Source of the DNA: Hypericibacter terrae
GTDB lineage: Bacteria; Pseudomonadota; Alphaproteobacteria; Dongiales; Dongiaceae
Direction of reading: 5' to 3'
Length of the DNA: 64,000 bases
NCBI RefSeq assembly: GCF_008728855.1
Contig: NZ_CP042906.1
Location: 3,222,001-3,286,000 of the forward strand
Part shown: in pieces, positions 1 to 64,000 of the stretch
Position numbering within the stretch: position 1 is the stretch's first letter
How the letters are laid out: each line of letters begins with the position of its first letter
Position numbers and translations under genes: made by a program
Notes under the pieces: model-generated
What the model saw: only the letters and a program-made list of their open reading frames with translations
The model's database searches: none
What the model was told of the DNA's origin: nothing

Positions 1-831
1 CTGCCGATCTGGCGGCAATTCCTGATCTATGCCTGGGACGTGGTGCGAGGCGATTTCGGGATGTCGGTGCTGACGGCCCGGCCCGTCTCCGAGGATCTCC
101 TGCGCGTCTTCCCGGCGACGGCGGAGCTGTCCATCGTCGGCATCTTCATCGGCGTGGTCGCGGGCGTCCCGCTGGGGGTCTGGGCCGCGGTCTATCGCAA
201 CAGCTTCCTCGACCATGTCATGCGGGTGCTGGGGCTCGTCGGCTATTCGGTGCCGATCTTCTGGCTCGGCATCATGGGCCTCCTGGTCTTCTATCTCGAG
301 CTGCAATGGGTCGCCGGACCCGGCCGGCTCGAAGTTTATCTCGACGGACAGGTGCCGACCGTGACCGGCATGATCCTGGTGGACTCCCTCATTGCCGGCG
401 ACTGGGAGGTCTTCAACAATGCCCTCAGTCACATCATCCTGCCGGCTTCGCTCCTGGGCTATTACTCCCTCGCCTATATCAGCCGCATGACCCGCAGCCT
501 GATGCTGGAACAGCTCAACCAGGATTATCTCCTGACCGCGCGCATCAAGGGCATGCGGCAGAGCCGCCTCATCTGGCGCCATGCCTTCGGCAACATCCTG
601 GTGCCGCTGATCACGGTGATCGCGCTCTCCTTCGCCGGATTGCTCGAAGGCTCGGTCCTGACCGAGACGGTCTTCGCCTGGCCGGGTATCGGCCGCTACA
701 TCACAAACGCGCTCTTGAACGCGGATATGAACGCCGTCCTCGGCGGCACCATCGTCGTCGGCACCGTCTTCGTCGGCGTCAATCTGCTGTCGGATGTGCT
801 CTACCGGATCGTGGATCCGCGCGCGCGATGA
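1..831 (+). CDS. ABC transporter permease, DppB/OppB family (5' end outside window)
   Basis: Inner-membrane permease subunit of a dipeptide/oligopeptide importer. The reading frame is open from base 1, so the N-terminus lies upstream; 276 residues are visible. It shows several hydrophobic spans and, around 540-595, the cytoplasmic EAA-type loop (ARIKGMRQSRLIWRHAF) that docks on the ATPases. The stop overlaps the start of the next permease by 4 bases (ATGA), so the two are translationally coupled. Family known: binding-protein-dependent transport inner-membrane component. Substrate cannot be told; nickel, opine or peptide importers share this architecture. The solute-binding protein is expected upstream of the window. 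Confidence 0.93.
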   Translation: MPIWRQFLIYAWDVVRGDFGMSVLTARPVSEDLLRVFPATAELSIVGIFIGVVAGVPLGVWAAVYRNSFLDHVMRVLGLVGYSVPIFWLGIMGLLVFYLELQWVAGPGRLEVYLDGQVPTVTGMILVDSLIAGDWEVFNNALSHIILPASLLGYYSLAYISRMTRSLMLEQLNQDYLLTARIKGMRQSRLIWRHAFGNILVPLITVIALSFAGLLEGSVLTETVFAWPGIGRYITNALLNADMNAVLGGTIVVGTVFVGVNLLSDVLYRIVDPRAR

Positions 832-1748
832 GCAACGCCACGGACGTCGTCCGCCCCGGGCTCCGCGCCTGGCTCACGACCGATACGCCGGACTCCGGAT
901 GGCAAGCCGGCTGCGGCCGGCTCTATCGCGGCTGGCGCGTCTTCGCCCGCAACCCCCTCGCCCTCGTCGGGCTGGGAATTATCCTTCTCCTGGTCTTCTG
1001 CGCCGCCTTCGCGCCCTGGATCGCCACCGCCGATCCGACCGTCCAGGATCTCTCCTTGCGCCTGCAGCCGGCGAGCCCGGAACATTGGCTCGGCACCGAC
1101 CGCATGGGCCGCGACACCTTCTCCGCCCTCGTCTATGGCGCGCGCGTCACGCTCTACATCGTCTGCCTCGCCCTGATCATCGCGGCCCCCATCGGCCTGC
1201 TGGTCGGCTCCACCGCCGGCTATATCGGCGGGCGCACCGACCGCGTGCTGATGCGCATCACCGACATCTTCTTTTCGTTTCCCCGACTGGTCCTCGCGCT
1301 GGCCTTCGTGGCGGCGCTGGGGCCGGGCCTCGACAATGCCGTCATCGCCATCGCGCTCACCGCCTGGCCTGCCTATGCGCGGGTCGCGCGCGCCGAGACC
1401 CTGGCGGTGCGCCGCAGCGATTTCATCGCGGCCGTGAAGGCGCAAGGCGCCAGCAGCTGGCGCATCATCACCCGCCATGTGATGCCGCTTTCCCTGCCCT
1501 CGGTCATCGTCCGCGCCACCCTCGACATGGCCGGCATCATCCTGACGGCCGCCGGCCTCGGTTTCCTGGGCCTGGGCGCCCAGCCGCCGACGCCCGAATG
1601 GGGCGCCATGATCTCGGTCGGCCGCCAGAACATCCTCGATCAATGGTGGGTCGCGGCCGCCCCGGGCCTCGCGATCTTCATCGTCAGCCTCGGCTTCAAT
1701 CTTCTGGGCGACGGGTTGCGGGACGTGCTGGACCCGAAGACGTCATGA
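828..1748 (+). CDS. ABC transporter permease, DppC/OppC family
   Basis: Second permease of the peptide-type importer, 306 residues. I chose the ATG at 828, which overlaps the upstream stop; the frame is open further upstream but only as a shadow of the first permease. The N-terminus has the DppC-type amphipathic stretch before TM1 (NPLALVGLGIILLLVF), then GTDRMGRDTFSALVYGAR, typical of the family, and an EAA loop (AVKAQGASSWRIITRHVMP). Works as heterodimer with the preceding permease, powered by the two ATPases downstream. The same operon order (B-C-D-F) is standard for Dpp/Opp systems. Substrate unknown. Confidence 0.94.
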   Translation: MSNATDVVRPGLRAWLTTDTPDSGWQAGCGRLYRGWRVFARNPLALVGLGIILLLVFCAAFAPWIATADPTVQDLSLRLQPASPEHWLGTDRMGRDTFSALVYGARVTLYIVCLALIIAAPIGLLVGSTAGYIGGRTDRVLMRITDIFFSFPRLVLALAFVAALGPGLDNAVIAIALTAWPAYARVARAETLAVRRSDFIAAVKAQGASSWRIITRHVMPLSLPSVIVRATLDMAGIILTAAGLGFLGLGAQPPTPEWGAMISVGRQNILDQWWVAAAPGLAIFIVSLGFNLLGDGLRDVLDPKTS

Positions 1749-1758
1749 GCGCGAACCC

Positions 1759-2610
1759 ATGATCGACACGGGCCAACCCATGCTGCGCGTCGAAGACCTC
1801 GCGGTGCGCTATGTCACCCCGACCGGAACGATCGACGCGCTCAAGGGCGTCAGCTTCGAGCTGGGGCGCGAGAAGCTCGGCATCGTCGGCGAGTCCGGCT
1901 CGGGAAAATCCACGCTGGGCCGCGCGTTGCTGAAGCTCATCCCCAGTTCGGCCCGGATCACCGCCAAGCGGCTCGAATTCATGGGCCGCGACCTGCGCGG
2001 CTTGAGCGAAGCCGAGATGCGTCTCGTGCGCGGCAGGCAGATCTCGATGATCCTGCAGGATCCGAAATTCTCCCTGAACCCGATCATGCGCGCGGGCGAC
2101 CAGATCCTCGAGGCGCTCACGATCCATGGCGAGGCCCGCGGCCGCGCCGGCCGCCGGCGCGTGATCGATATCCTGAAGGCCGTGCGCATCCGCGACCCGG
2201 AGCGGGTCTATAATGCCTATCCGCACGAGCTCTCAGGCGGCATGGGCCAGCGGGTCATGACCGCCATGATGCTGGTGACCAATCCTCTCCTCCTCATCGC
2301 CGATGAGCCCACCTCGGCCCTCGACGTGACGGTCCGGATGCAGGTGCTCGCCATCATCGACGATCTCGTCACCCAGCGCGGCATGGGCCTGATCTTCATC
2401 AGCCACGATCTCAATCTGGTGGGCTCTTTCTGCGACCGCATCCTCATCATGTATGGCGGGCGGGTGGTCGAGAGCTGCCGCGCTTCGGAGCTGCAGAACT
2501 GCACCCACCCCTATACCCGGGGATTGCTGCAGTCGCTTCCCAGCATCGAGCATCCGCGCGAGGTGTTGCCGACTCTGAAGCGCGACCCCGCCTGGCTGCG
2601 AGGCGCCTGA
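1759..2610 (+). CDS. Peptide ABC transporter ATP-binding protein, DppD/OppD type
   Basis: First ATPase of the importer, 283 residues, somewhat shorter than the usual ~320. Walker A GESGSGKS lies at residues 44-51, the signature is LSGGMGQR rather than the commoner LSGGQxQR, and Walker B plus D-loop read LLIADEPTSALD. A short C-terminal OppD-type tail contains the HPYTRGLL motif. The start is ATG at 1759; a second ATG at 1780 (MLRVEDL) is possible because no strong ribosome site precedes either. It sits 10 bases after the permease and overlaps the next ATPase by one base (TGATG). Confidence 0.93.
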   Translation: MIDTGQPMLRVEDLAVRYVTPTGTIDALKGVSFELGREKLGIVGESGSGKSTLGRALLKLIPSSARITAKRLEFMGRDLRGLSEAEMRLVRGRQISMILQDPKFSLNPIMRAGDQILEALTIHGEARGRAGRRRVIDILKAVRIRDPERVYNAYPHELSGGMGQRVMTAMMLVTNPLLLIADEPTSALDVTVRMQVLAIIDDLVTQRGMGLIFISHDLNLVGSFCDRILIMYGGRVVESCRASELQNCTHPYTRGLLQSLPSIEHPREVLPTLKRDPAWLRGA

Positions 2611-3395
2611 TGACCAGCTATCTCGAGGTCCGGAACCTGCAGGTCGCCTTCGGCCATGGCGCCAACAAGGTGCAAGCCGTTCGTGGCGTCTCCTTCAGCG
2701 TCGAGAAGGGCGAATGTTTCGGCATCGTCGGCGAGTCCGGCTCGGGCAAGACCACGGTCCTGCGCGCCGTCTGCGGCCTCAACTCGGTCTGGGAGGGCGA
2801 AGTGCGCATCGAGGGCAAGCCGATCCCCCGCCCGCCCGATCGCGCCTTCTGCCGCACCGTCCAGATCGTGTTCCAGGACCCCTATGGCTCGCTCCATCCG
2901 CGCCAGACGGTCGATCGCTGCCTCCGGGAACCGCTGGAGATTCACGGGATCGGCCAGCGCGACCAGCGCATCGCCGACACGCTGGTCGCGGTCGGGCTCG
3001 ACCGCAGCTTCCGCTATCGCTTCCCGCATCAGCTCTCGGGCGGCCAGCGCCAGCGCGTCGGCATCGCCCGCGCGCTGATGCTGGAACCCAAGCTCCTCTT
3101 CCTCGACGAGCCGACCTCGGCCCTCGACGTCTCGGTCCAGGCCGAGATCCTCAATCTGCTGGTGCGGCTGAGGAAGGAGCGCGGCTTCACCTATGTGCTG
3201 GTGACCCACGACCTGTCGATCATCTCGCATATGTGCGACCGGCTGATCGTGATGAATGTCGGCCGCATCGTGGAAGCGATGCAGGTCACCGCCTTGCGCG
3301 AACGCACGCCCGAGAACCCCTACACCCAGCAACTGCTGCAGGCGAGCCTCGGCTATGACCGCCAGGCGGTGGAGCGGTATCAGCGGTTCGATTGA
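2610..3395 (+). CDS. Peptide ABC transporter ATP-binding protein, DppF/OppF type
   Basis: Second ATPase, 261 residues, pairs with the preceding subunit to energise uptake. Walker A GESGSGKT at 41-48, signature LSGGQRQRVGIARAL, Walker B LLFLDEPTSALDVS, and an H-loop in VLVTHDLS. It keeps the ENPYTQQLL motif of the OppF C-terminus but lacks most of the usual ~60-residue tail, so it is a short family member. Last gene of the operon; downstream lies a palindromic repeat that may serve as transcription end shared with the convergent gene. Confidence 0.93.
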   Translation: MTSYLEVRNLQVAFGHGANKVQAVRGVSFSVEKGECFGIVGESGSGKTTVLRAVCGLNSVWEGEVRIEGKPIPRPPDRAFCRTVQIVFQDPYGSLHPRQTVDRCLREPLEIHGIGQRDQRIADTLVAVGLDRSFRYRFPHQLSGGQRQRVGIARALMLEPKLLFLDEPTSALDVSVQAEILNLLVRLRKERGFTYVLVTHDLSIISHMCDRLIVMNVGRIVEAMQVTALRERTPENPYTQQLLQASLGYDRQAVERYQRFD

Positions 3396-3446
3396 GGGGA
3401 CGATTGCGTGGAAGGAGATGCGCGCCCGTCGAACTTGAAAAAAGGT

Positions 3447-3526
3447 GTCACCCCCGCGAAAGCGGGGGCCCATGTGGAACCAACGTGTCGAGCTTAACGT
3501 TGGGCCCCCGCTTTCGCGGGGGTGAC
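3447..3526. repeat. Palindromic intergenic element with perfect 26-bp arms
   Basis: Bases 3447-3472 are the exact reverse complement of 3501-3526 (core CCCCCGCGAAAGCGGGGG), separated by 28 bases. Each arm is itself a hairpin with a 7-bp stem; as RNA the left arm closes on a GAAA tetraloop. It lies between two convergent genes. Such REP/BIME-like elements are typically dispersed and can stop transcription or protect mRNA ends; only one copy of this family is visible here. Confidence 0.85.
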
Positions 3527-3548
3527 CATTGAGCGCAGCGCCAACGCC

Positions 3549-3989
3549 CTAATCCTCCTTCTCCTCCTCGTCCCGCTGCTCGCCCCCATCCTCATCGTCA
3601 TGCTCCCACTGGTCGCGGTCGTTGACCGGCGTGGGGAGGCGGCTTTCGAGCCATTCGGCGATCTTCTTCGGCGAGAAGCCCTTGTCGCGGCATTCGATCA
3701 TCCAGGAGAGATAATCGTGGGGCCCGCCATTCATATAGGGTGGTGGCGAGACCGGCATGAAGGCGGTCGGCAATCTCTCCTCGAGCGAGAGATAATTGAG
3801 CACATGGCCCAGCTCCTGAACGGCATGCCAGGCCAGCTCGTCGTCGATGTCGATCGTGAACTTCGCGGACCAGGTACCGTCTTCCTGGCGCTCGGTGCCG
3901 ATCTTGCCGGTGATCGACGGCACCTTCTGCAGGAAGGCCGTCAGGGGGCGGAAATAGGCCTCGAGATCGATCTTGCTCGTCTGTGCCAC
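3549..3989 (-). CDS. Conserved hypothetical protein with acidic C-terminal tail
   Basis: 146 residues, no function recognised. Residues 1-120 look like a compact soluble domain (Trp at 42, 54 and 95; motifs DELAWHAVQELGHVLNYL and PPYMNGGPHDYLSWM). The last ~25 residues are almost all Asp/Glu with a little Gly, Arg and Lys (DDEDGGEQRDEEEKED). No signal peptide or membrane segment. It follows the XRE-cupin regulator by 9 bases on the same strand, so it is probably co-transcribed with it and thereby linked to omega-amino acid metabolism. The position is the only hint to its role. Confidence 0.7.
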   Translation of the reverse strand: MAQTSKIDLEAYFRPLTAFLQKVPSITGKIGTERQEDGTWSAKFTIDIDDELAWHAVQELGHVLNYLSLEERLPTAFMPVSPPPYMNGGPHDYLSWMIECRDKGFSPKKIAEWLESRLPTPVNDRDQWEHDDEDGGEQRDEEEKED

Positions 3990-3998
3990 GTCATCCTC

Positions 3999-4553
3999 TC
4001 AGAAGCTCGGCGGCGAGTTGGCCGTCACCACCATACATTCCTCGTCGCCCGCGTTGCGAAAGCGATGCGGCGTGCGGCTGTCGAAATAATAGGCGTCGCC
4101 GGGCCCGAGGATCGTGCGCCGGTCGCCAACCGTGACTTCGAGATGGCCCGTCACGATCACACCACTCTCCTCGGCCTCGTGGCGCAGCATCTGCGGGCCG
4201 GTGTCGGCCCCGGGCGCGTAACGCTCATGGAGCATCTGCATCGCGCGTCCCGCCATGTCGCGCCCGACCTGGCGATAGGAGATGGCGCCGCCCGCCAGCT
4301 CGACCAGCTCGGCCGAACGGAAGAAGATCTGCGGCGTCAGGCGCGAGGTGCCGGCGAAGAAATCCGCCAGCGAGATCGGCAGCCCTTCGAGCACCTTCTT
4401 CAACAGGCCGACCGAAGGACTGGTCCGGTTCTGCTCGATGAGCGAGATGATCGCGTTCGACACGCCGGCGCGCTTGGCGAGCTCGCGCTGCGAGAAGCCC
4501 TGGGCCTCGCGCAAACCCTTGAGCCGCTGGCCCAAATCGAAGCCCGCTTCCAT
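3999..4553 (-). CDS. XRE-family transcriptional regulator with C-terminal cupin (PuuR-like)
   Basis: 184-residue repressor-type regulator. An N-terminal helix-turn-helix (about residues 8-62; SQRELAKRAGVSNAIISLIEQNRTSPS) is followed by a linker and a cupin sensor barrel (about 105-180; GPGDAYYFDSRTPHRFRN). This architecture is that of PuuR, which senses putrescine or related compounds. It is divergent from the aminotransferase at 4711, with a 157-base shared intergenic region holding an inverted repeat that is a good operator candidate. Likely controls the aminotransferase and itself; the ligand, perhaps beta-alanine, a polyamine or another omega-amine, is inference. Confidence 0.9.
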   Translation of the reverse strand: MEAGFDLGQRLKGLREAQGFSQRELAKRAGVSNAIISLIEQNRTSPSVGLLKKVLEGLPISLADFFAGTSRLTPQIFFRSAELVELAGGAISYRQVGRDMAGRAMQMLHERYAPGADTGPQMLRHEAEESGVIVTGHLEVTVGDRRTILGPGDAYYFDSRTPHRFRNAGDEECMVVTANSPPSF

Positions 4554-4568
4554 GGCGGGTTCCTTCCG

Positions 4569-4603
4569 TTGCTGTTTATCTCGATCAATATATTTAACAG
4601 CAA
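4569..4603. promoter_or_regulatory. Inverted repeat, candidate operator of the XRE-cupin regulator
   Basis: TTGCTGTT (4569-4576) and AACAGCAA (4596-4603) form a perfect 8-bp inverted repeat with an AT-rich 19-base centre, 16 bases upstream of the regulator start. The string TGTTTAT in the left arm recurs at 4645-4651, nearer the aminotransferase, so a second half-site is possible. Position in a divergent regulator/enzyme promoter supports the assignment; binding is not shown. Confidence 0.5.
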
Positions 4604-4710
4604 TTCGCCTTTACCGCCACCATTTGGGGGAGGTTCCGGCCCATTGTTTATTTTCTTAATCGTGATAGGCTCCCGCCCACTTTTCCCTGACCCCTCGCGA
4701 GGCCGCTCTC

Positions 4711-6045
4711 ATGACCGCCAACACGGTGGATTTCGACGCTTCCCCGAACAATCTCGAGCCGTTCTGGATGCCGTTCACGGCGAACCGGCAGTTCAAGAAG
4801 GCCCCCCGCCTGTTGGTGTCCGCGAAGGACATGCACTATCAGAGCCATGACGGCCGCACGATCCTGGACGGCACCGCCGGCCTCTGGTGTGTGAATGCTG
4901 GCCATGCCCGCAAGGAGATCGCCGAAGCGGTCGGCGCCCAGCTCACCAAGCTCGACTACGCCCCGGCCTTCCAGATGGGCCATCCGGCAGCCTTCCAGCT
5001 TTCCAACACGCTGACCCAGATGCTGCCCGAGTTCGACCATGTGTTCTTCGCGAACTCCGGCTCGGAGGCGGTGGACACCGCCCTCAAGATCTCGCTCGCC
5101 TATCAGCGCGCCATCGGCCAGGGCGCGCGCACGCGCCTGCTCGGCCGCGAGCGCGGTTATCATGGCGTCGGCTTCGGCGGCATCTCGGTCGGCGGCATCG
5201 TCTCCAACCGCAAGGTCTTCGGCCCCATGCTGGCGGGCGTCGATCATCTGCCCCACACCCACGACCTCAAGCGCAACGCCTTCGTGCGCGGCCTGCCCGA
5301 GCATGGCGCCGAGCTCGCCGACCAGCTCGAGCGGATCGTGGCGCTCCATGACGCCTCGACCATCGCCGCCGTCATCGTCGAGCCGGTGGCAGGCTCGACC
5401 GGCGTGCTGCTGCCGCCCAAGGGCTATCTGCAGAAGCTGCGCGCCATCTGCGACAAATACGGCATCCTGCTGATTTTCGACGAAGTCATCACCGGCTTCG
5501 GCCGCCTGGGTGCCTCCTTCGCCACCGAATATTTCGGCGTGGTGCCGGACATGATCACCTGCGCCAAGGGCCTCACCAACGGCGTGATCCCGATGGGTGC
5601 GGTGTTCGTGCGCAAGGGCATCTACGATGCCTTCATGAACGCGCCCGAAAACACGATCGAGCTGTTCCACGGCTACACCTACTCCGGCAACCCCGCGGCC
5701 TGCGCCGCGTCGCTGGCCGTGCTCGATATCTATAAGCGCGAAAGCCTGTTCGAGCGCGCGGCCGAGCTGGCGCCCTACTGGGAGGACGCGGTCCATTCGC
5801 TCAAGGGCACCAAGCATGTCATCGACCTGCGCAATCTCGGCCTCATCGGCGCCATCGAGCTCGAGCCGCGCGAAGGCAAGCCGACCGCCCGCGCCTTCGA
5901 GGCCTTCCTGGGTTGCTACGAGAAGGGCGTGCTGATCCGCACCACCGGCGATATCATCGCACTGTCGCCGCCGCTGATCGTCCAGAAGACCCATATCGAC
6001 CAGATCTTCGACACGATCGGGAAAGTGCTGAAGGCGATCAACTGA
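4711..6045 (+). CDS. Omega-amino acid--pyruvate aminotransferase (class III, PLP)
   Basis: 444 residues, full length for class III aminotransferases of the beta-alanine/omega-amine:pyruvate group. Transfers the terminal amino group of beta-alanine or similar amines to pyruvate giving alanine and a semialdehyde. N-terminal LEPFWMPFTANRQFK and GLWCVNAGHAR are typical of the omega-APT subgroup. The PLP site shows FANSGSEAVDTALK, the ring-binding Asp in LIFDEVITGFGR and the Schiff-base Lys286 in CAKGLTNG. Start ATG has GAGG 9 bases upstream. Regulated probably by the divergent XRE-cupin protein. The alanine it makes can be recycled by alanine dehydrogenase encoded next. Confidence 0.93.
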   Translation: MTANTVDFDASPNNLEPFWMPFTANRQFKKAPRLLVSAKDMHYQSHDGRTILDGTAGLWCVNAGHARKEIAEAVGAQLTKLDYAPAFQMGHPAAFQLSNTLTQMLPEFDHVFFANSGSEAVDTALKISLAYQRAIGQGARTRLLGRERGYHGVGFGGISVGGIVSNRKVFGPMLAGVDHLPHTHDLKRNAFVRGLPEHGAELADQLERIVALHDASTIAAVIVEPVAGSTGVLLPPKGYLQKLRAICDKYGILLIFDEVITGFGRLGASFATEYFGVVPDMITCAKGLTNGVIPMGAVFVRKGIYDAFMNAPENTIELFHGYTYSGNPAACAASLAVLDIYKRESLFERAAELAPYWEDAVHSLKGTKHVIDLRNLGLIGAIELEPREGKPTARAFEAFLGCYEKGVLIRTTGDIIALSPPLIVQKTHIDQIFDTIGKVLKAIN

Positions 6046-6349
6046 GCCGAGATTTCGCAACGGATTGGACTGAAAACGGGCTGGCGGCCGGCCTGGCTCC
6101 GGATTTCGGAGCCGGCTGGCCCTAGCCAGGGTCCGGGCCAACGGCCTTGATAGAAGCCGGAATCGCTCGAACCGGAAATTCAGGGAAGCCTGCAGGGAAA
6201 CGTTCAAGCGCCGCGCCTGACATCGGGACAAAAGGCCGGCTGACTGCCAGACTGAAATATCGAGGGTTCTACATCGCCGGCCGGACCGGGCGCCTCTGCG
6301 CCCTGGTTCCTGCGGGCCGGTTTACGCTTGTAAGCGTCGGGAGCAAATC
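6046..6349 (+). promoter_or_regulatory. 304-base leader/intergenic region before alanine dehydrogenase with small hairpins
   Basis: No convincing gene. A 7-bp hairpin follows the aminotransferase (GGCTCCG 6095-6101 with CGGAGCC 6107-6113) but has no T-run. Nearer ald there is an ACCGGGCGC/GCGCCCTGGT near-perfect hairpin (6285-6307) and a perfect ACGCTT-GT-AAGCGT palindrome (6324-6337) directly abutting the Shine-Dalgarno GGGAG. The last could be a repressor site or a translational structure. No known riboswitch class recognised. Confidence 0.35.
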
Positions 6350-7468
6350 ATGCTGATTGGTGTGCCTAAGGAAATCAAAGTCCATGAATACCGCGTCGGC
6401 CTCGTGCCCGCCGGTGTGCGCGAGCTCGTGCATCATGGGCACAAGGTGCTGGTCGAGACCAATGCCGGCGCCGGCATCGGCTTCGACGACAAGGCCTACA
6501 AGGCCGCCGGCGCGAAGATCGCCAAGAACGCCGCCGAGGTGTTCGACAAGGCCGAGATGATCGTGAAGGTGAAGGAGCCGCAGCCCAAGGAGTGCAAGAT
6601 GCTCTCCAAGGGCCAGGTGCTCTTCACCTATCTGCACCTCGCCCCCGATCCCGAGCAGACCCAGGGACTGATCAAATCCGGCGCCACGGCGATCGCCTAT
6701 GAGACTGTGACCGACGATCGCGGCGCCCTGCCCTTGCTGGCGCCGATGAGCGAAGTCGCGGGCCGCATGTCGGCCCATGTCGGCGCCTTCTATCTGCAGA
6801 AGGAGCCTGGCGGCTCGGGCGTGCTGCTGGGCGGCGTGCCCGGGGTGCAGCCGGGCAAGGTCACCATCATCGGCGGCGGTGTCTCCGGCACGCATGCGGC
6901 CAAGATGGCGGTCGGCCTCGGCGCGGACGTCACCATCATCGACCGTTCGATCGGGCGGTTGCGCCAGCTCGACGACATCTTCGGCGGCCGCATCAAGACC
7001 GTCTTCTCGACCGTCGACGCGATCGAGCGGAACGTGGTGCGCTCGGACCTGGTGATCGGCGCCGTGCTGGTGCCGGGCGCCGCGGCGCCGAAGCTCGTCA
7101 CCCACAAGATGATCAAGCAGATGCGCCCGGGCTCGGTCCTGGTCGACATCGCCATCGACCAGGGCGGCTGTTTCGAGACCAGCAAGGCCACCACCCATGC
7201 CGACCCGGTCTATCTGGTCGACGGCATCGTCCATTACTGCGTGGCCAACATGCCGGGTGCGGTCGCCCGCACCTCGACCGTGGCCCTCAACAACGCCACC
7301 CTGCCCTTCACCCTGGCGCTCGCCAACAAGGGCTATCGCCGGGCGCTCGCCGACGACAAGCATCTCATGGACGGCCTCAACGTCCATGAAGGCCATATCA
7401 CCTACAAGGCGGTCGCCACGGCGCTGAAGCTCAAATACATGCCGGCGCAGCAGGCCCTGGGTCTCTGA
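6350..7468 (+). CDS. ald: Alanine dehydrogenase
   Basis: 372 residues, exactly the family length; NAD-dependent interconversion of L-alanine with pyruvate plus ammonium. The N-terminus [18 protein letters not shown] is diagnostic. Substrate-binding Arg15 (EYRVGL), the lysine in KVKEP (about residue 75) and the His in YLHLAPD (about 96) are present, followed by a Rossmann NAD site [13 protein letters not shown] and [12 protein letters not shown] is preceded by GGGAG at 6 bases. The gene is followed after 26 bases by a strong terminator, so it is monocistronic or ends the transcript. It probably regenerates pyruvate for the upstream aminotransferase. Confidence 0.96.
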
Positions 7469-7493
7469 TCCTGCGGGTCAGCGACTGAAGAGG

Positions 7494-7536
7494 GAGCCCC
7501 GGTTCCGATGGAACCGGGGCTTTTTCTTTGCGGCAC
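7494..7536 (+). terminator. Rho-independent terminator of ald (copy 1 of a duplicated sequence)
   Basis: Perfect 12-bp stem AGCCCCGGTTCC / GGAACCGGGGCT with a 3-base loop, followed by TTTTTCTTT. The whole block through GCGGCAC recurs almost unchanged at 9622-9665, after the adenylate cyclase gene. Confidence 0.93.
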
Positions 7537-7773
7537 CCGGTACACAAAGTCGGCCGGCTAGCGGAGCAGACGTGCCGCTATGGCCGAACCCAGCCCTAAG
7601 CGGTTCTGCTCGCTATCTAGCCCTATGTCCGCTTTCAGTCCCTAAACGGCCGTAAGCTGCGGACTTCTGTCGCATCGGCAGATGACCCAAAGCAGACATT
7701 CAGTCGAATGGACTCCCTCGCGGGGCGCCCATACAATTCAGGGCATCGCGTTCTCCGAAGGCGACCCACCCGC
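7537..7773. other. Intergenic region upstream of the adenylate cyclase
   Basis: 237 bases without a supportable gene. It contains the short string CGGCACCCGG (7531-7540 including the end of the terminator repeat) that also occurs at 9571-9580 behind the cyclase. The stretch has lower GC than the flanking coding DNA. An in-frame ATG at 7708 extends the cyclase by 22 residues but lacks a ribosome site. Confidence 0.4.
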
Positions 7774-9555
7774 ATGACTGAAGGCCGCGTCCAACGCCGT
7801 CTCACCACGATTCTGGCCGCTGACGTGGTCGGCTATAGCCGGCTCATGGAACTGGATGAAGCCGGAACGATGGCGCAACTGCGGGCGCGTCGACATGATG
7901 TCGTGATGCCAGCCGTGGCGCGGCAAGGCGGGCGCATCTTTAAGGTCATGGGTGACGGCGTCCTGATCGAGTTCACCAGTGTCGTCAACGCCGTGGAATG
8001 TGCCATCGAATTGCAGAAAGCGATGCAAGCGCAGAATACCGGCCTGCCCGTTCATCAACACATCCTTTTACGCATCGGCATCAATCTCGGTGATGTGATC
8101 GTCGAGGGGAGCGATCTCTACGGTGACGGCGTCAATTTGGCGGCGCGGCTCGAGTCACTCGCCGAGCCCGGCGGGATCTGCGTCTCGGGCGATGTCTATC
8201 GCCAGGTTCGAAGCAAGTTGCAAATGCAGTTCCAGGATATGGGGGAACAGAAGGTCAAAAACATCGTCGGACCCGTGCATGCCTACAGGGTTCAGGCCGA
8301 GGACGCCGCACCGGCCTCGGCAGAATCGCCGGAAATTCACCGATCCGCTTCAACGTTGCCGAATAAACCATCGATTGCCGTGCTGCCGTTTACGAACATG
8401 AGCAACGACCCCGACCAGGATTATTTTGCCGATGGCATGGTCGAGGACATCATCACGGCTCTGTCCCGGTTCAATCAGCTGTTCGTGATCGCGCGCAATT
8501 CGAGCTTCACCTACAAGGGCCGGGCGGTGGACGTACGCCAGGTGGCCAGGGAACTAGGTGTGCGCTTCGTGCTGGAAGGTAGCGTCCGCAGGGCGGGAAG
8601 CCGCGTGCGCATCACTGGCCAGTTGATCGACGCCGCAACTGGCGCCCACCTGTGGGCGGACCGGTTCGATGGAGATCTGGAGGATGTGTTTGAGCTCCAG
8701 GACAAGATTACCGGAAGCGTTGTCGGCGCGATCGAGCCGACGTTGCGCAAAGCGGAGATCGAACGCGCGCGACGCAGGCCGGTCGAAAACCTCGATGCCT
8801 ATGATCTCTATCTCCGCGCACTGCCGCATGTTTATGCATTTCGTCCGGATGAAAATCTGATGGGCCTGAAACTGCTCCAGAAAGCCATCGATCTTGAGCC
8901 CACCTATGCGCTTGCGCTCGCCTTTGCTGCATGGTGCCACGAGCAGCGACTGGTGCGAGGCTGGCCGCCCGTGGGCCAAGACGATGCGGGGACTGCCATT
9001 GCGCTGGCCCGCAGAGCGATCAGTGCTGGCAGCGACGATGCGATGGCGCTGGCCGCTGCCGGTTTTGTCCTGGTGATGGTGGCGCGGGACTATGATGCCG
9101 GTCTTGACGCGGTGCGTCGGGCGTCCGAACTCAACCCCGGTTCCGGGTTTGTCGAGTTTCTATCGAGTACCGCGCTGCTTTTTGGCGGCGATCCCGAAGG
9201 CGCGCTGATCCGTGCCGAACGCGCCATGGTCCTGAGCCCCATGGACCCAGGTGCCTTCATGTTTCTGGCCATAGCCGGGATTGCCCATCTTTACGCCGGA
9301 CGCCCTGAACAGGCATTGGAGCTTGGCAAGCGGTCGGCTGCCCTCAATCCCAACTGGGACTCGGCCTATTGGCTCTTGATCCCCGCCTATGTCCAGCTTG
9401 ACCGCATGGAAGATGCGCGAGCTGCGCTTGCAAAGCTCGTCGCCCTGTCGCCGGGATTGACGGTGTCGGGCGCCCGACAGCGTCTTCCGATTCGGAACCC
9501 CGCATCCTTGGAAATGGTCCTCGAAGGTTTTCGCAAAGCGGGCCTGCCGGAGTGA
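7774..9555 (+). CDS. Class III adenylate/guanylate cyclase with TolB-like and TPR regions
   Basis: 593 residues from the ATG at 7774 (MTEGRVQRRLTTILAADVVGYS), the start usual for this family; an upstream in-frame ATG at 7708 is less likely. Residues ~8-175 are a class III cyclase domain with metal-binding Asp in ADVVGYSRLM and in KVMGDGVLIEF, then LYGDGVNLAARLESLA. Residues ~200-330 form the PSIAVLPFTNMSNDPDQDYFADG module common to multi-copy rhizobial-type cyclases, and the rest is TPR-like helices. No membrane segment, so cytoplasmic. Expected to make cAMP in response to an unknown cue. Base composition is less GC-rich than neighbours, and near-identical terminators bracket it, suggesting insertion. 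Confidence 0.92.
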   Translation: MTEGRVQRRLTTILAADVVGYSRLMELDEAGTMAQLRARRHDVVMPAVARQGGRIFKVMGDGVLIEFTSVVNAVECAIELQKAMQAQNTGLPVHQHILLRIGINLGDVIVEGSDLYGDGVNLAARLESLAEPGGICVSGDVYRQVRSKLQMQFQDMGEQKVKNIVGPVHAYRVQAEDAAPASAESPEIHRSASTLPNKPSIAVLPFTNMSNDPDQDYFADGMVEDIITALSRFNQLFVIARNSSFTYKGRAVDVRQVARELGVRFVLEGSVRRAGSRVRITGQLIDAATGAHLWADRFDGDLEDVFELQDKITGSVVGAIEPTLRKAEIERARRRPVENLDAYDLYLRALPHVYAFRPDENLMGLKLLQKAIDLEPTYALALAFAAWCHEQRLVRGWPPVGQDDAGTAIALARRAISAGSDDAMALAAAGFVLVMVARDYDAGLDAVRRASELNPGSGFVEFLSSTALLFGGDPEGALIRAERAMVLSPMDPGAFMFLAIAGIAHLYAGRPEQALELGKRSAALNPNWDSAYWLLIPAYVQLDRMEDARAALAKLVALSPGLTVSGARQRLPIRNPASLEMVLEGFRKAGLPE

Positions 9556-9621
9556 CGGTCCGCCATTTCGGCACCCGGGAACGTCCCCATTTGCCGCAAA
9601 GCGGCTCGGCTTTGATATAGC

Positions 9622-9665
9622 GAGCCCCGGTTCCGATGGAACCGGGGCTTCTTTCTTCGCGGCAC
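9622..9665 (+). terminator. Rho-independent terminator of the cyclase gene (copy 2 of the duplicated sequence)
   Basis: Same AGCCCCGGTTCC/GGAACCGGGGCT stem as at 7495, followed by TCTTTCTT and GCGGCAC; 44 bases match the earlier 43-base copy with only indel/substitution changes in the T-tract. It lies 66 bases after the cyclase stop. Confidence 0.9.
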
Positions 9666-9726
9666 ATCGAATGCGAGAGAGGTCGATTGGCCAGCTCGCG
9701 TCGCAACGGCGCCGAGCCAGAGAAGC

Positions 9727-10473
9727 TCACAGCTCCTGTCGCGTGGGCCGGAACAGGATCTCGTTCACATCCACCTCTTCGGGCTGGCTCATCGCGAAGG
9801 CGACGGTCCGCGCGAAGGAGTCGGCCGGGATCGCGACCTGCGCGTAGAAATTCTGGATCCTTTTGGCGGTATCGGGGTCGGTGACGCTGTCCGGGAGCTC
9901 GGTGGCGACCGCGCCCGGCGAGATCACTGTGGTCCGGATGTTGTACGGCTTCACCTCCTGGCGCAGCCCTTCGGACAGAGCCCGCACGGCGTATTTGGTG
10001 GCCGCATAGACCGCGGAGCCGGGGCCGACCTTATGGCCCGCCACGGAGGAGACATTGATGATATGTCCCGCTTTCTGCTGCTTCATGTGGGGCAGCGCTG
10101 CGGCAATGCCGTATAGCACTCCCTTGATGTTGACGTCGATCATCCGGTCCCATTCGTCGATCTTGAGCCGCTCGAGCAGGGACTGCGGCATCAGCCCGGC
10201 ATTGTTGATCATCACATCGATCCGCCCATGCGCCTCGACGGCCGCGTCTACCAGTCTTTTGACCTGGTCGCGGTGAGTGACGTCCGTCGTCAAGGCGAGT
10301 GCCTTGGCGCCGCCGCCAGTCAGCTCGTCGGCCAGCGATCGAATCCGATCGGCGCGCCTCGCCCCCAGTACGACGCTCGCACCCTCGGCGGAGAGAAGCC
10401 GGGCGGTCGCTTCTCCCAGCCCGCTGCTCGCGCCGGTGATGACGACGATTTTGCCGTCGATGTTGCCGCTCAT
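9727..10473 (-). CDS. SDR family oxidoreductase
   Basis: 248 residues, classical short-chain dehydrogenase/reductase. NAD(P) motif TGASSGLG at about 12-19, NNAG at about 91-94, catalytic Ser in INVSSVAGH and the YAATK catalytic pair (Tyr and Lys). The basic residues after the second strand (GARRADR) suggest NADP preference. I chose the ATG at 10473 because GGAGAGG precedes it; the open frame continues upstream only as antisense shadow. Follows the aldo/keto reductase on the same strand after 29 bases. Substrate unknown; members of this group act on diverse carbonyls. Confidence 0.92.
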
Positions 10474-10502
10474 GATCCTCTCCCGACTCCCATGCCGGCG
10501 GC

Positions 10503-11549
<1,047 letters not shown>

Positions 11550-11559
11550 TCATATGGGC

Positions 11560-11928
11560 TTACCGGGGCACGATCTTGATCGTGGCGGCGCGGGCGCGGG
11601 CGCCGATGATCGAGCCGAGATAGGGACTGCTGCGATACTTCGCCCGGTAAGCCTCGTCGACGAGGTCGTTGATGGGCCCGTCGACCGTCTCGAACAGCAC
11701 CTCTTTCGTCATGCCGGCGGCGAGGATGCGCCCCGCTTTCTGCCGCGCGGCAGCCTGATACCATGTGGAGTTCCGACCGTTATAGCCGCGCACATAAAGC
11801 GCGCCATCGACCGCGACAGACCAGATCTATGTCGGGGTGCCATAGGTCGTCCCGTCCTCACGGAACGGCGAGATGTGCAGATCGTCCGCCTCCGCGATCT
11901 TTCGCAGTTCGTCTTTCGGCCACGCCAT
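11560..11928 (-). pseudogene. DUF2255-family gene interrupted by an in-frame amber codon
   Basis: Read from the ATG at 11928, the frame gives 33 residues beginning MAWPKDELRKIAEADD and running to TTYGTPT, then TAG at 11829-11827 (codon 34), then without any shift IWSVAVDGALYVRGYNGRNS to the stop at 11560 (122 residues if read through). From memory of DUF2255, the position after GTPT is normally Trp (TPTWIW), so a single TGG-to-TAG change explains it. The two halves together are a complete domain. Either a fresh pseudogene, a sequencing error or amber readthrough. The 3' part could be re-initiated internally but would lack the N-terminal strand. Confidence 0.85.
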
Positions 11929-11985
11929 GTCGAGTTCTTCTCTGTTGTCGCCTCGCGATGGGAGAGCCCTCTCGAGGGTCCGAGA

Positions 11986-12384
11986 TCACAGGCGATATTG
12001 CTCGTCGCTGACCTTCTCCATCCATTCCACGATCTTGCCGTTGGCGTCGCGCTCCTGGATGGCGATATGGGTCATTGCCGTGGTCGGCGTCGCGCCGTGC
12101 CAATGCTTCACGCCGGGCGGACACGAAATTACATCACCGGGACGAGTTTCCTCGACAGGGCCGCCCCAACACTGCGTCCAGCCGCAACCGGCCGTCACGA
12201 TCAAGGTCTGCCCCAGGGGATGGGTGTGCCATGCGCTCCGGGCGCCGGGCTCGAATGTGACGCTGGCGCCCGTCGCACGGGCCGGATCGGGTGCTCGGAA
12301 CAGCGGATCGATGCGGACCGTGCCGGTGAAATACTCGGCCGGTCCCCTGCCCGACGGCTGTGAGCCGTTTCGCTGGATTTCCAT
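11986..12384 (-). CDS. Cupin-domain protein
   Basis: 132 residues from the ATG at 12384 ([11 protein letters not shown]); the open frame upstream of it runs into the promoter and is unlikely to be translated. A single RmlC-like cupin with metal-ligand motif [18 protein letters not shown] and second motif [18 protein letters not shown]. Small cupins next to SDR/AKR genes often act as carbonyl- or aromatic-modifying enzymes or quercetinase-like proteins; function not established. First gene of the minus-strand redox cluster, 119 bases from the divergent lysR, so the likely primary target of that regulator. Confidence 0.88.
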
Positions 12385-12457
12385 TTCTTTCTCTTCGATT
12401 GATCGGGCAGTCCTCGCAACTGTCCTCGATCGTGAATCTAGGGGCTGCGACGGCATG

Positions 12458-12476
12458 CGATTACCCGCTATAATCG
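12458..12476. promoter_or_regulatory. LysR-type T-N11-A box and -10 between cupin and lysR
   Basis: CGATTA (12458-12463) and TAATCG (12471-12476) are perfect inverted arms around a 7-base centre, giving ATTA-N7-TAAT, the classical T-N11-A LysR site. The TATAAT at 12469-12474 overlaps it and could be the -10 for lysR, as expected for autoregulation. Confidence 0.6.
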
Positions 12477-12503
12477 ACATAGACTTATGAGCAGGAGCCA
12501 TGA

Positions 12504-13400
12504 ATGCAGCGCGGCAATCTCGATGCCCTCCTGGCGTTCCTGGCCGTGGGACGGGAGCGAAGCTTCACGAAAGCGGCGGCGAAGCTGGGCGTTTCCCAGT
12601 CGGCGCTCAGCCACACCATCCGCGAGCTCGAGGCCCGGCTCGGCGTCCGGCTCCTCACCCGCACCACCCGCAGCGTCTCGCCGACGGAAGCCGGCGAGCG
12701 CCTGATTCACAGCCTGGGCCCCCGGTTCGAGGAGATCGATGCCGAGCTTGCGGCCCTGAGCGAGCTGCGGGAAAAGCCCGCGGGCACCATTCGGATCACG
12801 GCGACCGAATATGCCGTCGACACGCTCCTCTGGCCGAAGCTCGCAAAATTCCTGCGTCGGTACCCGGACATCAAGGTCGAGATCATCATGGATGCGGGGC
12901 TGACCGATATTGTCGCTCAACGCTTCGATGCCGGCGTGCGCAGCGGCGAGCAGGTGGCGAAGGACATGATCGCCGTCCGTATCGGGCCGGACCTGCGGAT
13001 GGCGGTCGTCGGCACGCCATCCTATTTCAGGACGCGATCAGAGCCGAAGAAGCCGCAGGACCTGATCGGCCACAACTGCATCAATCTGCATCTGCCCAGC
13101 TATGGCGGATTGTATGCCTGGGAGTTCGAAAAGGGCGGGCGCGAACTCAAGGTCCGCGTCGAGGGCCAGCTCGTCTTCAACGGCACCTTCCAGATCCTCA
13201 ATGCCGCGCTCGCCGGATTCGGCCTGGGCTATGTCCCGGAGGATCTGGTACTGCCCCATATCGCCAAGGGCCGTCTCAAGCGGGTGCTCGAGGACTGGTG
13301 CCCGCCCTATGCGGGCTATCACCTCTATTACCCCAGCCGACGCCAACCCTCGACGGCCTTCGCCCTGTTGGTGGATGCGCTGCGTCACCGGGGCCAGTGA
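12504..13400 (+). CDS. LysR-family transcriptional regulator
   Basis: 298 residues. Winged helix-turn-helix at about 5-64 ([44 protein letters not shown] split across the domain), then a periplasmic-binding-like effector domain. GGAG lies 6 bases before the ATG at 12504; a second ATG at 12500 is out of frame. Divergent from the cupin/AKR/SDR cluster, which it most likely regulates from the T-N11-A box between them. Members with this N-terminus ([22 protein letters not shown]) are common beside oxidoreductase genes. Inducer unknown. Confidence 0.93.
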
Positions 13401-13431
13401 AGACGCTCTCGAAGACGACCTTTCCTTCGCG

Positions 13432-13518
13432 CTACGACCATCTCAGAACGAAAGCCACAACCGCGAGGCAAATGATCAACGCACAGACGATCCAGTGCTT
13501 CGCCGTCCAATTGTGCAT
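13432..13518 (-). CDS. Candidate single-helix membrane microprotein
   Basis: A 28-codon frame reading MHNWTAKHWIVCALIICL then AVVAFVLRWS; an in-frame ATG two codons earlier (13524) would give 30 residues. It has a polar N-terminus, an uninterrupted ~17-residue hydrophobic helix with two Cys, and a basic C-terminal RWS, the pattern of real bacterial membrane microproteins. A G-rich stretch (GGTGGGGG) precedes the first ATG by about 9 bases. It stands alone on the minus strand in a 261-base gap between two plus-strand genes. Expression unproven. Confidence 0.4.
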   Translation of the reverse strand: MHNWTAKHWIVCALIICLAVVAFVLRWS

Positions 13519-13661
13519 GATCATCGTGACAGGCCCCCACCAAATGATGCGATGAGAATGTTAGCCCGCAATCCCGGATTCTCGAAGCGCTCCCTTTTGC
13601 CGTATGGCCCCCGAACGCCTAGGATGCGGCCCGGAACCAGGGTTCATCGGAGGAGTGTCGA

Positions 13662-15113
13662 ATGATTCCGGACGCCGGGAACCTGGGGCAACAGTTGATC
13701 GAAGCCTGCGAGCGTTCCGGCATGGCGCCAGCCATCGTCGGCGCTGCAGAATCGCTAAACTATCGGAGCTTCGCCGACAGTGCGGGCAAGACGGCCGAAA
13801 GCCTCTGCAAGGCCCGTATCGAGGCGGACGAGCCGGTTCTGCTCGCCGTTTCCAATCGCGTTCATGATCTCGCCGGTCTCTGCGGAATCTGGCTCGCCGG
13901 CGGTGTCGCCGTGCCGGTGCATCGCACGAGCATCGAGGCAACCGTCGCCACGCTCATCCGGCGAACCGGCGCCCGCCTCCTCGTCAATATGTATCCGAAC
14001 ATCGTCGTGGCGGCCCCGCTCGCAGCCGACACTCCGGTCAGCTCGCGCGGCGCGCCGCCGCCACCGCGACCGTTGCTCGCCGGCGCGGCCTATATCCTCT
14101 TCACCTCAGGCTCGACCGGCGAACCCAAGGGCGTCGTGCTCGCACATGACCGCTTCTCGCGGAAACTCGGCATGATCGACACCGCGCTCGGATTCGTCGG
14201 CGGCGAGCGAACCCTGCTGCCCCTGCAGCTCACCTTCATATTCGGGCAATGGGTATCGCTGCTGACCCTGCTCCGCGGCGGAACGCTGGAGCTTTGCGAG
14301 AAGTTCGAGGCCACGGGCACGCTGGGACGCCTGGTCGGCACACCGGTTCGACGCGTCGCTCTCGTTCCCACCATGCTTCGGGCGCTGCTGCCGGTCGCCG
14401 AGGCGCGCTCGGACGCACGCTACAGCGGCGCGATCATGGCCGGCGGCGAGCCCCTGCCGGCGGCTCTGGGGCGGCGCTTTCGGGCGCTCTGGCCGGCGGC
14501 CGCGCTCGGAGACATCTATGGCCTCACCGAAACCGGCAGCTGCGACTTTTTTCTGCCTCCAGAGGCGTATGACGAAGCGGCCGGGAGCATCGGCCGCCCA
14601 GGCGCCGGGATCGAATTCCGTCTGAGCCCGGGCGATGGTGAATTGCAGATTCGCACGCCGACCGCCATGCGGGGCTATCTCGACGCGCCGGAGGCGACGG
14701 CCGCGGCGTTCGACGACGGATGGTTCCGTACCGGCGATCTGGCGCGGTCTCGCGCGGACGGGCGCGTCGAGCTCGTCGGGCGCGCGAAGGATCTCATCGT
14801 CCGCAGCGGCAACAAGATCTCACCGCTCGAGGTGGAACGCGTCTTCGCCGAGCATCCCGAGGTCGCGGGCGCGCTCGCCGTGGGCGCCCCCGATGCGTCG
14901 AAGGGCGAGGCGCTCCATCTCCTGGTCGTCCCGCGCGAAGGCGCCCGGCTCGATCAGGCGCGCCTCATCGACTGGGCGCGGGAGCGGCTCGACCGGTTCA
15001 AGCTGCCGGATTTCATCCACTTTGCGGCCGAGCTGCCGCTCGGCCGCTCCGGCAAGGCCGATCGCGGGATGCTGCGGACGTTGATCCAGGCCAAAACGCC
15101 GCCACGTCCGTAG
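13662..15113 (+). CDS. AMP-dependent acyl-CoA synthetase/ligase
   Basis: 483 residues, ANL superfamily, somewhat shorter than the usual 500-560. P-loop YILFTSGSTGEPKGVVLAH, A5 motif DIYGLTETGSCDFF, A7 GWFRTGDLA, hinge GRAKDLIVRSGNKISPLEVE and the C-terminal catalytic Lys in RSGKADR are all present, so both subdomains are complete. Activates a carboxylate to an acyl-adenylate and then, presumably, a CoA thioester. The region between A3 and A5 is reduced. It stands alone, divergent in context from nothing obvious, so substrate cannot be inferred. Confidence 0.9.
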   Translation: MIPDAGNLGQQLIEACERSGMAPAIVGAAESLNYRSFADSAGKTAESLCKARIEADEPVLLAVSNRVHDLAGLCGIWLAGGVAVPVHRTSIEATVATLIRRTGARLLVNMYPNIVVAAPLAADTPVSSRGAPPPPRPLLAGAAYILFTSGSTGEPKGVVLAHDRFSRKLGMIDTALGFVGGERTLLPLQLTFIFGQWVSLLTLLRGGTLELCEKFEATGTLGRLVGTPVRRVALVPTMLRALLPVAEARSDARYSGAIMAGGEPLPAALGRRFRALWPAAALGDIYGLTETGSCDFFLPPEAYDEAAGSIGRPGAGIEFRLSPGDGELQIRTPTAMRGYLDAPEATAAAFDDGWFRTGDLARSRADGRVELVGRAKDLIVRSGNKISPLEVERVFAEHPEVAGALAVGAPDASKGEALHLLVVPREGARLDQARLIDWARERLDRFKLPDFIHFAAELPLGRSGKADRGMLRTLIQAKTPPRP

Positions 15114-15130
15114 AGCAGGACTCCGCCCGT

Positions 15131-15832
15131 CTACTGAATCCAGCCCTGCCTTTTCGCGGCATCCACCAGCTCGACCGAGATCTCATCGGCCGTGCGCTTG
15201 GCGGCACCTTCGATCGTCGTCGCGCCGCTTGCCTCTCCAGCCACCTTCACCGTGCCGGCGACCACGAGCCCGATCGGGTTCGCGGTGGCAGCCAGAACGG
15301 CCAGCGGCAGGATGACCCCCGGCATATGGCCGCCCTCTGAATTCACTTCTCCGCTCCCGAGCAGATGCAGACCATAGGACCTCATCTGGTAGCCTTCGAC
15401 CACCGTCACCAGGCTCGCATCGCCGGATCCAAAGCCGATCAAGACGCGCTTGGCCACGCTGCCCTGATTGACCGAACCGAAGTAGCCCTTGATCACGATG
15501 TCATTGACTTTCGGGGCCGGCTGCCCTGCGGCCTGGACTGCCGGCAGTCCCGCCTCGCGGAGATCCGCGACGAGTTGCTTTGCCACCTCGGCCCCCACCT
15601 GCTCGGTGACCTGGAGTTGTTCGGGCGTGGGCTTGCCGGCGCTATCCCCGGCGAAAGACGATTCCGGCGGCACGTTGTCGGGGTTCGCGGTGAAATCATA
15701 GACGATGATGCGATCGGGTCGGGCGAGCGGCGGCCCCGCGTAAGTCTTTCGGTTGGAGACCTCGGTCGAGGCGCAGCCGGTCACAAGAACAAGAACAAAC
15801 ATGCACGCAACAGCACTATGGAGCAGCTTCAT
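15131..15832 (-). CDS. DUF4410 family lipoprotein
   Basis: 233 residues from the ATG at 15832, which has a strong GGAGGT 5 bases upstream; the longer open frame starting at 15868 would hide the signal peptide. N-terminal lipoprotein signal MKLLHSAVACMFVLVLVTG with lipobox VTGC (Cys20). The rest fits DUF4410: RPDRIIVYDF near the N-terminus, then a Gly-rich C-terminal part (GGHMPGVILPLAVLAATANPIG) that could insert in or associate with membrane. Convergent with the ligase gene. Function of the family is not known. Confidence 0.88.
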   Translation of the reverse strand: MKLLHSAVACMFVLVLVTGCASTEVSNRKTYAGPPLARPDRIIVYDFTANPDNVPPESSFAGDSAGKPTPEQLQVTEQVGAEVAKQLVADLREAGLPAVQAAGQPAPKVNDIVIKGYFGSVNQGSVAKRVLIGFGSGDASLVTVVEGYQMRSYGLHLLGSGEVNSEGGHMPGVILPLAVLAATANPIGLVVAGTVKVAGEASGATTIEGAAKRTADEISVELVDAAKRQGWIQ

Positions 15833-16014
15833 CACTACCTCCGAAAAAGGAGCCGGAAGGCCCGCCACGACGAAGGTGAGAATCTAATGCCAGCCAGCCT
15901 CTGTGGGCGAGCCGAAAGTTCATTGTCCTTGTGGATTTATCCCTCCGCCACGGTCCGGGTCCGTCTCGATGCAGATCGATGGCGCTGTCGAAGGCCTTTC
16001 ACTCAACAGGATTG
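15833..16014. other. Intergenic region between lipoprotein and MBL-fold genes
   Basis: 182 bases upstream of the lipoprotein gene and downstream of the MBL-fold gene, both on the minus strand. It should carry the lipoprotein promoter; I see no clear -35/-10 pair, repeat or terminator. Confidence 0.3.
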
Positions 16015-17070
16015 CTAAGTCCGAACAGCGCTCAAGCGATATAAGGTCCCGACGACGCTCGGCGCGTACCGGCCTGGCGCGAAGGCGCTGGCCAGATTTG
16101 TCTTTGCGCGCCAACCCGTGCAGTGACCGGGAGCCACGAGGCGTGGATCGATGCGCGACTGCAGATCGCGGACTGTCGGCTCGATCCGCGCCTCCATGGC
16201 CTTGCCGGACAGATGATAGCCGCCGAGCACGAGGTCGATGGGAGTATCCGGAAAATGCTTCTTCGCGCCGAGGCAGGCATTGACGATGCCTGCATGCGAG
16301 CAGGCGGAAAGCACAGTCACGCCTCGGCCTGGGATGCTGGCCGCGACGAAGCGCTCATCCATGATCAGGGGATCCGGTTTGCCGTCGTCGCCGCGGAAAC
16401 TGTGGTGACCGGCAAGCCCGGTCTCGTAGCTGGTGACGCGATCGATCGCTCCGCTCCCGAAGAAGAAGCCGCCACAGAGGGGATGGGGATCATCGCGGGT
16501 CACGGTCTCGCCGCCGCATTGCGCGATGTCTTCGAAAGTGGGTTCCTTCGGCAGCATGAGCATGACGCCGCTCGGCAACAGAACGCCACGCTGGTCCGGT
16601 CGGTCCGGATGAAGATCGACGATCGGCGGAGACAAACCGGCCCTCGACCGCGCCTTGCCGATGGCCGCGATGACTTCCGGAAGACCGCCGCTGTGATCGA
16701 AATGCCAATGCGACAGGAAGATGCATTCGATTGCCGAGAGATCGACGTCGAGGCGCCGGGCATTGTCGAGCCAGAGGTCGGGATAGGGGCCGACATCGAA
16801 AAGCATGCTGCGTTTCTGCCCACCCCGGCGACCGGTGAGCAGCACCGAGAGTCCGTGACAGGCGCAGCACAGCTGGTCGAATACCACCTTGCAGTCGTGG
16901 CCTTCATACTTGCGGCTTGGCGGGGTGCGCGCGGCGAGGTGGACGACCTCCGGGATCTGCGGCACGCCTTCGTCGACGCTCGACAAGGTATCGGTTTCGT
17001 TGTCGACGACGACGAGGATCTCCAGCTCATCCAGGCTCAGCACACCATGGGGGCTTGAGTCTCCGCTCAT
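16015..17070 (-). CDS. MBL-fold metallohydrolase
   Basis: 351 residues from the ATG at 17070; a longer in-frame start at 17151 adds 27 unlikely residues. The metal-binding motif HWHFDHSGG (HxHxDH) is intact, with a distal His in SACSHAGIVNA and another in LGGYHLSG, resembling the dihydropterin-6-methyl-aminobenzene-phosphate synthase-like (Tflp) branch of the beta-lactamase fold. No signal peptide, so cytoplasmic. An unusual Cys cluster QLCCACHG lies at about 68-75 in the N-terminal half. Substrate unknown. Confidence 0.88.
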   Translation of the reverse strand: MSGDSSPHGVLSLDELEILVVVDNETDTLSSVDEGVPQIPEVVHLAARTPPSRKYEGHDCKVVFDQLCCACHGLSVLLTGRRGGQKRSMLFDVGPYPDLWLDNARRLDVDLSAIECIFLSHWHFDHSGGLPEVIAAIGKARSRAGLSPPIVDLHPDRPDQRGVLLPSGVMLMLPKEPTFEDIAQCGGETVTRDDPHPLCGGFFFGSGAIDRVTSYETGLAGHHSFRGDDGKPDPLIMDERFVAASIPGRGVTVLSACSHAGIVNACLGAKKHFPDTPIDLVLGGYHLSGKAMEARIEPTVRDLQSRIDPRLVAPGHCTGWRAKTNLASAFAPGRYAPSVVGTLYRLSAVRT

Positions 17071-17185
17071 GTCGTCACCCTCGTTCCTGACGATGTTCTC
17101 CCGAGATGCCCATCGTCGACCAGGATAGTACCAGGCATGGCCGGACGACACCCGGCTTCCGTCCGCTGCGACCGCCAGATCCAGA

Positions 17186-17821
17186 TCAGCCCAGAAGCGA
17201 CAGTTCGCGTGCCAAATGCCAGAGCGTGTTGAGCGCGAAGCCGATGAACATCACGCCGGTGGCGCGGATGATCCAGATCTCATGCGTCGCATAGAAACGC
17301 CGCAAGGGGCCGGTGCCGACGAGCCAGATCAGGATGAAATCGGCGGCGACGAACCCGGCGAGGCAGGCCGCCAGGAAGATCGGCGCCTGGCTCCAGCCGA
17401 AGCCCGCCAGCTGCCCCGCCAGGATCGCGGTGAAGACCGCGAGCGTCACGGGGTAGCTCTTGGGATTCGAGACCCCGAACAGCACGCCGCGCAGATAGGG
17501 CCGGTCGACATCGGCGCTGGTGCCGCCCTCCGGGCGCTTGCGCACCAGGACGGCCCGCGTGCCGAGCCACAGCAGATAGAGCCCGCAGGCGAGCGCCAGC
17601 CCATGGAACAGCCAGGGCGAGACGAGATTGGCGCCGACCAGGGCCACCAGCGCCAGGCTGCACCAAAGCGTGTCGCCGAGGAGGTGGCCGAACAGGAATT
17701 GCGCCCCGGCCCAGCGGCCGCGCGCCGCGCCGATGCCGATGAAGGCGATGACCGCCGGTCCCGGCGTCAGCACCACGATCGCGCCGGCGATCGCGGCGGA
17801 GACGAGCAATGCGAGATCCAT
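17186..17821 (-). CDS. LysE/RhtB family amino-acid exporter
   Basis: 211 residues, standard length. Six hydrophobic segments, the family's TPGPAVIAFIGIGAARGR N-terminal motif, and GVLFGVSNPKSYPVTLAVF in the central conserved position. Proton-driven export of an amino acid or derivative across the inner membrane. ATG preceded by AGGGAA. Upstream, in the reverse direction, lies the intergenic repeat element at 17935. Substrate not predictable. Confidence 0.92.
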   Translation of the reverse strand: MDLALLVSAAIAGAIVVLTPGPAVIAFIGIGAARGRWAGAQFLFGHLLGDTLWCSLALVALVGANLVSPWLFHGLALACGLYLLWLGTRAVLVRKRPEGGTSADVDRPYLRGVLFGVSNPKSYPVTLAVFTAILAGQLAGFGWSQAPIFLAACLAGFVAADFILIWLVGTGPLRRFYATHEIWIIRATGVMFIGFALNTLWHLARELSLLG

Positions 17822-17934
17822 CGATTCCAGTTCCCTGCCGGCAACGCCGGGGCGCCATCCGCGCGCCGGCCCGCCATGATCAATGGCGGTAGGAGACTGT
17901 CAACGGGCGGATCGGCGATGCGCGCTCTGTTATC

Positions 17935-18033
17935 TTCTCCCCCGTCTTCCGGGGGAGGATTAAGGAGGGGGCTGCTCGGTATCCGAAATCGCGTCTTCCC
18001 CCTCCCTGACCCTCCCCCGTTCCGGGGGAGGGG
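17935..18033 (+). repeat. ~100-bp GC-rich intergenic repeat, copy A
   Basis: TCTCCCCCGTCTTCCGGGGG ... CCCTCCCCCGTTCCGGGGGA outer hairpins around a central stretch with GGCTGCTCGGTAT. The reverse complement of 20099-20198 matches this copy with only a few changes. Each end can form a strong hairpin. Dispersed noncoding element, possibly mobilised by a RAYT-like transposase elsewhere. Confidence 0.88.
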
Positions 18034-18072
18034 ACATGAGGGCAATCAGCTTCCCGAAGCGCCGTTATGCCC

Positions 18073-18624
18073 TCAGCAAGCCTCCCGCCGACAGTTCCGC
18101 AGCACACCGTCCCAGTTGCTCCACACCGCCCAGACTGCGGCGGACTGAGCCTTGCTCATCGGCAGCCGCGCCGGTGCCTCGGGCCCGGCGATCCAGATAT
18201 AGGCCATGCAGGGGGTCCCGAGCGGCTCGTCGCAGGCATTCTCGCCGGCGCTGGCCAGATCGTCCCCCCTCAGCCCGGCCGGACACACGACAGCATGAAC
18301 GAGACCCGTCTGGCCGATCTGGTGGCAGGCCGCTGCGGCCGTGCCGCCGCTCCGCGCATAGGCGATGACGAGGAACGCGGCGACCAGGACGGCAACCGCC
18401 GCGCCGACGACGATGCCGATCAGCGTCCAGCTCGGCCCCTCCTCCGTCGGCTCGCGACGGACAGCAGCCTTGCCCTTGGCCCGCAGCACCCGCTTGCCGG
18501 CCGCGACCACACCGCCAGCGCCCGCCACCAGTTGCTTCGCGCCCACCGCACGGGCGGGCGAAGAACGAAAGGCGTGGCTGGAGGCCGCATTGCCGGCCAT
18601 CACGAATCGCGCGGGCTGTCGCAT
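18073..18624 (-). CDS. Hypothetical single-pass membrane protein with Cys-rich C-terminal domain
   Basis: 183 residues from the ATG at 18624, chosen because GGAGG lies 6 bases upstream; the open frame extends to 18786 but without a better start. A basic, Ala/Arg-rich N-terminal ~60 residues is followed by a transmembrane helix (about 67-90, SWTLIGIVVGAAVAVLVAAF) and a small C-terminal domain with six Cys (CHQ, VVCPAG, NACDEP, TPCMAY, NCRREAC), probably periplasmic with disulphides. No family recognised. Two overlapping frames of similar length exist; this one is preferred for its membrane helix and ribosome site. Confidence 0.6.
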   Translation of the reverse strand: MRQPARFVMAGNAASSHAFRSSPARAVGAKQLVAGAGGVVAAGKRVLRAKGKAAVRREPTEEGPSWTLIGIVVGAAVAVLVAAFLVIAYARSGGTAAAACHQIGQTGLVHAVVCPAGLRGDDLASAGENACDEPLGTPCMAYIWIAGPEAPARLPMSKAQSAAVWAVWSNWDGVLRNCRREAC

Positions 18625-18954
18625 GATCATCCTCCGTCGGCGGTGCGCAGACCGTGGGATCATCGGCCGGACCGCCTCGAGCTCGGCGGGTGGCCGCGGA
18701 CACCACGAAAAAGAGATCCGAATGTCTGCGCTCTGTCGGCTGTCTCTCCGATAGCAGTTGAAGGGCCGCAAAGGCTGCGGTACCACCCCAGGAGAGCATG
18801 AGGGCCGTTAAAACATCGCAATCATAAAACTCAATTTATCTAAAATTTTTAATCGACTACGATCGTTTGCTGAGTTCGGATTCAACACCCTTCTTCGCCT
18901 CGACGTAGCCGCCCGCCGCCGCGCGGCTGACGATTCACGCCACAGGACCCCGCC
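18625..18954. promoter_or_regulatory. 330-base divergent intergenic region with an AT-rich tract
   Basis: Separates the membrane-protein gene from the enolase-superfamily gene. Bases 18808-18865 are strikingly AT-rich in a GC-rich genome (ATAAAACTCAATTTATC, TAAAATTTTTAATCG), the kind of sequence expected of an UP-element/promoter or regulator site. No gene is supportable here; no exact -35/-10 pair stands out. Confidence 0.4.
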
Positions 18955-20061
18955 ATGAAAATCACCGCGATCCGCATCAGCCAGCATCGCTACAAGTTCG
19001 ACCCGCCCTTCCACGCCAGCTGGGACACGCGGCCCCGCACCCATTGGGACGCGACCATCGTCCGGGTCGAGACCGACGAGGGCATCACCGGCATCGGCTC
19101 GGGCGACCTGATGGTGGGATTCGCCGGCCATGAGGAGCTCTTCGTCGGCCAGGACCCGATGGCGATCGAGCGCCATTACCGGGTCCTCGCCAACATCAAT
19201 TTCCATTACGGCCGCTGCTGGCCGCTCGACCTGGCGCTGTGGGATCTCGCCGGCAAGATCACGGGCCAGCCCTGCTGGAAGCTCCTGGGCGGGCTCTCCA
19301 ACAAGGTCCGCGCCTATGCCTCGTCCGGCACGCTGCGCAAGCCCGAGCAGTTGGTCGAAGTCGCCCAGCAATTCATTGCGCAGGGCTTCGGCGCCATGAA
19401 GATCCGCTTCCATCGCGGCGACTGGCGCCAGGACATCGCGGCGTTGACCGCCGTGCGCAAGGCGGTCGGCGACAAGCTCACCCTGATGGTCGACTGCAAT
19501 CAGGGCTGGCGCATGCCCTGGGACACGGCCCAGCCCTGGAGCCTGAAGGACGCGCTCCAGGTGGCGAAGCCGCTCGAGGGTCTCGAGGTGTTCTGGATGG
19601 AGGAGCCGCTCCATCGCGCCGACTATGACGGCATGGCCGCCCTGCGTCAGTCGACCCGGGTGCGCATCGCCGGCGGCGAGATGACCCGCGAGCTCCACGA
19701 GTTCCGCAACCTGATCCAGCGCGGCAGCCTCGACGTGCTGCAGCCCGACGTGGCGCTGGTGGGCGGCATCACGGGCCTGCGCCGCGTCGGCCAGATGGCG
19801 CTCGAGCACAACCTGGTCTTCACGCCCCACACCTGGACCAACGGCATCGGCGTCGTGGCCAATGCCCATCTCACCGCCGGCGCCACCGGGGCGCCCTTCC
19901 TGGAGTTCCCCTACGACCCGCCCGAATGGGGCCTCGACCGGCGCGACTACATGCTGGTCGATCCGGTCGACGCCAAGGGCGGCTGGTTCACGCTCACGGA
20001 CAAACCCGGCCTCGGCATCGAGCTCGACGAGGCGCGGCTGAAGGCGACGAAGATCGGGTGA
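18955..20061 (+). CDS. Mandelate racemase/muconate lactonizing enzyme family protein
   Basis: 368 residues, enolase superfamily. The C-terminal barrel shows the acid-sugar dehydratase/racemase set: Lys in MKIRFHRG, metal ligands Asp in LMVDCNQGW, Glu in WMEEPLH and Glu in IAGGEMTRE, and the general base His in VFTPHTWTNGIG. The final dyad suggests an MR-subgroup reaction (racemisation or sugar-acid dehydration). Mg-dependent, cytoplasmic. CAGGA precedes the ATG by 8 bases. It is convergent with the MarR regulator, from which it is separated by repeat copy B. Substrate not identified. Confidence 0.9.
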   Translation: MKITAIRISQHRYKFDPPFHASWDTRPRTHWDATIVRVETDEGITGIGSGDLMVGFAGHEELFVGQDPMAIERHYRVLANINFHYGRCWPLDLALWDLAGKITGQPCWKLLGGLSNKVRAYASSGTLRKPEQLVEVAQQFIAQGFGAMKIRFHRGDWRQDIAALTAVRKAVGDKLTLMVDCNQGWRMPWDTAQPWSLKDALQVAKPLEGLEVFWMEEPLHRADYDGMAALRQSTRVRIAGGEMTRELHEFRNLIQRGSLDVLQPDVALVGGITGLRRVGQMALEHNLVFTPHTWTNGIGVVANAHLTAGATGAPFLEFPYDPPEWGLDRRDYMLVDPVDAKGGWFTLTDKPGLGIELDEARLKATKIG

Positions 20062-20098
20062 GGCGGAGAGACTCGGCGGGAAGATCGGAAGTGTTGTT

Positions 20099-20198
20099 CC
20101 CTCCCCCGGAACGGGGGAGGGTCAGGAAGGGGGAAGACGCGGTTTCAGATACCGAGCAGCCCCCTCCTTAATCCTCCCCCGTAAGACGGGGGAGGAGA
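20099..20198 (-). repeat. ~100-bp GC-rich intergenic repeat, copy B (inverted relative to copy A)
   Basis: Reads CCCTCCCCCGGAACGGGGGA ... CGTAAGACGGGGGAGGAGA and is the near-perfect reverse complement of 17935-18033. Lies between the convergent enolase-superfamily and MarR genes. Together the two copies make an inverted pair 2.1 kb apart that could invert the intervening genes by recombination. Confidence 0.88.
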
Positions 20199-20226
20199 GA
20201 ATGGAGTCCGCTCCCTTTTCCGCGAA

Positions 20227-20703
20227 TCAGGCCGCGGCGTCCTGCGACGAGGACGGGGTGCGCTGGCCGATGCTGATCTGGTTGTTCCAGAACCGCTCGA
20301 GCTTCAGGAGCGACTTGTTCACACCTTCGAGCTGGGCCATCTCGGGGCCCAGGGCCTCGACATGGCGGTCATACATCACGCGGATGCGGTCGCGGACGGC
20401 GAGCGCCTTTTCCGACAGCCGGACGATCTGGCTGCGGCGGTCGTGGCGGGAGCGCTCCTGGATCAGATAGCCGTTCTCGACCATCTTCTTGACGTTGTAG
20501 GAGACGTTCGAGCCCAGGTAATAGCCGCGCTGGGTCAACTCGCCGACCGTCAGCTCATCGTCGCCGATGTTGAACAGGATCATCGCCTGCACGTTCGACA
20601 GGTCGCGAATGCCGCCGCGGTCGAGCTCGACCTTGATGACCTCGAGACATTGCCGATGCAGGCGCTCGATCAATCCGATGGTGCTGAGATAGCCGGCTGT
20701 CAC
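20227..20703 (-). CDS. MarR-family regulator (LdtR-like)
   Basis: 158 residues starting at a GTG (20703) that has an ideal AAGGAG 8 bases upstream; the ATG at 20748 would place that ribosome site inside the gene. The winged-helix core reads DDELTVGELTQRGYYLGSNVSYNVKKMVENGYL and HDRRSQIVRLSEKA. The conserved RGYYLGSNVSYN recognition helix matches what I recall of the alphaproteobacterial LdtR group, which regulates cell-wall L,D-transpeptidase genes, but no such gene is adjacent. Confidence in MarR is high, in LdtR moderate. Confidence 0.88.
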   Translation of the reverse strand: MTAGYLSTIGLIERLHRQCLEVIKVELDRGGIRDLSNVQAMILFNIGDDELTVGELTQRGYYLGSNVSYNVKKMVENGYLIQERSRHDRRSQIVRLSEKALAVRDRIRVMYDRHVEALGPEMAQLEGVNKSLLKLERFWNNQISIGQRTPSSSQDAAA

Positions 20704-20863
20704 GGTTGAGACTCCTTGGCCTTTATCCGAAATTCTCCGAATGGCCATGGGTAGCACCGCTCTGCTTAAGCCTTCCTTTACGGCTCTGTGTGCATGAAGA
20801 GGCATGCGCCAAGTCATTCCAAACACGGCAATTTTCAGGGGTCTCCTGATCTTCATCCGGAGG

Positions 20864-21289
20864 ATGAGGAAAGCCCGTTTTCTGCATCTGATCCCTGTCC
20901 TTGTCGCGGGCGCCATTCTGGCCGAAGCCGGCCCGGCGAAGGCCGACTTCAATGTCTGCAACAAGACCAAGGAACGGGTCGCCGTGGCCTTGGGATTCCG
21001 CCAGCAGGGTCAATGGCTGTCCCAGGGCTGGTGGAACGTCGAGCCGGCGCGCTGCGCCACGCTCCTGCCCGGCAAGCTCGCCGAGACCAAGTACTATCTC
21101 TATGCCGACGCCAAGGCCCATAACTGGTTCATGGGCGGCGGCTTCCGCTTCTGCGTGAAGAACGACGAGTTCAAGGTGATCGGGAACAGCAACTGCCCGC
21201 TCCAGGGCGCTGTCCCCCTGGGCTTCCGTGAGGTCTCGGTCGGCAAGAACGCGAGCTTCACTTACGAAATATACGAACCTACACCGTAA
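20864..21289 (+). CDS. DUF1036 secreted protein
   Basis: 141 residues from ATG 20864; an upstream in-frame ATG (20804) is possible, since GGAGG touches 20864 directly and is closer than ideal. The chosen start gives a clean signal peptide (MRKARFLHLIPVLVAGAI ... AGPAKA) with cleavage before DFNVCNKT. The mature part matches DUF1036: FNVCNKTKERVAVALG, GWWNVEPARCATLLPG, FRFCVKNDEF. Four Cys may form disulphides in the periplasm. Family function unknown. Confidence 0.85.
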   Translation: MRKARFLHLIPVLVAGAILAEAGPAKADFNVCNKTKERVAVALGFRQQGQWLSQGWWNVEPARCATLLPGKLAETKYYLYADAKAHNWFMGGGFRFCVKNDEFKVIGNSNCPLQGAVPLGFREVSVGKNASFTYEIYEPTP

Positions 21290-21308
21290 AATATATCTAT
21301 TTTACGGT
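21283..21308 (+). terminator. AT-rich hairpin at the end of the DUF1036 gene
   Basis: ACCGTAAAATA and TATTTTACGGT form a perfect 11-bp stem with a 4-base loop; the stem includes the gene's TAA stop. Followed by TTCAATT rather than a long T-run, so a weak or bidirectional terminator, insulating the SAM-II promoter 6 bases downstream. Confidence 0.55.
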
Positions 21309-21313
21309 TTCAA

Positions 21314-21342
21314 TTGACAGGGGGAATCCATTTCCCCATATT
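21314..21342 (+). promoter_or_regulatory. Sigma-70-type promoter of the SAM-II leader
   Basis: Perfect -35 TTGACA (21314-21319), 17-base spacer, -10 CATATT (21337-21342, four of six matches). Predicted transcription start at about 21349, exactly where the riboswitch P1 stem begins. Confidence 0.7.
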
Positions 21343-21348
21343 TCTTGC

Positions 21349-21400
21349 ACGCGCCGATTTGAGCCACAGCTTGCGGGCGCGATAAAAATGCAGCTAAAGC
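21349..21400 (+). ncRNA. SAM-II riboswitch aptamer
   Basis: The sequence matches the compact alphaproteobacterial SAM-II motif: P1 5' strand CGCGCC (21350-21355), GATTTGAGCC loop, CTTGC, P1 3' strand GGCGCG (21376-21381), then the A-rich strand ATAAAAATG and the conserved CAGCTAAAG (21391-21399) that closes the pseudoknot. It binds S-adenosylmethionine; when SAM is plentiful, expression is shut down. The genes downstream are osmC and an O-acetylhomoserine sulfhydrylase, a classical SAM-II target. Covariance-model search is the decisive test, but conserved blocks and context fit closely. Confidence 0.9.
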
Positions 21401-21412
21401 GACGGTCGGTCC

Positions 21413-21449
21413 GACCGCCCAGCTTTGCTGCGGCGGTCTTTTTGTTTTT
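21413..21449 (+). terminator. Riboswitch-controlled intrinsic terminator
   Basis: GACCGCC (21413-21419) pairs with GGCGGTC (21432-21438), extended by CAGC/GCTG in the loop, followed by TTTTTGTTTTT. The segment GCTTTGCTGC (21422-21431) is complementary, with one bulge, to GCAGCTAAAGC (21390-21400) in the aptamer, so a mutually exclusive antiterminator can form when SAM is absent. Confidence 0.88.
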
Positions 21450-21598
21450 GACCGAAAGGATTTCGGGAGTGGTTCTCCTGGCAACCGCCGAACGAACCCG
21501 CGGGGATTTGAGGGGCAGCTTGCGCCGCGACACCAAACGCTAAAGCGTCCGAGTTTTCGGAGCCCCACGACCCCGTGACCCTCAGGAGGGCCCGAACC

Positions 21599-22141
21599 AT
21601 GACCGTCAATTACCAGGATCGCTTCATCGCCGCCCAAGCCCAGTTGCGTGACAAGCCCGGCGACGCCCTGCAGGCCTTCTCCGCCCTGACCCATTCGACC
21701 GGCGGGCTCTGCAGCGAGGCTCAGATCCGCGATTTCCACCTGACGACCGACAAGCCCTCGCGCCTCGCCGGCACCGAGCTCGGCGAGGATGCCGGCCCCG
21801 ACCCGGCCGAGCTCGTCCTGGCGGCCCTCGGCAGCTGCCAGGAGGCCACCTACCGCCTTTACGCCGACACCCTGGGGATCCCGCTGCGCGACGTCTCCGT
21901 GAAGGTGACGGGGCGCATCGACCTGCGCGGACTCTTCGCCGTGGCCGACGGGGTGCGCCCCGGTTTCCGGGACATCCGCGCCGCGGTGACGATCGACAGC
22001 CCGGCTTCGATCGAGGATATCGAGCGGCTCAAGGCGATGGTCGACCGGCATAGCCCGGTGCTCGACATGCTGCGCAACGTGACCCCGGTCCAGACCAGCC
22101 TCGATCTCGTCAACGGGGCCGCAAGGCCCGCGGCCGCGTGA
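21599..22141 (+). CDS. OsmC family protein under SAM-II control
   Basis: 180 residues from ATG 21599 (AGGAGGG 9 bases upstream); the frame is open from 21575 but that start has no ribosome site. OsmC/YhfA-like fold: the peroxidatic-type Cys80 in [10 protein letters not shown] is present, but the usual second Cys in the CPV motif is Ser ([12 protein letters not shown]). Without the resolving Cys, classical thiol peroxidase chemistry is doubtful. First gene of the riboswitch transcript and 28-34 bases from metY, so presumably linked to sulfur assimilation or sulfide/persulfide handling rather than general peroxide defence. Confidence 0.87.
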
Positions 22142-22175
22142 TAGGCTGAGCCATCCGATTGCAGGGAGAATGACC

Positions 22176-23495
22176 ATGCCGACAAACAGCAAGCATCCCG
22201 AGACGCTGGTGCTGCATGCGGGCAATTACCGCAGCGACCCCGCCACCAATGCGGTGGCGGTGCCGATCTATCAGACGACGTCCTATCAGTTCCAGAATTC
22301 CGAGCATGCGGCCAACCTGTTCGGCCTCAAGGAATTCGGGAACATCTATACGCGCATCATGAACCCGACCAGCGCGGTGCTCGAGGAGCGGGTGGCGGCG
22401 CTCGAAGGCGGCGTCGCCGCGCTCGCGGTCTCTTCCGGTCAGGCGGCATCCGCCTTTTCGATCCAGAACATCGCCAAGGCCGGCGACAATTTTGTCGCCT
22501 CGACGAACCTCTATGGCGGCACTTGGAACCTCTTCGCCAACACGCTGAAGGAGCAAGGTCTCGAAGCGCGATTCGTCGATCCGTCGGACCCGGAGAATTT
22601 CCGCCGCGCCACCGACGCCAAGACCCGCGCCTATTACGCCGAGACCCTGCCCAATCCCAAGCTGCATGTTTTCCCGATCAAGGAAGTGGCCGACATTGGC
22701 CGCTCGCTCGGCGTGCCGCTGATCATGGACAACACGGCCGCACCGGTGCTGTGCAAGCCGTTCGATCACGGCGCGGCGATCATCGTCTACTCGACCACGA
22801 AATATATCGGCGGCCACGGCACCTCGATCGGCGGCCTGATCGTCGATGGCGGCAATTTCGACTGGGAGAAGCACGCGGACCGCTTCCCCGGCCTGAACCA
22901 GCCCGATCCCAGCTATCACGGCGCGGTCTGGACCCAGGCCGTGAAGCCGCTGGGTCCTATCGCCTACATCATCAAGGCCCGCGTCACGCTGCTGCGCGAC
23001 CTCGGCTCCTCGATGAGCCCCTTCAATGCCTTCCTTTTCATCCAGGGGCTCGAGACCCTGCCCTTGCGCATGCGCCAGCATTGCGAGAACGCGATCAAGA
23101 CGGCCGACTGGCTGAAGAAGCATCCGGCCGTGACCAAGGTCATCTTCCCGAGCTTCCAGACGGGCGAGACCAGGCGGCGGGCCGACACCTATCTCAAGGG
23201 CGGCTATGGCGCGCTCCTGGGCTTCGAGCTCAAGGGCGGCAAGGAGGCAGGGCGCAAATTCATCGACGCGCTCCAGCTCTTCTATCACGTCGCCAATATC
23301 GGCGACGCGCGCAGCCTCGCGATCCACCCGGCCACAACGACCCACTCGCAGCTCTCGCCGGAGGAGCAGCTCCAGACCGGCGTGACCGACGGCTATGTCC
23401 GTCTCGCACTGGGCATCGAGCATATCGACGACATCCTCGCCGACCTCGGCCAGGCGCTCGAAGCGGCAACGGGCGTCAAGCGCGCGGCGGAGTAG
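22176..23495 (+). CDS. metY: O-acetylhomoserine aminocarboxypropyltransferase (sulfhydrylase)
   Basis: 439 residues from ATG 22176, which has AGGGAG at 7 bases; the ATG at 22170 is an alternative but too close to it. Cys/Met-metabolism PLP enzyme. N-terminus [26 protein letters not shown] is typical of MetY, as is the extra segment in [26 protein letters not shown] contact YGG, Asp in IMDNTAAP, Schiff-base Lys209 in [11 protein letters not shown]. Makes homocysteine directly from O-acetylhomoserine and sulfide. Regulation by the SAM-II switch closes the feedback loop from SAM. A terminator follows directly. Confidence 0.94.
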
Positions 23496-23520
23496 CTTTC
23501 ACGGCATCGAGACTGCCGAA

Positions 23521-23553
23521 GCGGCCGCCGGCCTCAAACCGGCGGCCGTTTTG
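23521..23553 (+). terminator. Intrinsic terminator of the osmC-metY operon
   Basis: CGGCCGCCGG (23522-23531) / CCGGCGGCCG (23539-23548), perfect 10-bp stem, loop CCTCAAA, followed by TTTT. Confidence 0.88.
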
Positions 23554-23580
23554 ATTCTGTGATGCAGCAAAACATTTCAC

Positions 23581-23600
23581 GCCCCTCCCCTTGCGGGAGG
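23581..23600 (+). repeat. Left arm of a palindromic repeat split by the IS
   Basis: GCCCCTCCCCTTGCGGGAGG is the exact reverse complement of 25110-25129. Without the IS the arms would be about 100 bases apart in one GC-rich intergenic element. Confidence 0.85.
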
Positions 23601-23603
23601 AGG
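23593..23603 (+). repeat. Left 11-bp target site duplication
   Basis: GCGGGAGGAGG directly abuts the left terminal inverted repeat and is repeated exactly at 25032-25042. Confidence 0.9.
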
Positions 23604-25031
23604 CTACGGCATTCACGGAAGTGATTCCGTGTTGGAAGTAAATATGATTCAAGATCTTCGGGGTGATTTTGCGAGGATCTGGCGATGTCGTTTGGCGATA
23701 TTCGTGTTGAGAAGCGAGGGGATTGGCTGATCGAGCGGGTTGCGGCGACGGGGTCGCTGGTGCTGCGCCAGCTGGGAGAGAACCGGGCGGGCGAGATGGC
23801 GGTGCATCGGTTTCTGTCCTCGCCCTATGTTTCGGTGGAGCGGATTGTCGAGACGCTGGCGGGCCGAACGGGGGAACGATGCGTGGGGCGTCATGTGCTG
23901 GCGGTCCAGGACACGACCGAGATCAACTTCGCCGGCCGGGATAAGAAGCGCCGTGGGTTCGGGCCGGCGGGGAATGGAACGACGCCGGGCTTTTTCATCC
24001 ATCCGGTGATTGCGGTGGATGTGGAGAGCGAGGCAGTGGTCGGGCTGGTCGATGCGGCGATCTGGACGCGGGCTGACGAGGCGGCGGCGCGCCGGCGCAG
24101 CCGGGCCTCGGGGGACAAGGAATCGGCGCGCTGGCTGGCGGGCTGCGCGAGCGCGGTCGCGAGCTTGAGCGGGGCGGCGCGCGTGACCATGGTGGCCGAC
24201 CGGGAAAGCGATCTTTACCCGCTCTTTGCCAGCAAGCCCGAGGGTCTCGATTTGATCGTGCGGGCGGCCCAGAACCGCAACTTGGCCGAGGGCAGTCCTC
24301 TGTTCGAGGCGCTCGGGGATGCAGCGTGCCTCCGGGTTTGCAAGGTCCGGGTGGCGCCGCGCGGGCCGGGCGACAAGGGCCGCATCGCCACCGTGGAGCT
24401 GCGTGCCGGGAAGGTGCGGATCGCCCGGCCGGTCAACGGCCTGGTGGAGAAGCTGCCTCGGGAGATCGAGCTCAACCTGGTCGAGGCCCGCGAGGTCGAG
24501 GCGCCGGCCGGTAAGACCCCGCTGCTGTGGCGCCTGCTCACCACCCATGCCGTCGCCGATGGCGCGCAAGCCGAGGATGTCGTCCAGCTCTATCGGTTGC
24601 GCTGGCGCATTGAGCAGACCTTCCGCGCCTTGAAGAGCGACGGCCTCGCCCTCGAAGACAGTCAACTGGTCGACGCCGAGCGCCTGTTCAATCTGGCCGC
24701 CATCGGATTGGCGGGTGCGGTGCGCACCATCCAGCTGGTCGATGCCCGCGATGGCGGTCCGCGCCCCGCCACCGATGTGATCGACGAGGCCTTCGCCATC
24801 CCGCTCGAGCGCCTCTCCAAAAAATTGGAGGGCAAGACCCAGAGGCAGAAAAACCCACACCCACCCGGATCTCTCGCCTTCGTCGCCTGGATCGCCGCTC
24901 GTCTCGGCGGTTGGAATTGCTACTACAAGCCCCCGGGACCAAAGACCATGCGCTATGGCTGGAACCAACTCGCCGCGCGTCTCGAGGGTTACGCCCTCGC
25001 TACCGAAGGCAAAAATCCGTGAATCCCGTAG
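23604..25031 (+). mobile_element. Complete IS4-family insertion sequence, 1428 bp
   Basis: Bounded by 16-bp terminal inverted repeats, CTACGGCATTCACGGA (23604-23619) and TCCGTGAATCCCGTAG (25016-25031), differing at one position, and flanked by an exact 11-bp direct repeat. IS4-group elements make 10-13-bp target duplications, so termini and family agree. It holds one transposase gene. The target is a GC-rich palindromic intergenic repeat. A CACGGA/TCCGTG palindrome at 23614-23631 lies just inside the left end. Intact ends and target duplication indicate a recent insertion and possible activity. Confidence 0.92.
23685..25022 (+). CDS. IS4-family transposase
   Basis: 445 residues, DDE transposase of the Tn5/IS50-like branch of IS4. 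Catalytic Asp in LAVQDTTEINF (about residue 71), Asp in VTMVADRESDLYPLF (about 170) and Glu in the YREK signature YRLRWRIEQTFRALK (Y-2-R-3-E-6-K, about 304-318) are all intact. The C-terminus PGPKTMRYGWNQLAARLEGY is typical of the family. ATG at 23685 follows GAGGATCTGGCG. Fills almost the whole IS; the stop is 9 bases from the right end, inside the right inverted repeat. Confidence 0.95.
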   Translation: MSFGDIRVEKRGDWLIERVAATGSLVLRQLGENRAGEMAVHRFLSSPYVSVERIVETLAGRTGERCVGRHVLAVQDTTEINFAGRDKKRRGFGPAGNGTTPGFFIHPVIAVDVESEAVVGLVDAAIWTRADEAAARRRSRASGDKESARWLAGCASAVASLSGAARVTMVADRESDLYPLFASKPEGLDLIVRAAQNRNLAEGSPLFEALGDAACLRVCKVRVAPRGPGDKGRIATVELRAGKVRIARPVNGLVEKLPREIELNLVEAREVEAPAGKTPLLWRLLTTHAVADGAQAEDVVQLYRLRWRIEQTFRALKSDGLALEDSQLVDAERLFNLAAIGLAGAVRTIQLVDARDGGPRPATDVIDEAFAIPLERLSKKLEGKTQRQKNPHPPGSLAFVAWIAARLGGWNCYYKPPGPKTMRYGWNQLAARLEGYALATEGKNP

Positions 25032-25042
25032 GCGGGAGGAGG
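25032..25042 (+). repeat. Right 11-bp target site duplication
   Basis: GCGGGAGGAGG, identical to 23593-23603, directly next to the right inverted repeat. Confidence 0.9.
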
Positions 25043-25109
25043 TAGGGGGAGGGGTGATCCACACCATGTCCTGCGATCCACCCCTCCCCGCTCGCTGACG
25101 CTCGCCGCC

Positions 25110-25129
25110 CCTCCCGCAAGGGGAGGGGC
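25110..25129 (-). repeat. Right arm of the palindromic repeat split by the IS
   Basis: CCTCCCGCAAGGGGAGGGGC, exact reverse complement of 23581-23600. Between them and outside the IS lie further complementary tracts, GGGAGGGGTG and CACCCCTCCC. Confidence 0.85.
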
Positions 25130-25143
25130 CGTGGTGAGCTTGG

Positions 25144-25842
25144 CTACGCCAGAATCTCGATGCCGAAGCTGTCGCGAAAGCCACGGCGACCGGCGGCGGT
25201 GATGACGAGGGCGCGGCTGTCGCGCTGGCGTTCCAGCCAGCCGATCTCGAAGCAGCGCGCGCCGAGCGCGGCCCCCAGCGAACCCGCGAGATGCGGCCGG
25301 CGCTCGCTCCAATCGAGGCAGGATCTTGCGAAGTGGCGCTTCTGGCCGGAGGCCGAGGCCAGGTCGACGCCGAGTTCGTCGAAGAACGCCTGGCCGCGGT
25401 GGCTGACCTGGTAGTCGGCGAGGTCGGGATGGAGATGGCCCTGCGTCAGGAGCCGGTCCATGAGCGCGACGCCCAGCTTGCCGGCCAGATGATCGTAGCA
25501 GGTCCGCGCGACGCGCAGCGGCTCGCCGCCGCGGGATGCCGACATGCGCCGGCGCGGCGGACGATCGCCGGACAGCACCATCAGGCTCTCGATCGCCGAG
25601 GCGACCAGCGAGTTGGCGAGCCGGAAATAGCGGAAGCGCCCCTGGTGGACGACATCGAGAATGCCGCCATCGACCAGCTTGGCGAGATGCTCGCTGGCGG
25701 TCGAGGCCGACACGCCCGCGGCATGCGCCAGCTCCTTGGCGGTCAGGGCCCGCCCGTCCATGAGCGCGGCCAGAATATTGGCGCGGGCGGGATCGCCCAT
25801 CAGCGCGGCCACGCCGGCAAAGGAAGGTTCGCGACTGGTCAT
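25144..25842 (-). CDS. ArsR-type winged-helix transcriptional regulator
   Basis: 232 residues. The N-terminal ~90 residues are a winged HTH: MGDPARANILAALMDGRALTAKELAHAAGVSASTASEHLAKLVDGG, then HQGRFRYFRLAN as the wing. The C-terminal ~130 residues include TCYDHLAGKLGVALMDRL and SCLDWSERRPHLAGSLGAAL, which recur in a known ArsR subgroup (C-term of unknown sensor role). Three Cys are scattered, without a clear CxC metal site. Divergent from the DMT transporter at 25980 with 137 bases between, so the likely target is that exporter. Confidence 0.9.
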   Translation of the reverse strand: MTSREPSFAGVAALMGDPARANILAALMDGRALTAKELAHAAGVSASTASEHLAKLVDGGILDVVHQGRFRYFRLANSLVASAIESLMVLSGDRPPRRRMSASRGGEPLRVARTCYDHLAGKLGVALMDRLLTQGHLHPDLADYQVSHRGQAFFDELGVDLASASGQKRHFARSCLDWSERRPHLAGSLGAALGARCFEIGWLERQRDSRALVITAAGRRGFRDSFGIEILA

Positions 25843-25979
25843 GGGCCCAGGCTAGGCCCGGCACCGTTCTCGCGCAACGCCCGACAGTTCGGCCGGGACC
25901 GAAGCGTCAGGCCAGGACAAGCGAAGACGCCCGAGCGCAGTCTCCCGGCTCGGACGACCCTGCCAGGGAGTGAACCGCC

Positions 25980-26933
25980 ATGACCCCGGACGCATCGAAG
26001 CCCACGGCCAAGCCCGTCGATTATCTGCTGCTGCTCGGCCTGGCGACGCTATGGGGCGCCTCCTACAGCCTCATCAAGGTCGGGGTCGAGACCATTCCGC
26101 CGATCACCTTCATCGCCGCGCGCACGGTCATCGCCGGTGCGCTTCTGTTGGCGATCATGCGCCTTCGCGGCATCGCCATGCCGCGCGATCCCACGACCTG
26201 GCGGCGGTTCCTGTTCCAGGCGCTGATGAACAGCGTGCTGCCCTTCACCCTCATCGCCTGGGCGGAGCAGACCATCGATGCCGGGCTCGCCGCCATCCTC
26301 AATTCGATGACGCCGATCTTCACTTTCCTCCTGACCTGGCTGCTGATGCGCCCGGAACCGGCGCGGCTCCGCAAGCTGGTGGGCGTGACGATGGGTTTTG
26401 CGGGCGTCACCCTGATCGTCGGTGTCGGGGCTCTCGGCGGTGTCGGCCGCAATGTCCTGGCGGAGCTCGCGGTGATCGCCGCCACGGTCTGCTACGCCGG
26501 GGCCGCCATCTTCGGCCGGAAGTTCTCGAGCCTCAGCCCGCTCGCCCCCGCTGCCGGCTCCCTGATCTGCGGCGCGGTGGTCCTGGTGCCGCTCAGCCTG
26601 ATCCTCGATCGCCCCTGGACGCTCAGCCCCTCGGCGGAATCGCTCGGCGCGCTGGTCGGGCTCGCGGTCTGCTCGACCGCCCTCGCCTTCGTGATCTTCT
26701 TCCGGCTGGTGCGGACGCTGGGGTCGGTCGGCACCACGGCGCAGGCTTACCTGCGAGCCCCGATCGGCGTCGCCATCGGCGTCGTCACACTGGGCGAGCA
26801 ATTGGCCTGGTCGTCGGGCGTGGGGCTTCTGCTGGTCCTGGCCGGCGTCGCCGCCATGACGGCGCAGCGGCTTCCGTCCATCCGATCCTTGCGGTCATGC
26901 CGTCAACCCGAAACGATACCCGCGAAGCAATGA
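25980..26933 (+). CDS. DMT-superfamily transporter (EamA), first of a tandem pair
   Basis: 317 residues, ten predicted membrane helices in two EamA repeats (each begins with a WG(A/S)SY-type or AGAAIFGRKF segment). AGGGAGTGA precedes the ATG. Predicted drug/metabolite exporter in the inner membrane. Divergent from the ArsR-type gene, which probably controls it. The reading frame from 25970 to 28000 in another phase is shadow over this gene. Substrate unknown. Confidence 0.92.
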   Translation: MTPDASKPTAKPVDYLLLLGLATLWGASYSLIKVGVETIPPITFIAARTVIAGALLLAIMRLRGIAMPRDPTTWRRFLFQALMNSVLPFTLIAWAEQTIDAGLAAILNSMTPIFTFLLTWLLMRPEPARLRKLVGVTMGFAGVTLIVGVGALGGVGRNVLAELAVIAATVCYAGAAIFGRKFSSLSPLAPAAGSLICGAVVLVPLSLILDRPWTLSPSAESLGALVGLAVCSTALAFVIFFRLVRTLGSVGTTAQAYLRAPIGVAIGVVTLGEQLAWSSGVGLLLVLAGVAAMTAQRLPSIRSLRSCRQPETIPAKQ

Positions 26934-27064
26934 TCGGGAAGATTCGCGGTGCCGATCCGCGCAGGAATCATTGCAGACCGGCGATCGCATCGCCTTGTGC
27001 CACCCCTTCCTTCGTGATCGACTGCCGCCGCCGCATCCCGCGATCGAAAGTTTCCTGGCAATCC

Positions 27065-28000
27065 ATGACCGCAAGCTCGCCGCCGCAGCGCATGACCGGA
27101 TGGGAGTGGACGCTGCTGGGCCTGCTGTCGCTGGTCTGGGGCGGTTCCTTCTTCTTCAACCGGATCCTCGTCGTCGAACTGCATCCTTTCACCATCGTGT
27201 TCGGGCGGGTCGCCATCGCGGCGGTGACACTGCTGGTGGTGCTGAGGCTCTCGGGCCAGGCGTTGCCACGCTCGCGCGCGCTATGGCGCAGCTTCTTCAT
27301 CATGGGGCTGCTCAACAATCTAATTCCCTTCGCCCTCATCGTCTGGGGCCAGACCCAAATCGCCAGCGGCCTGGCCGCGATCCTCAACGCCACTACGCCG
27401 CTCTTCACCGCCCTCGTCGTCCACTATCTGGCGAAGGACGAGCGCGAGCGTCTGACCGGCAACCGCCTCCTCGGTGTCGTGATCGGCTTCGTCGGCGTGG
27501 TGCTGATCGTCGGTCCCGCGAGCCTCGCCGGCCTCGGGCTCAATCTCATGGCCCAGATCGCGGTGCTGGGCGGCGCGGTTTCCTACGGCTTTGCGAACAA
27601 TTTCGGTCGGCGCTTCCGCAGCGCCGGCGTGCCGCCGCTGGTCGCGGCCGCCGGCCAGGTCTGCGCGACCTCGGTCATGTCGCTGCCGCTCATGCTGATC
27701 ATCGACCGGCCCTGGGAGTTGACGATGGCACCGAGCCTGATCACCTGGGCCGCGCTGGTCGGCCTCGGGATTCTCAGCACGGCGCTCGCCTATGTGATCT
27801 TCTTCCGCCTGCTGTCCGGTGCCGGTGCCGTCAATGTCGCGCTGGTGACATTGCTGGTCCCGGCCAGCGCGCTGATGCTGGGCGCGCTCGTCTTCGCCGA
27901 GCGGCTCGACCGGAACGAGTTGCTCGGCATGGCGGTCATCCTGGCCGGGCTGATCGTCATCGACGGGCGGGTGCTGGTGGCTCTGGCGCGGAAGCTGTAA
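27065..28000 (+). CDS. DMT-superfamily transporter (EamA), second of the pair
   Basis: 311 residues from ATG 27065; ATG 27092 (MTGWEWTLLG) is an alternative, as neither has a clear ribosome site. Ten hydrophobic helices, WGGSFFFNRILV in the first repeat and YGFANNFGRRFR in the second, sister to but clearly diverged from the preceding gene. Ends with an EamA C-terminal segment (LLVPASALMLGALVFAERL). Probably the same transcript, after a 131-base gap. Exporter of unknown substrate. Confidence 0.9.
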   Translation: MTASSPPQRMTGWEWTLLGLLSLVWGGSFFFNRILVVELHPFTIVFGRVAIAAVTLLVVLRLSGQALPRSRALWRSFFIMGLLNNLIPFALIVWGQTQIASGLAAILNATTPLFTALVVHYLAKDERERLTGNRLLGVVIGFVGVVLIVGPASLAGLGLNLMAQIAVLGGAVSYGFANNFGRRFRSAGVPPLVAAAGQVCATSVMSLPLMLIIDRPWELTMAPSLITWAALVGLGILSTALAYVIFFRLLSGAGAVNVALVTLLVPASALMLGALVFAERLDRNELLGMAVILAGLIVIDGRVLVALARKL

Positions 28001-28183
28001 AAGCCTCGTTCATCCTACCGCGCACAAAGTTCGGAGGCCGATCACCGGGGCGCTGCCCCTGGTGACAGGTTCCTGTCAGATCAGGGGCGCTGAATCGGGA
28101 ATTGCCGGTATAGAAGCTTCCGCACTGCGGCTCCTGGAACCGCGTCCCCCAAGCCCAATAGGCCGCAGAGAGGGAAGAATTCA
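28001..28183 (+). other. Intergenic region with two small hairpins
   Basis: CACCGGGGC-GCT-GCCCCTGGTG (28043-28064, one bulge) is followed at once by the perfect GACAGG-TT-CCTGTC hairpin (28064-28077). No T-run follows, so not a canonical terminator; the pair could still end the DMT transcript. The gap ends with the ribosome site AGAGAGGGAAG of the next gene. Confidence 0.4.
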
Positions 28184-29728
28184 TTGGCTCCTACCGAAAC
28201 ACAGCCCCTGGACAGAGGCACGCCGTCGGGCCGAGTGGAGACGATCCCCATCCTGGTGGCCATCGCCGTGGCCCTGGCGCTGGCGGCCTGTCATGTCCTC
28301 ATCGCGATTCGCGCCGAACTCCATCCGACCGAGGCCTATTACTGGCTCTGGTCGCGCTATCCGGCGATCTCCTACTACGATCATCCGCCAATGGTCGCCT
28401 GGTGGATCTGGGCCGGGACGCAGATTTTCGGCACCACGACGCTCGGCATCCGCATCGCGTCGATCCTCTCCGTGCTGGCGACCTCGGCCGTCCTCTACGC
28501 GACCGGCCGCGTTCTCTTCGACCGTGCCGTCGCCGCCCGCGCGACGCTGTGGTTCAACGTCACGCTGCTGGCGGCCCTGGGCGGCTTCGTGGCGACGCCG
28601 GATGCGCCCTCGGCCTTCTTCTGGGCGCTCAGCTTCCTGTGTCTGGCCCTCGTCTTGAGGACGGGGCGCGGAGCCTGGTGGCTGGCCGTCGGGCTCTTTG
28701 CCGGCCTGGGCGCGATCTCGAAATACACCGACCTCTTCCTGGGCCTCGGCATCGTCCTGGCGCTCGTTGTCGACCGCGACCTGCGCCATTGGTTCGCGAG
28801 CCCCTGGCTCTGGGCGGGCGGCGCCCTGGCGCTCGCCGCCTTCTCGCCGGTGCTCCTCTGGAACGACGAGCATGACTGGGCGAGCTTCGCGTTCCAGTTC
28901 GGCCGCCTTGCCGACACGGGCTTCTCGCCGTCGCATCTCGCGGACTATGTCGGCGGCCAGATCGCGCTGCTCAATCCTTTCGTCGCCGTCTTTGCCGCCC
29001 TGGGGATCATCCTCTGGATTCGCGGACCCTCGGTTCGCTGGCGCCGAGAGATCGGTTTCTCGCTGGCGACCGTCGCGCCGCTGATCCTCTACATGCTGTT
29101 CCATGCCACCCATGACCGCGTGGATGGCGGCTGGCTCGCGCCGGTCTATCCGGCCGTCGCGCTGAGCGCCGCGGCGGCGGCCCAATCCTTCGAGGGTTCG
29201 GGCGCCTGGCGCGGCCTGCTCCGCTTCATCCGCCGGGCGGCCACGCCCGTCGGAATCGCTGCCGCTCTCGGCCTAGTCGGGTTTCTCTACAGCCCCGCCA
29301 CCAGGCTCGCGGGCCAATTCGGAAATTTGAGCGCCTTCAGCGGCTGGTCGCGCCTGGCCAGCGATGTCGATGCGATGCGGCTCAAGGCCGGCGCCGATTG
29401 GATCGCCACGGACAACTACCGGACGGCAGCCTTGCTCTCCTTCTATCTGCGCGATCGCCATGTGGTGGTCGCGCAGGTCAATGAGCGCATCCGCTATGTG
29501 TTCGAGCCCCTGCCGGATGCGTCGCTGCTGAAGGAGCCGGCGCTGCTCCTGCTCCGCGGCCGCTTGACGACCCCGACCGACTATACCCGTTGCTTTGGAG
29601 CGACCGAAAAGGTCGGCACGCTGGGGCGCATGGGCCGCGCCGGCCGGCTTCTCGAGCCCATCGATGGCTTTCGCGTCGACCGGCCGATCGCTCACATCTT
29701 CCAGGCCGGCTGCGACGGCCAGCCCTGA
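28184..29728 (+). CDS. GT39/ArnT-type membrane glycosyltransferase
   Basis: 514 residues with a TTG start (28184) supported by AGAGAGGGAAG 5-8 bases upstream. Multi-span GT-C fold: the first periplasmic loop carries the acidic motif HPTEAYYWLWSRYPAISYYDHPPMVAW typical of dolichyl/undecaprenyl-phosphate-mannose family proteins (PMT_2), then about 10 more helices. Would transfer a sugar from a polyprenyl-phosphate donor to lipid A, protein or another envelope acceptor. It stands alone with no envelope genes beside it, so the acceptor is unknown. Confidence 0.9.
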   Translation: MAPTETQPLDRGTPSGRVETIPILVAIAVALALAACHVLIAIRAELHPTEAYYWLWSRYPAISYYDHPPMVAWWIWAGTQIFGTTTLGIRIASILSVLATSAVLYATGRVLFDRAVAARATLWFNVTLLAALGGFVATPDAPSAFFWALSFLCLALVLRTGRGAWWLAVGLFAGLGAISKYTDLFLGLGIVLALVVDRDLRHWFASPWLWAGGALALAAFSPVLLWNDEHDWASFAFQFGRLADTGFSPSHLADYVGGQIALLNPFVAVFAALGIILWIRGPSVRWRREIGFSLATVAPLILYMLFHATHDRVDGGWLAPVYPAVALSAAAAAQSFEGSGAWRGLLRFIRRAATPVGIAAALGLVGFLYSPATRLAGQFGNLSAFSGWSRLASDVDAMRLKAGADWIATDNYRTAALLSFYLRDRHVVVAQVNERIRYVFEPLPDASLLKEPALLLLRGRLTTPTDYTRCFGATEKVGTLGRMGRAGRLLEPIDGFRVDRPIAHIFQAGCDGQP

Positions 29729-29762
29729 TTGCTGAGCGGCCAGCGAGCCCCGGCTCGCGCGC

Positions 29763-30545
29763 CTAGTTTCCGGTAAAGATTGGCTTGCGCTTCGCGAGGA
29801 AGGCCTTGGCTCCCTCCTGCTGGTCCGCGGTCGAGTAGCACAAGGCGAAGGCCTTGATCTCGGCCTGGAGAGCGGACTCCGTATCGGCGTCGACGGCGAT
29901 GTTGAGCGAAGATTTGAGCTGGGCCAGCGCGAAGGGCGCCAGCGCGGCGAGGCTCTCCGCCAGCGCCGCCGCGGCCTTGGCCAACTCCTCTGGCGCGTGC
30001 ACGGAAGCGACCAGGCCCAGCGCATAGGCGCGCTCGGCCGTGATCGGCTCGCCGGTCATGGTCATCATGCGCGCGACCGACGAGCCGGCGATCTTGGTCA
30101 GCCGCACGGTGCCGCCCCCGCCCGGCAGGATGCCGAGCTTGATCTCGGGCAGGCCGAGCCGGGCGGTCGACGCGGCGATGCGGATGTCGCAGGCGAGCGC
30201 CAGCTCCAGCCCGCCGCCGAGGGCGTAGCCATTGACGACCGCCACCACCGGCTTGGGCGCCGCGATCAGGGCATCGGTGACCTTCTTGATGCGTGCCGCC
30301 AGGGTCAGGGCATCGGCCGGCGAGGCGCCCACGAACTCGTTGATGTCGGCGCCCGCGACGAAGGCGCGGTCGCCCTCGCCGGTCAGCATGATCACCCGCA
30401 CCGACTTGTCCGCCGAGAGCCGAAGCACGGCGTCGAGCAGCTGGGTCGCGACTGCCGCGTTGAGGGCGTTCAGCGCCTTGGGCCGCCGGATCGTGATCGT
30501 GCCGATGGCACCGCTGATCTCCGCCGTCACCAGGATGTCCGTCAT
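29763..30545 (-). CDS. Enoyl-CoA hydratase/isomerase
   Basis: 260 residues from ATG 30545 (GGAGG 8 bases upstream). Crotonase fold: oxyanion-hole segments FVAGADINEF and NGYALGGGLELALACD, and the two catalytic acids expected near Glu in RLGLPEIKLGILPG and in GGGGTVRLTKI positions. Hydrates trans-2-enoyl-CoA to 3-hydroxyacyl-CoA in beta-oxidation. Last gene of the seven-gene minus-strand operon; it follows the thiolase by 28 bases. Confidence 0.93.
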   Translation of the reverse strand: MTDILVTAEISGAIGTITIRRPKALNALNAAVATQLLDAVLRLSADKSVRVIMLTGEGDRAFVAGADINEFVGASPADALTLAARIKKVTDALIAAPKPVVAVVNGYALGGGLELALACDIRIAASTARLGLPEIKLGILPGGGGTVRLTKIAGSSVARMMTMTGEPITAERAYALGLVASVHAPEELAKAAAALAESLAALAPFALAQLKSSLNIAVDADTESALQAEIKAFALCYSTADQQEGAKAFLAKRKPIFTGN

Positions 30546-30573
30546 GGCCTGTTCCTCCACCCGCTTTCCATTC

Positions 30574-31752
30574 TCACTGCACGCGCTCGATGAGCATGGC
30601 CAAGCCCTGGCCGCCGCCCATGCAGAGGGTGAGGATCGCGCGCCGCGCGCCCTTGTCCTCCAGATGCTGCAGCGCCGTGAGCGCCATGCGCACGCCGGTC
30701 GCGCCCGGCGGGTGGCCGATGGAGATGCCGCCGCCATAGAGGTTGGTCCGGTCGCGCGGGACACCGAGCTGGGCCTCGGCATGAAGATTGACCGAGGCGA
30801 AGGCCTCGTTGACTTCGAAATAATCGATGTCGGACACCTTCAGCTTCTGCTGCTCGAGCAGCTTCTTCGTGGCCGGCACGGGCCCGCAGCCCATGATGCG
30901 CGGCGGCACGCCGGCGATCGCGTAATCGACCAGCCGCGCCCGCGGCCGCACGCCCGCCTTCTCGGCGGCAGCACGCTCGGCGACGATGACGAAGGCCGCC
31001 CCGTCGGTCACGCCGCTGGAATTGGCCGGCGTCACCTTGCCGCCCGAGCGGAAAATCGGCTTCATCGCGGCGATCTTCTCCATCGCGATGTCGGGGCGCG
31101 GAAACTCATCGGCCGTCATGCGGCGCCGACCCTTGCCGTCCGGCACCTCGATCGGCGCGATCTGCTTGGCGAGGAAGCCGCTGGCGGCGGCCGCGCCGGC
31201 GCGGCGTTGGCTGCCGAGCGCATAGTCGTCCATGGCCTCGCGCGTATATTGGTAATCCTCCGCTAGGTTCTCCGCGGTCTCGCCCATCAGCTCGAGGCTG
31301 AGCGGGTCGCGATAGGCCCAGTCGAGCGCGTCGACCATGGTCTGGGGACCGCGCTTCGAGCCCCAGCGGGCCGAGGTGATGATGTAGGGCGCCCGCGAGA
31401 AGTTCTCGCCGCCGCCGGCCAGCGCCACGCGGCTATGGCCGGCGCCGATATGCTCGGCCGCCGAGATGATGGCCTGCAGGCCCGAGCCGCAGGCGCGGTT
31501 GACGTTGAGCGCGATCGAGCTCTCCGGCAGTCCGGTCTTGAGTGCCACCGCGCGGGCCGCGAGATAGCCTTCCTGGTCCACCGGCAGCACATTGCCCCAC
31601 ACCAACTGATCGACCTTCTCCGCCGCCAGCCCCGCCCCGCTCAGCGTCGCGCGCGCCGCATGGCTGCCGAGCTCGACCATCGTGACATCCTTCAGCGATT
31701 TGCCGAAGTCCCCGAAGGGCGTCCTCATTCCGCCGCACAGCACGATTTCCAT
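30574..31752 (-). CDS. Acetyl-CoA acetyltransferase (thiolase)
   Basis: 392 residues, standard length. Nucleophilic Cys88 in NRACGSGLQA, His in GHPPGATGVRM and second Cys in LCMGGGQGLA are intact. Cleaves 3-ketoacyl-CoA with CoA to release acetyl-CoA, or condenses two acetyl-CoA in reverse. Strong GGAGG 7 bases before the ATG. Within the beta-oxidation operon, downstream of two SDRs, it would carry out the final cleavage. The sequence resembles acetyl-CoA acetyltransferases more than FadA-type long-chain enzymes, by eye only. Confidence 0.95.
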   Translation of the reverse strand: MEIVLCGGMRTPFGDFGKSLKDVTMVELGSHAARATLSGAGLAAEKVDQLVWGNVLPVDQEGYLAARAVALKTGLPESSIALNVNRACGSGLQAIISAAEHIGAGHSRVALAGGGENFSRAPYIITSARWGSKRGPQTMVDALDWAYRDPLSLELMGETAENLAEDYQYTREAMDDYALGSQRRAGAAAASGFLAKQIAPIEVPDGKGRRRMTADEFPRPDIAMEKIAAMKPIFRSGGKVTPANSSGVTDGAAFVIVAERAAAEKAGVRPRARLVDYAIAGVPPRIMGCGPVPATKKLLEQQKLKVSDIDYFEVNEAFASVNLHAEAQLGVPRDRTNLYGGGISIGHPPGATGVRMALTALQHLEDKGARRAILTLCMGGGQGLAMLIERVQ

Positions 31753-31785
31753 AACCCAGCCTCCGTTTGAATAGAGAACGCCGCC

Positions 31786-32583
31786 TCAGCGGGGCGCGGT
31801 TTCGTTCGCTTCCAGAGCATGACGCAGCCGGACCATGCCCGCGAGCCAGCGGTCATAGTCGGCCGTCTTGCGCTTCATGTAATCGGCGACGACGGGATGC
31901 GGCAGGATCAGGAACCGCTCGGCCGCGAGCCCCTCGACGACGCAGGCCGCGACCTCCTCGGCGCTCATGACGCCGTCGCGCGCCTGCGGGCCTGCCGGCA
32001 AGGCGTGGAGCATCGGCGTATCCACGCCCTGGGGACAGAGCACCGAGACGCGGATCCCGTCGTCGCGATGGGCGATCGCAAGCGTCTCGGCGAAGCCGAT
32101 GGCGGCGTGTTTCGTGGTGGCATAGGCAGCCCCGCCGATCTGGGACAGCAGGCCGGCCGCCGACGCGGTGTTGAGGAAATAGCCGCCGCCCCGCGCCGCC
32201 ATGCGCCCCGTCAGCGCGCGGGCCGCATAGACATGGGCCATGACATTGACGCCCCAGCTTCGCATCCAGGCCGCGTTGGAGGCACCGGTCGGGTCGCGCG
32301 GCGACGGATCGAAGGTCGCAATGCCGGCGTTGGAGCAAAAGAGCGCGATCGGACCGAACCGGCTTTCGGTCTCCTCGACCAGCCGGACGATCTGCGCTTC
32401 GTCGGAGACGTCGCATTCGATCGCGGCCCCGGCGATCTCGCCGGCGACGCGTTCGGCCGCCTCGCGGTCGAGATCGGCCACCACCACCTTGGCGGCGCCT
32501 TCCTGGTGGAAGCGCCGGCAGAGGGCGCGGCCGATCCCGCTGGCCCCGCCCGTCACCACCACGATCTTGCCCTCGACCTTCAT
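31786..32583 (-). CDS. SDR family oxidoreductase
   Basis: 265 residues, classical SDR: TGGASGIGRAL nucleotide motif, DLDREAAERV (Asp suggests NAD), SNAGIA, catalytic Ser in LNTASAAG and YATTK. The C-terminal extension KRKTADYDRWLAGMVRLR is found in SDRs associated with acyl-CoA catabolic clusters. Probably oxidises a hydroxyacyl intermediate in this operon. Second of two SDRs in tandem (18-base gap). Confidence 0.92.
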   Translation of the reverse strand: MKVEGKIVVVTGGASGIGRALCRRFHQEGAAKVVVADLDREAAERVAGEIAGAAIECDVSDEAQIVRLVEETESRFGPIALFCSNAGIATFDPSPRDPTGASNAAWMRSWGVNVMAHVYAARALTGRMAARGGGYFLNTASAAGLLSQIGGAAYATTKHAAIGFAETLAIAHRDDGIRVSVLCPQGVDTPMLHALPAGPQARDGVMSAEEVAACVVEGLAAERFLILPHPVVADYMKRKTADYDRWLAGMVRLRHALEANETAPR

Positions 32584-32601
32584 TGCCCGGCCTCGTCTTT
32601 C

Positions 32602-33372
32602 TCAGATTCCGCTGATCGTCGAGCCGCCATCGACGACGATGGTCTGGCCCGTGACGAACATGCCGGCCGCCGAGGCGAGGAAAATGGCGGCTCCGGCGAT
32701 CTCGTCCGGCTCGCCGATGCGGCCCAAGGGAGTCCGGCCGGTATAGCGCGCGATCGTCTCCGGGTTCTCCCAGAGGGCGCGCGCGAAGTCGGTGCGGATC
32801 AGTCCCGGCGCGATGCAGTTGACACGGATGTTCTTCGGCCCGAACTCGACCGCGAGGTTGCGCGCGAGCTGCATGTCCGCCGCCTTCGAGATGTTGTAGG
32901 CGCCGATCACGGGCGACCCCTGCAGGCCGCCGATCGAGGAGACGATGACGATCGACCCGCCGCCCTGGCGCTCCAGCTCGGGGGCCGCGAACTGGATCAG
33001 CCAGTTGTTGGCGATGACATTGTTCTCGAGGATCTTGCGGAACTGTCCGTCCTCGATGCCGGCCAGGGGGCCGTAATAGGGATTGGACGCGGCATTGCAG
33101 ACGACGATGTCGAGGCGGCCAAGGGTCGCCACGGTCCGCTCCACCAGTGCCTTGAGATCGTCCTTCGACGAGATGCTGGCCGCGAGCGCGATGGCCCGGC
33201 GCTCGCCATGGCGGCTGTTGATCGCGTCGGCCACGGCGACGCAGGCCGCCTCCTTGCGCGACGAGATCACGACGGAGGCGCCGGCCTCGGCCATCCGCTC
33301 GGCGATCGCGCGGCCGATGCCGCGGGACGAGCCCGTGACGATCGCGACCCGGCCGGTGAGATCGAACAGCAT
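32602..33372 (-). CDS. SDR family oxidoreductase (DHRS4/FabG-like)
   Basis: 256 residues: TGSSRGIGRAI, SSRKEA, NAASNPYYGP, catalytic Ser in VIVSSIGG, YNISKAAD as the YxxxK pair, and the C-terminal GQTIVVDGGSTI typical of FabG-like SDRs. The NAASNP substitution for NNAG is characteristic of the DHRS4-type carbonyl reductase group. In the operon it may oxidise 4- or 3-hydroxy or reduce keto groups on acyl-CoAs. Confidence 0.92.
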   Translation of the reverse strand: MLFDLTGRVAIVTGSSRGIGRAIAERMAEAGASVVISSRKEAACVAVADAINSRHGERRAIALAASISSKDDLKALVERTVATLGRLDIVVCNAASNPYYGPLAGIEDGQFRKILENNVIANNWLIQFAAPELERQGGGSIVIVSSIGGLQGSPVIGAYNISKAADMQLARNLAVEFGPKNIRVNCIAPGLIRTDFARALWENPETIARYTGRTPLGRIGEPDEIAGAAIFLASAAGMFVTGQTIVVDGGSTISGI

Positions 33373-33383
33373 ATCCCTGCCCC

Positions 33384-34247
33384 TCAGGACGGGCGCGGCG
33401 TGCGCCAGCCGGGCTTGCCGCGCCCGCCGACAAGGCCGGCGCGCACGCGCTGTTTCAGCAGGGGCCGGGGCCGGAAACGCTCGCCATAGGCCTCATGCAT
33501 GATCTCCTGCGCCTGCAGGCAGAGGCTCGAGGTCGTCGCGTCCATCAGCTCGAACGGCCCCATGGGATGGCCGAGGCCGAGCTTGCAGGCGGTGTCGATG
33601 TCCTCGGGCGTCGCCACGCCCTCCTCCACCAGCCGGACCGCCTCGATCATCAGCACATGCAGCAGCCGGTTCACGGCGAAGCCCGGCACGTCCTTGATGG
33701 CGATCGGCGTCTTGCCGACCGCGCGGCAGAGCCGCATCGCCAGCTCCAGCGTGGCCGGCGCGGTGTCGAAGCCCGGCATCACCTCCACCAGCCTCATGCG
33801 CGAGACCGGCGAGAAATAATGCGTCCCGATGAAGTTCGCCCGCCGCGCGGCCGACACATGCGCGGCCAGGACCGAGATCGGAATAGTCGAGGTGTTGGTG
33901 GCGATCACGCAGGCCGGCGCGCAGATCCCGTCGAGCCTGACGAAGACCTCGGCCTTGACGTCCTCGCGCTCGAACACCGCCTCGGTGACGAATTCGCGAT
34001 CCTTGAAGCGCCCCAGGTCGGTGGTGGTCGTGATCCGATTCAGGGCACCCACCGTGTCAGCCGCCTGATAGAAACCGCGGGCGATGCCCTTCTCGACGAT
34101 CTGGTCCAGGCGGTCCTTCGCCTGGGTCAGGCTCTCCTCCGTCCGGTCGCAGAGCAGCACGTCATAGCCGGCGAGCGCGAAGACCAGCGCGATCTCGCGA
34201 CCCATCAGCCCCGCGCCGACCACGCCGATCTTTTCCTGGGATGCCAT
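33384..34247 (-). CDS. 3-hydroxyacyl-CoA dehydrogenase
   Basis: 287 residues from ATG 34247 (GGAGAA 7 bases upstream). NAD site GVVGAGLMGREIALVFALAGYDVLLCD, catalytic His in GTHYFSPVSRMRLVEV with the paired Glu, and the C-terminal dimer domain (VNRLLHVLMIEAVRLVEEGVA, LGLGHPMGPFELMD). Oxidises L-3-hydroxyacyl-CoA to 3-ketoacyl-CoA. Very close in length to the 280-290-residue single-domain PaaH/HbdH enzymes. Overlap-free, 23 bases after the kinase gene. Confidence 0.94.
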   Translation of the reverse strand: MASQEKIGVVGAGLMGREIALVFALAGYDVLLCDRTEESLTQAKDRLDQIVEKGIARGFYQAADTVGALNRITTTTDLGRFKDREFVTEAVFEREDVKAEVFVRLDGICAPACVIATNTSTIPISVLAAHVSAARRANFIGTHYFSPVSRMRLVEVMPGFDTAPATLELAMRLCRAVGKTPIAIKDVPGFAVNRLLHVLMIEAVRLVEEGVATPEDIDTACKLGLGHPMGPFELMDATTSSLCLQAQEIMHEAYGERFRPRPLLKQRVRAGLVGGRGKPGWRTPRPS

Positions 34248-34270
34248 TGCCGTCTTCTCCTTCGAGATTC

Positions 34271-35320
34271 TCATGAGCCGATCTGGCGCGCGAGCTCCCA
34301 GGCCTGCTCGGCGATGGGGCGTGCCGCGCGGCCGACTTCGGCGGCCTGCGCGCTCGCGGCATTGCCTTCGACGGCCCGCTTGGCGATGCCCTGGATGATC
34401 GCGGCGATGCGAAACATGCTGTAGGCCATATAGAAATCCCAGGCGGGAATCTCGCCCCGGCCGGTCCGTTCGCAATAGCGCGCGACATAGGCCGCTTCGT
34501 CGGGAATGCCGAGGCCGGCCAGATCGACGCCGCCGAGGCCGCGGAAGACGCCGGGCGAGATGCGCCAGGCCATGGCGTGATAGGCGAAATCGCCCAGCGG
34601 ATCGCCCAGGGTGGAGAGCTCCCAATCGAGAACCGCCACGACCCGCGGCTCCACGGGATGGAAGATCAGATTGTCCAGCCGGTAGTCGCCATGGACGATG
34701 GCGGTGCCGCTCTGCGCCGGGACGTTGCGCGGCAGCCACTCGATCAGCCGGTCCATGGCGGCGATCTCATCGGTCTGGGACGCCTGATATTGTTTCGACC
34801 AGCGGGCGATCTGGCGCTCGAGGAAATTACCCGGGCGGCCGTAATCGCCGAGCCCGACCGCGGCCGGGTCCACCTGGTGGAGCCGCGCGATCGTCTCGTT
34901 CATGGAATCGTAGATCGCGCCACGCTCCTCGCGCGTCAGGCCGGGCAGCTTCTGGTCCCAGAAGATCCGCCCCTCGACGAGATCCATGACATAGAACGCC
35001 GCCCCGATGACCGCGGGGTCGTCGCAATAGGCATGGGTTCGCGGCACCGGCACCCCGCTGCCGCGCAAGGCGGACATCACGCGGAACTCGCGATCGACGG
35101 CATGGGCGCTGGGCAGCAGCGTTCCCGGCGGCTTGCGCCGCAGGACATAGGCCCCGGACGGGGAGTCCAGCCGATAGGTCGGATTGGATTGGCCGCCCTC
35201 GAACCGATGGAGCCGCGCCGGGCCCCGGAACCCGGCGACGTGGGCCGCGAGCCAGGGCTCCAGATTCGCCCATTCCGCGGGAGCCGGCGATCCCGCCGGG
35301 TTCTGATCCGATCCGCTCAC
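34271..35320 (-). CDS. APH-fold phosphotransferase, ACAD10/11- and LvaA-like kinase
   Basis: 349 residues with a GTG start (35320) preceded by GAGGGTGA. Aminoglycoside-phosphotransferase fold: LHRFEGGQSNPTYRL glycine loop, RRKPPG Lys segment, catalytic loop IVHGDYRLDN, metal loop VLDWELSTLGDPLGDFAY. Free-standing homologues of the mammalian ACAD10/11 kinase domain phosphorylate the 4-hydroxyl of 4-hydroxyacyl-CoA. Its place directly after an ACAD10/11-type acyl-CoA dehydrogenase gene strongly supports that role over antibiotic resistance. The small LvaB partner known in Pseudomonas is not seen. Confidence 0.9.
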   Translation of the reverse strand: MSGSDQNPAGSPAPAEWANLEPWLAAHVAGFRGPARLHRFEGGQSNPTYRLDSPSGAYVLRRKPPGTLLPSAHAVDREFRVMSALRGSGVPVPRTHAYCDDPAVIGAAFYVMDLVEGRIFWDQKLPGLTREERGAIYDSMNETIARLHQVDPAAVGLGDYGRPGNFLERQIARWSKQYQASQTDEIAAMDRLIEWLPRNVPAQSGTAIVHGDYRLDNLIFHPVEPRVVAVLDWELSTLGDPLGDFAYHAMAWRISPGVFRGLGGVDLAGLGIPDEAAYVARYCERTGRGEIPAWDFYMAYSMFRIAAIIQGIAKRAVEGNAASAQAAEVGRAARPIAEQAWELARQIGS

Positions 35321-35357
35321 GCTGTCACCCTCGCCTCCGCCGATGCCGGGAAGCCCT

Positions 35358-36584
35358 TCATCCCACGGCAGCGGGGCGGTTGGAATGCTTCTTCAGCTCG
35401 ATCCGGGCGATCTGGTTGCGGTGGACCTCGTCGGGCCCGTCCGCCAGCCGCAGCAGGCGCGCGGTCGCATAGGCCGCCGCAAGGCCGAAATCGTTGCTGG
35501 TGCCGCCGCCGCCAAAGGCCTGGATGGCCCAGTCGACGACCTGGCAGGCCATGTTCGGGACCGCCACCTTGATCATGGCGATTTCCGCCCGGGCCGCCTT
35601 GTTGCCGACCGTGTCCATCTTGTAGGCGGCATTGAGCGTCAGCAGCCGCGCCTGCTCGATCATGATGCGGGATTCGGCGATGCGCTCCTGCGTCACGGTC
35701 TGTTCCGAGACCGGCTTGCCGAAGGCGACGCGCTGCGAGGTCCGGATGCACATCTTCTCGAGCGTCCGCTCGGCGAGGCCGATCAGGCGCATACAATGAT
35801 GGATGCGGCCCGGCCCGAGGCGGCCTTGCGCGATCTCGAAGCCGCGACCCTCGCCCAGCAGCATGTTGGTCGCGGGCACACGGACATTCTCGAACAGCAC
35901 CTCCGACGCCCGGTCCGGGACGCCATAGAAGCCGAACACCGGCAGCGCCCGCTGCACCGTCACGCCCGGCGAATCCATCGGCACCAGGATCATCGATTGC
36001 TGACGATGGCGGTCCGGATTGGCCGCGTCGGTCTTGCCCATGAAGATGCAGATCTTGCAGCGCGGGTCGGTCGCGTTGGTGGTGTACCATTTGCGTCCGT
36101 TGATCACGTAGTGATCGCCGTCGCGGATGATCGAGCTTTCGATGTTGGTCGCGTCGGACGACGCCACTGCGGGCTCGGTCATGGCGAAACAGGAGCGGAT
36201 TTCGCCCGCCAGGAGGGGCTTCAGCCAGCGCTCCTGCTGCGCCGGCGTTCCGTAGCGCGCCAGCACCTCCATATTGCCCGTGTCCGGCGCCGAGCAGTTG
36301 AACAGCTCCGGCGCCAGATGCGACCGGCCCATGATCTCGCAGAGCGGTGCATATTCGAGATTGGTCAGCCCCGCACCATGCTCGCTCGCTGGCAGGAACA
36401 GGTTCCACAAGCCCTCGTTCTGCGCCAGCGGCTTCAGCTCCTCCACCACCGGATAGACCTTCCAAGGGCCGAGCTCCTCCGCCTCGCTATAGAACCGGGC
36501 TTCGTTGGGATAGACATGCCGGTCCATGAAGCCCTCCAGGCGGGACTTCAGGGCCAGAACCTTGTCGGATTTCTCGTAGAACAT
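35358..36584 (-). CDS. Acyl-CoA dehydrogenase, ACAD10/11-like
   Basis: 408 residues from ATG 36584; the longer frame from 36659 has no supporting start. FAD-dependent dehydrogenase fold: [57 protein letters not shown]. At the position where MCAD has the catalytic Glu of YEGT this protein has Asp382 in ADGPDEVH, the ACAD10/11 pattern. With the adjacent kinase it probably eliminates phosphate from 4-phospho-acyl-CoA to give an enoyl-CoA. First gene of the minus-strand operon. Confidence 0.93.
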
Positions 36585-36671
36585 CGGCGTTACCGGCTCC
36601 CGTCTTGCCGCTGAAAGCGCATCCCGTCCGGCCGGGACCGAACGTCCCGCCGGCAGCACGGCCGTCCCGGC

Positions 36672-36990
36672 TCAGTGAATGGCCGCATCCATGATCTTCT
36701 CTTCCGTCGCCTCGGAGGCCGGCATTTCCTCCACGATCCTGCCGCCGCGCGCGATCAGGATACGATCGGAAACCGAAAGAATCTCCGGCAAATAGGAAGA
36801 GATTACGACCATGGCTTTGCCCTGCGCGGCCAGGGCGCCGATCGCCGCATGGATCTGCGGGATGGCACCCCCATCGACGCCCCGCGTCGGTTCGTCGAAG
36901 ATCACCACCGAAGGCGCCTGCGCCAGCAACCTGGCGACCACCACCTTCTGCTGGTTGCCGCCGGGTCCCCGAGCGACGGGCCTATCCCGA
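36672..36990 (-). pseudogene. Truncated sugar-ABC ATPase remnant (RbsA/MglA C-terminal end)
   Basis: About 105 residues matching only the C-terminal nucleotide-binding half of a ribose/galactose-type ATPase: GPGGNQQKVVVARLL (signature, with Pro where Ser is normal), VVIFDEPTRGVD (Walker B), VVISSYLPEILSVSDRILIARGGRIVEE and ATEEKIMDAAI at the very end. The ~390 residues that should precede, including both Walker A sites, are missing; the upstream sequence no longer matches. The frame opens at 37070 but the first 28 residues are unrelated. Dead relic of a sugar importer. Confidence 0.8.
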
Positions 36991-37083
36991 GATCCGGTTC
37001 GACCTGCGCCATTATCTTCATGCGGAAGCCCGGCTCGCGCAGAATAAACTCGGTGAGCTGGATTCGCCACCAGGGAGAGCGAC

Positions 37084-38727
37084 TTGCCGAGACTCCAGGA
37101 TTGCTATTGGGCTCCCGACCGGCTCGGCGGGGCGCTGCGTCCCGAGCGGCATTTCGACGGCCGGCAGATGCTCTGTTTCTCGGAGCGCCCGGCGACGATC
37201 CCGGCGATGTTCGCGGAGCTGGTCCGGCGCTTTCCCGATCGGCCGGCGGTCGTCGAGGGCCGCCGCTTCAGCTATCGCGAGCTCGACGCCACGGTGAGCT
37301 CGATCGCCGCCGGCCTCGAGGCCCATGGCGTGAAAGCCGGCGACCGCGTCGCCCTCTTCCTGGCCAATCGCTGGGAATTCCTCGCCGGCGTCCTCGCCTG
37401 CCTGCGGCTAGGCGCGCTCGCCGTGCCGATCGGCACGCGCCAGCGCGCGACCGAGCTGGAATTCCTCATCAATGACTGCAGCGCCAGCGTCATCCTCTTC
37501 GAAGCCGATCTGGCGGGGTCGCTGCCGCTCGCGGCGGACATCCCCACGATCCGCCACCGCTTTTCGGTCGGGGGCCCGGTGCCGGGCGCGCAGGGCTTCG
37601 AGACGTTGTTGGGACGAAGCGAGGCGGTGCCGGTAGCGCCTGCCACGGAAGAAGACGCCGCCGTCATCCTCTACACATCGGGAACGACCGGACGGCCCAA
37701 GGGCGCCCTCCTCACCCACCTCGGCATGATCCATTCCGCGCTGACCTTCGCGCGCTGCTATCACCTGACCGAGCAGGACCGCTGCATCGTGGCCGTGCCG
37801 CTCTCGCATGTGACCGGCCTCGTGGGCGTCTCGCTCGCCACCATGGTCGTGGGCGGCTGCGTGGTGCTGATGCGCCACGCCTACAAGACGCCGGACTTCC
37901 TCGAGCTCGCGAGCCGCGAGCGCATCACCTATTCGATCCTCGTGCCCACGATCTATACGCTCTGCGCGACTTACCCCGAACTCGATCGCTACGATCTCTC
38001 GAGCTGGCGGATCGGCTGCTTCGGCGGCGCCCCGATGCCGGTGCCGACGATCGAGAAGCTGGCGCAGAAGATTCCGCATCTCCTGCTGCTCAACGCCTAT
38101 GGCGCCACCGAGACCACCTCGCCCGCCACCGTCATGCCGCAGCGCTGCTGGCGCGACAACATGGACAGCGTCGGCCAGGTGGCCCCCTGCTGCGAGATCG
38201 AGGTGCGCGACGAGGCGGGTGCATTGGTGGCACCGGAGGTCCCCGGCGAGCTGTGGATCGCGGGCCCCAATGTCGTTCCGGGCTATCTCAACCGCCCCGA
38301 CGCCAATGCCAGCGAGTTCGTCGACGGCTTCTGGCGGTCGGGCGATATCGGCTCCGTCGATGCGGAAGGCTTCGTGCGGATCTTCGATCGCCGCAAGGAC
38401 ATGCTCAATCGCGGCGGCTACAAGGTCTACAGCGCCGAGGTCGAGAACATCCTGAGCGGGCTCGAGGGCGTGCTCGAATGTGCCATCATCGGGCTGCCGG
38501 ACCCGGTCCTGGGCGAGCGCATCCACGCCATCGTCGTGCCGCGGGACAACGCCGTCCTGACGCAGGACATGGTCCGCGAGCACTGCACCCTATATATGGC
38601 CGACTACAAGGTGCCCGAGACGGTCGCCTTGCGGAGCGAGCCCCTGCCGCGAAACGCCAACGGCAAGATCCAGAAGGCGGTCTTGCGGGACGAGAGCCGC
38701 GGCACGGAACCGCCGCCCAAGGCCTAG
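37084..38727 (+). CDS. Acyl-CoA synthetase (AMP-forming)
   Basis: 547 residues with a TTG start (37084) preceded by AGGGAGAG at 5-7 bases; an in-frame ATG lies at 37168 (MLCFSERPA). ANL superfamily: AVILYTSGTTGRPKGALLTH P-loop, NAYGATETTSPATV, GFWRSGDIGSVD, FDRRKDMLNRGGYKVYSAEVE, catalytic Lys in NANGKIQK. Activates a free fatty or hydroxy acid to its CoA ester. Divergent from the acyl-CoA dehydrogenase operon across the ATPase relic, and so probably supplies its substrate. Confidence 0.92.
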   Translation: MPRLQDCYWAPDRLGGALRPERHFDGRQMLCFSERPATIPAMFAELVRRFPDRPAVVEGRRFSYRELDATVSSIAAGLEAHGVKAGDRVALFLANRWEFLAGVLACLRLGALAVPIGTRQRATELEFLINDCSASVILFEADLAGSLPLAADIPTIRHRFSVGGPVPGAQGFETLLGRSEAVPVAPATEEDAAVILYTSGTTGRPKGALLTHLGMIHSALTFARCYHLTEQDRCIVAVPLSHVTGLVGVSLATMVVGGCVVLMRHAYKTPDFLELASRERITYSILVPTIYTLCATYPELDRYDLSSWRIGCFGGAPMPVPTIEKLAQKIPHLLLLNAYGATETTSPATVMPQRCWRDNMDSVGQVAPCCEIEVRDEAGALVAPEVPGELWIAGPNVVPGYLNRPDANASEFVDGFWRSGDIGSVDAEGFVRIFDRRKDMLNRGGYKVYSAEVENILSGLEGVLECAIIGLPDPVLGERIHAIVVPRDNAVLTQDMVREHCTLYMADYKVPETVALRSEPLPRNANGKIQKAVLRDESRGTEPPPKA

Positions 38728-39963
<1,236 letters not shown>

Positions 39964-40058
39964 AGGGACTCTTTCCGATCGCTTCGCTCTGCTTTCAGGC
40001 CACGATCGCGAATTATCAACTCGCCTTATCTTCTCTCATCGGCAACAGGAAAAGCTCC

Positions 40059-40481
40059 ATGGCCATCCTCTATCGCACCCAAGCGCATGCCACCGGCGGC
40101 CGCGACGGCGTTTCCAAGACCGACGACGGCAAGCTGGAGTTCAAGCTCTCGATCCCGAAGGAACTGGGCGGCCCCGGCGGCGACGGCACTAATCCCGAGC
40201 AGCTTTTCGCGTGCGGCTACTCCGCCTGTTTCCTCGGCGCGCTGCGCTATGTCGCAGGCCAGGCGAAGATCAAGGTGGCCGACAATGCCACGGTCGCGAC
40301 CAAGGTCGGCATTGGCCCGCGTGACGACGGCACCGGCTTCGGCCTCGAGATCGACCTGACCATCACGATCCCCGGCATGGACCGCAAGACCGCCGAGGAT
40401 CTGGTCGCCAAGGCGCATGTGGTCTGCCCCTACTCGCACGCCACCCGCAACAACATCCCCGTGCGCTTGAAGGTCGCCTGA
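40059..40481 (+). CDS. ohr: Organic hydroperoxide resistance protein
   Basis: 140 residues from ATG 40059 (AGGAAA upstream). Ohr/OsmC fold, homodimeric thiol peroxidase for organic hydroperoxides. NPEQLFACGYSACFLGAL carries the reactive Cys57, and Cys123 lies in HVVCPYSHATRNN; these are the two Ohr catalytic positions. Extra Cys52 is unusual. Two bases before the next OsmC-family gene, so co-transcribed. No OhrR regulator is adjacent. Confidence 0.95.
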   Translation: MAILYRTQAHATGGRDGVSKTDDGKLEFKLSIPKELGGPGGDGTNPEQLFACGYSACFLGALRYVAGQAKIKVADNATVATKVGIGPRDDGTGFGLEIDLTITIPGMDRKTAEDLVAKAHVVCPYSHATRNNIPVRLKVA

Positions 40482-40483
40482 TC

Positions 40484-40969
40484 ATGGCGGATCCCTCACC
40501 GTCACGGCACCGGCACGATTATCGCCTGCGCACGGTCTGGACCGGCGCGGCCAAGGGCGCGCTTGCGGCCGGCACCGACTATTCCCGCGATCTGGAAGTC
40601 CGGATCTCGGGAAAGCCCACCCTGCCGGCGTCGACCGCGCCGAGCTATGGCGGCGACGACAGCAAGCACAATCCCGAAGATCTGCTGCTGTCGGCGCTCT
40701 CGACCTGCCATCTGCTCAGTTATCTGGCCTTGGCCGCCCGCGCCGGATTGCCGGTCGCGGCCTACGAGGACGATGCGGCCTGCGTCGTGGATATGAAGGA
40801 TGGCCGCGTGCGCATCACCGAGGCGACGCTCCGGCCCACCGTGACATTGGCCGCCGGGGGCGACGCGGAGAAGGCCGCCCGGCTCCACGCCCAGGCGCAT
40901 CAGATCTGCTTCATCTCCAACTCGGTCAATTTCCCCGTCTCGATCGAGCCGCGCATCGTCACGGCGTGA
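40484..40969 (+). CDS. OsmC family protein
   Basis: 161 residues. OsmC-like: LEVRISGKPTLPASTAPSYGGD, KHNPEDLLLSALSTCHLLSYLA (Cys75) and AHQICFISNSVNFPV (second Cys near 144). Distinct from the preceding Ohr, closer to the YhfA/SACOL1771-type OsmC group. Probable thiol-dependent peroxidase; two-base spacing from ohr makes a peroxide-defence pair. Its 3' end overlaps the convergent SulP gene by 11 bases. Confidence 0.9.
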   Translation: MADPSPSRHRHDYRLRTVWTGAAKGALAAGTDYSRDLEVRISGKPTLPASTAPSYGGDDSKHNPEDLLLSALSTCHLLSYLALAARAGLPVAAYEDDAACVVDMKDGRVRITEATLRPTVTLAAGGDAEKAARLHAQAHQICFISNSVNFPVSIEPRIVTA

Positions 40970-42680
40970 TCGCCGGCCTGACGACGGCGTTCCGCTGCCA
41001 GGCGCGCACGCCGTCGGTCACGCGTTCGTAGAAATTGGCCGATCCCACGGCCGCCTCGATGCCTCCGAGCCGCATCCGATCGCGGACCCGATCGCGGACG
41101 CGAGCAAAGCTGAATGTGATCCCCTGGCTTTGCAGCTCCCTGATGATGGTCAACAGCGCATCGCAGCCGCTGGTGTCCATGAAGTTCACCGAACCCGTGT
41201 CCAGCAGCACATGCTTCGCCGGCGGATGGCTCGCGGCCAGGGCGCCCTTCAGGCCTTCGCTGAAGAAACCGATGCTCGCAAAGAACAAATCGCCGCCCGT
41301 GCGCCAGATGAGGAGCCCGGGGAAGGTGAGCGCCTCGGGGTGCATTTCGACGTCCCGATAGGCCTCCGTGCCCGGGAGCTGGCCGAGCACCGCACCCTTC
41401 GGGTGGCTGGTCCGATAGATCAGCATCAGCAGCGCAATCACCACACCCAGGGCGATGCCCTGCAGCACGCCGAGCATCAGCTCGCCCAGGATGACGACCG
41501 CGGCGAGAGCAAGCTCCGACCGGCTCCTGGCGAACAAATCACGCAGATAATCGGGCTTGGAGAGATGCAGCATGGCGGCGATGACGATGGCGGCAAGCGC
41601 CGGGTGCGGCATGTCCCGAAAGAGCGGGGTCAACAGGAGCAGCGTGAGAAAGCAGAAGACCGCGGCGATGAGGTGAGTGACCTGGGTGCGGGCGCCGGCG
41701 GCCATGGCCACGGAAGTCTTGGACAGGCTGCCGACGACGAGGAAGCCGCCGAAGAGCCCGCTCAGGATATTGGCCGGCCCGTGCGCGACCAGCTCCTGGT
41801 TCGGATCGATCTCGCCACCGCCCTGCAGGGCCGCAGCCTTGGCCCCGCCGAGCGCCTCGGCATAGCCGACGAGCACGATCGCCAGCGCCCCCGGCGCCAG
41901 CTCCATGAGGATCCTGGGATCGAAGGCCGGCATGAGGAGGTGAGGCAAGCCGGTGGGGAGGCTGCCGACCACGCTGATACCAGAGGCTTCGCCGCCGAGC
42001 AGGCCGACGATGATCGTGGCCGACACCGCGACGACCAGGGCCGAGGGCACGCGCGGAACGAACCGTCGCAGCAGCAGCATGGCGACGAGGCTGAGCAGAC
42101 CCGCCAGCATCGGAGCCAGCGAGATGTCGGGCAGATGCTGCAGCAGGTAGCGGAGCTTGACGAGGAAGTTGCCGGAGGCGCCGCCGATGCCCAGCAGATG
42201 CGGCACCTGGCCGATGATCGTGACGCAGACGAGACCCTCGATGAATCCGCGCATGACCGGCGTCGGGATGAAGGCCGCCACCCAGCCCATGCGCAGCGCG
42301 CCGAAGAGCAGGAAGAAGACGCCGATGAGGACGGCGAGCGTCGAGGTCAGCGTATTGAAGTCCGCCGTTCCCTGCAGCGCGATCGCACCCACGGTCAATG
42401 CCGAGATCAGGCCGGTGGCGGTGTCCGGGCCTACGACCAGCAGGCGTGACGTTCCGAGAAGGGCGTAGGCCACCAACGGCGGGACGATGGTGTAGAGCCC
42501 CATGATGGGCGGTACGCCGACGATGCCGGCATAGGCCATGCCCTCCGGTATCATGATCGCCCAGACGGCGAGAGCGGCCAGGAAGTCCGCCCGAAGCCAC
42601 TCACGCTGATAGAGGGGAAGCCAGCTCAAGATCGGCAGCAGCCGCCTTGCACCGGTGAGAGGGGGGATCGCAAGACTCAA
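40959..42680 (-). CDS. SulP family anion transporter with STAS domain
   Basis: 573 residues with a TTG start (42680) supported by AGGAGA 9 bases upstream. Twelve or so membrane helices (Sulfate_transp fold; WAIMIPEGMAYAGIVGVPPIMGLY near the N-terminus), an SLC26-type VGYAEALGGAKAAALQGGGEIDPNQEL loop, then a C-terminal STAS domain (about 440-560) with NFMDTSGCDALLTI. Likely imports sulfate or bicarbonate or exchanges organic anions; substrate cannot be fixed from sequence. Gene order with the broken VIT1-like gene and the ArsB/NhaD-type transporter suggests a small ion-transport island. Confidence 0.92.
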   Translation of the reverse strand: MSLAIPPLTGARRLLPILSWLPLYQREWLRADFLAALAVWAIMIPEGMAYAGIVGVPPIMGLYTIVPPLVAYALLGTSRLLVVGPDTATGLISALTVGAIALQGTADFNTLTSTLAVLIGVFFLLFGALRMGWVAAFIPTPVMRGFIEGLVCVTIIGQVPHLLGIGGASGNFLVKLRYLLQHLPDISLAPMLAGLLSLVAMLLLRRFVPRVPSALVVAVSATIIVGLLGGEASGISVVGSLPTGLPHLLMPAFDPRILMELAPGALAIVLVGYAEALGGAKAAALQGGGEIDPNQELVAHGPANILSGLFGGFLVVGSLSKTSVAMAAGARTQVTHLIAAVFCFLTLLLLTPLFRDMPHPALAAIVIAAMLHLSKPDYLRDLFARSRSELALAAVVILGELMLGVLQGIALGVVIALLMLIYRTSHPKGAVLGQLPGTEAYRDVEMHPEALTFPGLLIWRTGGDLFFASIGFFSEGLKGALAASHPPAKHVLLDTGSVNFMDTSGCDALLTIIRELQSQGITFSFARVRDRVRDRMRLGGIEAAVGSANFYERVTDGVRAWQRNAVVRPAITP

Positions 42681-42771
42681 GATCGGTTTCTCCTGGTTTG
42701 CCGCCGATTTGGCGCTACCGCAGATCCCGTCCCCGTCGCAGGGGCGCCGGCAAGCCCAGTCGCGCTAAACC

Positions 42772-43063
42772 TCACCCACCCAGGGCGACCGCGACCAAGA
42801 CCGTGGCCGCGCCCAGGAACATGACGAGCAGCCCAACCCGCCAAGGGGGCGCATCCGTATAGTGCCCCCACCGGTACCCAACGATAAACAACAACAGCAC
42901 AAGCGCCCGATTGGACACCTGAATCGCCAGTTCGGGATCCTTCAGCAGAAGAAAGGGCAGCACCCCCGACCGTGAAGGTCAGCACCATGACGAGCCCGAA
43001 CAGCACCTCGCCCAGGGTTTCGTCGGGATCGACATAGCGGTGGATCAGGGACCTCTCGGTCAT
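42772..43063 (-). pseudogene. VIT1/CCC1-like transporter, internally deleted and frameshifted
   Basis: The N-terminal 35 residues starting at ATG 43063 (MTERSLIHRYVDPDETLGEV then LFGLVMVLTFTVGG) and a C-terminal 63-residue piece (VLPFLLLKDPELAIQVSNR, YRWGHYTDAPPWRVGLL, to the stop at 42772) are both recognisable ends of one family, but they are in different frames and ~130 middle residues are absent. They meet in a G-run near 42960-42965. Deletion plus frameshift has killed the gene. The long overlapping frame 42677-43141 past the join is meaningless. Confidence 0.75.
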
Positions 43064-43289
43064 GCGCGAGATCGTCTCCGGTCGGCTGCGCAGGTCCGGG
43101 CTAAAACGAGCCGACATCCCTAATGGGACGGCCCATTGCACTCAAGCGGGTCGAAAAGGACATCGCGCAGGCCTGAGCAGGGCGCAACATCGACGCCGGC
43201 CCGTGACTCTGGGCTGCGATTTAGGCCCTAAGGGCGGGCAACGACCTTGACTTGAATCAAGGATACACCCATCGCCAGGCCCGGTGCGC
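43064..43289. other. Intergenic region, no gene seen
   Basis: 226 bases between the broken VIT1-like gene and the transporter at 43290, both on the minus strand. It should hold the upstream region of the pseudogene. No repeat, terminator or convincing reading frame. Confidence 0.3.
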
Positions 43290-44675
43290 TCAGCCGGCGG
43301 CCAGCAGATAGAGAACCGCCGTATAGATCGCGCCGACTGCGAGCTGGGCCAGCACGATCGGCACGCCATAACGGGCGAAGCGGGCAAATGTGAGCGCACG
43401 TCCGTTCTGCGCCGCGATACCGGCGGCAACGACGTTGGCCGAGGCCCCGATAAGCGTGGCGCTGCCGCCGAGGGTGGCGCCGAACATCATGCCGACGAAG
43501 ACCGGAATTGTCTGCTCGGGCCAGACCTGCTGGAAGGTATAGCCGAGCGCCTGTTCGGGGACCGCGTCGATCAGGACGAGATAGCCCTTGACCAGCACGA
43601 GCATCGCGACGACGACCGGAATGTTGGCCAGCACGCTCGAGGCCGCACCGATGCCGGCCAGCAATACAAGGGCGGCCGCCAGCATATGATCGCCGAACAC
43701 AGCGGCCAGGAGGCGCGAGACGCCCTGCAACACGCCGGTCGCCACCAATCCCTGCACCATGAAGAACATGCAAAGAATGAAGATCAGGGTCTTCCAATCG
43801 ATATCTGAAAAGACCTTGGTGACTGGTTCGACCCGCCAGCCATAAATCGCCATCAGCGCCAGGGTCGCGCCGAGAATGGCGACGGATGGCGGCGTGAGAG
43901 TCGGCAGCAGGCTGCCGAAGACAAACAGCGCGACCATCAGCAGGAGAATGCCGACGGACACCATCACGAAGAGCGGTTGTTGCAGCCTGGCCGGCGGCAG
44001 ATCGGCTGCCGGAGGGCGGCGCAGCCGCCAGATGTCGCCGAACAGCAGCGGCAACAGCGGCACGATGACGGCAAGCGCGAGCAATCCGCCGAGGCTGACG
44101 CGACCGAGATAGTCCGTGAACGATAAATGGATCGCGCTGCCGACGAGGAAGGTCGCGGGGTCGCCCACGAGCGTGAGGAGGCCGGCGGCATTGCTGACAA
44201 TAGCGGTCAGCACCAGCAGCGGAATGAAGTCGATCTCCATCGCCGTGGCAACGCGGACGATGACGGGGCCCAGTAGCAGGACGACGGTCGCGTTCGGCAG
44301 CAGCGCGCAGACTGGCGCGACGATCACCAGCAAGGCGAGCAGAAGACGCTTGCCGCTGCCATTGGTGAAGCGCAGCAGTTTTTGGCCAACCACCTCGAAG
44401 ATGCCCGTCGGGACCAGGACGCGGGCGACCACCATTCCACCGAACAACAATGCCAGCGTTCCATCGCCCGTCGCCAGCGCGCTCGTGACGGCGCTATCCG
44501 TGAGGATTCCAGTCACGAGGAAGATGACGACGCCGAGCATTGCCGCCACCGTCATATCGAGCCAGTTGAACGCGATCACAAGGATGACGACGAAGAACGT
44601 CGCTACGGCGACGATCGGTAGCAATTCACTGCCAGACACGTTCCCCAGGCCCCACGAGACTGCGTGAGCTCCCAC
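43290..44675 (-). CDS. ArsB/NhaD-type ion transporter (IT superfamily)
   Basis: 461 residues with a probable GTG start (44675); a GTG at 44642 (VSGSELLPIV) is an alternative. Eleven to twelve hydrophobic spans in two repeats; the helix-hairpin motifs VSNAAGLLTLVGDPATFLVG and GGSATLIGASANVVAAG are those of the SLC13/ArsB/NhaD group. Imports or exchanges an anion or Na+/H+; arsenite is unlikely given the absence of ars genes. Substrate unknown. Confidence 0.88.
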   Translation of the reverse strand: MGAHAVSWGLGNVSGSELLPIVAVATFFVVILVIAFNWLDMTVAAMLGVVIFLVTGILTDSAVTSALATGDGTLALLFGGMVVARVLVPTGIFEVVGQKLLRFTNGSGKRLLLALLVIVAPVCALLPNATVVLLLGPVIVRVATAMEIDFIPLLVLTAIVSNAAGLLTLVGDPATFLVGSAIHLSFTDYLGRVSLGGLLALAVIVPLLPLLFGDIWRLRRPPAADLPPARLQQPLFVMVSVGILLLMVALFVFGSLLPTLTPPSVAILGATLALMAIYGWRVEPVTKVFSDIDWKTLIFILCMFFMVQGLVATGVLQGVSRLLAAVFGDHMLAAALVLLAGIGAASSVLANIPVVVAMLVLVKGYLVLIDAVPEQALGYTFQQVWPEQTIPVFVGMMFGATLGGSATLIGASANVVAAGIAAQNGRALTFARFARYGVPIVLAQLAVGAIYTAVLYLLAAG

Positions 44676-44909
44676 CGGCTCACGGGGCGCAATTGCTATC
44701 AGACTGTGCCGGATATGGCGAGGTCTCCGATGGAGATCTCCATGAAAGAGTTCCTGAGCCGGTCATCGGTTCGGAGTAGCCCTGGAAGTCGGCCTCTGCT
44801 GCCGACGATTTCACTCGACTCGATCCTCGGCCAGCCCCGCCTTGCCGCAAGCTGTTCCCGGTGCAGTCCCCGTTCCGCATGGGATGAGCGCGGACAGCGC
44901 CCCGCACCG
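44676..44909. other. Intergenic region, no supportable gene
   Basis: 234 bases. A 75-codon minus-strand frame (44680-44907) has no ribosome site and reads as random sequence. The GGAGATCTCC palindrome at 44733-44742 is the only local symmetry. Confidence 0.3.
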
Positions 44910-45896
44910 TCAGAGCCCGCGCCGGATCAGGCCTTCGAAGAAACTGACCGCGCAGCGGTCGTGCCAGGGGACCTCGTGGCCGAGGCCGTGGAATCCCACA
45001 TGGCCGCCGCCGCGCGGCAGCAGCGGCACGAGCTTCGGGTTGCGCTTCCAGTCGAACTGGAGATAGGCCTCGGCCGGGATCCAGGGATCGTTGCGGGCAT
45101 GGATCACGAGCGTCGGCACCGCGATTTGCGCAAGCAGCGGATAGGCCGCCGAGCGCGCATAGTAGTCCTCGGCGCCGTCGAATCCGTTGATGGGCGCGAC
45201 GATGCGGTCGTCGAACTCGAGCATGCTGCGAATTTCTGGAAGCGTGGCTCGCAGCGCCGCCGGCAGCTCGGCGCTCGGGCGGCCGAAATCCTCCTTCACG
45301 CCCTCCAGGAGATTGCGGTGATAGGCGCGGTTTCGCGCCTTCATGATCTGCAGCTGCGCCTGCTTGGGCAGGATCGGCGCCGAGACGCTGACGGCGCCCA
45401 GGAAGAGCGCGCGACGCCCCTGCTCGCCCAGATATTTCAGCAGCAGGTTGCCGCCCAGGGAGAAGCCCATCGCCAGCAAGCCGCGGCCGGCGAGCCTGCC
45501 GTCGAGCTGCATCAAGGCGGCGTGAATATCCTCGGTGCGGCCCGCGTGGTAGCTGAAGCGACAGAGCGGACCCGACGGCCCGGCGCCGCGCAGATTGAGC
45601 CGCAGCACCGGAAAGCCGCTCTGCAGCAGGTGGCGCGCCGAACGGCGCAGATAGATGCTGTCCTGGCTGCCCGAAAGCCCATGGATCAGGATTGCCAGCG
45701 GCCGGTCGCTCTCCACGCTCGGCCGGTGCAGCATCGCCGTCAGCCGGTCGCCGTCGGGCAGCGGGAACTCGATCCGTTCCTCGGAGAACGCCGCGAGCGG
45801 AACTTCCGTCGGCCTCACATAGTTCCGGACCGTCTGCAGATCGCCGCCGAACCAGGGCGGCCGCGCAATGAATCTCGGGAACCGCGAAACCGTCAT
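44910..45896 (-). CDS. YheT-family alpha/beta hydrolase
   Basis: 328 residues from ATG 45896, which overlaps the stop of the upstream hydrolase by 4 bases (ATGA). YheT/EMBH group: FIARPPWFGGDLQT near the N-terminus, oxyanion HGLSGSQDS, nucleophile elbow AMGFSLGGNLLLKYLG, acid in ARNDPWIPAE, His in RGGGHVGFHG. Serine hydrolase of unknown substrate, cytoplasmic or membrane-associated. Translationally coupled to the preceding hydrolase gene. Confidence 0.92.
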   Translation of the reverse strand: MTVSRFPRFIARPPWFGGDLQTVRNYVRPTEVPLAAFSEERIEFPLPDGDRLTAMLHRPSVESDRPLAILIHGLSGSQDSIYLRRSARHLLQSGFPVLRLNLRGAGPSGPLCRFSYHAGRTEDIHAALMQLDGRLAGRGLLAMGFSLGGNLLLKYLGEQGRRALFLGAVSVSAPILPKQAQLQIMKARNRAYHRNLLEGVKEDFGRPSAELPAALRATLPEIRSMLEFDDRIVAPINGFDGAEDYYARSAAYPLLAQIAVPTLVIHARNDPWIPAEAYLQFDWKRNPKLVPLLPRGGGHVGFHGLGHEVPWHDRCAVSFFEGLIRRGL

Positions 45897-46738
45897 GCCG
45901 TGCCGAGGAAGTCCCGGATCAAGGCGATCTGCTCGGCCGAACGCAGCGCCGGCGCATGACCGGCCTCCGCGATCTCGACGAGCCTCGCGCGCGGGCCCCG
46001 GCGGGTCATCTCCTCGGCGGTCGCCTTCGACAGCAGATCGGACTGGGTGCCGCGGATCAGCAGCACCGGGCAGGCGATCTTGTCCCAGAGCGCCCAGAGA
46101 TCGATGTCCTGGTTGGCGCCGGCCTGCGCGTTCTCGGCGATCTTCGGATCGTGATGCAGCAGGATGCCGCCATCGGGGGCCGCGCGCTGGCTGTACTCGG
46201 CCATCGACCGCCAATCCTCGTCCGTCAGCTTGCCGAAGGGCGCGTAGACCTGGCGCAGATAGGCTTCGAGCGCCGGGAGCGATTCGAAACGCGGCCGCTG
46301 CCCGACATAGGTGGCGATCCGCTGCAGCGCGGACTTGGCGATGAAGGGGCCGACATCGTTCAGCACCAGGCGACGGACCGGCGAGTTGGGATGGGCCGCC
46401 ATCATCATGCCGATGAGGCCCCCCATCGAGGTGCCGACCCAATCGACCGTCTCGGCCCCGAGCCGCCCGATCAGCACGGTCATGTCGGCGCAATATTGCG
46501 GATAGTTGTAGGCCGACGCGACCGGCAGCCAGTCGCTCTGGCCGCGGCCGGCGATGTCGGGGCAGGCCACGCGCCAGCGGGCGCTCAAGGCGGCCGCCAG
46601 GGGATCGAAGTCGCGCGCATTGCGCGTCAGCCCATGGACGCAAATGGCGGTCCGATCGGCGGAGCCGTCCCCCCATTCCGTGTAGTGCGTGTTGTGAAAG
46701 CCGAAGGGATTGAGGCAGAGAACGCGGTTTGACTGCAT
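45893..46738 (-). CDS. Alpha/beta hydrolase
   Basis: 281 residues. Canonical fold: oxyanion CVHGLTRNARDFD, nucleophile VGTSMGGLIGMMMA, catalytic acid in RGTQSDLL and His in AEAGHAPAL. The ESxxGG-like elbow reads GTSMGG. N-terminus LCLNPFGFHNTHYTEWGD is distinctive of a subfamily common in Rhodospirillales and Rhizobiales, function unknown. It overlaps the start of the YheT-like gene and diverges from the DMT gene at 46840. Confidence 0.92.
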   Translation of the reverse strand: MQSNRVLCLNPFGFHNTHYTEWGDGSADRTAICVHGLTRNARDFDPLAAALSARWRVACPDIAGRGQSDWLPVASAYNYPQYCADMTVLIGRLGAETVDWVGTSMGGLIGMMMAAHPNSPVRRLVLNDVGPFIAKSALQRIATYVGQRPRFESLPALEAYLRQVYAPFGKLTDEDWRSMAEYSQRAAPDGGILLHHDPKIAENAQAGANQDIDLWALWDKIACPVLLIRGTQSDLLSKATAEEMTRRGPRARLVEIAEAGHAPALRSAEQIALIRDFLGTA

Positions 46739-46839
46739 GGACAGGCATCAGCCCTCATGTTACCGATGACGATATTGTCATCTTCGCGGGCCCTGACCCA
46801 GCCTCGCGAGTTCCAGACCCGGCTCTTCCGCTCCAGCCC

Positions 46840-47799
46840 ATGGCCTCTTCCCAGCATAGCCCGAGTGCGGCCACGCACCCAAGCGGCTCCGGCCCTTCCG
46901 CGGGCCATGCCGCAGAACGGGCACAGCATCTGCGCGGCCTGCTCTTCTGCTCGCTGGCGGCGATCATCTGGAGCTCAGGCGGCGTGGTGGTCCGCACCGT
47001 GGGCGCCGGTGCCTGGGAGATCATTTTCTGGCGCTCGGTCTTCGCCGGGCTGTTCCTCGCAGGGCTGCTGCTGGTGCGCGAGCGCCGGCGCTTCTTCAGG
47101 GTCTTCCTCGAGGCGCCCTGGGCCAGCATCGGCATGGGGCTCTGCTTTGCCACGGCCTCGACCTGCTTCGTCATCGCGATGGAATATACCAGCGTCGCGA
47201 AGATTCTGTTTCTCCAGGGCATCTCGCCCTTCATCGCCGCGATCGCGAGCTGGCTGATCCTGCGCGAGAGGGTCGGGCCCCGCACCTGGGGCGCCATGGC
47301 GATGGCGCTGGTCGGGATCGGCATCATGGAGATCGAATCCTTCGAGGGCAGCGGCAGCCTGATCGGCGATCTGCTCGGCGTCGTCATCGGCTGCGCCTTC
47401 GCCGGCGCCACGATCATCGTGCGCAGCAACCGCAAGGTGCGCATGATTCCGGCGGCCTTCTATGCCACCGTCATCGCCGGCACCATCGCCGCGACCCAGG
47501 CCCCAACCCTCGCCATCAGCGACCATGACTTGCCGTATCTGTTCTTCTTCGGCTTCGGTCAGCTCGGCCTGGGCATGGCCCTCTATACCAGCGGCGCCCG
47601 CCATATCCCGGCCGCCGAAGCGGCGCTGGCGGCGCTGCTCGAGCCGGCCCTGGGGCCGATCTGGGTCTGGCTGGTCTATGCCGAGAACCCGGGCATTTAC
47701 GCGATCGTCGGCGGCGCCATCCTGATCGGTTCGCTGATCCTGCACAGCCTCTACGACCTCCATGCTGCCGGACGGCGCGTCGTCCCGCCCGTCGTCTGA
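46840..47799 (+). CDS. DMT-superfamily transporter (EamA), first of second pair
   Basis: 319 residues from ATG 46840; the open frame upstream would start inside the divergent hydrolase's leader. Ser/His/Ala-rich ~30-residue N-terminus, then ten helices: IIWSSGGVVVRTVGAG in the first, GCAFAGATIIVRSNRK in the second EamA repeat, ending ALLEPALGPIWVWLVYAE. Predicted exporter. Paired with a paralogue 7 bases downstream, which raises the possibility of a heteromer. Confidence 0.9.
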   Translation: MASSQHSPSAATHPSGSGPSAGHAAERAQHLRGLLFCSLAAIIWSSGGVVVRTVGAGAWEIIFWRSVFAGLFLAGLLLVRERRRFFRVFLEAPWASIGMGLCFATASTCFVIAMEYTSVAKILFLQGISPFIAAIASWLILRERVGPRTWGAMAMALVGIGIMEIESFEGSGSLIGDLLGVVIGCAFAGATIIVRSNRKVRMIPAAFYATVIAGTIAATQAPTLAISDHDLPYLFFFGFGQLGLGMALYTSGARHIPAAEAALAALLEPALGPIWVWLVYAENPGIYAIVGGAILIGSLILHSLYDLHAAGRRVVPPVV

Positions 47800-47806
47800 T
47801 CGCACC

Positions 47807-48694
47807 GTGAGCAGCCTCGTTCATAACCCGGACCTCGTCCGCGGCCGCGCGATGATCGCCGGCGCCGCCCTGCTCTGGAGCATGGCCGGCATCCTGACCC
47901 GGCTGGTCGAGACCGATTCCTGGACGCTCACCTTCTGGCGCTCCTTCCTGGGCGGGCTGTTCCTGCTGCTGGCGGTCGCCTGGCAGCGCCGCGGGCTGTG
48001 GTCGCGGTTCCGGGCGTTGAGCCCGATCGGCTGGTTCCTGGGCATCTGGATGGGGATCGAGACAGTCTGCTTCATCCTCGCCTTCACCCACACCACCATC
48101 GCCAACGCCCTCATCATCATCGCCATCAACCCGTTGCTGGCGGCCCTGGCGGGCTGGCTGGTCCTGCGCGAGCGCATCGCGCTCCATACCGCGATCGCGC
48201 TCGTCGTCAGCTTCGGCGGCGTCACCTACATGGTCTGGGGCCAATTCGGGGGCGGCTCCGGCTTCGGCGACCTCATGGCCCTGACCGTCGCCGGCATGTT
48301 CGCGGTGGTGATCGTGACCATCCGGCGCTTCGGCGATATCGACCTGCTCCCGGCCATGGTGGTCGCCGGCATGACCGGGGCGCTGCTGTCGCTGCCGCTG
48401 GCGCATCCCTTCTCGATTTCGCCTGGCGATGCCGGCTATCTGACGCTCTTCGGCTGCGGCGAGTTCGGCCTCAGCCTGGTGCTCTTCACCGCCGGCGCCC
48501 GGCTGGTGCCGACGGTCGAGGTCGCCCTGCTGGGCCTGGTGGAATCCGCCCTGGCGCCGATCTGGGTCTGGATCGCCGTGGGCGAGCGGCCGGGGGAGCG
48601 GGCGCTGATCGGCGGCGCCGTCGTGCTCGGCACGCTCGCGGTCTACACCCTGGCCGACTGGCGCCGCGCGCGCGTGGTGCCGCCGTTGGCATGA
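47807..48694 (+). CDS. DMT-superfamily transporter (EamA), second of second pair
   Basis: 295 residues with a GTG at 47807 that just clears the previous stop (47799); an ATG at 47762 inside the upstream gene is the alternative, with coupled translation. Ten helices, LLWSMAGILTRLVETD first, LLGLVESALAPIWVWIAVGE last. Clear paralogue of the preceding gene (both share the ...EPALGPIWVW / ESALAPIWVW end), so a local duplication. Exporter of unknown substrate. Confidence 0.88.
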   Translation: MSSLVHNPDLVRGRAMIAGAALLWSMAGILTRLVETDSWTLTFWRSFLGGLFLLLAVAWQRRGLWSRFRALSPIGWFLGIWMGIETVCFILAFTHTTIANALIIIAINPLLAALAGWLVLRERIALHTAIALVVSFGGVTYMVWGQFGGGSGFGDLMALTVAGMFAVVIVTIRRFGDIDLLPAMVVAGMTGALLSLPLAHPFSISPGDAGYLTLFGCGEFGLSLVLFTAGARLVPTVEVALLGLVESALAPIWVWIAVGERPGERALIGGAVVLGTLAVYTLADWRRARVVPPLA

Positions 48695-48740
48695 AAGTCG
48701 CGCGGCGCCGAAAAACCGCTGAAAACGCCGCTCGATTTAA

Positions 48741-48773
48741 CGACGAATTAAAAGATCGATCGTAATTTCGTCG
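48741..48773. promoter_or_regulatory. Imperfect palindrome before the 48778 gene
   Basis: CGACGAATTA (48741-48750) and TAATTTCGTCG (48763-48773) are inverted arms with one extra base, around an AT-rich centre that contains GATCGATC. It lies 5 bases before the ATG at 48778 and could be an operator or a start-site hairpin. Confidence 0.35.
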
Positions 48774-48777
48774 GGTC

Positions 48778-49152
48778 ATGACCGCGATCATCGCCAATGG
48801 CGCTTCCGCCGCCCCCGCTCAGCCCCGCGCCAAGGATTCATCCGGCAGCGGGTTGGTCGCCGCCCTCGTCTTCGCCCTCTTCGGCAGCCTGCTGGCCCTC
48901 GGCGCCGCCGCCGCCCCCAGCCCCGCCGGCGGCGCGCCCGTCCCGGTTGGCGTCTTCGTGCTGGGCGGCAGTGCCCAGGATGCGATGGCCATCGTGACCG
49001 CGGCCAATGGCCGGATCCTCGCCGACACCGCCATCGGCGGCGGCGTGGTGGCCATCTCCGACGAGCCCGGTTTCCGCGACCGCCTCTACAGCGCCGGCGC
49101 CAGCCTGGTGCTGGGTGTCAGCGGCAAATATGGCTGCGGGCCGCAGATCTGA
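48778..49152 (+). CDS. Hypothetical membrane-anchored protein
   Basis: 124 residues. A 20-residue polar N-terminus, one hydrophobic helix (about 25-46, GLVAALVFALFGSLLALGAA), a Pro/Ala linker and a compact C-terminal domain with GGSAQDAMAIVTAANGRILADTAIGG. The C-terminal half (VFVLGGSAQDAM..., ...SGKYGCGPQI) reads like a small alpha/beta domain exposed to the periplasm or a cleaved secreted peptide. No family recognised; codon pattern fits coding sequence. Precedes the HD-GYP receptor gene. Confidence 0.6.
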   Translation: MTAIIANGASAAPAQPRAKDSSGSGLVAALVFALFGSLLALGAAAAPSPAGGAPVPVGVFVLGGSAQDAMAIVTAANGRILADTAIGGGVVAISDEPGFRDRLYSAGASLVLGVSGKYGCGPQI

Positions 49153-49378
49153 CGAAGCGTCCTTCCTTCGCCATCGCCGCCCGGTCCCTCCCTGAGATTG
49201 GTCGACCGGCCAACTCTTAATCAATCCTTAAGCATGCTCAACCGACGGTTGGCGCCCGCGCCGGAGCCCGTCGGCTTGCGTCATTGCCATTGGCGGTGGG
49301 GCTTCTTAGAATCCGACCCCAGCGAGGCAGGATCGAAAGCCAGGGTTTCGGCAGGCGCAACGACACCAGGTGAAACGC
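49153..49378 (+). other. Intergenic region before the HD-GYP gene
   Basis: 226 bases. CTTAATCAATCCTTAAG (49216-49232) is an AT-rich near-palindrome that may be part of the promoter; no sigma-54 or sigma-70 match is strong. No gene. Confidence 0.35.
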
Positions 49379-52306
49379 ATGGCCGGCGGCTTTGGCTTCG
49401 GCAATCGCACTTTCCACCTCCATGTCTATATCGCGGTGCTCTTCCTCGGTTTGCTGATTGCCTTCGCGGCGATCACCATCTCGACCCAGAACTATCTCAG
49501 CCGAAGCATGATGCTGTCCTCGGCGGAGACCCTGTTCACGCGCGTCGGCCAGGAGACCAAGCAGTCCATCGACGCGATCTACGCGCCGGCGAGAACCTCG
49601 GTCGAGCTGCTGTCGAAGTCGATCATGATGGATGCCACGACGCTCGAGGTGAGGCTGAGCCGCCTGCCCCTGCTCGTCGCGAGCCTGCAGAACCATCCCG
49701 AGATCTCAGCCGCCTATGTCGGCTATCAGGACGGCGACTTCTTCCTGGTGCGACGCTTCAACCCCGACTCCGCTCTGGGGCATGCGCTTTCCGCACCGAA
49801 GGAGTCGGCCTACGTCGTACAGAGCATCTCCCGCGACGCCGAGGGACTGCGGGATCCGCGGTTCCTCTTCTACTCGGACAAGCTGGAATTCCTGACCAGC
49901 AAATCGGTGCCCAACTACGTCTTCGATCCCCGGACGCGTCCCTGGTATCAGGAGGCGATCGTGCGGATCGGCACCATCTCGACCGATCCCTATCTCTTCT
50001 ATACGACGCGCGAGGTCGGCGCGACCGTGGCCGAGGCTTCGGCCAATCAACGTGCCGTGATCGGCATCGACGTAACCCTGGGCGCCATGTCCGACCTTCT
50101 GAAGACGCAACGCCCGGCTCCCTCTTCACAGCTCTTCGTGTTCAACGACAAGGGCGAGGTGCTGGCCGACACGGACTCGGTCTACCGCCTTCAGGTCGAC
50201 GATCTGGGGACTCCGAGCCTGCCGAAGCTCTCGGAGATGGGTCAGCCCTTGCTGAGCAGCATCGCCGACCATGGCATGGCCGACCTCGACCGCTCGCATG
50301 CTTATGAAATCAACGGCGTTATCTGGCAGGGCATTCTGACCCGTTGGATCGTGGACGGCGTGCCCTACTACATCGCCATCGCCGCGCCGCAGAAGGAGCT
50401 GCTCGCCGATGCCGCCCACATCCGCAATATCGGTCTTTGGATCTCCCTGGGCCTCCTCCTCCTCGCGATCCCCATCACGATCGTCTTGTCGCGGATGGCT
50501 TCCGGACCGCTCAAGGCCCTGATCCACGAGACCCGCGCGGTCCAGGCGCTGAAGTTCGACGAACCCATCAAGGTCCGCTCCTTCATTTTCGAGATCGACA
50601 AGCTTGCCCGCTCGATGGATGCGATGAAATCGACCATCCGCCGCCTGCTGCAGATCGGCACGGTCCTGGGCGCCGAGCGCAGCGTCGACCGCCTGCTCAA
50701 TCGGATTCTGTCGGAAACCGCGAGCGTGATCGATGCGCGCGGCGGTCTGGTCTATTTGCAGCAGCCGGACGGCCATCTGATCGCGGCTCACGCCTATTGG
50801 GACGGCCAGCCCCGCAACCTCGTCCGACGCCCGTTCGATCTGGTGCAAGACGCCGAGCATCCCGTCATCCGGGCCTTCAAGGGCGAAAACTGCGCCGTCG
50901 TCATGAGTGTCGCGGATCAGCGCCGCTGGCACCCGCATCTGCAAAATGACAAGCCCCTGACCTGCTTCGCCGTGGGTCTGCATAATCGCCAAGGCCAACC
51001 CGTGGGAGCGCTGATCATGGCCGCGGGGGAAGAGACATTGGACCGGCGCGCCATGGCCGACCGCTTGGCCCTGGTGGAAGCCTTGTCGGGCGCGGCGGCG
51101 GTCGCGATCGAGACTCAGCGCCTGATCCAAGAGCAGAAGGATCTGCTGCGAAGCCTGATCGAGCTAACGGCCGGCGCCATCGACTCCAAGAGCGCCTATA
51201 CCGGCGGTCATTGCCAGCGCGTCCCCGTCCTGACGGAGATGCTGGCCAAGGCCGCCATGAACAGCAAGGACGGGGTGTTCAAGGATTTCACCCTGAACGA
51301 GGACCAGTGGGAGGAGCTGCATATCGCAGCCTGGCTGCATGATTGCGGCAAGGTCACCTCGCCGGAATATGTGATCGACAAGGCGACCAAGCTCGAGACC
51401 ATCTATGACCGGCTGCATGAGGTCCGCATGCGTTTCGAGGTGGCGAAGCGCGAGGCGGAGGTGGCTTGCTGGAAGGCGATCGCCGACGGCGCCGACCGTG
51501 CGTCGGCGCTGCGCGACCTTCTGGCGCTATGGACGGCGCTCGACGACGACTTCCGCTTTCTCGCCAAGAGCAATGTCGGCGGCGAATTCATGGCGCCGGC
51601 CGATATCGAGCGGGTCCAGGCCATAGCCAGGCGCAGCTGGACCCGGACGCTCGACGATCGCATCGGGATCTCCTACGACGAGGCCGCGCGCAAGAAGCGC
51701 CAACCGGCGCCGGTGCTGCCGGTCACGGAGCCGCTGCTCGCCGACAAGGCCGAACATATCGTGCCCCGCCCCGACCGCGAGAAGCTGGCGCCGGACAATC
51801 CCTGGGGCTTCAAGATCAAGGTGCCGGAGCACCTGTTCAATCGCGGCGAGATCCACAATCTCACGATCAAGCGCGGCACCCTGACCGAGGAGGAACGCTT
51901 CAAGATCAACGAGCATATGATCGAAACGATCCGCATGCTGAGCCGCCTGCCCTTGCCGCGCCATCTGCGCAACGTTCCGGAAATCGCCGGCGGCCATCAC
52001 GAGAAGATGGACGGGACCGGTTATCCCAAGCGCCTCTCGCGCCACGAGATGAGCCTGCCGGCCCGCATGATGGCGATCGCCGATATCTTCGAGGCGCTGA
52101 CGGCCGGCGACCGTCCCTACAAGAAGGCCAAGACCCTGTCGGAATCGCTCGCCATCATGTCGAAGATGCGCGACGAGAATCATATCGATCCCGATCTCTT
52201 CGACCTGTTCCTGAGCGCCGGCGTCTATCGCGACTATGCGGACATGTTCCTGGCGCCCGAGCAGCGCGACGATATCGACATCGAGCCGTTGCGGCGGCGG
52301 GCCTGA
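49379..52306 (+). CDS. Cache-HAMP-GAF-HD-GYP c-di-GMP phosphodiesterase receptor
   Basis: 975 residues from ATG 49379 (AGGTGA 5 bases upstream); GTG 49370 is the alternative. TM helix ~18-40, a large periplasmic double-Cache domain (~45-345; YVGYQDGDFFLVRRF, RTRPWYQEAI), TM2 ~350-370, HAMP, a GAF domain (~435-590) and an HD-GYP domain. HD pair His654-Asp655 in LHDCGKVTSPEYV; HHExxDGTGYP at 873-883. The two are ~220 residues apart rather than ~70, because ~150 residues are inserted. Expected to hydrolyse c-di-GMP on sensing a periplasmic ligand. Five bases before the binding-protein gene, so they form one operon. Confidence 0.93.
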   Translation: MAGGFGFGNRTFHLHVYIAVLFLGLLIAFAAITISTQNYLSRSMMLSSAETLFTRVGQETKQSIDAIYAPARTSVELLSKSIMMDATTLEVRLSRLPLLVASLQNHPEISAAYVGYQDGDFFLVRRFNPDSALGHALSAPKESAYVVQSISRDAEGLRDPRFLFYSDKLEFLTSKSVPNYVFDPRTRPWYQEAIVRIGTISTDPYLFYTTREVGATVAEASANQRAVIGIDVTLGAMSDLLKTQRPAPSSQLFVFNDKGEVLADTDSVYRLQVDDLGTPSLPKLSEMGQPLLSSIADHGMADLDRSHAYEINGVIWQGILTRWIVDGVPYYIAIAAPQKELLADAAHIRNIGLWISLGLLLLAIPITIVLSRMASGPLKALIHETRAVQALKFDEPIKVRSFIFEIDKLARSMDAMKSTIRRLLQIGTVLGAERSVDRLLNRILSETASVIDARGGLVYLQQPDGHLIAAHAYWDGQPRNLVRRPFDLVQDAEHPVIRAFKGENCAVVMSVADQRRWHPHLQNDKPLTCFAVGLHNRQGQPVGALIMAAGEETLDRRAMADRLALVEALSGAAAVAIETQRLIQEQKDLLRSLIELTAGAIDSKSAYTGGHCQRVPVLTEMLAKAAMNSKDGVFKDFTLNEDQWEELHIAAWLHDCGKVTSPEYVIDKATKLETIYDRLHEVRMRFEVAKREAEVACWKAIADGADRASALRDLLALWTALDDDFRFLAKSNVGGEFMAPADIERVQAIARRSWTRTLDDRIGISYDEAARKKRQPAPVLPVTEPLLADKAEHIVPRPDREKLAPDNPWGFKIKVPEHLFNRGEIHNLTIKRGTLTEEERFKINEHMIETIRMLSRLPLPRHLRNVPEIAGGHHEKMDGTGYPKRLSRHEMSLPARMMAIADIFEALTAGDRPYKKAKTLSESLAIMSKMRDENHIDPDLFDLFLSAGVYRDYADMFLAPEQRDDIDIEPLRRRA

Positions 52307-52310
52307 TCCG

Positions 52311-53453
52311 ATGGCGGTCCGCAATCCGGGATCGCGAGGCCCACTCCGCGGTTTGAGCCGCCGGGCATGGCCCATGGCGCTGACGGTCCTTGCCCTCCTC
52401 GGCGGCATGCCGTCCGCCCTGGCGGACCCATCGCTCGATTCCCTGGCGCTTGCGCAGCAGCGCGCCGCCGATGCCCTCGAGGCGGTCACGGTCTGGCGGG
52501 GACCGACCTCCGGGCCTAAGGCGTCCCCCGGCAAGGTGATCGCCTTCATCGCCGAGGATCTGCGCAATGGTGGCATCGCCGGCGCTCTGCGCGGCGCGCA
52601 GGAGGCGGCCAAGGTCGTCGGCTGGACCGTGACTGTCTATGACGTGGCGGGTAGCGACGCCGGAAGGCAGCAGGCGCTCCGGAACGTGCAGATTCTACAT
52701 CCGGACGGCGTCATCTTCGGCGGCTTCAACGCGCAGAACTATGCGCCGTGGATCGACAATGTCGTCGGGCTCGGGATCGTCGTGGTCGGCTGGCATGCGG
52801 CCTTCGAGCCGGGATTCGTACCCGGAACGCAGCTCTTCACCAATGTCGCCAGCAGCGCCCGCGAGGTCGCGCTCGCCGCCGCCTCGTTCGCGGTGGTCAA
52901 GAGCGGCGGGACGGCCGGCGTGGTGATCTTCACCGATTCGCGCTTTGCCGTTGCGCAAGCCAAGGCCGACGATATGGCGACGATCATCCGCAATTGCGCC
53001 GGCTGCAAGCTGCTTTCGATCGAGGATCTCAACCTCGACCAGGTCCAGGCCGAGATGCCGGCGCGATTGGCCTCTCTCGACCGGCGCTTCGGCGATGCCT
53101 GGACCGTCAGCCTGGGCATCAACGATCTCTATTACGACGCGATGGCTTCGATCCCGGACGCGCGCGCCGATCTGATCAACATTTCCGCCGGCGACGGCTC
53201 CCGGAGCGCCTTGCTCCGTGTCGGGACGGGCCTCGGGCAGACCGCAACCGTCGCCGAACCGCTCAACCTCGAGGGCTGGCAGCTGATCGACGAGTTGAAC
53301 CGCGCCTTCCACAACGAGATGCCGAGCGGCTATGCGCCGCATGCGCGTCTCCTCACCCCCGACGCGCTGACCGGCACCGTAGGCGAGGACTTCACCTACG
53401 ACCCGCCCAACAACTACCGACAGATGTATCGCCAGATCTGGGGCCGGGAGTAA
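52311..53453 (+). CDS. Periplasmic sugar-binding-like protein (type 1 binding protein)
   Basis: 380 residues from ATG 52311. Twin basic residues and a hydrophobic core (RRAWPMALTVLALLGGMPSALA, cleavage after ALA) form a signal peptide. The mature part is a LacI/RbsB-type periplasmic binding fold: GKVIAFIAEDLRNGGIAGALRGA, HPDGVIFGGFNAQ, GIVVVGWHA, GGTAGVVIFTDSRFA. No ABC permease or ATPase follows, so it probably presents a ligand to the Cache domain of the co-transcribed HD-GYP receptor. Convergent with the decarboxylase gene 13 bases away. Confidence 0.9.
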   Translation: MAVRNPGSRGPLRGLSRRAWPMALTVLALLGGMPSALADPSLDSLALAQQRAADALEAVTVWRGPTSGPKASPGKVIAFIAEDLRNGGIAGALRGAQEAAKVVGWTVTVYDVAGSDAGRQQALRNVQILHPDGVIFGGFNAQNYAPWIDNVVGLGIVVVGWHAAFEPGFVPGTQLFTNVASSAREVALAAASFAVVKSGGTAGVVIFTDSRFAVAQAKADDMATIIRNCAGCKLLSIEDLNLDQVQAEMPARLASLDRRFGDAWTVSLGINDLYYDAMASIPDARADLINISAGDGSRSALLRVGTGLGQTATVAEPLNLEGWQLIDELNRAFHNEMPSGYAPHARLLTPDALTGTVGEDFTYDPPNNYRQMYRQIWGRE

Positions 53454-53466
53454 GGCGGGCGCTGCC

Positions 53467-54630
53467 TCAGGCCGCGGCCTTGCTGCGACGACCCAGCGGC
53501 TCGTCCGCGCAGGTCACCAGCGTGTCCGGATAGAAACCGTTGAAGCGCGTGGTGTTGGCGAAGCTGTAGGCGCCGAGCCGGTCGATCTCGATCCAGTCGC
53601 CCTCGTGGATGTCGGCCGGCAACTCGAACGTTCCCGGGAGAACGTCGACCGAATCGCAGGTCGGTCCCATCAGCTGGAAAGATTTCATTTCCCGGGCCGA
53701 GCCGCCATTGAGGCGGACCATTTCCGCCGGCAGCCGGATCCCCGCCGTGACCATCTCGCTGAAGGAACCATAGACCCCGTCGTTGATGTAGAGCCGGTCG
53801 TCCTTGCGCAGCTGGACCTGCACGACCGACGACATGGATTCGGCCACCAGCGCGCGTCCGGGCTCGCACATCAAGACGCAGTCGCGGCGCAGCTTGAGCG
53901 CCTTGGCGCCCTTTTCGATCTCGTTCATGTAGGCCTCGAGCGGCGGCATGTTCGTGCCGACATACTCGGCCGGGAAACCGCCGCCGACATCCAGATACTG
54001 GAGCGGCGTGCCGGCCTGCTCGATCACGTCGCCGCAGATCTTGAGCGCGTTCGAGTAGGCCTCCGGCACCAGGCATTGCGAGCCGACATGGAAGGCGAGG
54101 CCGACCTGGCAGCCGCGGGCATGGGCTTCCTTCAGCATGCCCGCCGCCTCCAGCGGCTCGGCGCCGAATTTGCCGGCGAGATGATAGAGCACGCCTTCGA
54201 CCGGCGGCGTCTTGATACGGACCATGATGGTGACGCCCTCGCCGCCATGGGCCTGGTCGAGCACCTTGGTGAGCTCGTCGGGATGATCCACGGTGAAGGT
54301 GTCGACGCCATAGATGCGCGTGGCGGCCTGGATCGCCGCACGGCTCTTCACCGGATGCATGAAGTAGGCGCCGGCGTCCGGGTAGCTTTCGCGCACCTGC
54401 GCGATCTCGGGCAGCGAGGCGGTATCGAAGTGGCGGATGCCGGCCTCGTAGAGGATGCGCAGCACGGCGGGATGCGGGTTGCATTTGACGGCGAACAGGA
54501 CGCGGCCGGGGAACAGCTCGAGGAACCGGGTGGCGGCGCGGCGCAGCACATGCGGGCGCAGGCAATAGACGGGATAGCTCGGCGTCAGAGCCGTCACCAT
54601 CGCCCGCACATTCTCGAAATGGCGCTCCAT
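53467..54630 (-). CDS. Ornithine/diaminopimelate decarboxylase family enzyme, probable ornithine decarboxylase
   Basis: 387 residues from ATG 54630 (AGGGAG 7 bases upstream). Alanine-racemase-fold (fold III) PLP decarboxylase: Lys49 in LFAVKCNPHP forms the Schiff base, HVGSQ, DVGGGFP phosphate loop, CEPGR, and the cross-subunit motif MGPTCDSVD (Cys325). GPTCDS(x)D marks ornithine/lysine-type decarboxylases rather than DapDC. Converts ornithine, perhaps also lysine, to putrescine, the first step of polyamine synthesis. Its leader is structured (see 54648). Confidence 0.93.
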   Translation of the reverse strand: MERHFENVRAMVTALTPSYPVYCLRPHVLRRAATRFLELFPGRVLFAVKCNPHPAVLRILYEAGIRHFDTASLPEIAQVRESYPDAGAYFMHPVKSRAAIQAATRIYGVDTFTVDHPDELTKVLDQAHGGEGVTIMVRIKTPPVEGVLYHLAGKFGAEPLEAAGMLKEAHARGCQVGLAFHVGSQCLVPEAYSNALKICGDVIEQAGTPLQYLDVGGGFPAEYVGTNMPPLEAYMNEIEKGAKALKLRRDCVLMCEPGRALVAESMSSVVQVQLRKDDRLYINDGVYGSFSEMVTAGIRLPAEMVRLNGGSAREMKSFQLMGPTCDSVDVLPGTFELPADIHEGDWIEIDRLGAYSFANTTRFNGFYPDTLVTCADEPLGRRSKAAA

Positions 54631-54843
54631 GCCAACTCCCTCTCCTGCCGGCCCGTCAGCGAGCCGGAATCGGTCTCCGTGGCTGGCGTTTCTAGCCCAA
54701 AGACGGGATCGCCACCACCCCTGCCCGGAGTCTGCCAAGGGCCTGCGGCATCGCGCCGGAGGCCTCGCAAACCGTCATATTTGCCAGGCCGGCAAAGGGT
54801 CGGCTATCAAACGGTTCGAAATGAGGCGGCGTGGAGGCTTTGA
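54631..54843 (-). ncRNA. Structured leader of the decarboxylase gene, candidate speF-type RNA motif
   Basis: 213 bases between the divergent start codons; on the minus strand it is the 5' leader. It ends with an 8-bp hairpin CCGGCTCG-CTGA-CGGGCCGG (54667-54648) just before the Shine-Dalgarno AGGAGAGGGAG. Alphaproteobacterial ODC genes of this kind carry the conserved speF leader, a long structured RNA; the position, length and hairpin fit, and the string TTTGGGCTAGAAACGCC upstream looks conserved. I could not run the covariance model, so the match is provisional. Confidence 0.4.
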
Positions 54844-57240
54844 TTGGGCAGGCGGCAATGGCAGCGTTGGACGCTGAGGGCGATCGGTGGAGTGTTGCTG
54901 TTGTTGCTGCTGGCCGGTGGCGGCGGCTTTCTCTGGCTTCGGACCTCCCTGCCGCAAACCGAGGGTGAGCTCGCCCTGCCGGGCATTCAGGGGCCGGTCG
55001 AGATCCTCCGCGACAGCCACGGCGTGCCGACGATCCGCGCCGGGAACGAGCTCGACGCCTATTTCGCGCTGGGATTCGTCCATGCCCAGGATCGATTGTT
55101 TCAAATGGATTTCACCCGGCGCCTGGCCGCCGGCCGGCTTTCCGAGGTTTTAGGCGCGCGCGCGATCGACACCGATCGCCTGATGCGCGTCCTCGGCTAC
55201 AATCAGCGGGTCAAGTCGGACTATGCGGCGCTGCCGGCGGATTTTCGGGCATCGGTCGACGCCTACGCCGCCGGTGTGAATGCCTATCTCGACAGCCGGA
55301 AGGGCGCCTGGCCGCCCGAGTTCCTGGCGCTGCGCTATCGCCCGGAGCCTTGGCAGCCCTCGGACTCGCTGCTCTGGGGCTGGGCGATGACCTTGCCCCT
55401 CAGCAGCAACTGGACCGACGAGGCTTTGCGTGCCGCGCTGGCCCGTCAGCTTTCGCCTTCGGCGCTGGAATCGCTGTGGCCGTCGCAGCCGCCGGCATTG
55501 CGCAGCGCCGATCTCGGCTCGCCGGCCTCCTGGCAATCGGCGCTCGGCGATCTGTCGCTGCTGCCCGCCATGCCGGGGGCCTCGAACAATTGGGTTCTCG
55601 CCGGCAGGCGCAGCGCCAGCGGCAAGCCGCTCCTCGCCAACGACCCGCATCTGGATCTGTCGCTGCCGGGCTATTGGTATCTGGTGCGCATCGAGACGCC
55701 GACCTTGCATGTCGCCGGCGCTTCGGCGCCCGGCGTGCCTTTCGTCATCCTCGGCCACAATGCCCATGTCGCCTGGGGCTTCACCACGACCATGGCGGAC
55801 AATCAGGACCTGTTCCTCGAGAAGCCGGCACCGGGAGCCCCCGGCTCCTACCTCACGCCCGACGGTCCCAAGCCCTTCGTCACCCGGGACGAGGTGATCA
55901 AGGTTCGCAATCAGCCGGACCAGGTGCTGACGGTCCGCGAGACGCGCCATGGCCCGATCATCTCCGACATCGGTCGCGCCAAGGCCGCCATCGCCGAGCC
56001 CGACGAGATGGTGGCGCTGGGATGGGCCTGCCTCGCGCCCGGCGCCCAGACTCCCGAGGCCTTCTGGCTGATGAATCACGCGGCGGACGCAGCCTCGTTC
56101 CGCGCCGCGCTCGACCGGTTCGATTGCCCGGTGCAGAACATCGTCTATGCCGACCAGGATCATATCGGCTTCATCGCCGCGGGCCGCGTGCCGGTGCGCA
56201 AGACCCTGGAGCATTTCAGCCAGCTCCCGGTCGAAGGCTGGACCGGCGATCATGACTGGACCGGATTCCTGCCGAGGAGCGAACTGCCGCAATCGGTCGA
56301 TCCGGCCGACGGCCTGTTGGCGACGGCGAACAACGATGTGCGCCCGCCGGGCTATCAGCCCTATCTCGCCGCGCGTTTCGATTCCTCCTACCGCGTCGAT
56401 CGCATCCGCGAGCTGCTGTCCGATCCCAAGCGGCTCTTCACGCCCGCGGACATGACCGCGGTCCAGATGGACATGCTTTCGCCGGCCGCGCGGGCCCTGC
56501 TCCCGAAACTGCTGCCGATGCTCGAGGGCAGTGCCGCGAACCGCTCGATCGCCACCATCGCGGCGCGCAACCTGCTGTCGGATTGGGATTACCGCATGGC
56601 CCCCGATCGGCCGGAGCCGACCATCTTCTCGGCCTGGATGACGATCCTGAGTCAGAAGCTCTTCAAGGACGAGCTGGGCGATCTCTATTCGAGCTGGGCC
56701 TGGTGGAACATGGCGACCATCGATCGCGTGATGTTCGGTCCCGATCCCGCCGACCGGCAATGGTGCGACGATCCGGTGACGCCGGCGGTCGAGGGGTGCG
56801 AGGAGATCGTACGGTCGAGCTTCGCCGAAACGATTGCCGCCCTGACCAAGCGCTTCGGCGACAAGCCCGCCGACTGGCGCTGGGGACGCACCCATATCGC
56901 GCCCTTCGGCCATCTGCTGTTCCGCTATGTGCCCATCCTCTCCGATCTGACCAGCCGGCCCATGGTGACCGGCGGCGCGGACGACACCCTCGATCGCGGC
57001 TCCCCGGATATGCGCAAGGCGCCCAACGATTTCCCGCATGTCCATGGTGCGGGCTTCCGCGGCGTCTACGACCTCGGCGATCTCGATGCCGCCCGCTTCG
57101 TCATCGCCGGCGGCCAGTCGGGGAACCCCTTGTCGCCGCATTACGGCGACCTACTGCCCCTCTGGCGCGACGGCGGAACTCTCTCTATCGTCGGCGACGA
57201 TACCGGCGGCAGACTGACCCTGAAGCCGGCCGGACCATAG
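54844..57240 (+). CDS. Penicillin acylase family protein (Ntn hydrolase)
   Basis: 798 residues with a TTG start (54844) preceded by GGAGG at 7 bases. An N-terminal membrane anchor or uncleaved signal (residues ~12-33, GGVLLLLLLAGGGGFLWLR) leads to the alpha subunit; GASNNWVLAGRRSASGKPLL contains Ser247, which becomes the new N-terminal nucleophile after autocleavage. ANDPHLDLSLPG and the VPFVILGHNAHVAWGFTT region complete the fold. Hydrolyses an amide such as an acyl-homoserine lactone or N-acyl amino compound; substrate unknown. Same strand as the threonine dehydratase 10 bases downstream. Confidence 0.92.
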   Translation: MGRRQWQRWTLRAIGGVLLLLLLAGGGGFLWLRTSLPQTEGELALPGIQGPVEILRDSHGVPTIRAGNELDAYFALGFVHAQDRLFQMDFTRRLAAGRLSEVLGARAIDTDRLMRVLGYNQRVKSDYAALPADFRASVDAYAAGVNAYLDSRKGAWPPEFLALRYRPEPWQPSDSLLWGWAMTLPLSSNWTDEALRAALARQLSPSALESLWPSQPPALRSADLGSPASWQSALGDLSLLPAMPGASNNWVLAGRRSASGKPLLANDPHLDLSLPGYWYLVRIETPTLHVAGASAPGVPFVILGHNAHVAWGFTTTMADNQDLFLEKPAPGAPGSYLTPDGPKPFVTRDEVIKVRNQPDQVLTVRETRHGPIISDIGRAKAAIAEPDEMVALGWACLAPGAQTPEAFWLMNHAADAASFRAALDRFDCPVQNIVYADQDHIGFIAAGRVPVRKTLEHFSQLPVEGWTGDHDWTGFLPRSELPQSVDPADGLLATANNDVRPPGYQPYLAARFDSSYRVDRIRELLSDPKRLFTPADMTAVQMDMLSPAARALLPKLLPMLEGSAANRSIATIAARNLLSDWDYRMAPDRPEPTIFSAWMTILSQKLFKDELGDLYSSWAWWNMATIDRVMFGPDPADRQWCDDPVTPAVEGCEEIVRSSFAETIAALTKRFGDKPADWRWGRTHIAPFGHLLFRYVPILSDLTSRPMVTGGADDTLDRGSPDMRKAPNDFPHVHGAGFRGVYDLGDLDAARFVIAGGQSGNPLSPHYGDLLPLWRDGGTLSIVGDDTGGRLTLKPAGP

Positions 57241-57250
57241 GATTTTCATC

Positions 57251-58486
57251 ATGAGCGTGACGATCGAGCATATCCGCGACGCGGCCGCGGTCATCGCCGG
57301 CCATGTGGTGCGCACCCCTGCCGTGGATTCGCCGCGGCTCGCCGAGGCCACCGGCTGCGCGCGCCTCGCCCTCAAGCTCGAGAGCCAGCAATTCACCGGC
57401 TCCTTCAAGGATCGCGGCGCCTATAACAAGCTGAGCAGCCTCACCGCCACCGAAGCCAAGGCCGGCGTCATCGCCATGTCGGCCGGTAATCACGCGCAGG
57501 GGGTCGCCTATCACGCCCAGCGCCTCGGCATTCCCGCCACCATCGTGATGCCGCGGGGGACCCCCTTCACCAAGGTCGAGCGGACCAGCGCCTTCGGCGC
57601 CCGCGTCATGCTCGAAGGCGACGGCATCGATTCCGCGGCCGTGTTCGCGCGCGAGCTGGCGCAGCGCGAAGGCCTGATCTTCGTCCATCCCTATGACGAC
57701 GCCAAGATCGTCGCCGGTCAGGGCACGATCGGCCTCGAGCTCATGGCGGATTGGCCGGACCTCGATGCCGTGGTCGTGCCGATCGGCGGCGGGGGGCTGA
57801 TCGCCGGCATCGCCACCGCCGTCAAGGCCCTCAAGCCCGGGATCGAGGTCGTCGGCGTCGAGGCCGCGCTCTACCCCTCGATGTATGAGGCGGTGCGCGG
57901 CTCGAACAAGCCGCTTGCCGGCGGCGCCACCATCGCCGAGGGCATCGCGGTCAAGTCGCCGGGCAATCTCACCCGCGCCATCATCAAGGAGCTGGTCTCC
58001 GACATTCTCCTGGTCGACGAGGACGCGATCGAGCGCGCGATCCAGCTCCTGGTCGAATCCCAGAAGCTCGTGGCCGAGGGCGCGGGTGCCGCGGGCCTGG
58101 CGGCCCTCCTCGCCCATGGCGCGCGCTTCAAGGGCCGCAAGGTCGCAACCGTCATCTGCGGCGGCAATATCGACGCCCGCATGCTGTCGCAGGTGCTGAT
58201 GCGCGGCCTGGTGCGCGACGGCCGTGTGATCACATTGCGGATCGAGATCTCGGACCAGCCGGGCGTTCTCGCCGCCGTCGCCCGCGCGATCGGCGATTCC
58301 GGGGGCAATATCATCGAGATCCATCACCAGCGCATGTTCTACGACCTGCCGGTCAAGCGCGCCGATGTCGACGCTGTGATCGAGACCCGCAACGCGCAGC
58401 ATGTACGCGAGATCGTCGCCAAGCTCGAGGGCGCGGGGTTCTCCTGCCGCCTGCTGAGCAGCCGCTCGATCGAAGAGGCCAAGTGA
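57251..58486 (+). CDS. Threonine ammonia-lyase with C-terminal ACT domain
   Basis: 411 residues, PLP fold type II. Lys53 in FTGSFKDRGAYNKL binds PLP; SAGNHAQGVAYHA and GGGGLIAGIA bind substrate and phosphate. The C-terminal ~75 residues (LRIEISDQPGVLAAVARAIGDSGGNIIEIHH) are an ACT domain, the layout of catabolic-type threonine dehydratases (411 versus ~500 for IlvA with two ACT-like domains). Produces 2-oxobutyrate and ammonia from threonine; allosteric control by an amino acid is expected. Confidence 0.94.
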   Translation: MSVTIEHIRDAAAVIAGHVVRTPAVDSPRLAEATGCARLALKLESQQFTGSFKDRGAYNKLSSLTATEAKAGVIAMSAGNHAQGVAYHAQRLGIPATIVMPRGTPFTKVERTSAFGARVMLEGDGIDSAAVFARELAQREGLIFVHPYDDAKIVAGQGTIGLELMADWPDLDAVVVPIGGGGLIAGIATAVKALKPGIEVVGVEAALYPSMYEAVRGSNKPLAGGATIAEGIAVKSPGNLTRAIIKELVSDILLVDEDAIERAIQLLVESQKLVAEGAGAAGLAALLAHGARFKGRKVATVICGGNIDARMLSQVLMRGLVRDGRVITLRIEISDQPGVLAAVARAIGDSGGNIIEIHHQRMFYDLPVKRADVDAVIETRNAQHVREIVAKLEGAGFSCRLLSSRSIEEAK

Positions 58487-58622
58487 CCGCTTGAGGCTCG
58501 ACCGGCGTCGCGATTGAATGGCTCCCGGCCGCCCTTGCGCTCTGGCGTCGGATCGCCCACCCTTAGACTGAAGCGTGTCGGCCGCTCGCAGCGCCGGAAA
58601 ATCCGCCGAACAAGGTGCCGCC
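58487..58622. other. Intergenic region before the CBS gene
   Basis: 136 bases; only a weak AAGGTG ribosome site at its end. No terminator, repeat or riboswitch recognised. Confidence 0.3.
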
Positions 58623-59990
58623 ATGTCCGCCTTTCGCAGCGTCCTGGAAATGATCGGCAACACGCCGATGGTCGAGGTTCGCCGGCTCGATACCGGCCCC
58701 TGCCGCCTGTTCCTCAAATGCGAGAACCAGAATCCGGGCGGCTCGATCAAGGACCGCATCGCGCTGTCGATGATCGAAGCGGCCGAGCGCGACGGCAGCC
58801 TCAAGCCGGGCGGCACGCTGATCGAGGCGACGGCCGGCAATACCGGCCTCGGCCTGGCGCTGGTGGCCGCGCAGAAGGGCTACCGCCTGCTCCTCGTCAT
58901 CCCCGACAAGATGGCCCAGGAGAAAGTCTTCCATCTTCGCGCGCTCGGCGCCGAGGTGCGCATGACGCGCTCCGACGTCGGCAAGGGCCACCCGGAATAT
59001 TATCAGGACATGGCCGCGCGGCTGACGCGCGAGACGCCCGGCGCCTTCTATGTCAACCAGTTCGCCAACCCCGCCAACCCGCTGGCGCATGAGACCGGCA
59101 CCGGCCCCGAGATTTGGCAGCAGATGGAGGGCCAGCTCGACGCCGTGGTCTGCGGCGTCGGCTCGGGCGGTACCTTGACCGGGCTGGGGCGCTATTTCCG
59201 CAAGACAGCGCCCAACGTGAAGATGGTTCTGGCCGATCCCAAGGGCTCGGTCCTGGCGCCGCTGATCAAGACCGGCCAGATGACCGAGGCCGGCTCCTGG
59301 CTGGTCGAGGGCATCGGCGAGGATTTCGTGCCGCCCAATTGCGATCTCTCGCTCGTGTCCGAGGCTTTCACGGTCGACGATCGCGAGGCGATGACGGCGG
59401 CGCGAGAGCTGCTGCGGCTCGAGGGCGTGCTGGCGGGTTCCTCCACCGGCACCCTCCTGTCCGGTGCCTTGCGCTATTGCCGCGCCCAGACCCGGCCGCA
59501 GCGGGTCGTGACCCTCGTCTGCGACAGCGGCAACAAATATCTCTCCAAGATGTTCAACGATTTCTGGATGGCGGATCAGGGCCTGCTCGACCGGCCGCGC
59601 AAAGGCGATCTGGGCGACCTGGTGTCGCGCCGCCATGCCGATCGCGCGACGGTCACGATCGGGCCCGAGGATTCGATCCTCACCGCCTATGGCCGCATGA
59701 AGCTCTACGAGGTCTCGCAATTGCCGGTGCTGGCGGACGGCAAGGTGGTGGGAATCCTGGACGAGTCCGACCTGCTGCTGGCGGTCGCCAAGGACAAGAG
59801 CCAATTCCGCAATCCCGTGCGCAGCGCCATGACCACCAAGCTCGACACCATCGATGCGAGCGCCCCGCTGGACGACCTGCTGCCGATCTTCGCGCGCGAC
59901 CATGTCGCCATCGTCATGAGCGGCAGCGAGTTCCTCGGCCTCATCACGCGCATCGACCTCATCAATCACCTGCGGCGCCAGCTGCCGTAG
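58623..59990 (+). CDS. Cystathionine beta-synthase with CBS-domain pair
   Basis: 455 residues from ATG 58623; the frame is open from 58575 but that part is not typical. PLP type II core: Lys43 in NQNPGGSIKDRIAL, TAGNTGLGLALVA, GVGSGGTLTGLGRY, EGIGEDFVP. The last ~115 residues carry two CBS motifs (VSQLPVLADGKVVGILDESDLLLAV and HVAIVMSGSEFLGLITRIDLINHL). Condenses serine (or O-acetylserine) with homocysteine to cystathionine. With the next gene it makes the reverse transsulfuration path from homocysteine to cysteine. Confidence 0.93.
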   Translation: MSAFRSVLEMIGNTPMVEVRRLDTGPCRLFLKCENQNPGGSIKDRIALSMIEAAERDGSLKPGGTLIEATAGNTGLGLALVAAQKGYRLLLVIPDKMAQEKVFHLRALGAEVRMTRSDVGKGHPEYYQDMAARLTRETPGAFYVNQFANPANPLAHETGTGPEIWQQMEGQLDAVVCGVGSGGTLTGLGRYFRKTAPNVKMVLADPKGSVLAPLIKTGQMTEAGSWLVEGIGEDFVPPNCDLSLVSEAFTVDDREAMTAARELLRLEGVLAGSSTGTLLSGALRYCRAQTRPQRVVTLVCDSGNKYLSKMFNDFWMADQGLLDRPRKGDLGDLVSRRHADRATVTIGPEDSILTAYGRMKLYEVSQLPVLADGKVVGILDESDLLLAVAKDKSQFRNPVRSAMTTKLDTIDASAPLDDLLPIFARDHVAIVMSGSEFLGLITRIDLINHLRRQLP

Positions 59991-60022
59991 CTCTTCGACC
60001 TCAGGAAGCGAGGACCGATCTC

Positions 60023-61210
60023 ATGACCGCCTCCGACGGCGCCGGCCGCACCGGCCGTCCCAATCGACTGGGTTTCGCCACCCGCGGCATCCATGCCGGC
60101 CAGTCGCCCGATCCCTCCACCGGCGCGATCATGATGCCGATCTATGCGACCTCCACCTATGTCCAGGAGAGCCCCGGCGTCCATAAGGGCTACGAATATT
60201 CGCGCAGCCAGAACCCGACCCGCATGGCGTTCGAGCGCTGCGTCGCGGACCTGGAAAACGGCAGCGCCGCCTTCGCCTTCGCCTCGGGGCTGGCCGCCAG
60301 CTCGACCATCCTCGAGGCCCTGGATGCCGGCTCGCATATCGTCGCCATGGACGATCTCTATGGCGGCACAAGGCGGCTCTTCACCCGCGTGCGCGCGCGC
60401 AGCGCCAACCTCGATGTCAGCTTCGTGGACCTGACCGACGCCTCGCGGCTCGAGGCCGCGCTGCGTCCCGACACCAGGATGATCTGGGTCGAGAGCCCGA
60501 CCAACCCGCTCCTGCGCCTGGTCGATCTCGAGGCGATCGCGAAGGTCGCGCGCAAGCGCGGCATCGTCACGGTCGCCGACAACACCTTCGCCAGCCCCTG
60601 GGTACAGCGGCCGCTCGAGCATGGCTTTGACCTGGTGATGCATTCCGCCACCAAATATCTGAACGGCCATTCCGACATGATCGGCGGTGTCGCCATCGTC
60701 GGGCCGAACAAGGATCTGGCCGAGCGCCTTGCCTTCCTGCAGAACGCCGTGGGCGGCGTTTCCAGCCCCTTCGACAGCTTCCTCGCCTTGCGCGGTCTGA
60801 AGACCCTGGCCCTGCGCATGGAGCGTCACTGCGAGAACGCCCTCGCCATCGCGCAATGGCTGGAGAAACATCCTTCCGTCGAGAAGGTGCATTACCCCGG
60901 GCTGCCGAGCCATCCGCAGCATGCCCTCGCCCGGCGCCAGATGCCGGCCTTCGGCGGCATGGTCTCGGCCGAGATCAAGGGCGGGCTCCCCGCCGCCAAG
61001 CGGTTCCTCGAGCGCTGCCGGATCTTCGCCCTGGCGGAGAGCCTGGGTGGGGTCGAGAGCCTGATCGAGCATCCCGGCATCATGACCCACGCCTCGGTCC
61101 CCGCCGACGCCCGCGCCAAGCTCGGCATCGGCGACGGGCTGGTGCGACTTTCCGTCGGGATCGAGGATGGCGAGGACCTGATCGCCGACCTCCAGCAGGC
61201 GCTCGCCTGA
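60023..61210 (+). CDS. Cystathionine gamma-synthase/lyase (trans-sulfuration PLP enzyme)
   Basis: 395 residues from ATG 60023; the long upstream frame is a shadow of the CBS gene. Fold type I Cys/Met enzyme: RGIHAGQSPDPSTGAIMMPIYATSTY, YSRSQNPTR, FASGLAASS, Asp in VADNTFASPW, Schiff-base Lys211 in HSATKYLNGHSD, and C-terminal SLGGVESLIEHPGIMTHAS. The ESLIEHP motif and linkage to cystathionine beta-synthase favour gamma-lyase (cystathionine to cysteine plus 2-oxobutyrate) over synthase. 32 bases after the CBS gene. Confidence 0.92.
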   Translation: MTASDGAGRTGRPNRLGFATRGIHAGQSPDPSTGAIMMPIYATSTYVQESPGVHKGYEYSRSQNPTRMAFERCVADLENGSAAFAFASGLAASSTILEALDAGSHIVAMDDLYGGTRRLFTRVRARSANLDVSFVDLTDASRLEAALRPDTRMIWVESPTNPLLRLVDLEAIAKVARKRGIVTVADNTFASPWVQRPLEHGFDLVMHSATKYLNGHSDMIGGVAIVGPNKDLAERLAFLQNAVGGVSSPFDSFLALRGLKTLALRMERHCENALAIAQWLEKHPSVEKVHYPGLPSHPQHALARRQMPAFGGMVSAEIKGGLPAAKRFLERCRIFALAESLGGVESLIEHPGIMTHASVPADARAKLGIGDGLVRLSVGIEDGEDLIADLQQALA

Positions 61211-61431
61211 TCAGGCAAGAGCTGCCGGATTTCCAAGCGAAATCAAATTATTACAATCGGATCATGAGCTCGACCGGCAACCGCCGGAAACGCCGGCCCT
61301 TGCCTGCACTGGTTTTCCAGGCCCTTCATCTAAATACCGATTTCGCCTGATTAAACTGCTTCTTAACCCAATTCCCGCACGCTCGACGGCAAGCAACGGA
61401 TCACAAAAACCCCGTCCGGGAATCGCGGCCC
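61211..61431. promoter_or_regulatory. Intergenic region upstream of motA
   Basis: 221 bases with alternating AT-rich tracts (AAATCAAATTATTACAATC at 61240-61258 and TTAAACTGCTTCTTAACCC at 61351-61369) in which the motAB promoter should lie. No good sigma-28 (TAAA...GCCGATAA) or sigma-54 match. A 28-codon frame ending at 61350 has no ribosome site. Confidence 0.35.
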
Positions 61432-62292
61432 ATGTTTCTCATAATCGGCTCGGTCGTCGTGCTTGCCTGCGTCTTCGGCGGCTACATGGCGTCTGGCGGG
61501 CACATGATCGTGCTGTTCCAGCCCTTCGAAGTCCTGATCATCGCCGGCGCGGCGGCGGGTGCCTTCATCATCGCCAATCCGGTGTCGGTGCTGAAGAAGA
61601 CGATCTCCTCGACCATCGGCCTGCTCAAGGGGCCCCGCTACAACAAGGCCAGCTATGTCGAACTGCTGAGCCTGCTCTATCAGATCTTCAAGCTCTCCAA
61701 GACCAAGGGCATGCTGGCCCTCGAGGGCCATGTCGAGAAGCCGGAGGAGAGCACGCTCTTCGCGCAATTCCCCAAATTCGCCAGCGACCATCACGCGATG
61801 ATCTTTCTGTGCGATTACCTGCGCATGCTGACGCTGGGCACCGACAATCCGCACGAAGTCGAGTCGATCATCGACGAGGAGCTCGAGACCCACCACAAGG
61901 AACAGCATGTCATCTCGGATGCGGTCCAGACCATGGCGGACGGCATGCCGGCGCTGGGCATCGTCGCAGCCGTGCTGGGCGTCATCCACACCATGGGCTC
62001 GATCACCGAGCCGCCCGAGGTGCTGGGCCACCTGATCGGCGGCGCGCTGGTCGGCACCTTCATGGGCGTGCTGCTGTCCTACGGCTTCGTCGCGCCGACC
62101 GCGACCGCCCTCAAGACCCGCTTCGACGCCGAGGCCAAATATCTGCAATGCATCCGCGCCGGTCTCCTGGCGCATATGCAGGGCTACCCGCCGGCCGTCT
62201 CGGTCGAATTCGCGCGCAAGGCGCTGCTCTCGGAAGTCCGGCCCAGCTTCTACGAGGTCGAGGAGGCGGTTTCGGCGTTGCCGGCCGTCTAA
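61432..62292 (+). CDS. motA: Flagellar motor stator protein MotA
   Basis: 286 residues, four membrane helices and a large cytoplasmic loop between helices 2 and 3. N-terminus MFLIIGSVVVLACVFGGYMASGGHM is diagnostic, as is GGALVGTFMGVLLSYGF near helix 4 with the conserved Pro residues (ADGMPALGIVAAVLG and SITEPPEVLGH). Charged loop residues (VESIIDEELETHH) contact FliG. Forms the proton channel with MotB, whose gene follows 27 bases later. Alphaproteobacterial MotA length is typical. Confidence 0.96.
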   Translation: MFLIIGSVVVLACVFGGYMASGGHMIVLFQPFEVLIIAGAAAGAFIIANPVSVLKKTISSTIGLLKGPRYNKASYVELLSLLYQIFKLSKTKGMLALEGHVEKPEESTLFAQFPKFASDHHAMIFLCDYLRMLTLGTDNPHEVESIIDEELETHHKEQHVISDAVQTMADGMPALGIVAAVLGVIHTMGSITEPPEVLGHLIGGALVGTFMGVLLSYGFVAPTATALKTRFDAEAKYLQCIRAGLLAHMQGYPPAVSVEFARKALLSEVRPSFYEVEEAVSALPAV

Positions 62293-62319
62293 GCCGCTCA
62301 ACCCGATCCGGACCTCCCC

Positions 62320-63315
62320 ATGGCCGAAGCCGCCGCACCCGGCACCAATCAGCCGCCGATCATCATCAAAAAGAAGAAGAAGGGCGGCGGTCACGGCCAT
62401 CATGGCGGTGCCTGGAAGGTCGCCTATGCCGATTTCGTGACGGCGATGATGGCGTTCTTCCTGCTGCTGTGGCTCCTCAATGCCACCACGGAAGAACAGC
62501 GCATCGGCATCGCCAATTATTTCGCGCCCAGCGTCGCGCCGGATGCGAGCAGCGGCTCGAACGGCGTGATGGGCGGCCAGACCGTCACCACCGATGGCGC
62601 CATGGTGGCCGAAAACTCCACGCCGAGCGTCACGGTCGAGATCGACGCGCCGCCGGCCGAGACCGATGGCGATTCCGGCGGTGCCGCGACCGCAGCCGTG
62701 GCGGCCCAGACCGACACTGCCGATCAGACGGCCCCCGCCCAGCAACAGGCCGCCCAACCGACCGACACGCAACAGGCCAGCGCCAGCGACCAGGAAGCGC
62801 AGAAGCTGCTGAAGGAGCTCCAGGACGAGCAGTTCCGCCAGGCGGAGCATCAGTTGCGCCAGGCGATCCAGCAGGTGCCCGACCTCAAGACCATGGCGCA
62901 GAACCTCATCATTGACCGCACGCCCGAAGGCATGCGCATCCAGCTGGTCGACCAGGACCGCGTCTCGATGTTCTCGAGCGGCAGCGCGAAGATGGAGGAC
63001 TACACCAAGAAGCTCCTGGATCTGGTGGCCCAGGTCGTTTCGAAGATGCCGAACAAGATCTCGATCTCGGGTCATACCGATTCGACGCCGTTCCAGAGCG
63101 ACAATGGCTACAGCAACTGGGAGCTCTCCGCCGACCGCGCCAATGCCAGCCGGCGCGAACTGCTGGCGGCGGGGCTCGCGCCGGACCGCATCGCCAATGT
63201 GGTCGGCAAGGCCGACACCGACCCGTTGTTGCCCGACGATCCCAGCTCGCCCCGTAACCGCCGCCTGAGCATCGTGGTGCTCAACGAGCAAATGCCGCAG
63301 CCTCCGCAGCAGTAA
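62320..63315 (+). CDS. motB: Flagellar motor stator protein MotB
   Basis: 331 residues. Basic N-terminus (IIIKKKKKGGGHGHH), a single membrane helix in KVAYADFVTAMMAFFLLLWL carrying the proton-binding Asp (ADF), then a long, low-complexity linker rich in Ala, Gln, Thr and Asp (about 70-155), and a C-terminal OmpA-like peptidoglycan-binding domain (ISISGHTDSTPFQSD, NWELSADRANASRR). Anchors the stator to the cell wall. The linker is longer than in enterobacterial MotB. Co-transcribed with motA. Confidence 0.95.
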   Translation: MAEAAAPGTNQPPIIIKKKKKGGGHGHHGGAWKVAYADFVTAMMAFFLLLWLLNATTEEQRIGIANYFAPSVAPDASSGSNGVMGGQTVTTDGAMVAENSTPSVTVEIDAPPAETDGDSGGAATAAVAAQTDTADQTAPAQQQAAQPTDTQQASASDQEAQKLLKELQDEQFRQAEHQLRQAIQQVPDLKTMAQNLIIDRTPEGMRIQLVDQDRVSMFSSGSAKMEDYTKKLLDLVAQVVSKMPNKISISGHTDSTPFQSDNGYSNWELSADRANASRRELLAAGLAPDRIANVVGKADTDPLLPDDPSSPRNRRLSIVVLNEQMPQPPQQ

Positions 63316-63450
63316 CGGCCTTTTTGACCCTACCGCTGCCGCGGTCTTGTCAGAACCCTCTGCTATTCCCATCTTTTAACGGTCGAGCGCCAGGGGTCCC
63401 GGGATATGCCCGGAATTCCCTTGAAATTCGGCCTGGGAGGGACTGTTTCG

Positions 63451-63969
63451 ATGAGCTTCGAGAATCGCCTGCCGGTCGCCACCGGCGAAGCCCGCTGGCA
63501 TGAGTCGGAGGCCCCGACGGTGATCGAGCCCCTGTCGGATCCGATGCTGTTCGACGGCATCCGCTCCCGGCGCGTGCTGGGCTATTTCGTCGATCTGATC
63601 CTGATCGGGCTGCTGAGCGTGGCCGTCTGGTTCGCGCTGGTCTTCGCCGGCGTCGTCACACTGGGCCTGCTGCTGCCCCTGCTCCCCCTGGGCATGGCGC
63701 TGGTTCCCCTCGCCTACCACACGCTCCAGGTCGGCGGCCCCCGCTCTGCCACCATCGGCATGCGGCTTTTCGGCGTGGAGGTGCGCAACTGGACCGGGAC
63801 GCGCCCGGACCTGCTGCAGGCCTTCCTGATGACGGCCCTGTTCCTCAGCACCATCGCGCTCACGGGATCGCTGATCCTGCTCGTCTCGCTGTTCAACGGC
63901 CGCGGCCGGACCCTGCATGACTATTTGTCGGGGACCGTCGTGGTTCGCGCCGAACGCCTCGGCGGCTGA
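63451..63969 (+). CDS. RDD family membrane protein
   Basis: 172 residues from ATG 63451 with GGGAGGG 11 bases upstream; the frame is open from 63406. Three or four hydrophobic spans with the family's marks: RSRRVLGYFVDLILIG (the RxxxxxxD motif in helix 1), RSATIGMRLFGVEV and GRTLHDYLSGTVVV near the C-terminus. RDD proteins are probably small-molecule or ion channels/transporters of unknown substrate. Downstream of motB by 135 bases; not a motility gene in known cases. Confidence 0.9.
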   Translation: MSFENRLPVATGEARWHESEAPTVIEPLSDPMLFDGIRSRRVLGYFVDLILIGLLSVAVWFALVFAGVVTLGLLLPLLPLGMALVPLAYHTLQVGGPRSATIGMRLFGVEVRNWTGTRPDLLQAFLMTALFLSTIALTGSLILLVSLFNGRGRTLHDYLSGTVVVRAERLGG

Positions 63970-64000
63970 TCGGTCCTGCCGCCAGCAGGTGAGATCGCGG
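63970..64000. other. Downstream end of window
   Basis: Only 31 bases; nothing recognisable, and the next gene starts outside the window. Confidence 0.3.

Follow-up and report, generated by a model that had tools for sequence, protein, structure and literature searches.

A ribose-type periplasmic binding protein as candidate input of a predicted HD-GYP phosphodiesterase in Hypericibacter terrae

Introduction

Within the window—the whole stretch of DNA analysed here, 64,000 nt with 56 predicted genes—a gene for a membrane receptor with HD-GYP output is directly followed by a gene for a periplasmic binding protein (PBP). Does this PBP serve the receptor as an input, or does it merely stand behind it? 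The initial annotation had pointed to this pair and also to an insertion that splits the catalytic domain, and the pair is the better finding of the two. The features are given below, with receptor residues counted from the GTG at 49370.

49379..52306, + strand: receptor gene, TM–dCache_1–TM–HAMP–GAF–HD-GYP with insertion, 975 aa from the ATG
49910..50326, + strand: dCache_1 match, residues 181-319 (Pfam)
50483..50641, + strand: HAMP linker, residues 372-424 (Pfam, below cut-off)
50675..51112, + strand: GAF domain (GAF_2), residues 436-581 (Pfam)
51338..51343, + strand: HD motif H657-D658, invariant in 40 sequences
51392..51853, + strand: insertion in the HD-GYP domain, residues about 675-828, a hallmark conserved across the subfamily and folded in the predicted model
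51995..52027, + strand: HHE-KM-DGTGYP motif, residues 876-886 (HHEKMDGTGYP), with HHE as well as GYP unchanged across 40 sequences
52311..53453, + strand: PBP, Peripla_BP_4/ribose type, 380 aa, starting 4 bp behind the receptor stop
53028..53084, + strand: PBP residues 240-258, a patch constant in ABC-linked relatives and changed here (alignment)

The receptor starts with the ATG at 49379 or, alternatively, the GTG at 49370, and its stop codon ends at 52306; the PBP runs from an ATG at 52311 to a stop codon ending at 53453. The dCache_1 domain of the receptor scores 38.3 bits, under the Pfam cut-off of 45 bits.

The catalytic domain and its insertion

HD-GYP phosphodiesterases carry the metal motif H...HD...H...HH...D (PMC8177086). 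All of these positions (H614, H657-D658, H849, H876-H877, and D905) are present in the receptor and invariant in 40 sequences, and the GYP triad follows HHE. The predicted model of the domain (pLDDT 90.7) adopts the HD-GYP fold: its catalytic half-domains align with the HD-GYP domain of PA4781 (4r8z) over 208 residues—drawn from both sides of the insertion—with a Z of 20.5 and an rmsd of 2.6, and the HD-GYP domain of DvhD (9rbz, Z 19.1) is among the best structural matches. Judged by sequence and model, catalytic motif and fold core are intact, and the receptor is a predicted c-di-GMP phosphodiesterase whose enzyme activity we infer.

The two motifs were initially described as some 220 residues apart with both retained, and the distance from H657 to H876 indeed measures 219 residues. 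The structure prediction suggested at that time returns the insertion folded. The Pfam HD_5 match (residues 785-943) starts only at 785, and Pfam therefore leaves the HD-GYP domain unreported up to the last part of the insertion; no Pfam or NCBIfam name was assigned to the insertion at the thresholds used, and the PDB structural matches listed cover the HD-GYP core. A peculiarity of this receptor, as first thought, the insertion is not. All 80 aligned receptors, the one under study included, bear it, with 212-230 residues between the motifs, and the idea of a novelty was dropped for this reason. It matches in 88 of 249 genomes sampled from the phylum—about one-third—and it is also carried by members with neither Cache nor solute-binding protein (SBP); a further search for the insertion also gave a partial match with a stop (G251:C141), which stayed outside the set of fetched matches. 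By these alignments and the model, the insertion is an old, common, and folded hallmark of an HD-GYP subfamily, of which we found no description in the open-licence literature.

The ectodomain and SBPs among receptor relatives

In PctA, the residues of the dCache_1AA motif are Y121, R126, W128, Y129, Y144, and D173 (PMC10104139). Among the PDB sequences compared, PctA matches the ectodomain best, and six of six motif positions are kept in the receptor as F185, R190, W192, Y193, Y208, and D234, with the aromatic Y121 replaced by F185. Since all six are kept, the Cache domain probably binds its own ligand, an amino acid.

It is conceivable that the Cache domain senses this amino acid directly and alone, with the PBP merely cotranscribed and serving an independent periplasmic or scavenging role. 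The full motif means that the Cache domain may suffice, and 91 of the 102 long receptors aligned (those of at least 850 aa, out of 126) retain its positions, unpaired ones among them. Also, at 8 of 17 loci of the same receptor family, no SBP gene adjoins the receptor, which can thus exist without one. The wider receptor family, on the other hand, speaks for a partner. An SBP_bac_3 domain lies inside the receptor itself in 25 of 40 scanned relatives—the gammaproteobacterial ones carry it in cis—and 9 of 46 loci have an SBP_bac_3-type gene directly upstream. Pfam was run on six of these nine genes; the other three (L144, L148, and L149) are 42-71% identical to scanned ones. An HMM built from the nine found only one further match among 359 neighbouring genes: in L163, the gene upstream of the receptor codes for a hybrid kinase that contains an SBP. 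For the receptor paralogue in the own genome (44% identity), an SBP_bac_3 gene lies 29 bp upstream, and in L005 a gene with a weak SBP_bac_3 match follows the receptor at a distance of 3 bp. On a tree of 26 of the 39 named representatives—leaving out L142, taken as the same record as L007, and L174, a short contig—SBPs are fused or adjacent in several branches. The receptor family is thus, as far as sequences tell, repeatedly partnered with an SBP, either fused or as a neighbour of another fold. Together with the recurrent position of the PBP family beside c-di-GMP enzymes, described below, this makes a Cache domain acting alone unlikely as the full account of the pair.

Of 79 named loci, 15 have a divergent TctC-like gene at position -1; in L015, it precedes genes that by eye resemble its own transporter. 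TctC as receptor partner in Vibrio is only a guess.

The PBP and its distance from ABC transporters

The PBP has a signal-like N-terminus (by eye) and scores 31.5 bits against Peripla_BP_4—a profile that matches ribose-binding chains in the PDB—under the Pfam cut-off of 35.1, with three relatives above it (L125, 62.4 bits; L124, 79.8 bits; L213, 65.6 bits). NCBIfam gave neither TorT nor any other match for the PBP, and an assignment to TorT or another named PBP family was set aside. Its single-sequence structure model (pLDDT 36) is unusable.

Could the PBP feed a distant ABC importer of this genome, its place behind the receptor being incidental? The genome offers 47 places with a BPD_transp_2 permease, and 8 of 19 loci of PBP relatives lie in sugar-type ABC operons. 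However, such a permease lies less than about 5 kb from 14 of the 20 Peripla_BP_4 places in this genome (by reading of coordinates); the PBP is one of the six without, its nearest permease being about 50 kb away, which bears out the initial description of a pair isolated from any ABC transporter. Among the 56 predicted genes of the window, no permease was found beside the PBP, which lacks the linkage to permease and ATPase that marks CUT2 ABC importers, and for a possible ABC relic nearby (36672-37070), Pfam returned no ABC match over the 90-residue part scanned. Moreover, both genes are retained in the same-genus genome G261 (L123), where they overlap by 4 nt, and the adjacency is therefore, on this comparative evidence, more than chance. 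Counting against a dedicated unit, pairing with a Peripla_BP_4 partner occurs only in the host genus, in 2 of 17 family genomes.

Besides the eight ABC-linked loci, seven stand beside a c-di-GMP enzyme (the window pair, L123, L125, L213, L218, L219, and L220; the count covers this PBP family alone), one beside a hybrid kinase (L217), and three alone. The PBP family is, by gene neighbourhood, recurrently partnered with c-di-GMP enzymes, and repeated recruitment is likely: on the PBP tree, the c-di-GMP link needs three changes, with the starred branches forcing only one. In the patch of residues 240-258, 9 of 11 columns constant in ABC-linked relatives are changed, compared with 25 of 115 elsewhere (Fisher p 1e-4, a value inflated by the choice of the patch on this very PBP). 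The same columns are changed at 7-8 of 11 positions in L218-L220 and at 6 of 11 in L213 and L217; the ABC-linked control L124 also gives p 0.03, and the c-di-GMP-linked L125 is not significant (p 0.086). By alignment, R166 of RbsB maps into this patch, a residue among those described as affecting contact to the ribose channel (PMC5557919). Changed patch, absent permease, and conserved pair leave a role in a distant importer quite improbable.

A proposed mechanism

Receptor relatives that carry SBPs, PBP relatives that adjoin c-di-GMP enzymes, and the changed patch lead us to favour—with some reservation—that the PBP is a dedicated periplasmic input of the predicted phosphodiesterase and that both form one signalling unit. 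Support for the dedicated module of the initial annotation comes from pairings seen independently, from receptors fused to an SBP, and from the pair being conserved in the sister species. The PBP would descend from a binding protein of a sugar-type ABC transporter and have been freed from that transporter; it would capture a small periplasmic compound and dock on the Cache ectodomain. In known SBP–receptor systems, it is the ligand-loaded SBP that docks (PMC9602780). The direction in which the c-di-GMP output would respond we infer.

A sugar-like ligand handed over to the Cache domain, as initially proposed, holds in part. A small, sugar-like compound as PBP ligand is partly supported by the ribose-type family and by ABC-linked relatives that adjoin genes resembling sugar-acid or pentose catabolism (by eye). 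Delivery to the Cache domain is doubtful, since this domain keeps the amino-acid motif; hence, two inputs are likelier. The Cache domain would probably bind the amino acid itself, and the receptor might integrate two periplasmic inputs plus whatever GAF senses.

More tentatively, a sugar-type ABC binding protein might have been co-opted several times for unlike c-di-GMP enzymes—HD-GYP in this case and GGDEF-EAL in two further families—losing the permease-docking patch each time, with the HD-GYP receptor as a two-ligand gate for an amino acid via Cache and a sugar-like compound via the PBP; we regard this combined picture as possible, though rather doubtful.

That the HD-GYP domain is instead a c-di-GMP receptor whose state the Cache domain relays outward to the periplasmic protein, as in the dCache-PAS-HD-GYP protein DvhD with its periplasmic partner DvhG (PMC13090378), is very improbable despite the structural match of DvhD, as all metal ligands are present and the partner here has a ligand-binding fold and is no protease.

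Significance and comparison with known systems

Few c-di-GMP breakdown enzymes have, to our knowledge, an identified input. If the PBP indeed serves the receptor, this would be the first HD-GYP enzyme known to be under the control of a binding protein in trans. The receptor family would then offer a natural series on one HD-GYP chassis—with the SBP fused, with an SBP of either of two folds in trans, or without any SBP—so that what the binding protein does could be examined by comparing its members. In the PBP family, members for transport and members for signalling would be available that are set apart by a defined surface.

TorT–TorS and LuxP–LuxQ are systems in which a type I PBP fold docks on a membrane sensor and not on a transporter. 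The type of PBP fold is alike; the output differs, being a histidine kinase there and HD-GYP here. PctA and other dCache_1AA receptors are chemoreceptors, whereas the present receptor combines HD-GYP output with a PBP gene. RmcA and other SBP-fused enzymes likewise place an SBP—SBP_bac_3—in c-di-GMP control (PMC8846402), but do so in cis, while the PBP here is encoded in trans and belongs to another fold family. DvhD–DvhG of Desulfovibrio vulgaris also joins a dCache and HD-GYP membrane protein to a periplasmic partner; this partner, however, is a protease, and the signalling runs outward (PMC13090378). DvhD is moreover without the large insertion, its HD-GYP chain having 211 residues.

NspS is a polyamine binder of an SBP family other than Peripla_BP_4 and differs in this from the ribose-type PBP described here. 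In NspS–MbaA of Vibrio cholerae, and also Sinorhizobium, the gene for a periplasmic binding protein accompanies that of a transmembrane c-di-GMP enzyme, and the binding protein determines how active this enzyme is (PMC8967002). The coupling of a PBP gene to a c-di-GMP receptor gene is shared; MbaA, however, has a GGDEF-EAL output, and the receptor here has HD-GYP only. Receptor and PBP are hence not a member of the NspS–MbaA system, but may, by analogy, work like it—with other parts.

The gene pair and its surroundings

The gene pair studied here would best be explained as a receptor unit of two genes and two inputs: a periplasmic binding protein (PBP) of sugar type, freed from its transporter, would set the c-di-GMP hydrolysis of an HD-GYP receptor. 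Both genes are called in the window, with a spacing of 4 bp:

46840–48694, + strand: tandem pair of EamA-family transporter genes, overlapping by 38 bp
48778–49152, + strand: gene of a 124-aa protein
49379 (ATG; or GTG at 49370)–52306, + strand: receptor gene
52311 (ATG)–53453, + strand, as the receptor: PBP gene

On the 5′ side, the pair is flanked by the two EamA-type genes and the short gene, which has no Pfam match and occupies the same position in the sister genome of the same genus (L123, 8627–9001); a convergent PLP decarboxylase gene follows on the 3′ side. No ABC importer genes lie beside the pair, and the closest BPD_transp_2 permease of the genome is ~50 kb off—the isolation from any ABC transporter described in the initial annotation is thus borne out. 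In Pfam, the receptor matches HD_5 (182 bits) and, above the cut-off, GAF_2 (33.5 bits); its dCache_1 (38.3 bits versus 45) and HAMP (21.3 versus 25) matches fall below the cut-offs, as does Peripla_BP_4 in the PBP (31.5 versus 35.1).

An ORF of 132 codons (36672–37070, − strand) resembles by eye the C-terminus of a sugar ABC ATPase of RbsA/MglA type that lacks its front part. Lying 15 kb from the orphan PBP, it is possibly what remains of a sugar importer since lost; the 90-residue part scanned has no ABC match in Pfam. Two genes that by eye are motA- and motB-like lie 8 kb 3′ of the pair (61432–63315, + strand); c-di-GMP commonly controls flagellar motility.

The insertion in the HD-GYP domain

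The HD motif (residues 657–658, counted from the GTG) and HHE (876) of the receptor are 219 residues apart, matching the ~220 initially claimed. This spacing is, however, no peculiarity of this receptor: with the receptor as query, the genome collection yielded 79 loci, and all 80 aligned receptors (window included) carry HDCGK 212 to 230 residues ahead of HHE. Many charged residues of the insertion are invariant, and its mean column conservation (0.63) is higher than that of Cache (0.47) and GAF (0.43) and lower than that of the two catalytic halves (0.76 and 0.81). Used alone as a query (155 residues), the insertion finds matches in 88 of 249 phylum genomes (some spanning only the first ~85 residues). 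At class level, 24 of 385 genomes match at E 1e-20, and within the family 14 of 17 do. It also occurs in shorter proteins (e.g., L129 with 589 aa, where the aligned part starts at residue 423), and Campylobacterota and Thermodesulfobacteriota are represented in the receptor tree. The insertion is thus old and common.

Structure prediction of the insertion had been proposed, and in an AlphaFold model of residues 585–978 (pLDDT 90.7) it is folded—two long helices, then smaller elements. As both flanks jointly superpose on HD-GYP structures (with 4r8z, 208 residues align at Z 20.5 and rmsd 2.6), the modeled catalytic core is contiguous in space and not "split" as initially described. The metal motif H...HD...H...HH...D (PMC8177086, in excerpt) is complete in the receptor and invariant across 40 sequences.

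Binding proteins in the receptor family

In 25 of 40 representatives, a solute-binding protein (SBP) domain, SBP_bac_3, lies inside the receptor (Pfam); elsewhere in the receptor family, the SBP has a gene of its own. In five fused receptors scanned singly (L012, L015, L018, and two in L047), the domain falls within ~residues 260–515, before the catalytic half, and a GAF match is absent. An SBP_bac_3-type gene lies directly upstream on the same strand in 9 of 46 further receptor loci (L127, six more of the same family, and L172 and L180 of another), spaced −1 to 39 bp from the receptor; all six of these genes that were scanned exceed the Pfam cut-off. An HMM built from the nine—whose own scores are hence uninformative—has one other match among 359 neighbor genes: in L163, a hybrid kinase that contains an SBP and is encoded upstream of the receptor. 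In L005, a weakly matching SBP_bac_3 gene follows the receptor gene after 3 bp (23.4 bits versus a cut-off of 26.4).

Within the same family, an SBP gene adjoins the receptor at 9 of 17 loci if the window and L123 are counted along with the SBP_bac_3 loci. One is a second module in the genome of the window (L127, 2912–6759; C1, ~6.9–10.8 kb), where an SBP_bac_3 gene ends 29 bp ahead of the gene for a Cache-GAF-HD-GYP paralogue of the receptor that likewise has the insertion. In the tree of catalytic domains, L123 is closest to the window receptor, followed by L007, L130, and L155; since these three loci have no SBP neighbor, the genus of the window probably acquired the Peripla_BP_4 partner itself. 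The three states—SBP_bac_3 neighbor, Peripla_BP_4 neighbor, or none—require six changes on this tree.

In Vibrio loci, including L015, the receptor is divergent from a TctC-like gene (position −1 in 15 of 79 loci), and in L073, also Vibrio, a receptor-family gene is divergent from an SBP_bac_8 gene; binding proteins of other types thus also adjoin this receptor family.

The PBP family and its changed surface

Sequence searches found the PBP in 2 of 17 genomes of the family and 3 of 240 of the class, and a five-row profile in 17 of 398 of the phylum at E 1e-30. Nineteen PBP neighborhoods were read, window included. Eight hold ABC operons (ATPase assigned by motif with a script, permease Pfam-confirmed at L124 only), and at seven a c-di-GMP enzyme adjoins the PBP. 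In the window and L123, the PBP gene directly follows the HD-GYP receptor gene; in L213 (2244–6445), it overlaps a 4HB-GAF-GGDEF-EAL receptor gene; in L218, L219, and L220, it directly precedes a GGDEF-EAL receptor gene (Pfam at L218 and L220, motif only at L219), and another gene for a periplasmic protein lies divergently next to it (as Peripla_BP_4, this is confirmed for L218 only); in L125, an HD-GYP response regulator lies behind it and a hybrid kinase is divergent. A hybrid kinase adjoins the PBP in L217, and the gene stands alone in L126, L210, and L221. Placing the c-di-GMP label on the tree of PBPs requires three changes, of which well-supported branches force just one.

The window PBP retains 92 of the 126 columns constant in at least seven of the eight ABC-linked PBPs. 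Among the retained residues, N271-D272 and D295 correspond in the alignment to ligand-site positions of ribose-type proteins. The changes cluster at residues 240–258 (9/11 versus 25/115 elsewhere, p 1e-4). As this patch was chosen on the window PBP, the fair tests are the other signaling rows: 9/11 positions are changed in L123, 7 to 8 in L218–L220, 6 in L213 and L217, and 4 in L125 (p 0.086). The lone PBPs L221, L126, and L210 are changed at 6 to 8 of 11 (p 0.08–0.1); the ABC-linked PBPs, taken leave-one-out, show no significant change except L124 (p 0.03). By alignment, the patch includes the position of RbsB R166, which a figure legend places among the residues affecting ribose-channel contact (PMC5557919).

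Receptor input and known systems

By sequence, the closest PDB relatives of the Cache domain are PctA-type receptors. At the six positions of the dCache amino-acid motif, as named for PctA (PMC10104139, in excerpt), it has F185, R190, W192, Y193, Y208, and D234. Of 102 long receptors, 91 show the pattern [FY]-R-W-[FY]-Y-D, as do all SBP-paired receptors but L005 (11 of 12). The Cache domain hence likely binds an amino acid directly, which would make the PBP a second input.

c-di-GMP enzymes under SBP control have been described (PMC9602780), with NspS-MbaA as one such system (PMC8967002), and according to a review excerpt, SBP_bac_3 alone of the PBP clan has been studied in c-di-GMP networks (PMC8846402). 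In our searches of the open-licence literature, we found no description of an HD-GYP enzyme under the control of a separate binding protein. The mode of action proposed here is like that of NspS-MbaA, whose enzyme type differs from that of the window receptor. Presumably, the SBP family of NspS-MbaA is also other than that of the window PBP.
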